Shown here in pieces: positions 1 to 37,403 of a stretch of 37,403 nt of DNA. How positions within the stretch are numbered: position 1 is the first letter of the stretch; each line of letters opens with the position of its first letter. The position numbers were made by a program, and so were the translations under genes. Source of the DNA: Pseudacidovorax intermedius (GTDB lineage Bacteria > Pseudomonadota > Gammaproteobacteria > Burkholderiales > Burkholderiaceae_C); assembly GCF_001476815.1 (NCBI RefSeq), contig NZ_LDSL01000029.1, positions 1-37,403 on the forward strand. The letters run 5' to 3'. The notes under the pieces were generated by a model that saw nothing but the letters and a program-made list of their open reading frames with translations, had not been told where the DNA came from and did no database searches.

Positions 1-77
1 GTCTTGCCATGGTCCACGTGGCCGATGGTGCCCACGTTGACGTGGGGCTTCGTACGTTCGAACTTACCTTTTGCCAT
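1..77 (-). CDS. tuf: Elongation factor Tu, N-terminal fragment (runs off window)
   Basis: Only the first 25 codons lie in the window. The peptide begins MAKGKFERTKPHVNVGTIGH and continues VDHGKT, which is the universally conserved EF-Tu start with the P-loop GHVDHGKT. EF-Tu is the cytoplasmic GTPase that carries aminoacyl-tRNA to the ribosome. The start codon (positions 77-75) follows a GGAG ribosome binding site on the minus strand. It is the last gene of the str operon here (rpsL-rpsG-fusA-tuf), about 208 bases after fusA. Betaproteobacteria often carry two tuf copies; this is the str-operon copy. The identity is very secure although the gene is truncated by the window edge. Confidence 0.95.
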   Translation of the reverse strand, partial: MAKGKFERTKPHVNVGTIGHVDHGK

Positions 78-189
78 TTCTCAACTCCAAAGAGCATTGC
101 CCGTGTGGTGGTTTTACGTCTGCACCGCATTGCTGATTCCCTCGCCACGGGCAACGAGGGGCATGCGGTCGCAGACAAATTAACGAAAC

Positions 190-275
190 ACCCCCGAGGG
201 GCGTCGCCCCCCCTCAAGGGGGCGCTGCCAGTGGCCCGGCAAAGCCGGTTCCACGGCAGCCCCCGCGAGGGGAGG
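190..275. repeat. GC-rich palindromic element between fusA and tuf
   Basis: The 208-base fusA-tuf spacer contains stacked inverted repeats. A C-run/G-run hairpin lies around 206-223. It is followed by a long imperfect hairpin: left arm 224-240, loop AAA 241-243, right arm 244-260, with GCTGCC pairing GGCAGC at the base and CCGGC pairing GCCGG at the tip. Short CCCCGAGGGG-like motifs flank it on both sides. No T-tract follows on the minus strand, so it is not a classical terminator. It resembles dispersed intergenic palindromes that I recall from Comamonadaceae genomes; that comparison is memory, not a search. Confidence 0.55.
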
Positions 276-285
276 GCCGATCGGA

Positions 286-2388
<2,103 letters not shown>

Positions 2389-2412
2389 GAGAAAACTCCT
2401 TTAACGGCATAG

Positions 2413-2443
2413 AGCCCGCCCGCCGTTTTCGGCGGGTCGGGCT
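2413..2443 (-). other. Hairpin in the rpsG-fusA spacer
   Basis: The spacer holds an inverted repeat with arms AGCCCG-CCCGCCG and CGGCGG-GT-CGGGCT around a TTTT loop (13 pairs with one bulge). It lies between the rpsG stop and the fusA ribosome binding site on the minus strand. No U-tract follows, so a Rho-independent terminator is unlikely. It could be an mRNA stability or processing structure in the str operon. The repeat is plain in the sequence; the role is inference. Confidence 0.5.
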
Positions 2444-2471
2444 CCGGGCCTCTGAGATATGGGGACGGAAA

Positions 2472-2942
2472 TCAGAAGCGGAAGTGGCTGAAGGCCTTGT
2501 TGGCCTCGGCCATGCGGTGCACTTCGTCGCGCTTCTTCATCGCGCCGCCACGGCCTTCGGTGGCCTCGAGCAGCTCGTTGGCCAGGCGCATGGCCATGGA
2601 CTTCTCGCCACGCTTGCGGGCGGCTTCCTTGAGCCAGCGCATCGACAGGGCCAGACGGCGCACGGGACGCACTTCGACGGGCACCTGGTAGTTCGCGCCA
2701 CCGACGCGGCGCGACTTCACTTCGACCATCGGCTTCACGTTGTTGATGGCCGTGGTGAAGATCTCGAGCGGATCCTTGCCGCTCTTCTTTTCGATGGTGT
2801 CGAGCGCGCCATAGATGATGCGCTCGGCGACCGCCTTCTTGCCGCCTTCCATGATCACGTTCATGAACTTCGACAGCTCGACATTGCCGAACTTGGGATC
2901 CGGCAGGATTTCACGTTTGGGGACTTCGCGACGACGTGGCAT
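2472..2942 (-). CDS. rpsG: 30S ribosomal protein S7
   Basis: The 156-residue protein starts [20 protein letters not shown] and continues with the S7 core ([31 protein letters not shown]). S7 is the primary binding protein that nucleates assembly of the 3' major domain of 16S rRNA. Length and order match bacterial S7. The start has a GAGG ribosome binding site (AGAGGTTTGAAAC before the ATG). It lies between rpsL and fusA; the rpsL-rpsG spacer is long (168 bases) and structured. In E. coli S7 represses its own operon by binding the S12-S7 intercistronic mRNA, and this spacer would be the place for similar control. Confidence 0.98.
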
Positions 2943-3110
2943 GTTTCAAACCTCTTTGCTTCAGTTGGCACTGCCTTCCGGCACTGCCGCGAGAGCCAGC
3001 AGGACTCTCACTTACTCGACCCGCACAGACGACCTGTGTTTGGGGTCACTACGTCCGGACGGCCCGCCAAGGCTGCCGAACACCGAATGATCCGTGGACC
3101 AGGAAGGCGA
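2943..3110 (-). promoter_or_regulatory. Structured rpsL-rpsG intercistronic leader
   Basis: This 168-base spacer has no ORF of its own. It carries a perfect direct repeat GGCACTGCC (2967-2975 and 2980-2988), a GAGAG/CTCTC inverted repeat (2991-2995 with 3005-3009) and a CACAG/CTGTG hairpin (3024-3038). It occupies the position of the S7 autoregulatory site known from E. coli. Repeats are directly visible; binding by S7 is inferred. Confidence 0.4.
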
Positions 3111-3488
3111 TCAGGCCTTCTTGGGGCGCTTCGCGCCGTACTTGGAACGGGACTGCTTGCGGTCCTTGACGCCTTGCAGGTCAAGCGAGCCGCGCACGAT
3201 GTGGTAGCGCACACCGGGCAGATCCTTCACACGGCCGCCGCGCACGAGCACCACCGAGTGCTCCTGCAGGTTGTGGCCTTCGCCGCCGATGTAGGAAATG
3301 ACTTCGAAACCGTTGGTCAGGCGCACCTTGGCGACCTTACGCAGCGCGGAGTTCGGCTTCTTGGGCGTCGTGGTATAGACGCGGGTGCAGACGCCGCGGC
3401 GTTGCGGCGAGTTCTGCATGGCCGGGCTCTTCGAGTTGGTCTTCTCGACCTCGCGACCCTGGCGCACCAGTTGGTTGATGGTTGGCAT
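3111..3488 (-). CDS. rpsL: 30S ribosomal protein S12
   Basis: The 125-residue protein is S12, part of the decoding centre of the small subunit. It begins [13 protein letters not shown] and carries the conserved [11 protein letters not shown] and [13 protein letters not shown] loops. Lys43 and Lys88 (E. coli Lys42 and Lys87 when Met is not counted) are the wild-type residues, so the sequence predicts the streptomycin-sensitive form at the classical resistance positions. Asp89, the usual methylthiolation target of RimO, is present. It is the first gene of the str operon and follows a strong promoter about 110-140 bases upstream. Confidence 0.98.
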
Positions 3489-3602
3489 GGATAAATGGTC
3501 CCAAAAATCCCCTGAAGCCCCGTGACAGGCAGATCGGCCGCGCAGGCCGACGGGGAAACGACAAAAACGTGAATCCGTTCGGAATTTTCCGAAAAGCCCT
3601 CT

Positions 3603-3631
3603 AGTGTAGCGCGGGCGGCAGAGCCTGGCAA
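3603..3631 (-). promoter_or_regulatory. Sigma70-type promoter of the str operon
   Basis: On the minus strand TTGCCA (3631-3626) and TACACT (3608-3603) are separated by exactly 17 bases, a near-ideal sigma70 promoter. Transcription would start near 3596 and leave a leader of roughly 110 bases before the rpsL ATG. The leader contains a short TTCGG/CCGAA hairpin around 3578-3593. The next upstream gene on this strand does not read into it. Position and spacing make this the likely str operon promoter. Confidence 0.7.
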
Positions 3632-3747
3632 GCGCAGGCGCGCCGCACGCCGGTCAGCCCTCAAACGGATGCCGGAGGCATTGCCGGCGCATGAAGGCCG
3701 CGGACGCCGCGGGCGGCCATCGCCCGCCGGCCTTGCCCCTCACTCAC

Positions 3748-4908
3748 TCACTTGATCCAGAGACGGATCGCGTCCCAGGCGCGGCCGAGCACGCCCGCCT
3801 GCTCCACCGGCTCCAGGGCCACCAGCGGCACCTGCGTCACGGGCTGGTCGCCCAGGGAGATCTTCAATTGGCCCACCGGCTGGTTCTTGGTGAAAGGCGC
3901 GACCAGCGGATCGGGGCGGACGATCTCCGTCTTGATCTTGCTGGCCGAGCCCGAGGGCACCGCCACCACGATCGGCTCGGGCTGTCCCAGCTTGAGCGTG
4001 TTGGCCTTGCCCTTCCAGACGGCCGGGGTGGCCACCGGCTGGCCGGCATCGAAGAGCTTGACGGCGTCGTAGGCGGTATAGCCCCAGTTGACCAGCTTCT
4101 GCGACTCGTTGGCACGGGCGTTCTCGCTCGCGGTGCCCAGCATGATCGACAGCAGCCGCCGGCCGCCGCCCAGGTTGGGGAAGTCGCGCTTGGCGGTCAC
4201 GATCATGCAGTAGCCGGCCGCCTCGGTGTGGCCGGTCTTGAGGCCGTCCACCGACGGGTCGCGGAACAGCAGCAGGTTGCGGTTGGTGTCGTTGGAGGCC
4301 GGCGTGCCCGGGTAGCGGTACTTCTTGATCGAGTAGTAATGCAGGTACTCGGGAAAGTCCTTCATCAGCCGCGTCGCCAGGATGCTCAGGTCGCGTGCGG
4401 TGGTGGTGTGGCCGGGCGCCGTCAGGCCTTCGGGGTTGCGGTAGCCGGTGTTCTTCATGCCGAGCGCCTTGGCCTGCTCGTTCATGAGCCGCACGAAGTT
4501 CTCGGCGGAGCCGCCCACGCCCTCGGCCAGGGCCATGGTGGCGTCGTTTCCGGACTGCACGATCATGCCCTTGATGAGGTCGTCCACCGGCACCTGCATC
4601 TTGGGGTCGATGAACATGCGCGAGCCGGGCATCTTCCAGGCCCGGGTGCTGACGGGCAGGGTCTGCGTCAGGCTGATCTTCTTGGCCTTGAGTGCGTCGA
4701 AGACCAGGTAGGCCGTCATCAGCTTGGTCAGCGAGGCCGGCTCCACCGGGGAATCGATGTCCTTCTCGGCCAGGATCTGGTTGGCGGTCACATCCAGGAG
4801 CAGGTAGCTCCGGGCGGCGATTTCGGGGGGAACGGGGGCCTGGGCGCTGGCCAGTGCGCTCATCGTGGCGGCCACGACGAGCACCAGCGAACGAAGAAGA
4901 CGGATCAT
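3748..4908 (-). CDS. dacA: D-alanyl-D-alanine carboxypeptidase (PBP5/6 family)
   Basis: The 386-residue protein is a low-molecular-weight penicillin-binding protein that trims the terminal D-Ala from peptidoglycan pentapeptides in the periplasm. A signal peptide (about residues 1-24, ending ASAQA) is followed by the active-site SxxK motif S59-L-T-K62, the SGN motif at 119-121 and the KTG motif (DGLKTGHTE, about residue 220). The C-terminus is a short amphipathic helix (GRAWDAIRLWIK), the usual peripheral membrane anchor. Length fits PBP5/6 proteins. It is separated from the next upstream gene by about 180 bases. No clear Shine-Dalgarno is seen before the ATG. The exact paralogue (dacA or dacC) cannot be told from sequence alone. 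Confidence 0.93.
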   Translation of the reverse strand: MIRLLRSLVLVVAATMSALASAQAPVPPEIAARSYLLLDVTANQILAEKDIDSPVEPASLTKLMTAYLVFDALKAKKISLTQTLPVSTRAWKMPGSRMFIDPKMQVPVDDLIKGMIVQSGNDATMALAEGVGGSAENFVRLMNEQAKALGMKNTGYRNPEGLTAPGHTTTARDLSILATRLMKDFPEYLHYYSIKKYRYPGTPASNDTNRNLLLFRDPSVDGLKTGHTEAAGYCMIVTAKRDFPNLGGGRRLLSIMLGTASENARANESQKLVNWGYTAYDAVKLFDAGQPVATPAVWKGKANTLKLGQPEPIVVAVPSGSASKIKTEIVRPDPLVAPFTKNQPVGQLKISLGDQPVTQVPLVALEPVEQAGVLGRAWDAIRLWIK

Positions 4909-5087
4909 GCGTTGGAGATCGAAAAAGAGGAGCGTCCGGGGACGGGAAGAGAACGGCAGACGAAAACGGAACGGCCCGCAGGCAGCCGCGCGAATGGCCG
5001 CTGCCGCGCCGGGGTGCGGCCGGCGGGCGCCGCCCGGGCCGTCACCGTTCGGCAGACACGGCCGGCGCCGATTGGTTCACCAGCCGC

Positions 5088-5723
5088 TCAGCCTGCCGTC
5101 AGCAGGTGGCGCACAACGAGCGACTTCAGCAGCGGCAATTGTCCGTGAAAGAAATGGCCGCCCCCGGGCACCACGGTCACGGGCAGCGACTGCGGACGGG
5201 CCCAGTCCATGACGGCCGCCAGCGGCACGGTGTCGTCCTGCTCGCCGTGCACGACCAGCGTGCGCTCGTGCAGCGCGGGCGGCAGCACGGCGACCTCGAA
5301 GCGCGAGGCGGCGGTGCCCACCAGCACCAGACGGCGGATGTCGCGGTCCGGCTGCAGCCGGGCGGTGGCCTGGCTGGCGACGAAGGCGCCGAAGGAGAAG
5401 CCGGCGATGGCCAGCGGGCCCTCGGGCGCCAGTTGCTGCACCACCGACAGGAAGTCCTCGGTCTCGCCTCGGCCTTCGTCGTGCACGCCGGCGCTGGCGC
5501 CGACGCCGCGGAAGTTGAAACGGACGGCGGTGTAGCCGCAGGCCACAAACGCGCGCGCCAGGGTCTGCACCACCTTGTTGTCCATGGTGCCGCCGAAGAG
5601 CGGATGCGGATGGGCGATCACGGCCGTGCCGGCCTCGGGCACGCCGGCCGCGGCGCGGTCGCGCAGCACCTCGATGGCGCCGGCGGCGCCGCCAAGGCTG
5701 AGTCGTTCAGTCTGTGCGTTCAT
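5088..5723 (-). CDS. Alpha/beta hydrolase (COG2945-like)
   Basis: I place the start at MNAQTERLSLGG (211 residues) because the hydrolase fold begins there; the open frame extends 118 codons further but that part overlaps the ferredoxin gene and looks like noise. The HPHPLFGGTMDN stretch (38-49), FNFRGVGASAG (69-79), nucleophile elbow G-F-S110-F-G, Asp163/Asp164 in GEQDDTVP and His190 in GGGHFFHG make a complete Ser-Asp-His triad. The family is made of small cytoplasmic esterase-like hydrolases of mostly unknown substrate. It lies 85 bases after the ferredoxin gene and could be cotranscribed with it. The ribosome binding site is poor. Confidence 0.85.
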   Translation of the reverse strand: MNAQTERLSLGGAAGAIEVLRDRAAAGVPEAGTAVIAHPHPLFGGTMDNKVVQTLARAFVACGYTAVRFNFRGVGASAGVHDEGRGETEDFLSVVQQLAPEGPLAIAGFSFGAFVASQATARLQPDRDIRRLVLVGTAASRFEVAVLPPALHERTLVVHGEQDDTVPLAAVMDWARPQSLPVTVVPGGGHFFHGQLPLLKSLVVRHLLTAG

Positions 5724-5808
5724 GGAAAGGATGGGCGAAATGCGCCGCACGCGGCGGTCGGGCAGCGGAGGGACGGTGGCGCTCGGAAAGCCGGGGAGGC
5801 AACCAGGC

Positions 5809-6141
5809 TCAGCGGCCCACGTCCGGCGGCAGCAGCAGGCGTTCGACCACCTCGCCGCGCTTGAGGTGCGATTCGACGATCTCGTCGATGTCGGCGTTGT
5901 CGACGAAGCTGTACCAGGTGCCCTCGGGATAGACCACGGCCACCGGCCCGCCGGCGCAGCGGTCCAGGCAGCCGGCCTTGTTGACGCGCACCTTGCCGGG
6001 GCCGGACAGGCCCTCTTTCTTGACGCGGGACTTGCAGTGGTCGAAGGCGCCCTGCGCGTCGTGGGCGGCGCAGGCATCCTCGCCGTTCTCGCGCTTGTTC
6101 AGGCAGAAGAAAACGTGGCGGGCGTAGTACGGCTGGGGCAT
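5809..6141 (-). CDS. Thioredoxin-like [2Fe-2S] ferredoxin
   Basis: The 110-residue protein has four cysteines spaced as in thioredoxin-fold [2Fe-2S] ferredoxins: Cys13 and Cys24 (FFCLNKR...DACAAH) and Cys58 and Cys62 (NKAGCLDRCAGGP). Cys36 is an extra cysteine. The typical ending VVYPEGTWYSFV and DIDEIVESHL is present. Such proteins carry one [2Fe-2S] cluster and act as cytoplasmic electron carriers, though their partners are usually unknown. It starts nine bases after the VanZ gene stop, so cotranscription is likely. Position in the heme-gene neighbourhood (hemJ two genes upstream) is suggestive but does not prove a link. Confidence 0.9.
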   Translation of the reverse strand: MPQPYYARHVFFCLNKRENGEDACAAHDAQGAFDHCKSRVKKEGLSGPGKVRVNKAGCLDRCAGGPVAVVYPEGTWYSFVDNADIDEIVESHLKRGEVVERLLLPPDVGR

Positions 6142-6150
6142 CGGGCGATT

Positions 6151-7269
6151 CTAGGAGCGCACCCGCCGCCGGCTGAGCCCGTAGAGGGCATGGCCCATGG
6201 CGGCGAAAGGCCAGAGCCAGCCCAGCCACTGCGCCAGGCCATGGAAGCGGATGAAGCGCCCCTGCTCCCAGGTCGCCAGGGTCTGGGCGAAGTAGGCGCT
6301 TTCGGGCGCCTGGTTGAGCAGGCTCAGGTGCAGGCCCGAGGCCAGCAGCATCAGCCCCATGTTGACCCGGCGCGGGGCGGCCAGCAGCGCCAGGCCGAGC
6401 CCCAGCGCGGCGCCGATGCCGACCTGCACCGGCAGGCCCATCCAGGCCCACGCATGCTCCGGCCCGTAGCTGAGCGCGGCCGACAGGCCGCTGGCGAGCA
6501 CGCCGGCCGCCACCACCAGGCCCAGCATCAGCAGCCGCATCGGCCGCGAGCGCGTGACCGAGAAGGCCAGCAGGCAGGGCACCAGCAGGCCCAGCATGGC
6601 GCACAGCATCTCGGCCGCGGGCACCAGCGGCTCCAGCTCGAACTCCCGCACCGGCAGCCAGTCGAGGAAGGGCGTGTCGGCCAGCCAGTCCGCCACCGCT
6701 GCCTCCAGCCGCTCGAAGACCTGGCCCAGGCCGAAGGGCACGGCGGCCGGAAAGAGCAGCGCCACGGGCCACAGCGCCAGCAGCACCAGGGCGCCCCGCG
6801 CCTCGTCGATGAACCACGATTCGCGCAGCCGGCTCCAGCGCGCCACCACGCCCAGGCGCACCAGCGCGCCTGCCACCAGGGCACCGAGCAGGGCGCCGGC
6901 GGCATTCAGCCCGAGGTCGACGTTGGAGGGAATGCGCGACGGCAGGTAGCTCTGCAGCGTCTCCATGGCCAGCGACAGCGCCAGCCCGGCGCCGAAGCCG
7001 CGCAGGACGGCCGACCCCACGCCCGCCGCCACACCGCCCCGCAGCACCGCCATCGCCACCAGGAAGCCGAAGGGCACGTAGCCCACCACGTTGACTCCGA
7101 GGTCGAAGCCGGTCCAGTACTTGGGCCAGGGCGCGCCCAGGAAGGCCCAGGGTGCGATGCCCTGGTCGCGCCAGTGGTCGAAGGGATAGAGGCTCGCGTA
7201 GACGATCAGCGCCGCATAGGCCAGGGCCAGCGGCAGGGCGGTCGTCTTGCGCGTGGCGGAGGCGGTCAC
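6151..7269 (-). CDS. VanZ-family multi-spanning membrane protein
   Basis: The 372-residue protein begins with a GTG codon and is almost entirely hydrophobic. The N-terminal 130 residues match the VanZ-like pattern: a first helix ending YASLYPFDHWR, then FDLGVNVVGYVPFGFLVA, SLAMETLQSYLPSRIPSNVDLGLNAAGALLGA. The second half adds several further membrane segments and is not recognised. VanZ proteins were named for low-level teicoplanin resistance, but most members have no known role. At 372 residues it is much longer than the minimal VanZ domain. It starts 16 bases after hemJ and ends nine bases before the ferredoxin, so the three genes look like one transcript. Confidence 0.85.
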   Translation of the reverse strand: MTASATRKTTALPLALAYAALIVYASLYPFDHWRDQGIAPWAFLGAPWPKYWTGFDLGVNVVGYVPFGFLVAMAVLRGGVAAGVGSAVLRGFGAGLALSLAMETLQSYLPSRIPSNVDLGLNAAGALLGALVAGALVRLGVVARWSRLRESWFIDEARGALVLLALWPVALLFPAAVPFGLGQVFERLEAAVADWLADTPFLDWLPVREFELEPLVPAAEMLCAMLGLLVPCLLAFSVTRSRPMRLLMLGLVVAAGVLASGLSAALSYGPEHAWAWMGLPVQVGIGAALGLGLALLAAPRRVNMGLMLLASGLHLSLLNQAPESAYFAQTLATWEQGRFIRFHGLAQWLGWLWPFAAMGHALYGLSRRRVRS

Positions 7270-7285
7270 GTCGCCGGGCCGGCGC

Positions 7286-7702
7286 TCAGAAGGGCTTGAC
7301 CACGGCCAGCACCACGATGGCCACGAGCAGCAGCACCGGCGCCTCGTTGAACCAGCGGTACCAGCGGTGGCCGAGGCGGTTGGTGTCGGTCTCGAAGCGC
7401 CGCAGCAGGCGGGCGCACAGGTGGTGGTAGCCGATCACGACCAGCACCAGCGCCAGCTTGGCATGGAGCCAGCCGCCTGTGATGCCGTAGCCCAGCCACA
7501 GCCACGCCCCGAAGCCCAGGGCCGGCACCGCCAGCAGGGTGGTGAAGCGCAGCAGCTTGCGCGCCATCAGCAGCAGCCGCTGGCGCTCGGCCACCGACGA
7601 GGCCGGCACCATCGCCAAGTTCACGAAGATGCGCGGCAGGTAGAACAGGCCGGCGAACCAGCTGGCCACGAAGACGATGTGAAAGGACTTCACCCAGAGC
7701 AT
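7286..7702 (-). CDS. hemJ: Protoporphyrinogen IX oxidase, HemJ type
   Basis: The 138-residue membrane protein starts MLWVKSFHIVFVASWFAGLF and continues YLPRIFVN, the signature of the HemJ/CopD-like family. It has about four membrane helices and ends WYRWFNEAPVLLLVAIVVLAVVKPF. HemJ oxidises protoporphyrinogen IX to protoporphyrin IX at the membrane, the penultimate step of heme synthesis in bacteria lacking HemG and HemY. His8 in the first helix is the conserved histidine of the family. The gene is divergent from hemB, an earlier enzyme of the same pathway, which supports the call. A TACACT box lies six bases before the ATG, so a leaderless transcript is possible. Confidence 0.88.
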   Translation of the reverse strand: MLWVKSFHIVFVASWFAGLFYLPRIFVNLAMVPASSVAERQRLLLMARKLLRFTTLLAVPALGFGAWLWLGYGITGGWLHAKLALVLVVIGYHHLCARLLRRFETDTNRLGHRWYRWFNEAPVLLLVAIVVLAVVKPF

Positions 7703-7743
7703 CGGCGCAGTGTAGGCAATGGGTCGCTGCGGCCGGCGCGGGC

Positions 7744-7775
7744 AAAAAAAAGCCCGGCGCCCAGGGCGCCGGGCT
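7744..7775 (-). terminator. Rho-independent terminator upstream of hemJ
   Basis: AGCCCGGCGCCC (7751-7762) is a perfect inverted repeat of GGGCGCCGGGCT (7764-7775). On the minus strand it is followed by eight T. On the plus strand no T-tract follows, so it acts leftward only. No protein gene on the minus strand ends at it: hemB to the right is on the plus strand. It therefore terminates an RNA that begins inside the hemJ-hemB intergenic region. Confidence 0.85.
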
Positions 7776-7848
7776 GGGAAGCCCTTTTGCTGTCACACAT
7801 CAAGGCACCCGCTCAGGGAGGAAAAGCGGGGAGCGGCAAGCCGCTCAA
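7744..7848 (-). ncRNA. Candidate small RNA or hemJ leader attenuator with CCUCCC loop
   Basis: Read on the minus strand this gene-free stretch has the architecture of an independent small RNA. A candidate promoter (TTGATG, 17 bases, TAGATT) predicts a start near 7848. Hairpin 1 (7846-7831) is a perfect GAGCGG-CUUG-CCGCUC. Hairpin 2 (7830-7808) is CCCGCU / AGCGGG around an 11-base loop UUUCCUCCCUG, complementary to a Shine-Dalgarno sequence. About 30 unstructured bases follow. Then comes an 11-12 pair GC hairpin (7775-7751) and eight U (7751-7744). C-rich anti-SD loops are known from several proteobacterial sRNAs. Alternatively this is the hemJ 5' leader with a conditional terminator, since hemJ starts 42 bases further on. 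Confidence 0.6.
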
Positions 7849-7853
7849 CCAGG

Positions 7854-7882
7854 AATCTAACAATATCCCGGGGCCTCATCAA
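7854..7882 (-). promoter_or_regulatory. Candidate promoter of the intergenic RNA
   Basis: On the minus strand TTGATG (7882-7877) and TAGATT (7859-7854) are spaced 17 bases apart; each matches four of six consensus bases. The box lies in the most AT-rich stretch of the neighbourhood (about 7860-7930), which also holds the palindrome TTGATCAA at 7886-7893 and probably the hemB promoter on the other strand. The rest of the 313-base gap shows nothing further that I can name. Confidence 0.45.
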
Positions 7883-7889
7883 CATTTGA

Positions 7890-9014
<1,125 letters not shown>

Positions 9015-9039
9015 GCGCAGGCCGCCCGCTCTCCGCGCG

Positions 9040-10152
9040 ATGCGCCTCCTCGACATCAACGGCACGCAGGTGCGCGAAATCGCGCTGCCCGCGGGCGAGC
9101 CCCTGCCAGCGGCGCCGGCCGACGGCCACTTCTACTGGCTGTCGCTCACCCGGGACGAACTGCAGGGCACGCTGGCGCAGGTCCAGCCCTGGCTGCAGGC
9201 CGTCGCCGGCTGCCGGCTGGTCGACCTGCACGTGAGCGACCTGCTCAACGACCAGCTGCCGTCGCACTACGACGCCACCTCCGCCTACGACGTGCTGGTG
9301 CTGCGCCGCCTGGCCAGCGCCGCGCCGGGGCAGCCGACCATCGCCGCCGCGCCGCTGGCGCAGGGCGGCCCGCCGGTGCTGCGCCGCATCGACACCCGGC
9401 CCGTCGGCTTCGCGGTCTTTGACCGGCTGCTGCTGTCCGTGCATCCGGAGGACGGCAGCGTGCGCGACGGCGTGGCTGAGCGCCTGCTGGCGGCGGATGC
9501 CCAGCCGCTCGACGCGCGCGCCGTCTCCAGCCGCCTGCCGGCGGGCCCCGCCGACCTGATGCTGCGCGTGGCCAACCAGATCGTCGACGGCTACTTGGCG
9601 CTGCGCCGCGAGTTGACGCGCCAGCTCGACCACTGGCAGGCCGAGCTGATCGACCCCAAGACCCGCTTCACCAACTGGGGCGCGCTGATGCAGGCGCGCC
9701 AGGGCCTGCACCACCTGGACGAGATCTGCGACGACCAGCAGACGGCGGTGCAGGACTGGATCGACGCCCTGGAAGCGCAGCCCATGCCCGCCGAGCCCAC
9801 GGCCCGGCGCGACCACGAACTGCTGCTCGTGCGCAGCCGCGACGTGCTGGAGCACATCGAGCGCGTGGTGCGCCACGTGCACCGGCTGGAGCAGAACGCC
9901 GAGCTGGCGGTGCAGCTGCACTTCAACGTCCAGAGCCACCGCACCAACGACATCATGCGGGTGCTGACGGTGCTCACGGCCGTGTTCCTGCCGCTGAACC
10001 TGATCGCCGGCATCTTCGGCATGAACTTCGAATTCATCCCGCTGGTGCATGCGACCGATGGCTTCTGGGTGGCGCTGGTGGCCATGGTGGTCATCGCCAT
10101 CGCCCTGGTGCTCGTGTTCTGGCGCAAGCGCTATCTGGCGCGAACCAAGTAG
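9040..10152 (+). CDS. CorA-family divalent cation transporter (CorA/ZntB type)
   Basis: The 370-residue protein has a large soluble N-terminal part with a long helical region (YLALRRELTRQLDHWQAELI onward) and two C-terminal membrane helices, the CorA fold. The first helix ends in the signature GMN within GIFGMNFEF, which forms the selectivity filter; the second is followed by a basic tail WRKRYLARTK. CorA proteins are pentameric inner-membrane channels for magnesium or related metals; the ZntB branch moves zinc. The branch cannot be decided by eye. It begins 25 bases after hemB and may be cotranscribed; a metal transporter next to a magnesium-type HemB is suggestive only. The ribosome binding site is weak. 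Confidence 0.88.
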   Translation: MRLLDINGTQVREIALPAGEPLPAAPADGHFYWLSLTRDELQGTLAQVQPWLQAVAGCRLVDLHVSDLLNDQLPSHYDATSAYDVLVLRRLASAAPGQPTIAAAPLAQGGPPVLRRIDTRPVGFAVFDRLLLSVHPEDGSVRDGVAERLLAADAQPLDARAVSSRLPAGPADLMLRVANQIVDGYLALRRELTRQLDHWQAELIDPKTRFTNWGALMQARQGLHHLDEICDDQQTAVQDWIDALEAQPMPAEPTARRDHELLLVRSRDVLEHIERVVRHVHRLEQNAELAVQLHFNVQSHRTNDIMRVLTVLTAVFLPLNLIAGIFGMNFEFIPLVHATDGFWVALVAMVVIAIALVLVFWRKRYLARTK

Positions 10153-10173
10153 GGCGGGCAGCGCCGGCCCGTG

Positions 10174-10247
10174 AAAAAGCCGCCGGCGCGAGTCGCGCGG
10201 GCGGCCTGGGCGAGGTGTCTCACCGATGCCGGCCTCTTCAGGCCGGC
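10174..10247 (-). terminator. Terminator hairpins after the small secreted-protein gene
   Basis: On the minus strand the repeat GCCGCC...GGCGGC (10205-10179, with an inner GCGCGA/TCGCGC pairing) is followed by TTTTT (10178-10174). This fits a Rho-independent terminator for the gene at 10256-10615. Closer to its stop codon is a second perfect hairpin, GCCGGCCT-CTTC-AGGCCGGC (10228-10247), without a T-tract. They also lie just past the CorA gene stop and may serve both directions. Confidence 0.6.
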
Positions 10248-10255
10248 CGGCGTCC

Positions 10256-10615
10256 TCAGAACTTGCTGGCGCCGTTGCTGCGGGCGGCCGCTTCGATGGG
10301 GTTCACGAAGGTCGACACGACCTTGCTGTTGACGCGCGAGCCGCTGCTCACGTTCTGGTCGGGGGCGTAGGCGGCGCGCACGGCCTCGGCCTGCACGGCG
10401 GCGCGGGGCTGCGACACGGCGACGGTTTCGGCGCCGCGCGAGCCGCGGGTCACGTTCTGGTTGGGGGCCTGGGCGGCGGCCACGGCCTGGGCCTGCACGT
10501 CGGCGCGGCTCAGGGCCGACACGGGGGCCTGCACGCCTTCATAGGTTTCGGCCTGGGCGCCGGCGATGGCGACGAAGGACAGAGCGGCGGCGGCGAGGAT
10601 CTTCGATGCGTTCAT
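10256..10615 (-). CDS. Small secreted protein with internal repeats, DUF4148-like
   Basis: The 119-residue product has a clear signal peptide (MNASKILAAAALSFVAIAGA, cleaved after AQA). The mature part contains two copies of a roughly 25-residue unit: SRADVQAQAVAAAQAPNQNV followed by TRGSR, and PRAAVQAEAVRAAYAPDQNV followed by SSGSR. Small exported proteins of this pattern are common in Burkholderiales and often assigned to DUF4148; their function is unknown. An AGGAG ribosome binding site precedes the ATG. The gene is divergent from a LysR regulator and has its own terminator, so it is probably monocistronic. The DUF assignment is from memory of the pattern. Confidence 0.75.
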   Translation of the reverse strand: MNASKILAAAALSFVAIAGAQAETYEGVQAPVSALSRADVQAQAVAAAQAPNQNVTRGSRGAETVAVSQPRAAVQAEAVRAAYAPDQNVSSGSRVNSKVVSTFVNPIEAAARSNGASKF

Positions 10616-10764
10616 GGTTCAACTCCTGACATTTGACGGAACGCGAACGAAGCTCCTGTTTTGGAAGCACTCACCCCATGTGGTGCCTGGCTTTCGTCCG
10701 CCGGACCCGCAAGTCGCTGAGCCCGTGGAACGAATTGTGTGGCGGCCGGCGCGGGCAAACCCGG

Positions 10765-10809
10765 GGTGTGCAGAACCACGCTGTTCGCGTATTTGAAACA
10801 ATGCACACC
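10765..10809. promoter_or_regulatory. Inverted repeats upstream of the LysR gene at 10854
   Basis: Two dyads lie in the divergent region. GGTGTGCA (10765-10772) is perfectly repeated in inverted form at 10802-10809. Nested within is TGTT-N11-AACA (10782-10800), which fits the T-N11-A rule for LysR-type operators. Both are 45-90 bases upstream of the regulator's ATG, the usual place for autoregulation. The repeats are seen; protein binding is inferred. Confidence 0.45.
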
Positions 10810-10853
10810 ATCTTCCCGTCACCACGCGGCCACGCCGCGCGTGCCTCACCGCC

Positions 10854-11846
10854 ATGGACAGCCTCGACCTCATCCGCACCTTCCACGAAGTCGCCGCACA
10901 GGGCAGCTTCTCCACGGCGGCCAAGCGGCTGAAGCTGTCCAAGGCCACGGTCAGCAAATACGTGGCCGAGCTGGAAACCCGCTTCGGCGTGCGCCTGCTC
11001 AACCGCTCGACCCGCTCCGTCAGCCTGACCGATGCCGGCTCGCTGCTGCTCGAGCGCAGCCAGCCGGTGCTGGAGATGGTGGAGCTGACCCAGGCCGAGC
11101 TGCAGGAACGCGCCAACCAGCCGCGCGGCCGGCTGCGCATCGCCGCGCCCGTGGGCATGGCCAGCGGCGACCTGCCCAACCTGCTGGCCGAGTTCATGGG
11201 CTACTACCCGGACGTGAACATCTCGCTGCAGCTGTCCAACGACGTGGACCTGGCCGAGGAAGGCATCGACGTGGGCCTGCGCTTCGGCCCCATCGAGGAC
11301 GAGAACCTGATCGTGCGTCGCCTGCTGTCGATGCCCATGGTGGTGTGCGCCTCGCCGGTGTACTGGCGCAAGCACGGCACGCCGCAGCGGCCGGAAGACC
11401 TGGCCAACCACACCGCGCTGACCCTGGTCCGCCAGGGGCTGGACCCGGTGTGGCGCTTCGAGGAGCGCGGCCGCAAGATCGCCGTGCCGGTCAAGAGCCG
11501 CATGGAGGCGAGCGAGGCCGGCCCGCTGATCCACGTGGCCATGCGCGGCCTGGGCGTGATCTACGTGCCGGCGCTGGTGGTGCAGCCGCAGCTCGACCAC
11601 GGCGAACTGGTGCCGGTGCTCGGCGAATTCACCCGCAAGGACATGTGGCTGTCGGCCGCCTACCTGCAGCGGCGCCACAACAGCGCGGCACTGCGGGCGC
11701 TGCTGGACTTCCTAGAGTCGCGCATCGGCCCCAAGAGCAAGTACGCCAAGCGCAAAGCGCCGAGCGATGCGGCCCCGCCCAGTGCCGAGGCGTCGGCGGC
11801 CACGGGGACCCTGCCCGCTGCGGCAGAGACCGAAGTCGGCGGCTGA
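10854..11846 (+). CDS. LysR-family transcriptional regulator
   Basis: The 330-residue protein has the N-terminal winged helix-turn-helix of LysR regulators (DLIRTFHEVAAQGSFSTAAK, then RLKLSKATVSKYVAELETRFGV, then LLNRSTRSVSLTDAG) and a C-terminal effector domain beginning RGRLRIAAP. The extra 25-30 residue Ala/Pro/Ser-rich C-terminal tail (after KYAKRK) is atypical. LysR proteins bind DNA as tetramers and often regulate a divergent gene. Here the divergent gene is the DUF4148-like small secreted protein. No strong ribosome binding site is seen. The effector is unknown. Confidence 0.92.
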   Translation: MDSLDLIRTFHEVAAQGSFSTAAKRLKLSKATVSKYVAELETRFGVRLLNRSTRSVSLTDAGSLLLERSQPVLEMVELTQAELQERANQPRGRLRIAAPVGMASGDLPNLLAEFMGYYPDVNISLQLSNDVDLAEEGIDVGLRFGPIEDENLIVRRLLSMPMVVCASPVYWRKHGTPQRPEDLANHTALTLVRQGLDPVWRFEERGRKIAVPVKSRMEASEAGPLIHVAMRGLGVIYVPALVVQPQLDHGELVPVLGEFTRKDMWLSAAYLQRRHNSAALRALLDFLESRIGPKSKYAKRKAPSDAAPPSAEASAATGTLPAAAETEVGG

Positions 11847-11908
11847 AGCAGGCGGGGCCGAGGCCGGCGCCCGCTGCGTGTTTCCCGCCGGCCGGGCCGG
11901 GCCGGGGC

Positions 11909-12592
11909 TCAGCCGACGTGCTTGGCCAGGAAGGCCAGCGTGCGCTCGCGCGCCTGCTTGGCCGAGGGTGCGTCGTAGGAACCGCGCTGGTCGCAGTTGA
12001 AGCCATGGTTGGCGTCGTAGACGTGCACTTCGACCTCGGGATGCGCCTTCTTGAAGGCCTCGACGGTCTCCAGCGGAATCCAGTGGTCCTGCTTGCCGAA
12101 GTGAGCCAGCACCGGCACCTTGGGCTGGCGGGCCGATTCCTCGGGCGTGGTCATGCCGCCGCCGTAGTAGGGCACGGCGGCCGACAGGCCGGCCAGTTCG
12201 CTGGCGCCGCGCCAGGTCAGCAGGCCGCCCCAGCAGTAGCCCACCAGGCCGACCTTGCCGGCGCGGCCGGCGTATTCGACGGCGGCCTGCACGTCCTGCA
12301 GCACGCCCGGCGCGGGCAGGGCCTCGACGGCGGTCTTGAGCTCGAAGCCGGCCTTCATGTCCTCGTCGGTGTAGCCCAGTTCCACGCCCTGCTTGACGCG
12401 ATGGAAGGTGGCCGGCGCCACGGCCAGGTAGCCGTCGGCGGCATAGCCGTCGGCCACCGAACGGATGTGCGAGTTGACGCCGAAGATTTCCTGCAGCACC
12501 ACGACGGCGCCCTTGGGCGTGCCGGCGGGCTCCGCCACGTAGGCGGGGAAGGTGAAGCCATCCTTGGCGGTCAGGTCGATGAATTGGCCCAT
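11909..12592 (-). CDS. Dienelactone hydrolase family protein
   Basis: I start the gene at MGQFIDLTAKDG (227 residues), preceded by an AAAGGAG site. The catalytic triad of dienelactone hydrolases is present: Cys120 in GYCWGG, Asp169 in FGKQDHWIP and His196 in DANHGF, plus Glu35 in LQEIFGVN that orders the cysteine. These cytoplasmic enzymes open dienelactones in chlorocatechol breakdown, but many chromosomal members have other, unknown substrates. No other aromatic degradation genes are near, so a general hydrolase role is more likely. It is divergent from the SDR gene, 127 bases apart. Confidence 0.9.
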   Translation of the reverse strand: MGQFIDLTAKDGFTFPAYVAEPAGTPKGAVVVLQEIFGVNSHIRSVADGYAADGYLAVAPATFHRVKQGVELGYTDEDMKAGFELKTAVEALPAPGVLQDVQAAVEYAGRAGKVGLVGYCWGGLLTWRGASELAGLSAAVPYYGGGMTTPEESARQPKVPVLAHFGKQDHWIPLETVEAFKKAHPEVEVHVYDANHGFNCDQRGSYDAPSAKQARERTLAFLAKHVG

Positions 12593-12719
12593 GAGGGTCT
12601 GCTCCTTTGGGTACAAACGGGGATGTGAAAGGGGGGCCGCACGGCAACGGAAGCATCCGGCGGGCACCCGGCAGTTTCGCCCCAAACCCCATTCCGCTCT
12701 GTCAGCGAAGGAGAAGCCT

Positions 12720-13469
12720 TTGGAACCCCGAGTCCTCTTGGTCACCGGCGGCAGCCGCGGCATCGGCGCCGCGGTCGCCCTGGAAGCCGCCCGCCGCGGC
12801 TGGGCGGTGGCGGTCAACTATGCGAGCCGGTCGCTGGCGGCCGACGAGGTCGTGCGCCGCATCCGCGACGTCGGCGGCCGCGCCATGGCGGTGCGGGCCG
12901 ACGTGGGCGACGAGGCGCAGGTCGAGGCCATGTTCCGCCAGGTCGATGCCAAGTTCGGCCGCCTGGACGGCCTGGTCAACAACGCCGGCGTGGTGGACGT
13001 GCAGGCGCGCGTCGACGAGATGAGTGGCGCACGGCTGGAACGCATGTTCCGCATCAACGTGATCGGCAGCTTCCTGTGCGCGCGCGAGGCGGTACGGCGC
13101 ATGAGCACCCGCCATGGCGGCAGCGGCGGCGGCATCGTCAACATCGGCAGCGCGGCGTCGCGCCTGGGCTCGCCCGGTCTGTATGTGGACTATGCGGCCA
13201 GCAAGGCCGCCATCGACACCATGACGCTCGGGCTGGCGCGCGAGGTGGCGGCCGAGGGCATCCGCGTGAATGCCGTCCGGCCGGGGCTGATCGACACCGA
13301 GATCCATGCCTCGGGCGGCCTGCCCGACCGCGCCTTCCAGCTCGCGTCCACGGTGCCGATGCAGCGCGTGGGCACGGCCGAGGAGATCGCCGGCGCCGTG
13401 CTGTGGCTGCTTTCGCCCGAGGCCGGCTACACCACGGGCGCCCTGCTCGACGTGACGGGCGGGCGCTGA
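12720..13469 (+). CDS. SDR-family NAD(P)-dependent oxidoreductase (TTG start)
   Basis: The 249-residue protein is a classical short-chain dehydrogenase: nucleotide-binding TGGSRGIG (residues 9-16), VNNAGVV, catalytic Ser in NIGSAAS, Tyr158 and Lys162 in YAASK, and the C-terminal TTGALLDVTGGR. I choose the TTG at 12720 as start because AAGGAG lies six bases before it and the fold begins immediately (EPRVLLVTGG). The only upstream ATG in frame lies inside the divergent hydrolase gene. The substrate is unknown; sequence is of the FabG-like type. MarC begins three bases after the stop, so both are one transcript. Confidence 0.9.
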   Translation: MEPRVLLVTGGSRGIGAAVALEAARRGWAVAVNYASRSLAADEVVRRIRDVGGRAMAVRADVGDEAQVEAMFRQVDAKFGRLDGLVNNAGVVDVQARVDEMSGARLERMFRINVIGSFLCAREAVRRMSTRHGGSGGGIVNIGSAASRLGSPGLYVDYAASKAAIDTMTLGLAREVAAEGIRVNAVRPGLIDTEIHASGGLPDRAFQLASTVPMQRVGTAEEIAGAVLWLLSPEAGYTTGALLDVTGGR

Positions 13470-13472
13470 GCG

Positions 13473-14138
13473 ATGACCGGCATGGGCAATTCCATGGACC
13501 TGATCAAGCCGCTGATCACGCTGCTGGCCATCGTCAATCCGCTGGCCATCGTGCCCTTCTTCATCCACTACACGCAGGGCTACACCGACCGCATGCGCGA
13601 GCGCACGGCGCGCACGGCCGCCTTCAGCGCCTTCGTCGTGATCGCGGTGAGCGCGCTGCTGGGGCTGCAGCTGTTGTCCTTCTTCGGCATCTCCATCGCG
13701 AGCTTCCAGGTGGGCGGCGGCATGCTGCTGCTGATGAGCGCGCTGAACATGCTCAACGCCCAGCCGGCGGAGGCCAAGACCAGCCAGGAGGAGATCCGCG
13801 CCACCGAGGTGAAGGCCTCGCTGGGCGCCTCCATCGCGGTGGTGCCGCTGACCATTCCGCTGCTGACCGGCCCGGCCACCATGTCGACCATGGTGATCTA
13901 CGCCGAGAAGGTGACGCACTGGTGGCAGATGCTGGTGCTGGTGGGCTACGGCGCGGTGGTGGCCGGCGCCACGCTGCTGGCGCTGCTGATGGCCGAGCCC
14001 ATCGCCCGCGTGCTGGGCAAGACGGGCATCAACGTGATGACGCGGCTGATGGGCCTGATCCTGGCCGCGCTGGCGGTGGAGGTGATGGCGGATGGCCTCG
14101 GCAAGCTGTTCCCGATCCTGGGACGCAGCATGAACTGA
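13473..14138 (+). CDS. MarC family integral membrane protein
   Basis: The 221-residue protein has about six membrane helices and the MarC signature at the start (DLIKPLITLLAIVNPLAIVPFF) and middle (ASIAVVPLTIPLLTGPATMSTMVIY). MarC proteins lie in the inner membrane; they were once linked to multiple antibiotic resistance but the role is unproven. Three in-frame ATGs occur at 13473, 13482 and 13494; the third gives the most typical N-terminus (MDLIKPLIT). The first is adopted because it follows the SDR stop by three bases. The gene ends convergently 17 bases from the lipoprotein gene. Confidence 0.9.
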   Translation: MTGMGNSMDLIKPLITLLAIVNPLAIVPFFIHYTQGYTDRMRERTARTAAFSAFVVIAVSALLGLQLLSFFGISIASFQVGGGMLLLMSALNMLNAQPAEAKTSQEEIRATEVKASLGASIAVVPLTIPLLTGPATMSTMVIYAEKVTHWWQMLVLVGYGAVVAGATLLALLMAEPIARVLGKTGINVMTRLMGLILAALAVEVMADGLGKLFPILGRSMN

Positions 14139-14155
14139 GGCGCTGGCGCGCCGCG

Positions 14156-14854
14156 TCAGCGCCGGGCGCCGTCCACCCAGCGCACCATCTGGCCGATCAG
14201 CTCGTCGCTGGCCGACGCCAGGGCCGCAGCGCCGCCGGCCGCGTCGGCGGTGGCGGCCGGCCGCTGGACGACGAAGACGCGCTGGCCCAGCACCCGCTCC
14301 CCGGTGGGCGACAGGGCCAGCAGCGTGGCGCGCACCCGCACCAGGCCGCTGCTGGCCGTGGGTGAGGCGAAGTAGTGGCTGAACTCGTCCAGCGAGATGC
14401 GCAACACCTCGCTGCTGCGGCCTTCGCGGGCCAGGTTGCCGGCCTCCAGGGTGCCGAGCACGGTGCGCTGCTGGGCCAGCGCGTCGCGCAGCCGCTGGCG
14501 GAAGAGCTGCAGCGGCGGCTGCGTCCAGCGGGCGCTGGCGTAGGGCCGCAGCGCCTGCGCATCCTCGTAGCCCAGGCGGTAATTGAGTGCCGTGCCTTCC
14601 AGGCGGGAGGCGGCCGTGTCCAGGTCCGCCAGGGTGATCGGCGGCAGGGCGGCGGCCGGCGCGGCGGGCACGGCCGCCGCCAGCGGCCCGGGGCCGAAGT
14701 CGTAGCTGGTGCTGCGCTGCGGCTTGTCCGGCAGCGCACTGCAGGCGGCCAGGGCCAGCGCCACGGCGGCGATCAGCGCACGGCGGGCGGTGGCGCGACC
14801 GGCTGGAGAACGGATGGAATCGGGTCGGTGCATGAAAACGCTCCTTCGCTTCAT
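14156..14854 (-). CDS. ABC-type transport auxiliary lipoprotein of the MCE system
   Basis: The 232-residue protein carries a signal peptide with lipobox LALAAC (cysteine near residue 38), so the mature protein is lipid-anchored in the envelope. The rest fits the COG3218/PqiC-like auxiliary components (YDFGPGPLA, YRLGYEDAQALRPYASARWTQPP as key stretches, LRISLDEFSHYF). Its start overlaps the MCE gene stop as ATGA, which argues for coupled translation as last gene of the operon. A second ATG eight codons in (MHRPDSIR) is also possible. Its role is probably to link the inner-membrane lipid transporter to the outer membrane. Confidence 0.85.
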   Translation of the reverse strand: MKRRSVFMHRPDSIRSPAGRATARRALIAAVALALAACSALPDKPQRSTSYDFGPGPLAAAVPAAPAAALPPITLADLDTAASRLEGTALNYRLGYEDAQALRPYASARWTQPPLQLFRQRLRDALAQQRTVLGTLEAGNLAREGRSSEVLRISLDEFSHYFASPTASSGLVRVRATLLALSPTGERVLGQRVFVVQRPAATADAAGGAAALASASDELIGQMVRWVDGARR

Positions 14855-15810
14855 CGGCCGGCCGCGGCCGGCGCCACGAAGCCGGGCTCGCCCGGGCCGG
14901 GGGCGGGCACGCCGGTGCCGTAGATCAGCGACTGCGGACTGTCCGCGATGGTGTCGGCCACGCGCCCGATGCGGCGGGCGGCCAGCGAGGTGTCGTCGGC
15001 CGCACGGTTCAGGCGCGGCAGCGTGGTGGCGTTGACCGACTCCAGCGTCTGCTGCAGCGCGGCCGTGCCGGAGCCCAGTCGCGCGAGCGCGCCGTCCTCG
15101 GCATTGAGGCGCTGCAGCGTGGCGTTGAGCGACTGGGCCGCCTGGCCGAAGTCCTGCGCCGTGCCGCGCACCGACTGGGCCAGCGGCGGAATGGACGCCA
15201 GGGCCGGGTCCACGCGCGTCTTGAGCGTCTGGTCGAGCGAACGGGTGAGCGACTCGGTCTGCGCGGCCACCTTGGCGATGCTCTCCAGCGCCTGGGCGAT
15301 GCGCTGCTGGTTCTGGTCGCTCAGCAGTGCGTTGGCGCGGCGGGTGGCCTCTTCGACCTGCCCCAGGATGGCCTCGCCCTTGCCCTGCAACTGCGAGAAC
15401 ATGGACGGCCGCAGCGGGATCTGGGGCGGGTCGTCGTTGTCGGGCAGCAGCGGCTCCTGCGACTCGCCCTTGTCGTCCAGCGCCACGAAGGCCAGGCCGG
15501 TCACGCCCTGGTAGCTCAGGCTGGCGAAGGTGGACTTGGTGAGCGGCACACGCTCGTCGATGGCCAGGCGCACGCGCACGTTGCCGCGGTGCTCGGGGTC
15601 GAAGTCGATGCTGGCGACCTTGCCGACCATGATGCCGCGGTAGCGCACGGCCGCCTGCGGCTGCAGGCCGCTGACGGGGTCGCGCGTGCTCAGTTCGTAG
15701 AGGTTGCGCACGGTGTTGTCCCGCGTGAACCAGAGCACCAGCGCGACGACCACCGCCAGCATGCCGAAGACGAAGGCGCCGGCGGCCAGGGCATGGGACT
15801 TGTTTTCCAT
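14851..15810 (-). CDS. MCE-domain (MlaD-like) lipid transport protein
   Basis: The 319-residue protein has one N-terminal membrane helix (AAGAFVFGMLAVVVALVLWF, about residues 10-29), then an MCE domain (DPVSGLQPQAAVRYRGIMVG, VTGLAFVALDD) and a long alpha-helical C-terminal part (about 150-290) likely to form coiled coils. MCE proteins assemble as hexameric rings in the periplasm and conduct phospholipids between membranes. E. coli MlaD has 183 residues; this one is longer and closer to single-MCE proteins with helical tails. It is the third gene of the operon, 16 bases after the ATPase gene. Confidence 0.9.
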   Translation of the reverse strand: MENKSHALAAGAFVFGMLAVVVALVLWFTRDNTVRNLYELSTRDPVSGLQPQAAVRYRGIMVGKVASIDFDPEHRGNVRVRLAIDERVPLTKSTFASLSYQGVTGLAFVALDDKGESQEPLLPDNDDPPQIPLRPSMFSQLQGKGEAILGQVEEATRRANALLSDQNQQRIAQALESIAKVAAQTESLTRSLDQTLKTRVDPALASIPPLAQSVRGTAQDFGQAAQSLNATLQRLNAEDGALARLGSGTAALQQTLESVNATTLPRLNRAADDTSLAARRIGRVADTIADSPQSLIYGTGVPAPGPGEPGFVAPAAAGR

Positions 15811-15826
15811 GGTGTGCTTCTTCTCG

Positions 15827-16633
15827 TCAGGACTTCAGCGCCAGGGCGGCGCGATGGCCGCGGCCGCCGCCGAAATAGTCGTGGATGAAGGGATGGTCCA
15901 CCGCCATCACCTCGCGGGCGCTGCCCAGCGCGATCACGCGCTGGTCGGCCAGCACGGCGATGCGGGTGGACAGGTCGAACAGCGTGTCCAGGTCGTGGGT
16001 GACCATCACCACCGTCAGGCCCAGTTCGCGGTGCAGGCCGCGCAGCAGCTCGCAGAAGCTGTCCGACGCGGACGGGTCCAGCCCGGCGGTGGGCTCGTCC
16101 AGCAGCAGCAGCGGCGGGTCCATGATGAGGGCGCGTGCCAGGGCCACGCGCTTGATCATGCCGCCGGACAGGTTGGCCGGCATCTTGTGCGCATGCTCCG
16201 GGCCCAGGCCCACCATCTGCAGCTTGACCAGCGCCGCGTCGCGGATGAGCGGCTCGGGCAGCAGCTTGAGTTCGCGCAGCGGCAGGGCGATGTTGTCCAG
16301 CACGCTGAATGCCGAGAACAGCGCGCCGTGCTGGAACAGCATGCCCACCGCCGCCGCGCCGCGCGCGCCCAGCTCGGCCGGCGGTGCGCCGAGCACGCGC
16401 ACCGTGCCGCGCGAGGGCGCCTGCAGGCCCAGGATCTGCCGCAGCAGCACCGTCTTGCCGGTGCCCGATCCGCCCACCAGCGAGAGGATCTCGCCGCGGC
16501 GGATGGTGAGCTGCAGGTCGCGGTGCACCACCTGCACCTGGCCCCGGCCGCGCGGGAATTCGGTCCACAGGCCCTCGATCTCGACAACCGCGGGCGCGTC
16601 GCCGGGCGGGTGTTGCACGTCGGCGGCCGTCAT
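15827..16633 (-). CDS. ABC transporter ATPase, MlaF-like
   Basis: The 268-residue protein starts MTAADVQHPPGDAP at 16633. It has Walker A GGSGTGKT (54-61), a Q-loop (GMLFQHGALFSAFSV), the ABC signature LSGGMIKRVALARAL, Walker B LLLLDEPTAGLDP and the H-loop MVTHDLDT. Sequence features such as QHGALFSAFSVLDNIALPL are typical of the MlaF branch that energises MCE lipid transport. Its start overlaps the permease stop as ATGA (16630-16633). The long open frame that extends upstream through the permease gene is a shadow. Confidence 0.93.
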   Translation of the reverse strand: MTAADVQHPPGDAPAVVEIEGLWTEFPRGRGQVQVVHRDLQLTIRRGEILSLVGGSGTGKTVLLRQILGLQAPSRGTVRVLGAPPAELGARGAAAVGMLFQHGALFSAFSVLDNIALPLRELKLLPEPLIRDAALVKLQMVGLGPEHAHKMPANLSGGMIKRVALARALIMDPPLLLLDEPTAGLDPSASDSFCELLRGLHRELGLTVVMVTHDLDTLFDLSTRIAVLADQRVIALGSAREVMAVDHPFIHDYFGGGRGHRAALALKS

Positions 16634-17784
16634 CGGAAGCCCACCCCGCGGAACAGCAGCGCGAACAGCGCGTCGACCAGGATCACCATGGTGATCGAGG
16701 CCACCACCGAGGCCGTCGTGCGCCGGCCCAGGCTTTCGGTGTTGGGCTCCACCCGCAGGCCGTGATGGCAGGCGATGAGCGCGATCATCATGCCGAAGAC
16801 GGCCGACTTGGCGAGCGCGATGCCGAGGTTGACGAAGGGCACGGCGCGCGGCAACTGCTGCCAGAAGAAGACCGGCGCAATGTCCAGCGCCGACCAGGCG
16901 GCGAGCATGCCGCCGATCAGGGCCGCCAGCGAGGTCCAGATGGCCACCAGCGGCATCACGATGGCCAGCGCCAGCACCCGCGGCATCACCAGCCGGTAGC
17001 CGGGCGGGATGCCCATGACGCGCATGGCGTCCAGTTCCTCGGTGACGCGCATGACGCCGATCTGCGCCGTGATGGCCGAGCCGGAGCGGCCCGCCACCAG
17101 CACGGCCGCCAGCACCGGCCCCAGCTCGCGCAGGATCGACAGGCCCAGGATGTTGACCACGAAGGACTCGGCCCCGTAATTGCGCAGCTGGTTCGACATC
17201 AGGTAGGCCAGCACCACGCCGATGAGCAGGCCCACCAGCGCCGTGATCGGCAGGGCCGTGGCGCCGATGCGGTAGAGGTGGCCCGAAAAGTCGCGCCAGG
17301 GGCCGCGGTGCGGGGCGCGGGCCAGGCGCACCAGGTCCAGCGCCAGCTGGCCGACCAGCAGCAGCGTCTGCCGGCCCAGGCGCAGCAGCGCGGGGCCCTG
17401 CGCCAGCAGCCGGGCCGGCCAGGTGGTCCAGCCCTGCGCGGCCGGGGCCGGCAACGGCACGGTATAGCGCGCCACCTGGTCGAGCACGGCCCTTTGCGAA
17501 TCGCTCATGTCGATCTGCGCCGGCCACTGGTGGCCCCAGTGGTTCCACAGCAGTTGGGCGCCGACGTGGTCGAGCTGCTCGATGCCGCGCAGGTCCCAGG
17601 CGCCGCCGGCGCCGGCGGCTTCGTCCAGCGAGCGCTCCAGCGCCGTCCACTGCTCGCGCGAGGAGAAGGCCAGGACCGTCCAGCGGCCGGTGGGGGCCCA
17701 CGGCCCATGCTCCTCGGCCTGCGCGCGGTCCACGCGGGGCCAGGCGTCGTCGCGGAGGGGCGGCTGGGACTGGGAGGAAGGCAT
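16630..17784 (-). CDS. STAS-MlaE fusion permease of MCE transport system
   Basis: The 384-residue protein (start MPSSQSQPPL at 17784) has two parts. Residues about 35-115 look like a STAS domain (LRGIEQLDHVGAQLLWNHWG), the role MlaB plays as a separate subunit in E. coli. The remainder is the MlaE permease fold with about five to six membrane helices: VGLLIGVVLAYLMSNQLRNYG, RELGPVLAAVLVAGRSGSAI, EELDAMRVMGIPP, GRRTTASVVASI. MlaE-type permeases move phospholipids across the inner-membrane interface with the ATPase and MCE ring. It is the first gene of the four-gene operon. The frame stays open up to 20442, but everything before 17784 is antisense to other genes. Confidence 0.9.
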   Translation of the reverse strand: MPSSQSQPPLRDDAWPRVDRAQAEEHGPWAPTGRWTVLAFSSREQWTALERSLDEAAGAGGAWDLRGIEQLDHVGAQLLWNHWGHQWPAQIDMSDSQRAVLDQVARYTVPLPAPAAQGWTTWPARLLAQGPALLRLGRQTLLLVGQLALDLVRLARAPHRGPWRDFSGHLYRIGATALPITALVGLLIGVVLAYLMSNQLRNYGAESFVVNILGLSILRELGPVLAAVLVAGRSGSAITAQIGVMRVTEELDAMRVMGIPPGYRLVMPRVLALAIVMPLVAIWTSLAALIGGMLAAWSALDIAPVFFWQQLPRAVPFVNLGIALAKSAVFGMMIALIACHHGLRVEPNTESLGRRTTASVVASITMVILVDALFALLFRGVGFR

Positions 17785-17963
17785 GCGGGCAAGCAATGGC
17801 CGCCGCGGGGAGCGGCCGGCCGGAGGCAATCGGCGAATGCTACCCGCAGGCGCGCGGGCGGCGCGTGCGCGCACGGACCGCGAAAACGGGTGGGGCGGCT
17901 CCCACAAGCGGCGGCGCGGCGCCACCATGCCATGCGCTGGCCAGACACGGCGCGGCAGCGCCT

Positions 17964-18923
17964 TCAGGCGACCGGCTCGCCGCCCGGCGGCACCGAGAAG
18001 CCCTGCGCGAAGGCGCCGCGCAGCCAGTCCACGAAGGCCTCCACGGCCCGCGGCACATGCGGCGCATAGGGACGGATGGCGAACAGCTGTTCTGCGAAGG
18101 CACCCACGGGCTGCCAGTCCGGCAGCACCGCCACCAGCTTGCCGCTGCGCAGGCCGGCCTGGGCACTGAAGTCGGGCAGCAGCGCGATGCCCAGCCCGGC
18201 GAGCGCCGCATCGCGCAGGGCTTCGCTGTTGTTGGCGGCGAAGGGGCCGGCCACCGGCACGGTGATGCGTTCGGCGCCGGCCGCGGCCGGCCAGGGCAGG
18301 AACTGCCAGGCGGGCTGGTCCTGCCGCGGGTAGTACAGGCAGTCGTGGCCGGCCAGATCCGTCGGCGTGGCCGGCTCGCCGCGCCGGCGCAGGTAGGCGC
18401 GGCTGGCAACCAGCACGCTGCGGGTTTCGCACAGCAGCCAGGCGACGTGCGTCTCGGGCGGGGCGGCGCTGTGGCGGATGGCGAGGTCGAAGCCCTCCAT
18501 CGCCAGGGCGCTCAGGCGGTCGGAGAGTTCCAGCTCGATGCGCACCTCCGGGTGCGCGTTCAGGAAATCGGCCAGCCGCGGCACCAGTTGCTGCCGCGCC
18601 AGCGCCACCGGCGCCGTCACCCGCAGCCGGCCGCGGGGCACGCCGGCCAGGTCGCGCACGCCGGCGAAGCTCTGGGCGATGGCGTCGAAGGCGCCCCGGG
18701 TCTCCTCCACCAGGCGCTGGCCGGCCTCGGTCAGGCGTACGCTGCGGGTGGTGCGCTGCACCAGGGGCACGCCGGCCTCGCGCTCCAACTCGGCGATGCG
18801 CTGGCTCATGCCGGCCTTGCTCACGCCCAGGCGGCGGGCGGCCGCCGTGTAGCTGCCCTGCTGGGCGAGCACCGTCAGCCAGTGCACATGGGCCCACAGG
18901 CCTTCGATCTTGGAATGATCCAT
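17964..18923 (-). CDS. LysR-family transcriptional regulator divergent from mmsA
   Basis: I start this at MDHSKIEGLWAHVHWLTVLA (319 residues); an upstream TTG at 18950 is in frame but lies in the operator. The helix-turn-helix reads GSYTAAARRLGVSKAGMSQR and is followed by IAELEREAGVPLVQRTTRSVRLTEAG. The effector domain begins RGRLRVTAPVALARQQL. LysR regulators usually control a divergent neighbour; the neighbour is mmsA, 112 bases away, so it probably regulates valine or propionate-type catabolism. The effector is unknown. A perfect 7-base inverted repeat sits just ahead of the start codon. Confidence 0.9.
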   Translation of the reverse strand: MDHSKIEGLWAHVHWLTVLAQQGSYTAAARRLGVSKAGMSQRIAELEREAGVPLVQRTTRSVRLTEAGQRLVEETRGAFDAIAQSFAGVRDLAGVPRGRLRVTAPVALARQQLVPRLADFLNAHPEVRIELELSDRLSALAMEGFDLAIRHSAAPPETHVAWLLCETRSVLVASRAYLRRRGEPATPTDLAGHDCLYYPRQDQPAWQFLPWPAAAGAERITVPVAGPFAANNSEALRDAALAGLGIALLPDFSAQAGLRSGKLVAVLPDWQPVGAFAEQLFAIRPYAPHVPRAVEAFVDWLRGAFAQGFSVPPGGEPVA

Positions 18924-18929
18924 CGGCGC

Positions 18930-18951
18930 ATTGTTCGTCAGATTGAACAAT
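18930..18951. promoter_or_regulatory. LysR operator candidate between LysR gene and mmsA
   Basis: ATTGTTC (18930-18936) and GAACAAT (18945-18951) form a perfect inverted repeat with an eight-base spacer. It lies seven bases from the regulator's ATG and 84 bases before mmsA, the expected place for a LysR site acting on both genes. The repeat is directly visible; binding is inferred from position and form. Confidence 0.55.
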
Positions 18952-19035
18952 CAATTCAAGCTCAGCGCCTAGGCGGCCCGTGAGCACAGTCCTAGACTGC
19001 CCGCCATCCCTCCTCTTCCACCGACGAGACCACCG

Positions 19036-20553
<1,518 letters not shown>

Positions 20554-20595
20554 GAAGGTCGGCGCAAAAGGCCTTGTGAAAGGCCGGCGGATGGC

Positions 20596-20615
20596 GGTGC
20601 TACCATGGTGTTACC
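20596..20615 (+). promoter_or_regulatory. Tandem GGTGYTACC repeats before the toxin-antitoxin genes
   Basis: GGTGCTACC (20596-20604) and GGTGTTACC (20607-20615) form a direct repeat of 11-base period; each copy is itself a GGT-N3-ACC dyad. They lie 26 bases before the antitoxin ATG. Ribbon-helix-helix antitoxins bind tandem short dyads to repress their operon, so this is a candidate operator. A small GGCCTT/AAGGCC hairpin at 20570-20585 precedes it, just after mmsA. Confidence 0.4.
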
Positions 20616-20640
20616 CGATGGATGATGATTGGAGAACGCC

Positions 20641-20961
20641 ATGAGCACCACCTCTTTGAAGCTGCCGGAAGAGCTCAAGCAGACGATCCAGCAGTTCGCC
20701 GAGCAGGATCAGGTCTCGGCGCATGCCTTCATGCTGCGGACATTGCAGGACGAAGTGCGGCGGCGGCAACAGCGCGCCGAGTTTCTGGCGGACGCTCTCG
20801 CCGCGGCAGCGGAGATCGACGCTGGCGGACCGGTCTACGCCGCAGAAGACGTCTTCGACTGGCTGCACGCGCGGATATGCGCCCATGGCACCGATGAGGT
20901 GGTGCCGGAGCCGGTCCCCGTGCGGGGCCGAGGCGCGAAGCCGAAGAAAAAGGCGGCATGA
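20641..20961 (+). CDS. Antitoxin of a ParD/ParE-type toxin-antitoxin pair
   Basis: The 106-residue protein (ATG after GGAG) begins STTSLKLPEELKQTIQQFAE, matching the ribbon-helix-helix DNA-binding pattern in which the SLKLPEEL strand contacts operator DNA. The middle is a long charged helix (LQDEVRRRQQRAEFLADALA) and the C-terminal 30 residues are basic (RGRGAKPKKKAA). Such antitoxins neutralise ParE/RelE-fold toxins and repress the operon. It overlaps the toxin start as ATGA. The family is inferred from the N-terminal pattern and the partner gene. Confidence 0.78.
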   Translation: MSTTSLKLPEELKQTIQQFAEQDQVSAHAFMLRTLQDEVRRRQQRAEFLADALAAAAEIDAGGPVYAAEDVFDWLHARICAHGTDEVVPEPVPVRGRGAKPKKKAA

Positions 20962-21260
20962 GCCGGCTCGAACTGAGCCTTCGGGCGCGCAAGGACTTGC
21001 AGCGGCTGGTGGACTTCCTCTTGCCGAACGACCCGGAAGCGGCAGCAGACACCGTCAATGTGATCCGTCAGGCCCTGACTGTTCTGACGCACCAGCCGCG
21101 CATCGGCCGCCCGGCGCAGGGCCGCTTGCGCGAACTGGTCATCCAGCGTGGCAACACCGGCTATGTCGCGCTGTACCGCGTCAGCATCGATCTGGCCGAG
21201 GTGGAAGTCCTCGCCATCCGCCATCAACGCGAATCCGGCTACCACCCGGGCGATCTGTAG
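20958..21260 (+). CDS. ParE/RelE-superfamily toxin
   Basis: The 100-residue basic protein (SRLELSLRARKDLQRLVDFL) has the ParE-type pattern: an N-terminal helix pair with PEAAADTVNVIRQALTVL, then HQPRIGRPAQGRLRELVI, and the C-terminal strands GYVALYRVS and VEVLAIRHQRESGY. The closing IRHQRE is typical of ParE proteins, which poison gyrase; RelE members cut mRNA on the ribosome. The activity cannot be settled by eye. It overlaps the antitoxin by four bases and ends 63 bases before the GMC gene. Confidence 0.85.
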   Translation: MSRLELSLRARKDLQRLVDFLLPNDPEAAADTVNVIRQALTVLTHQPRIGRPAQGRLRELVIQRGNTGYVALYRVSIDLAEVEVLAIRHQRESGYHPGDL

Positions 21261-21323
21261 CGCCCCACTCACCCCCTTTTTCGCCACCCGCACAAGGCCC
21301 GCTAGAGGCCCAGGAGACAACCC

Positions 21324-23003
21324 GTGAGCGACACCACCTTCGACTACATCGTCATCGGCGCCGGCACTGCCGGCGCGCTGATGGCCAACCGCCTGAGCGC
21401 CGAGCGCGGCCACCGCGTGCTGCTGCTGGAGGCCGGCCGCAAGGACGACTACCACTGGATCCACATCCCGGTCGGCTACCTCTACTGCATCGGCAACCCG
21501 CGCACCGACTGGCTCTACCAGACCGAGCCCGACGCCGGCCTCAACGGCCGCGTGCTGCGCTATCCGCGCGGCAAGACGCTGGGCGGCTCTTCCAGCATCA
21601 ACGGCATGATCTACATGCGCGGCCAGGCGCGCGACTACGACGGCTGGGCGCAAATCACCGGCGACGACACCTGGCGCTGGGACAACGTCCTGCCCGCCTT
21701 CAGGCAGCACGAGGACCACTACCTGGGCGACCCCGGCCAGCCCGGCGCCACCGATCCCGACTTCGCCCGCTTCCACGGCCACGGCGGCGAATGGCGCGTG
21801 GAGAAGCAGCGCCTGCGCTGGGACATCCTCGACGCCTTCGCGCAGGCCGCGCAGGAGGCCGGCATTCCGCATTCCACCGACTTCAACCGCGGCAGCAACG
21901 AGGGCGTCGGCTACTTCCAGGTCAACCAGAAAGCCGGCTGGCGCTGGAACACGGCCAAGGCCTTCCTGCGGCCCACCTGCTTCGGCCGGCCCAACTTCGA
22001 GCTGTGGACCGGCGCGCAGGTGGCGCGGCTGCTGATCGAGGCCACGCCCGAGGGCGGGCGCCGCTGCACCGGCGCGCGCGTGTGGAACGGCCAGGAGATG
22101 GTGGACGTGCACGCCACGCGCGAGGTGATCCTGTGCGCCGGCGCCATCGGCTCGCCGCAGATCCTGCAGCTGTCGGGCATCGGCCCGGCCGACGTTCTCC
22201 ACGCGCACGGCATCGAGGTGCAGGCCGACCTGCCCGGCGTGGGCGCCAACCTGCAGGACCACCTGCAGATCCGCGCCGTGTTCAAGATCAACGGCGCGCC
22301 GACGTTGAACGTGCTGGCGTCCAGCCTGGTGGGCAAGGCGCGCATCGGGCTGGAATACGTGCTGCGCCGCAGCGGCCCGATGAGCATGGCGCCCTCGCAG
22401 CTGGGCGCCTTCACCCGCAGCACGCCCGAGCGGCCCTGGCCCAACATCCAGTACCACGTGCAGCCCCTCTCGCTGGACGCCTTCGGCGATCCGCTGCACA
22501 GCTTTCCGGCCTTCACGGCCAGCGTGTGCAACCTGAATCCGACCAGCCGCGGCACGGTGCGGCTGAAGACGCCGCGCTTCGAGGATGCGCCGGCCATCGC
22601 CCCCAACTACCTCTCCACCGACGAGGACCGGCAGGTGGCGGCCGATTCGCTGCGCGTGACGCGCCGCATCGCCGCCCAGCCGGCGCTGGCCCGCTACCAG
22701 CCGCAGGAATGGAAGCCGGGACCGCAGTACGAGAGCGACGAGGACCTGGCCCGCCTGGCCGGCGACATCGCGACGACGATCTTCCACCCGGTGGGCACCG
22801 CGCGCATGGGCGCCGATGGCGATGCGGGCGCGGTACTGGACGCGCACCTGCGGGTGCGCGACGGCCGCGGCGGGCGCATCGCCGGCCTGCGCGTGGTGGA
22901 CGCGAGCGCCATGCCCACCATCACCAGCGGCAACACCAACAGCCCGACGCTGATGATTGCGGAGAAGGCGGCCGGCTGGGTGCGCGAGGCGGCGCGGGGC
23001 TGA
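21324..23003 (+). CDS. GMC-family FAD-dependent oxidoreductase (choline dehydrogenase-like)
   Basis: The 559-residue protein starts with GTG after AGGAG. The FAD-binding motif is IVIGAGTAGALMANRLS (about residues 10-26), the first GMC signature is GKTLGGSSSINGMIYMRG, the second is GAIGSPQILQLSGIGP, and the C-terminal HPVGTARMG carries the catalytic histidine and is followed by RVVDASAMPTITSGNTNSPT. Such enzymes oxidise alcohols, choline-like in annotation but diverse in substrate. Following mmsA (with a toxin-antitoxin pair between) it may feed an aldehyde into the same catabolic route; that is inference. Confidence 0.92.
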   Translation: MSDTTFDYIVIGAGTAGALMANRLSAERGHRVLLLEAGRKDDYHWIHIPVGYLYCIGNPRTDWLYQTEPDAGLNGRVLRYPRGKTLGGSSSINGMIYMRGQARDYDGWAQITGDDTWRWDNVLPAFRQHEDHYLGDPGQPGATDPDFARFHGHGGEWRVEKQRLRWDILDAFAQAAQEAGIPHSTDFNRGSNEGVGYFQVNQKAGWRWNTAKAFLRPTCFGRPNFELWTGAQVARLLIEATPEGGRRCTGARVWNGQEMVDVHATREVILCAGAIGSPQILQLSGIGPADVLHAHGIEVQADLPGVGANLQDHLQIRAVFKINGAPTLNVLASSLVGKARIGLEYVLRRSGPMSMAPSQLGAFTRSTPERPWPNIQYHVQPLSLDAFGDPLHSFPAFTASVCNLNPTSRGTVRLKTPRFEDAPAIAPNYLSTDEDRQVAADSLRVTRRIAAQPALARYQPQEWKPGPQYESDEDLARLAGDIATTIFHPVGTARMGADGDAGAVLDAHLRVRDGRGGRIAGLRVVDASAMPTITSGNTNSPTLMIAEKAAGWVREAARG

Positions 23004-23093
23004 GCCAGCGGCCCTCGTTCGCTGAGGCGCCAGCCGCAGAACCGATGTCCGCCAAGCGCCGATGCGAAGCCCGCCACTGCAACTGCCACCCCG

Positions 23094-24722
23094 TCACGCC
23101 GCCCGCGCTGCCGCCTGCCCAGCCAGGTGCCCGCGGGTGAAGGCCTCCTCGAAGATCGAATAGCCCGACCAGTCCGCATGCGCGAAGTGCAGCAGCCCGG
23201 CTTGCACTGAGCCACCCGGCGCGAGCCGCGCCAGGCGCGCGCGCAGGCCCGGCGCGGGCACGGCCATGGCATGGCCGTAGCGCATGATGGCCAGCCGCGT
23301 CGCACGCTCGGCCAGGTCGGGATGCGGCACCGACAGCTCGGCCAGCAGTTCGTCGCGCCAAGCCTCCCAGGGCCGCTCGGCCAGCAGGCGGCGGCCGTCG
23401 CCGCCGTCGAATTCGCTCGGGCCCAGCGGGCGGTACCAGCTCAGGACCGTGGGCGCGGGCGTCGGGTCCAGTCGCTGGTGGCCCGCATCCACGTAGCCCA
23501 GGCCGCGCGTGCCGTAAACCACGTTGTCCCAGCTGGGCGCCGCGCCCGGCCGGTCACGCAGGGGCGAGGACAGGTGAAGGTTGGCCACCAGCCAGGGCGA
23601 ATACGTCAGCCCGGCCGCGAGTTCGGTCAGGAAGGCCGGCGGCGATGCCACCACGCGCGCCGCGACGAAGGCCGGCAGCGCGACGATGCACTGCGCGGCC
23701 TGCCACCGCACCCGCTGCTGCGACGCGGCGTCCCAGGCATCGACGACCACGCCGTTGCGGGTGTCGGCGATGGCCAGCACCACCTGCCCGGTGTGCAGCC
23801 GGCCCGCGAGCGGCGCAGCCAGGCGGCGCGTGAGCCAGGCATTGCCCTCGGGCCAGGTCAGCACCGCCTCGCGCTCCGCGTCGAGGCCGTCGTCCGGCGC
23901 ATGGAAGCCGTGGCGGCTGGCGAAGTAGTGCAGGCCCGCCCAGGCCGAGACCTGGGCCAGGCCCGCGCCGTAGTCGTCGCGGCAGCAGTAGCCGAGGTAC
24001 CAGCGCAGGTGCGGATCATGAAGGGCCTCGGCATCCAGCCAGGCGGCGAAGCTGGGGCGGTCCAGGTCGGCCAGCAGCGCCGACGGGGCGGCGCGCAGCG
24101 TCGGGATGGCGAAATGCGCGGCGCGGCGAAGCGCCTCGACCTTCTGCGCGAAGCGCCGGTACTGCGCCAGCGTGCCCGCCCCGACGCCGTGCAGCGGCAG
24201 CAGCCCCTCCTGCCATTCGCCCTGGAAGAAGAGCCGCTCCTGCGGGCTGTGGCACAGGTGGCGCTCGTCGTAGACCCAGCGGCCGGCTTCGCGGCGGCGC
24301 AGGCCAAGTTCTTCCAGCAACTCCTGCACCTCGCGCGCATCGTCGCCGGGCACCGGCAGGTAGTGCGCGCCCAGCGGGCAGGCCAGGCCGCCGACCTGGC
24401 CGCCGCGGGCGTTGCCGCCGGCCTCGTCCTCCAGTTCGAGCAGGGCGAAGTCGTCGATGCCGGCCTGGCGCAAGGCGCGTGCCGCCGCCAGCCCGGCGAC
24501 GCCGCCGCCGGTAATCAGTACGCGGGTGCGACGCTCCTTCGCCACCGGCTGCGAGGCCCAGCGGCCGTCACGCAGAGCATGGCCGCGTGCCATGTCGATG
24601 CCGGCGAAGCCGCCCTCCAGGCCGGGCGCCTCGCGACCGCAGCCCGCCAGCCAAGCCGGCAGCGCGACCGCGGCTGCCCCCGCGGCAGAGGCCCCGACGA
24701 AGCGCCGGCGGCTGCCGCTCAA
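23094..24722 (-). CDS. FAD-dependent amine oxidase-like protein, predicted Tat lipoprotein (TTG start)
   Basis: I start it at the TTG at 24722, which overlaps the spermidine synthase stop as TTGA; the open frame upstream is antisense noise. The N-terminus (SGSRRRFVGASA, then AAAVALPAWLAGC) has a twin-arginine motif, hydrophobic stretch and lipobox LAGC, so the product should be exported folded with its FAD and anchored by lipid. The dinucleotide motif ITGGGVAGLAAARALRQAG and ELEDEAGGNARGG mark a flavin amine oxidase-like oxidoreductase (542 residues). Last gene of the polyamine-linked operon; polyamine oxidation is tempting but unproven. Confidence 0.82.
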   Translation of the reverse strand: MSGSRRRFVGASAAGAAAVALPAWLAGCGREAPGLEGGFAGIDMARGHALRDGRWASQPVAKERRTRVLITGGGVAGLAAARALRQAGIDDFALLELEDEAGGNARGGQVGGLACPLGAHYLPVPGDDAREVQELLEELGLRRREAGRWVYDERHLCHSPQERLFFQGEWQEGLLPLHGVGAGTLAQYRRFAQKVEALRRAAHFAIPTLRAAPSALLADLDRPSFAAWLDAEALHDPHLRWYLGYCCRDDYGAGLAQVSAWAGLHYFASRHGFHAPDDGLDAEREAVLTWPEGNAWLTRRLAAPLAGRLHTGQVVLAIADTRNGVVVDAWDAASQQRVRWQAAQCIVALPAFVAARVVASPPAFLTELAAGLTYSPWLVANLHLSSPLRDRPGAAPSWDNVVYGTRGLGYVDAGHQRLDPTPAPTVLSWYRPLGPSEFDGGDGRRLLAERPWEAWRDELLAELSVPHPDLAERATRLAIMRYGHAMAVPAPGLRARLARLAPGGSVQAGLLHFAHADWSGYSIFEEAFTRGHLAGQAAARAA

Positions 24723-26275
24723 TGGCCGCTGACCTTGCCCCATTCCTGCTCGTAGGTATGCACCAGCACCTGGTTCGACAGCCGGTTCACCTCCGCCGGC
24801 ACGCGCGCCATGTCCCGCGGAAAGTCGAACAGCAGCGGCAGCGTGTCCGGCGACAGAAAGCGCAGGCCCTCCGGCAGCGCCGTCGGCATGCGCCAGGGCC
24901 GCCGGCTGGCGATCACGAAGCCCCATTCGCCGAAGCTGGGCACGTGCGCGTGGTAGGGCATGGCCGTGAGGCCGGCGGCCTCGATGGTCTGCACCACCGT
25001 CCAGAAGCTGCGCCGCGCCACCAGCGGCGAGGTGGTCTGCACCACCGCATAGCCGCTGGCCGCGAGGCGCTGCGACAGCAGGGCATAGAAGCTCTGCGTG
25101 TAGAGCTTGCCGATGGCGAAGTTGGTGGGGTCGGGAAAGTCCACCACGATCACGTCGTAGAAGCCGTCGTCGCCCGCCGGCGGCGGCTGCTGGAGCCACT
25201 GGAAGGCATCGGTGTTGACGATGCGCAGCTTCGGCGAGCGCAGCGACTGGCCGTTGAGCGCCGCCAGTTGCGCATGGTCGCGGAACAGCGCGGTCATGTT
25301 CGGGTCCAGCTCGACCAGCGTGACCTGCTCGACCGACGGGTACTTGAGGATCTCGCGCACCGCCATGCCGTCGCCGCCGCCGAGAACAGCCACGCGCCGC
25401 GGCGCGCCGTGGGCAGCCATGGCGGGATGCACCAGCGCCTCGTGGTAGCGGTACTCGTCGCGCTCGGCGAACTGCAGGTTGCCGTTGAGGAAGAGCCGGT
25501 GCCCTGCATTGCCGCGCGTGACCACGATGCGCTGGTAGGGCGAGCTGGCCGCGAAGACGATGTTCTCCTGGTAGAGCCGGTCTTCCGCCAGACTGTTGAT
25601 GCGCTCCGCCAGAACGAAGGCCACGGCCAGCGCGGCCAGCGTCAGCACGCAGGCGGCGGCATGCGCGCCGAAGCGCCGCAGCTCGTGCCGGAACAGCCAC
25701 AGCGCCCACACGCCCACCGCGGCGTTCATCAGCCCGAAGAGCAGCCCCGTGCGCACCATGCCCAGCTGCGGCACCAGCACCAGCGGAAAGGCCACCGACA
25801 CGGCGAGCGCGCCCAGGTAGTCGAAGGTGAGCACCTGCGAGACCAGGTCCTTGAGCTGGATGTCGCGCCGCAGGATGCGCATGACCAGCGGAATCTCCAG
25901 CCCCACCAGCGTGCCCACCGCCAGCACGCCGCCGTACAGCAGCAGGCGGAAGGCGCCGGGCACGTAGGCATTGGCCAGGAAGAGCATCGCCGGCAGGCAG
26001 CCGCCCACCAGCGCCACCAGCAGCTCGATGCGCAGGAAATGCGCGGGCAACTGCCGCTCGAAGTAGCGCGACAGCCAGGAGCCCACGCCCATCGCGAACA
26101 GGTAGACGCCGATGACGGTAGAGAACTGCAGCACCGAGTCGCCCAGCACGTACGAACTGAGCGCCGCCGCGCTGAGTTCGTACACCAGCCCGCAGGCCGC
26201 CACCACGAAGACGCTGGCCAGCAGCGACACCGCCACCGGGGACGGCGCGCGCGCTTCGATCGCGGTGGTGCTCAA
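24719..26275 (-). CDS. Spermidine synthase with N-terminal membrane domain (TTG start)
   Basis: The 518-residue protein starts with TTG at 26275, overlapping the DUF350 stop as TTGA. Residues about 12-225 contain around seven membrane helices (LASVFVVAACGLVYELSAAA, ALSSYVLGDSVLQFSTVIG and onward). The C-terminal part is an aminopropyltransferase: LNGNLQFAERDEYRYHEALV, the decarboxylated-SAM site VLGGGDGMAVREIL and VELDPNM, and the catalytic DFPDPTNFAIGKLYT. This is the COG4262-type fusion. It would transfer aminopropyl groups to putrescine or a similar amine at the membrane. No speD is in the window. Confidence 0.9.
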   Translation of the reverse strand: MSTTAIEARAPSPVAVSLLASVFVVAACGLVYELSAAALSSYVLGDSVLQFSTVIGVYLFAMGVGSWLSRYFERQLPAHFLRIELLVALVGGCLPAMLFLANAYVPGAFRLLLYGGVLAVGTLVGLEIPLVMRILRRDIQLKDLVSQVLTFDYLGALAVSVAFPLVLVPQLGMVRTGLLFGLMNAAVGVWALWLFRHELRRFGAHAAACVLTLAALAVAFVLAERINSLAEDRLYQENIVFAASSPYQRIVVTRGNAGHRLFLNGNLQFAERDEYRYHEALVHPAMAAHGAPRRVAVLGGGDGMAVREILKYPSVEQVTLVELDPNMTALFRDHAQLAALNGQSLRSPKLRIVNTDAFQWLQQPPPAGDDGFYDVIVVDFPDPTNFAIGKLYTQSFYALLSQRLAASGYAVVQTTSPLVARRSFWTVVQTIEAAGLTAMPYHAHVPSFGEWGFVIASRRPWRMPTALPEGLRFLSPDTLPLLFDFPRDMARVPAEVNRLSNQVLVHTYEQEWGKVSGH

Positions 26276-26493
26276 TGGATCGCTGCAGCCACGATGATGG
26301 AGATGCCCAAGCACATGGCCGCGACGACCAGCGCCAGCGCCCGGTTCTGCTTCTCGACGATCTCGGCCCACAGGTCGTAGGGCGTGATCTTGTCGATGAT
26401 GACGAAGGCCACCCAGAACACGACGATGCCGATCAGGGCATACAGCAGGGTGCCCGCGATGGACACGGGATGGAGCCAGTCGAATTTCGCCAT
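26272..26493 (-). CDS. DUF350 small membrane protein (YjfL-like)
   Basis: The 73-residue protein starts MAKFDWLHPVSIAGTLLYAL with a GGAG site. It has two membrane helices (IAGTLLYALIGIVVFWVAFV and ALALVVAAMCLGISIIVAAA) separated by IDKITPYDLWAEIVEKQN, which matches DUF350. The function of this family is unknown; it is repeatedly found near spermidine synthase and DUF4178 genes. It lies 37 bases after DUF4178 and overlaps the next start by four bases. Confidence 0.85.
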   Translation of the reverse strand: MAKFDWLHPVSIAGTLLYALIGIVVFWVAFVIIDKITPYDLWAEIVEKQNRALALVVAAMCLGISIIVAAAIH

Positions 26494-26530
26494 GCGTCTC
26501 TCCTCGAAGGTGTGATGGTGGAGGCGTCGC

Positions 26531-28024
26531 CTACTTGTGGCCGCCGCCGCTGGAATAGCCGCCGTAGGAGCCGCCCGAGCTGCGCCAGCCGCTGCCGGAC
26601 GAACCACTCGGGCCGCTGCAGGTCGACAGCAGCACCAGCAGCAGGATGACGAGCAGCACGACCACGACCACCGTCACGCAGCCGACGCGCGAGGCCGCGC
26701 TGAACGGCGCCGCGTCGGCGCGCTTGAACTGGTCCTGGCGCGCCTCGAGCCCGAAGGCCCGGGCCACGGCAGCGCCATCCAGGCGCTTGCCGAGCGACCA
26801 GGTCAGCTCCTTGTCCGCCCGCTCCAGCGACAGCACCGCGCCGTTGGGCCCGGCGAAGTCGCGGTTGCCGGTGCGCTGGCCGCGCTCGACGCGCCAGTAG
26901 AACTCGCCGGCCACGTAGGTGGTCTCGGCGTCGTAGCTGTACTGCTGCCGGTAGGTGGTGCCCAGGTAGCGCGCGCTGGCGAAGCCGCTGGACACCGTCG
27001 GCGCGCCGGTGGTCGGCCGCACCAGGCTCCAGCCGTCCTCGGCATCGACCAGGAAGCAGAAGCCCTTCTGCCGGTTGTAGAGCAGGTATTCGCTCCAGCC
27101 GAACTGCTCGTCGTCACCGGGCGAGCGGCCCACGCGGTGCTGGAAGCCCACCACCTGCCAGTCGGTCCCTTCCAGCCGGCCCACCCGGCCGAGCGCGATC
27201 AGCGGCCGCACCGGCTCGTCCTGCACCGCGTACTTCAGTTCGGCGCCGATGCCGGCGCTCAGGTCGATCAGGCTCCTGCAACTGCCGCAGGTGACGCTCT
27301 TGCTGACCTCCAGCTGCACCGTCACCGGCGCGCCGCAATGCGGGCAGTTGAAGGCGCGGCCCTGCTCCTGCCTGCCCGAATCGCTGCGCAGGCCGGTCAG
27401 CTGCAGGTCGTCCAGCGCCACCTGCCGGCCCAGCCAGGCCGAGGGTGGCGTGCTGTCGTAGTCGAGGCTGAGCACCTCGCCCTCGTGATTGCGCAGTTCG
27501 ACCACGCGGAAGGCGCGGCCCGGCTCGGGCAGCCGCGGCAGCTCGCCCTGGGCCGACAGCAGCGCGGCCTCGGTGTTCGACGCGACGGTGTACGAGCGGC
27601 CCGCGACGGCGGTGGTCATGCCCACGCGCAGCGCGTCGGCCGGCGGCGCGCCCTGGGGCAGCGCCAGCGGCTGCGAGAACACGTACTGGCCGTTGTCCTC
27701 GCTCAGCGTGCCCAGGCGCCCACCGTCCAGCTGGGCGATCCATTCCGTCCAGCGGCCGCCGTCGGTGCCGTACTGCAGCCGGCCGACCAGCGTGAAGGGC
27801 TGCTGCCCGAAGCGGCCGGCGGCTGCGAGCTGCAGCGGGCTGAAGTCCTCGAACAGCTCGGCCATCTTGCCGATGCGCGCCAGCTGCTCGCCCTGGCGCA
27901 CCACCGCGCTGCGGCAATAGCTGCAGACGGCGTGGGTGGACTGCGCCGAATGGAATTCGACCGGCGCGCCGCACCCCGGGCATGGCGCGCGGTAATGGCG
28001 CTGGATGCCGCCCGGCTCAGCCAT
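26531..28024 (-). CDS. DUF4178-domain membrane protein with two zinc ribbons
   Basis: The 497-residue protein opens with a zinc ribbon (Cys15-x2-Cys18 and Cys34-x2-Cys37: PCPGCGAP, CSYCRS) followed by a DUF4178-like beta domain (about 60-210, FTLVGRLQYGTDGGRWTEWI). A second ribbon begins near residue 226 (NCPHCGAPVTVQ, VTCGSCRSLIDLS) with a second DUF4178-like region (IALGRVGRLEGTDWQVVGF). One membrane helix rich in valine and leucine follows (about 450-470), then a Gly/Ser tail. The function is unknown. It is the second gene of the operon, 21 bases after the SPFH gene. The tandem arrangement suggests an internal duplication. Confidence 0.85.
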   Translation of the reverse strand: MAEPGGIQRHYRAPCPGCGAPVEFHSAQSTHAVCSYCRSAVVRQGEQLARIGKMAELFEDFSPLQLAAAGRFGQQPFTLVGRLQYGTDGGRWTEWIAQLDGGRLGTLSEDNGQYVFSQPLALPQGAPPADALRVGMTTAVAGRSYTVASNTEAALLSAQGELPRLPEPGRAFRVVELRNHEGEVLSLDYDSTPPSAWLGRQVALDDLQLTGLRSDSGRQEQGRAFNCPHCGAPVTVQLEVSKSVTCGSCRSLIDLSAGIGAELKYAVQDEPVRPLIALGRVGRLEGTDWQVVGFQHRVGRSPGDDEQFGWSEYLLYNRQKGFCFLVDAEDGWSLVRPTTGAPTVSSGFASARYLGTTYRQQYSYDAETTYVAGEFYWRVERGQRTGNRDFAGPNGAVLSLERADKELTWSLGKRLDGAAVARAFGLEARQDQFKRADAAPFSAASRVGCVTVVVVVLLVILLLVLLSTCSGPSGSSGSGWRSSGGSYGGYSSGGGHK

Positions 28025-28045
28025 GGCGCAAGCGTGCGGCGCGGA

Positions 28046-29086
28046 TCACGTCAGCTTTTTCAGCAGCTCGGTCTTCTTGGCGTCGAACTCTTCCTGGGTC
28101 AGGATGCCCTTGGTCTTGAGTTCGGCCAGTTTCTCGAGGGTGGACATCACCTCGGCGGGGCTCACGGTGGGTGCCGCGGCGGCGGGCGCGGCCGCTGGCT
28201 GCGGCGGCTGCTGCAGCCCCTGCCCCAGCGTGTTCGCCATCACCTGGCCCAGCGCCACGCCGGCGCCCAGCCCCATCGCATCGCCTGCCACGCCGCTGCC
28301 CTGGCCGCTGTTCTCGGCAAACACCGGGATCGCCTGGCCCGTCTGGTACTGCATGAACTTGCCCATGTCGTTGCCGACCATGCCCATGCCGATCTTTTGG
28401 TCCAGCACCTTCTGCAGCTCTTCGGGCAGCGACAGGTTCTGCAGCGTCAGCGCTTCCAGCTTCAGGCCGAGGCGGGTGAACTCGGGCGCCAGCTGGGCGG
28501 CCAGCGCCTGGGCGAAGCGGATCTGGTTGGCCGCCAGGTCCAGGAAGGGCACGCCGCTGCCCGCGATGGCGTCGCTGATGCTCTGCAGCACCAGCCCGCG
28601 CAACTGGCCGTCGAGGTCGCCTACGGTGTAGCGCTCGCGCGTGCCGGAGATTTCGGTGTGGAACAGCTTCGGATCGGCCACCCGGTAGCTGTAGTTGCCG
28701 AAGGCCCGCAGCCGCACTGCTCCGAAGTCCTTGTCGCGGATGGTGATGGGCTGCGGCGTGCCCCACTTCTGGTCCACCTGCTGGCGGGTGCTGAAGAAGT
28801 AGACGTCGCTCTTGAAGGGCGACTCGAAGAGCTTGTCCCAGTTGCGCAGGTAGGTCAGCACCGGCAGCGTCTGGGTCGTCAGCCTGTACATGCCGGGGCC
28901 GAAGACGTCGGCCACGGTGCCCTCGTTGACGAACACCGCCATCTGCGACTCGCGCACGGTGAGCGAGGCGCCGTTCTGGATCTCCAGCCCCGCCATCGGG
29001 AAGCGCCAGGCCAGCGTGCCGTCACCGTCCTCCGTCCACTGGATGACGTCGATGAACTGCTTCTTGATGAAATCCATCAGGGCCAT
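28046..29086 (-). CDS. SPFH-domain protein with C-terminal SHOCT segment (YdjI-like)
   Basis: The 346-residue protein begins MALMDFIKKQFIDVIQW and has the SPFH/band-7 core (NGASLTVRESQMAVFVNEG, VADVFGPGMYRLTTQTLP). It continues with a helical region, an Ala/Pro/Gln-rich linker and a short C-terminal SHOCT-type motif (LEKLAELKTKGILTQEEFDA). These proteins resemble flotillins and the YdjI-type (virion core-like) group, thought to scaffold at the membrane. An AAGGAG site precedes the ATG by eight bases. It is the first gene of the five-gene operon and divergent from maeB. Confidence 0.87.
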   Translation of the reverse strand: MALMDFIKKQFIDVIQWTEDGDGTLAWRFPMAGLEIQNGASLTVRESQMAVFVNEGTVADVFGPGMYRLTTQTLPVLTYLRNWDKLFESPFKSDVYFFSTRQQVDQKWGTPQPITIRDKDFGAVRLRAFGNYSYRVADPKLFHTEISGTRERYTVGDLDGQLRGLVLQSISDAIAGSGVPFLDLAANQIRFAQALAAQLAPEFTRLGLKLEALTLQNLSLPEELQKVLDQKIGMGMVGNDMGKFMQYQTGQAIPVFAENSGQGSGVAGDAMGLGAGVALGQVMANTLGQGLQQPPQPAAAPAAAAPTVSPAEVMSTLEKLAELKTKGILTQEEFDAKKTELLKKLT

Positions 29087-29146
29087 GGCGCGACTCCTTG
29101 CATGCGTGATGAGGAACCACCGATGGTGCCATAGCCCGGCGACACC

Positions 29147-29197
29147 GCCTCGTGCCGGAACGGACGGTACGCCTGGAGGAACGAGTCCGCACGAGGC
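29147..29197. promoter_or_regulatory. Inverted repeat and -10 box between SPFH operon and maeB
   Basis: GCCTCGTGC (29147-29155) is perfectly repeated in inverted form as GCACGAGGC (29189-29197), 33 bases apart. The right arm ends seven bases before TACAAT (29205-29210), a likely -10 box for maeB, though no good -35 is seen. The dyad could be an operator for either divergent transcript. Role inferred from position only. Confidence 0.4.
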
Positions 29198-29287
29198 CCC
29201 GGCCTACAATCGGCGCCCCCTTTCCCAGTGAACCAGGCAGCGGCGTCGCCACGGAGACCGCCGCATGCGTCGAGGAGCAGCGTTCCC

Positions 29288-31597
<2,310 letters not shown>

Positions 31598-31716
31598 ACG
31601 TTCGCGCCGCGGGGCGCGGCACATCGCCACGCCCGCCCCGCCACATCGAACTGCACCACCTCGGTGCAAACCCGCACGAAATGCCAACTTTTCGGCCTTG
31701 TGCGGGACTTTCCCAT

Positions 31717-31733
31717 TGCCCAATCCTTGGGCA
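31717..31733. other. Short perfect hairpin downstream of maeB
   Basis: TGCCCAA (31717-31723), loop TCC, TTGGGCA (31727-31733) is a perfect seven-base inverted repeat. It lies in the 235-base gap between maeB and the RNase gene. No strong T-tract follows, so it is at best a weak terminator; an operator role is equally possible. Confidence 0.35.
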
Positions 31734-31783
31734 TTCGCTTGCTATTTGAGCAGCAGTGGGGCACACTGGCGGGCTTGAATTTG

Positions 31784-31795
31784 CGGGTTAACCCG
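31784..31795. promoter_or_regulatory. Palindrome in the RNase-barstar upstream region
   Basis: CGGGTTAACCCG is a perfect 12-base palindrome about 40 bases before the RNase ATG. It lies directly after a TTGAAT (31776-31781) and before TAAATC (31796-31801), spaced 14 bases, a sub-optimal promoter. A repressor bound here would block the transcript. The palindrome is seen; its role is inferred. Confidence 0.4.
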
Positions 31796-31832
31796 TAAAT
31801 CGCAGTCCCGTTCTTTAGCTTTCCGGTGCCTC

Positions 31833-32249
31833 ATGGCGGTTTTCGCCTCGATTTCTTCCCCGGTTTCCAAGTTCACGCGCGTCGGCGTTCTTGCGGCAGC
31901 CATCTGGGGTGGATTGGCGGGGATCCCCGCCTCTTTCGCCCGGGAGACCACGGACCGGGGCGCTTCGATTGCACTGGCGGAACTGCCTCCCCAGGGCCAG
32001 CAAACCTACCGATCCATCCTGCAAGGCGGTCCCTTCCCTCACGAGAAGGACGGCACGGTCTTCGGCAACCGCGAGCGGCTTCTGCCCCGCGAGCCGCGTG
32101 GCTTCTACCGCGAATACACGGTCAGGACGCCCGGCGCCAGCAACCGCGGTGCACGGCGGATCGTCTGCGGCGGCGAGCAGCCCAGCCGCCCCGAGGCATG
32201 CTGGTACACGGCCGACCATTACGCCAGTTTCAGAAGGATCGTGCCCTGA
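31833..32249 (+). CDS. Secreted barnase/RNase Sa-type ribonuclease
   Basis: The 138-residue protein has an N-terminal signal sequence (about residues 14-36, VGVLAAAIWGGLAGIPASFA) and a mature domain of the microbial guanyl-specific ribonuclease family. The ending pattern is typical: DGTVFGNRERLLP, then GFYREYTVRTPG with the catalytic Glu, ARRIVCGGE with the catalytic Arg, and WYTADHYASFRRI with the catalytic His. It cleaves RNA after guanosine. Export plus the neighbouring barstar gene, which overlaps by one base (TGATG), show the usual arrangement of a toxic secreted RNase with its cytoplasmic inhibitor. Confidence 0.9.
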   Translation: MAVFASISSPVSKFTRVGVLAAAIWGGLAGIPASFARETTDRGASIALAELPPQGQQTYRSILQGGPFPHEKDGTVFGNRERLLPREPRGFYREYTVRTPGASNRGARRIVCGGEQPSRPEACWYTADHYASFRRIVP

Positions 32250-32725
32250 TGCGCACGGCATGGATTGACGCACCCACGCGTCCGGAACCAGTCTTGACCA
32301 ACATGGAAAGAACAGCGGAGATGAATCAGCAGCCTCTCAAGGGCGTGCGGCCGAACATCGTGCAGTCGATTCGCGCCTTTCGCGTCGCGGACCTGCAGCA
32401 GGCCGCGCAGGAAGCGGGCCACCACTTCCTCTATGCCAACCTGGCCCAGGCCCAGAGCAAGCAGGACGTGCTGGACCTGATCGCCCAGCAGTTCACCTTT
32501 CCGGCGCATTTCGGCAAGAACTTCGACGCGCTGTACGACTGCATGACCGACCCCTTGCACAAGTCGGGCCCGCAGCCGGGCTTCGTCGTCGTGCTGGAGC
32601 AGATTCCGGCCCATGCCAAGTTCGACAAGGAAGCGCGCGAGCAACTGCTCGACATCTTCCGGGACGCCGCGGACTACTGGGGGGACCGAAAAGTGCCCTT
32701 CCGGTGTTTCTATTCTTTTCTGTAG
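32249..32725 (+). CDS. Barstar-family RNase inhibitor
   Basis: The 158-residue protein carries the barstar core from about residue 60: FLYANLAQAQSKQDVLDLIA, FTFPAHFGKNFDALYDCMTD, then GFVVVLEQIP and VPFRCFYSFL. Barstar binds the RNase active site tightly and protects the producing cell. Known barstars have about 90 residues, so the 40-60 residue N-terminal part is an extension or the true start is later; the ATG at 32303 (MERTAEMN) is the alternative. The first ATG overlaps the RNase stop as TGATG and has AAGGA 11 bases upstream. Confidence 0.88.
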   Translation: MRTAWIDAPTRPEPVLTNMERTAEMNQQPLKGVRPNIVQSIRAFRVADLQQAAQEAGHHFLYANLAQAQSKQDVLDLIAQQFTFPAHFGKNFDALYDCMTDPLHKSGPQPGFVVVLEQIPAHAKFDKEAREQLLDIFRDAADYWGDRKVPFRCFYSFL

Positions 32726-32772
32726 CCCGTTCTGCACAATCCGGCCAAGCAGAACGGGCCAGCGAGGCCCCG

Positions 32773-32916
32773 GTGACGACGAGCGCCACCGCCGTCGACG
32801 GCATCGACCTGAGCGGCGACGAGAAGATGCCCACCGACAAGCTGGTGGACGTCACGCCCCAGGCGCTGCGCATGAGCAGCCCCTTCAACAGCAGCTACTG
32901 GTTGTCGGCGGCCTGA
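32773..32916 (+). CDS. Small ORF of 47 residues, function unknown
   Basis: A GTG codon preceded by GAGG opens a 47-residue frame (TTSATAVDGIDLSGDEKMPT continuing to LRMSSPFNSSYWLSAA). Third positions are mostly G or C as in real genes of this genome, and it ends 50 bases before a strong terminator. I recognise no family. It has no signal peptide, membrane segment or cysteine pair. It follows barstar by 47 bases and may share its transcript. It could be a gene, or a remnant of a longer one. Confidence 0.4.
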   Translation: MTTSATAVDGIDLSGDEKMPTDKLVDVTPQALRMSSPFNSSYWLSAA

Positions 32917-32965
32917 GCGCCGCCCACACAGCATCGGCGCCGCGCCCGCCGCGGGCAGCGCCATG

Positions 32966-32998
32966 AAAAAGAAACCCGCCGATGGCGGGTTTCTTTTT
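32966..32998. terminator. Bidirectional Rho-independent terminator
   Basis: AAAAAGAAACCCGCC (32966-32980), loop GAT, GGCGGGTTTCTTTTT (32984-32998) is a perfect 15-base inverted repeat with a U-rich arm in both directions. It separates the plus-strand RNase/barstar/small ORF transcript from the minus-strand lptD-surA-rsmA cluster, whose last gene ends at 33107. Confidence 0.85.
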
Positions 32999-33106
32999 GC
33001 CTCGGCGGCCCGTGGGGGTGCGCTGCTTTGGATCGGGAGTAACGCGCGCGCTCCCGCCGAAAGCACCGCTGTCAGGGCGATCTCGCCCCTGCCGCGGCAC
33101 ATGCCG

Positions 33107-33883
33107 TCAGTCGGCGGCCCTCGCCGGCACCGCCTGCGCCAGCGCCACGTATTCCGCCACCGGCACCTCCTCGGCACGGCGCTGCACGTCGAAGCTGCCG
33201 CCGGCGCCCTGCTCGTCCAGCCAGCGGCCCAGCGTGTGGCGCAGCAGCTTGCGGCGCTGGCTGAAGGCCAGCTGCACGATGCGCTCCAGCTGCTTCGGAT
33301 CCACCGCCGCCGGCGCCGCGCGCGGCACCATGCGGACCACGGCGCTGTCCACCCGCGGCGGCGGGTCGAAGCTCTCGGGCGGCACGAAGAGCACGTTCTC
33401 CATCGCGTAGCGCCACTGCAGCATGACCGACAGGCGGCCGTAGTCCGAGGTGGCGGGCGCGGCCACCATGCGGTCGATCACTTCCTTCTGCAGCATGAAG
33501 TGCTGGTCGACGATGCGCTCGGCAAAACCCAGCAGGTGGAACAGGATGGGCGTGGAGATGTTGTAGGGCAGGTTGCCCACCACGCGCAGCGGCTGGCCGG
33601 CCACATCGGCCAGGGCGCCGAAGTCGACGCGCAGCACGTCGGACTCCACCACCTGCAGCTGCGGATGGCTGCGCAGCCGCGCCGCCAGGTCGCGGTCCAG
33701 CTCGACCACGGTGAGCCGGCCCAGCCGCTCGACCAGGGGCTGGGTGAGGGCGGCCAGGCCCGGTCCGATCTCGACCATGGCGTCGGACGGCCGCGGCGCG
33801 ATCTCGCGCACGATGCCGTCGATGATGGCGTCGTCGGTCAGGAAATGCTGGCCGAAGCGCTTGCGCGGGGCGTGCGTCTTCAT
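33107..33883 (-). CDS. rsmA: 16S rRNA dimethyladenosine transferase
   Basis: The 258-residue enzyme (start [20 protein letters not shown]) dimethylates A1518 and A1519 of 16S rRNA late in 30S assembly. It shows the SAM-binding [13 protein letters not shown], acidic [21 protein letters not shown] and the catalytic NLPYNIS motif. The open frame upstream of the start overlaps surA and is not real coding. It follows surA by about 60 bases. The lptD-surA-rsmA order is conserved, with pdxA absent between surA and rsmA here. Confidence 0.95.
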
Positions 33884-33944
33884 GCGCGCGGGGCGGCCAG
33901 CGGCCGGCAACGGCGCCCGAGGCGGCGGGAAGCGGGAACGCGGC

Positions 33945-35414
33945 TCACGACGTCGGCGGCTCCCGCATTTCCACATAGGCCCTCTGGCGCACTTCCTGCG
34001 CCCAGGCTTCGTAGGCGTCTTCCATCTTGCGGTCGCGCAGGATGTTGCGGGCCGCCTCGCGCAGCTCGGCCGGGTTCAGCTTGGCATCGCGCCGGCCCTC
34101 GACCTGGATCAGGTGCACGCCGAAGCGGGTGATCACCGGGTCGCTGATCTGGCCCGGCTGCAGGCGGCTCATGGCCTCTTCGAACTCGGGCACGAACTGG
34201 CCGGGCGTGGACCAGCCCAGTTCCCCGCCCTGGCGGGCGCTCACCGTGTCCTGCGAGTTGTCGCGGGCCAGGGTGGCGAAGTCGGCCGTGCCGGCCTGCA
34301 CGCGGCGCTTGTAGTCGGCCAGCTGGGCGGCGACCTGCTCGGGCGTGCGCGTGCCGTCGGGACGGATGAGGATGTGGCGCACCTGCGTCTGGGTGACCAC
34401 GGCATCGGGCGAGGCCGCGCTCTGCTTGGCCAGCACCTTCAGCACGTGGAAGCCGGCACCGGAGCGCACCGGCCCGACGATGCTGCCCACCGGTGCCGTC
34501 TGCGTGGATTCGACGAACAGCGGCGGATAGCGGTCGGCCGGGCGCAGGCCCAGCACGCCGCCGGTGGCCCGGGCGTCGGGCGCGTCGGACAGCTGGGTGG
34601 CCAGCTGGGAAAAGTCCTCGCCGGCGCGGGCGCGGCGGGCGATGTCCTCGGCGCGCTTCTGGGCGTCGGCCACCTGGGCGGGCGTGGCGCGCTCGGGCAC
34701 CACCACCAGCACCTGGGCCAGGTTGATGTCGGGCACGGCCGTGCTGGCGGCGGCGCGCTGCTCGCGCAGGAACTGGTCGATCTCGTCGTCGCTGACCTTC
34801 ACCCGGCCTTCGAGTTCGCGCTCGCGCAGGCGGGTCAGCAGCAACTGGTCGCGCAGGTTGTTGCGGAATTCCTCGCGCGACAGGCCGGCCTCGGCCACGC
34901 GGCGGCGCAGCTCGGTCAGGCTGACCTGGTTCTGGCGCGCCACGACTTCCTCGGCCTGGTCGATGGCGATGGTGTCGATGCGGATGTTCAGCTCCTTGGC
35001 CAGCTGCAGCTGGGCCCGCTCGGAGATGATCTGCTCGAGCACCTGGCGGTTGAGCTGGTCGCGCGGGATGCGTTCGGCCTCGGGCCCGGCCTCGCGCAGG
35101 ATGCGCTCCACGCGCTTCTGCACCTGGGTGTTGGTGATCGGCTCTGAATTGACCAGCGCGACGATGTATTCGGCGGCGCGCTGGCCGGTGGCCTGGCTGC
35201 CGGCCGAAGCGGCGGGCGGCAGCGTGGTGGTGGCCGGGCCGGCACGCATGATGTCGGTGATGCCGCGGCGGGCGGGCGCGGCCTGCGGCGCGGCAGCCGT
35301 GCCGCTGCGGCCCTGGGCCTGACGGGCACCGGCGCCGTTCTGCTGGGCCTGCACGGCCGGGGCGGCCAGCAGGGCCGCGCACGACAGGGCAAAGACGGAA
35401 AGCGGGAATCTCAT
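33945..35414 (-). CDS. surA: Periplasmic chaperone/peptidyl-prolyl isomerase SurA
   Basis: The 489-residue protein starts [12 protein letters not shown], with GGAGG seven bases upstream; the TTG seven codons earlier would place that site inside the gene. A signal peptide (to AVQA, about residue 24) precedes a low-complexity Gln/Ala/Gly stretch, the SurA N-domain ([33 protein letters not shown]) and two parvulin domains ([17 protein letters not shown] and [13 protein letters not shown], each ending in GG(V/E)LG). SurA escorts outer membrane proteins, including LptD, to the BAM machine. It lies between lptD and rsmA. Confidence 0.94.
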
Positions 35415-35501
35415 GGCCTGGGCCTCCTGGATCAAGCGCCGCGCCGGAACCGGCGGGCGGATGCGGGCTGGGTCACGCCGCAGAGGCGGGCGTGGTCCTG
35501 C

Positions 35502-37403
35502 TCACTCATAGTTGCTGAAGCGGCTCGGCGCGAGCGTGGGCTCGCGCAGCGAGCGGTAGCGCGGCACGTTGGTTTGAAGCGTGCGCATCGGGCTGGTTCC
35601 GATGCTGGTGAAGCCCATGAACTCGATCTGGAACATGATGCGCTTGGTGGCCGTGGCGACGCCGGTGCTCACCTTCTCCAGCACCACGCGGCCGATGTAG
35701 CAGCAGCCGTCGTATTCGACGCCCATGACGGCGTCGGTCACCACCTTGTCGCGCAGGCTGTAGTTGACGCGGCCGACGGCATACCAGCGTCCGCCGCCCA
35801 GGCCACCGCCGGCCTTGGGCGTGCCCTTGTCGCCCCACAGGTCGTTCAGCGGCCACTGCCAACCCAGGTCGATGGACTCGTAGCCGGCGTTGTTGGTGGA
35901 GATGCGGTCGTCCTGGTAACGGTAGGCGGCGCTGAGCGTGCGGTACGGGCCCGGCGTGTAGCGCGCGGTGATGGCGCGGCGCTCGGACTTGTCGCGCTGC
36001 GGGTTGTACTGCACCGCGCCCTCGACGCTCCACTGCGGGTTGATATTGACCTGCGCGCCGGTGACGATGTCCGAGGCGCGGTCGGTGGAAGGCGTGCCGC
36101 CGGGCAGCGTCACCAGCTGGTCGGAGAAGCGCCAGCGCTGCGCGATGCCGATGCGGCCGCGCTCGAAGCCGTTGTCGGGATCGATCAGCCGCGAGGTCAG
36201 GCCCACGGTGGCGGCGCGCGTGGACGAGATGCGGTCGTTGCCGGTGAACTCGTTCTCGGTGAACAGCGACGCCAGGCTCAGGTCGCTCTTGGCGGTGTCG
36301 TACACCGGCAGGCGGCTCTGGTCGCGGTAGGGCGTGTCGACGACGAAGAGGCGCGGCTCCAGCGTCTGGGTGTACGAATTGCCGAACAGGCGGGTCTCGC
36401 GCTCGAAGGTCATGCCGCTGTCCACGCTGAACGTGGGCACGGTGCGGTTGGCCGAGGTGGCGCCGTTGGACAGCGGGCCGTCGAAGCTGTAGCTGGTGCC
36501 CGACAGCGTGAGCTTGGGCGTGACGTAGTAGCCCGGCCGCACGAAGGGCCGCGACAGCTGCACCTGCGAGAACAGCCGGTCGGCATTGGGCTGGCCCTGC
36601 TCGGCGGCGTTGGCGCGGAAGCGCGTCAGCTCGTTGTTGAAGCTGAAGTCGAAGCCGTTCCAGTCGTACAGCGCGTAGTTGGCGGTGAGCTGCGGCAACC
36701 GGTCGTAGGCCGGCAGGATGGGCGCCGGCGCATAGGTGAGCGTCTGCCACTTCTGCGCGAACAGCCGGCCGCTCCAGTCACCCTTGGTCCAGTTGAGCGA
36801 GCCGTCGGCCGAGAGCTGGCGCGAGGTGAGCGAGGGCGTGCGGGTGAAGTCGCGCCAGTAGTCGTCGTCGCTCACCCGGTCGATGGCGACACTGCCGCTG
36901 AGCGTGTCGGTGCCCAGCGTGCCGGCGTCGAAGTTCTGGCGGTGGCGCAGCCACAGGCCCCAGCGGTCGCGGCTGCGCAGGCGGTCGTCGGGCATGACGT
37001 CCAGCCGCACTTCGCCGCTGTAGTCCTTCTCGAGGTAGCGGAATTCGTTGGCCACGTTGACGCCGCGCTTGCTCATCACGGTGGGCGTGAAGGTGGCGTC
37101 GCGGTTGGGCGCGATGTTCCAGTAGTAGGGCAGCGTCAGCTCGAGGCCGTTGACGTTGTCCACGCCCACCACCGGCGGCAGCAGGCCGCTCTTGCGCTGG
37201 TCGTTGAGCGGAAAGCTCACGCTCGGCAGCGCCGGCGAGCTCAGGCCCATGAAGTGCAGCTGCACGTTCTCGGCCACGCCCACGCCTTCGCCGCTGTCGG
37301 TGCGCAGGCGTTCCGCACTCAGGTACCACGCCGGCTTCCAGCCGGGCTGGTCGTCCTCGCGGCGGCAGGTGGTGTAGGTGGCGCGGCGCGCGACGGTGCG
37401 GTC
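35502..37403 (-). CDS. lptD: LPS assembly outer membrane protein LptD, 3' part
   Basis: The gene continues past the window; 634 codons including the stop are seen. The first visible residues (DRTVARRATYTTCRREDDQP) lie in the N-terminal jelly-roll region, including the conserved TTC cysteine. Then comes the long beta-barrel (LELTLPYYWNIAPNRDATFT, VANEFRYLEKDYSGEVRLDV, and repeated strands). The C-terminal GCCYIGRV double cysteine is the partner of the N-terminal cysteines in the inter-domain disulfides that LptD needs to work. LptD inserts LPS into the outer leaflet with LptE. It is followed by surA, 87 bases on. Confidence 0.95.
   Translation of the reverse strand, partial: DRTVARRATYTTCRREDDQPGWKPAWYLSAERLRTDSGEGVGVAENVQLHFMGLSSPALPSVSFPLNDQRKSGLLPPVVGVDNVNGLELTLPYYWNIAPNRDATFTPTVMSKRGVNVANEFRYLEKDYSGEVRLDVMPDDRLRSRDRWGLWLRHRQNFDAGTLGTDTLSGSVAIDRVSDDDYWRDFTRTPSLTSRQLSADGSLNWTKGDWSGRLFAQKWQTLTYAPAPILPAYDRLPQLTANYALYDWNGFDFSFNNELTRFRANAAEQGQPNADRLFSQVQLSRPFVRPGYYVTPKLTLSGTSYSFDGPLSNGATSANRTVPTFSVDSGMTFERETRLFGNSYTQTLEPRLFVVDTPYRDQSRLPVYDTAKSDLSLASLFTENEFTGNDRISSTRAATVGLTSRLIDPDNGFERGRIGIAQRWRFSDQLVTLPGGTPSTDRASDIVTGAQVNINPQWSVEGAVQYNPQRDKSERRAITARYTPGPYRTLSAAYRYQDDRISTNNAGYESIDLGWQWPLNDLWGDKGTPKAGGGLGGGRWYAVGRVNYSLRDKVVTDAVMGVEYDGCCYIGRVVLEKVSTGVATATKRIMFQIEFMGFTSIGTSPMRTLQTNVPRYRSLREPTLAPSRFSNYE

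Follow-up and report, generated by a model that had tools for sequence, protein, structure and literature searches.

A strong leftward terminator lies between a hemJ-like gene and hemB in the window (by which we mean the whole 37,403-nucleotide stretch of Pseudacidovorax intermedius DNA that was analysed, contig 212 of a 5.5 Mb genome), and the question is whether it ends an RNA of its own or belongs to one of these two genes. According to the original prediction, the locus encodes an unannotated small RNA (sRNA) that is transcribed independently, measures about 105 nt and carries an anti-Shine-Dalgarno loop, and the terminator is an orphan. The elements on which that prediction was built, namely the promoter boxes, two hairpins and the terminator, are all found on the minus strand at 7882-7744:

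7877-7882, minus strand: -35-like box TTGATG, read from the sequence; the TTG...N17 arrangement is shared by many loci of the window's family
7854-7859, minus strand: -10-like box TAGATT, read from the sequence; many loci of the window's family have TANATT in a similar position
7744-7847, minus strand: predicted 104-nt transcript of the anti-hemB family of small RNAs (RF02837 match, fold and a published 105-nt homologue)
7831-7846, minus strand: hairpin 1, GAGCGG-CUUG-CCGCUC, outside the Rfam model (an abutting hairpin is present in 33/34 loci of the window's family, and its pairs covary)
7808-7830, minus strand: hairpin 2, CCCGCUU-UUCCUCCCU-GAGCGGG, with the UUCCUCCCU loop as the presumed Shine-Dalgarno-pairing seed (CCUCCC in 164/167 loci; the stem covaries)
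7781-7806, minus strand: hairpin 3, interrupted, with a GAUGUGUGACAGCA stretch that is common in the window's family (fold and alignment of 31 loci)
7744-7775, minus strand: intrinsic terminator, with its hairpin at 7775-7751 and a run of T reaching to 7744 (sequence and fold)
7709-7714, minus strand: -10-like box TACACT, 6 nt before the hemJ ATG (sequence; a similar box in 29/33 loci of the family)
7286-7702, minus strand: hemJ-like gene (UPF0093/CopD), the downstream neighbour (Pfam PF03653, E 3e-41)
8016-9014, plus strand: hemB (delta-aminolevulinic acid dehydratase), the divergent neighbour (Pfam PF00490, E 1.4e-136)

The spacer between TTGATG (7882-7877) and TAGATT (7859-7854) is 17 nt, and the ends of the predicted RNA are placed from the -10 box (5′) and from the T run (3′). 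The window promoter is missing from the list returned by a generic promoter scan because it has 8 of 12 matches against a threshold of 9. TTGATCAAATGTTGATG, a minus-strand stretch at 7894-7877, extends over the -35 box; it has a similar counterpart in the nearest relatives and is perhaps a regulator site. The repeat arms of the terminator are perfect over 12 nt, and the fold gives 11 pairs and a 3-nt loop, with eight U after them. The terminator itself is thus as described, but the word orphan fits less well, given that hemJ, on the same strand and with its ATG at 7702, sits just downstream.

The identity of the RNA is given by Rfam. Positions 7832-7744 (minus strand) match RF02837, anti-hemB, over the full length of the model (1-81) with 65.6 bits (cut-off 49.5, E 1.2e-14); nowhere else in the source genome assembly does a match exceed that cut-off, and RF02837 is the sole Rfam family over its cut-off in the window. 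It is therefore well supported by the match that the window holds an sRNA gene of an already catalogued family, and "unannotated" was wrong as far as the family is concerned. As candidates for the identity, the Betaproteobacteria toxic sRNA family RF02278 (21.3 bits, cut-off 50), suhB/mmgR (RF00519; 23.7 bits, cut-off 41), RF02869, Trp_leader and the remaining scanned Rfam families all stayed below their cut-offs. The fold of 7847-7744 has a free energy of -55.2 kcal/mol (z -3.93), which none of 200 shuffles equalled; together with the family match and the recurrence of promoter-like boxes within the window's family, this places the elements beyond chance.

Published work describes counterparts. 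The anti-hemB homologue of B. cenocepacia, ncS04, is 105 nt long, its 3′ end has been mapped by RACE and dRNA-Seq, and it is named in a Northern figure legend (PMC5688073). Co-purification of ncS04 with Hfq is reported in PMC4603805, where its neighbours are given by locus tag, and anti-hemB of B. pseudomallei is listed as trans-acting (PMC3521395). The passages of these three papers that deal with the RNA give no function for it.

Conservation in related genomes, which the original prediction expected, is extensive: RF02837 is over its cut-off in 49 of 60 relatives and in 133 of 200 genomes of the order, and in none of 14 well-known control genomes, three of which contain weak matches. The hemB of one genus mate is 94% identical to that of the window. 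For comparison between loci, we assembled 167 of them (53 from the survey of relatives, 27 from the survey of the order and 87 from further retrievals), 34 from the window's family, f1, which we infer to be the Comamonadaceae, and 133 from 40 other families. Three loci under the RF02837 cut-off (L058, L059 and L060) are part of this set, two second tandem copies over the cut-off (in genomes G068 and G113) were not given rows of their own, other matches under the cut-off were left out, and, the loci being related by descent, the counts below are not independent. In the two genomes with tandem copies (L092 and L096), the copies are about 178 nt apart, and another copy lies beside hemB.

The most constant feature is the loop of hairpin 2, with CCUCCC present in 164 of the 167 RF02837 matches, while its stem varies with compensation between loci (for example, CCTGC/GCAGG in six loci of the window's family). 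The invariant hairpin 2 stem in our alignment reflects the choice of sequences, which were 31 of the 167 loci, picked by hand (L043 was picked at first and then dropped). A hairpin that directly abuts the CCUCCC hairpin and scores at least 10 is found in 33 of 34 loci of f1, against a mean of 4.5 in letter-shuffled sequences, and in 102 of 133 loci outside it, against 15.4. The pairs of this hairpin 1 change on both sides; pair 3, for instance, is G-C in 14 loci of f1, A-U in 13, C-G in 4, U-A in 1 and G-U or U-G in 2. These pair counts lean towards pairing because the script takes the best hairpin of each locus, and the control is shuffles given the same freedom. RNAalifold on the MAFFT alignment of the 31 loci, in which the loop lengths of hairpin 1 differ, did not recover it. 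The covariation suggests a new 5′ element that the Rfam family model omits. Towards the 3′ end, a second CU-rich element, UCCCC, is shared by 107 of the 133 loci outside f1; none of the 34 f1 loci has it, and many aligned f1 rows have a longer middle loop with GAUGUGUGACAGCA. The family match, the conservation, the promoter-like boxes, the covarying hairpin and the published 105-nt homologue give good support to the proposal that the locus is an independent transcription unit for an sRNA of about 105 nt, and that this sRNA has an anti-Shine-Dalgarno loop.

Two readings would make the RNA a cis element of one of its neighbours. As a regulatory leader, it would attenuate hemJ: read-through into the gene would be controlled at the terminator, which lies about 42 nt ahead of the ATG. 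The two are on the same strand, and hemJ lies downstream, at 25-170 nt, in 33 of the 34 loci of f1, but the RNA is conserved in other families and hemJ was found in none of the 133 loci there (tblastn at E 1e-4, with the hemJ product of the window as query, over stretches mostly of about 3 kb). Furthermore, hemJ appears to have a start signal of its own: a -10-like box 5-9 nt before its ATG is present in 29 of the 33 loci of f1, with 0.18 expected (the pattern was written after the sequences had been seen), which points to hemJ having its own, leaderless mRNA in much of the family. On this synteny and this box, we consider a hemJ leader very unlikely.

The name of the family suggests the other reading, in which the RNA would act in cis as an antisense of the 5′ region of hemB. 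In 129 of 167 loci, a divergent hemB is no more than 300 nt away, and in the window the hemB ATG is 184 nt from the upstream end of the RF02837 match, the location to be expected from the name. However, the genes are divergent, such that an overlap in the window would need a hemB transcript starting at least 169 nt before the ATG, and the RNA is kept in 34 of the 167 loci in which hemB is absent from the fetched stretch (two of these stretches extend less than 70 nt upstream). On this geometry, antisense control of hemB is unlikely, and we give this reading an even smaller chance than the hemJ leader. The tie to heme that the position between two heme genes had suggested holds for the frequent adjacency of hemB; with hemB missing from the 34 stretches and hemJ confined to f1, a functional tie was not borne out. 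A stand-alone RNA acting in trans remains the reading that we prefer.

What, then, drives its transcription? Outside f1, upstream sequences point to the envelope-stress sigma factor. A pattern of GGAACTT-N14..18-TCTNA, with at most one mismatch and AAC fixed, matched 90 of the 133 loci in 34 of the 40 families (20 dinucleotide shuffles gave a mean of 0.6 and a maximum of 2), with a spacer of 16 or 17 in 84 of these 90, against 1 of 34 loci in f1 (shuffle mean 0.1). A relaxed rule, drawn up after the misses of the first had been seen and run with 50 shuffles, matched 98 of 133 loci outside f1 (mean 1.0, maximum 5), with at least one locus in 35 of the 40 families, and none of the 34 loci in f1, including the window copy (shuffles 0.18). 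Families f18, f39 and f43 fail both rules; the first also misses f7, f8 and f32, and the relaxed one misses f3 and f28. In f28, two of four loci read GGAACTT-N15-TCAAA. The motif agrees with the Salmonella sigma-E boxes at rybB and micA, GGAACTTTT and GTCAAA, as quoted in PMC1804206, and GGAACTT is given as the -35 box of E. coli RpoE in the relevant part of PMC8103513. Among the loci without hemB, 24 of 33 have a sigma-E-type promoter at no more than two mismatches, so the promoter goes with the RNA and is not tied to hemB.

Inside f1, the promoter-like signal is of the sigma-70 kind and modest: at least 8 of 12 positions match in 28 of 34 loci (shuffles 4.4) and at least 9 in 13 loci (shuffles 0.8), and none reaches 10 of 12. 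Outside f1, 24 of 133 loci have at least 8 of 12 (shuffles 21.6). Two loci of family f5, L129 and L112, have an upstream TTGAACTT and TATC.TA that match each of the two sigma-factor patterns in part, as could be the case in an evolutionary intermediate.

The sigma factor and its gene differ along the same line. In one search batch of 30 genomes, one was without an RpoE match at 1e-60; across the sample, RpoE scores 249-255 bits in five f1 genomes (L187-L191) versus 283-333 in 39 genomes outside f1. Boxes of the [GT]GAAC[TC] type lie upstream of rpoE in 29 of these 39 genomes (1.2 expected from shuffles) and in none of the five from f1; a stricter rpoE-promoter pattern matched just 1 of 10 outside genomes. 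From these motifs, the anti-hemB RNA is probably transcribed by RpoE in many other families of the order, and in f1 (the Comamonadaceae) a housekeeping-type promoter seems to have taken the place of that control. In the published stress panel of B. cenocepacia, none of the conditions in Table 2 changes ncS04 significantly (PMC5688073), which counts against simple sigma-E induction; according to the same part of that paper, brief SDS or other stress mostly failed to induce sRNAs. The word RpoE does not occur in either of the two B. cenocepacia papers (PMC5688073 and PMC4603805), and searches of open-licence papers for sigma-E together with Burkholderia or betaproteobacterial sRNAs, and for GGAACTT with MicA and RybB, gave no title on sigma-E control of anti-hemB. 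The tie to stress, also part of the original prediction, is thus supported by the sigma-E-type promoter in other families, although not by the window copy.

The CCUCCC loop complements Shine-Dalgarno sequences, and pairing in trans at ribosome-binding sites is likely. We searched for the exact loop complement together with an ATG in 10 outside genomes and eight genomes of the window's genus. The outside genomes yielded 40 matches, against 8 for the reversed pattern; the 30 matches with loci, judged by eye on the opening residues of each frame, included no gene that recurred between genomes, and with this exact pattern the same holds for the mRNAs of outer-membrane proteins. The genus genomes yielded three distinct genes, none of them in the window's own genome. 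One short sequence repeats within one of the genomes searched for targets (G046).

A lead came from rpoE itself. Outside f1, the 7-mer found most often in the 45 nt ahead of rpoE is UCAGGGA, the complement of UCCCUGA in the loop. It is present in 12 of 39 genomes, and the ten genomes in which it was first spotted by eye are among the 39; CAGGGA is present in 15 of 39, with T preceding it in 12 of the 15. The 7-mer is found before none of five rpoE genes in f1, at 1 of 100 hemB starts and at 8 of 881 other long frames. The rpoE starts of L204, L209, L216, L218 and L220 are mis-set, and these rows are kept in the counts. Because the complement rarely extends past 7-8 bases, we treat this as a lead only, and feedback on rpoE through loop pairing is offered as a hypothesis drawn from the motif.

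These searches also bear on a third reading, in which the RNA would act on a protein, for example by titrating Hfq or another RNA-binding protein, instead of pairing with mRNAs. The homologue co-purifies with Hfq and the exact searches gave no recurring target, as such a role would allow, but base pairing would predict an anti-Shine-Dalgarno loop that is conserved, as this one is, and the signal in the rpoE leader also speaks for pairing. We regard a protein-acting RNA as rather improbable.

Our main reading, to which we assign a probability of roughly 0.7, is that the locus encodes a stand-alone, trans-acting anti-hemB sRNA with its own sigma-70-like promoter and a pairing CCUCCC loop, probably driven by RpoE in many other families and seemingly switched to another promoter in the Comamonadaceae. 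It draws on family membership, structure, conservation and promoter motifs observed here, and on the transcription, length and Hfq association that papers report for homologues. In this organism, transcription would run leftwards from the promoter at 7882-7854, start near 7847 and stop at the RNA's own terminator near 7744. The RNA would display the CCUCCC loop on a rigid hairpin, and the loop would most likely pair, probably with Hfq, with the Shine-Dalgarno regions of mRNAs and block their translation. For many other families of the order, RpoE is the probable sigma factor of this RNA, a control that the Comamonadaceae seemingly replaced with a housekeeping-type promoter.

A broader picture, which we put forward tentatively and hold to be somewhat less probable than its opposite, is that anti-hemB serves the betaproteobacterial sigma-E envelope-stress response as its RNA arm, much as MicA and RybB do in enterobacteria, with feedback through UCCCUGA-UCAGGGA pairing at the rpoE start. 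The Comamonadaceae, with a diverged RpoE and an rpoE gene that lacks such a promoter, would then have adopted the housekeeping-type promoter and lost the second CU-rich loop. The RNA family itself was already known; the additions made here are the evidence for the promoter and for its loss in the window's family, along with the suggested 5′ hairpin. The promoter evidence offers a testable regulator across a bacterial order and a candidate feedback target, and the window's family provides a natural example of a conserved small RNA whose sigma factor may have been exchanged as that factor itself diverged.

Among known systems, suhB/mmgR (RF00519) resembles the window RNA in its terminator and in a CCUCCC stretch of its consensus, but at 23.7 bits the window RNA is well short of that family's cut-off of 41. 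The double-hairpin RNAs of RF02278 (ncS03, ncS05, ncS27 and ncS62), for which occlusion of ribosome-binding sites is proposed in the part of PMC5688073 devoted to them, share CU-rich loops and short hairpins; the window RNA scores 21.3 bits against the RF02278 cut-off of 50, and the source genome has a separate copy of that family at C107:4342-4404 (L088; 62 bits, over the cut-off), as well as a second match under it at C58:8665-8723 (L089; 38.7 bits). The sigma-E-dependent MicA and RybB of enterobacteria are alike in the GGAACTT-type promoter found outside f1 and in the Hfq association reported for ncS04, a likeness drawn here from promoter and Hfq; the window copy, without a sigma-E-type promoter, differs in this. 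The closest relative is RF02837 itself (Burkholderia RNA 7; ncS04), with which the window RNA shares sequence and structure across the whole model, the CCUCCC loop, the terminator and divergent hemB. Unlike RF02837 copies elsewhere, those of f1 lack the 3′ UCCCC and, by the relaxed rule, the sigma-E-type promoter, their middle loop is longer, with GAUGUGUGACAGCA in many of the aligned loci, and hemJ lies downstream.
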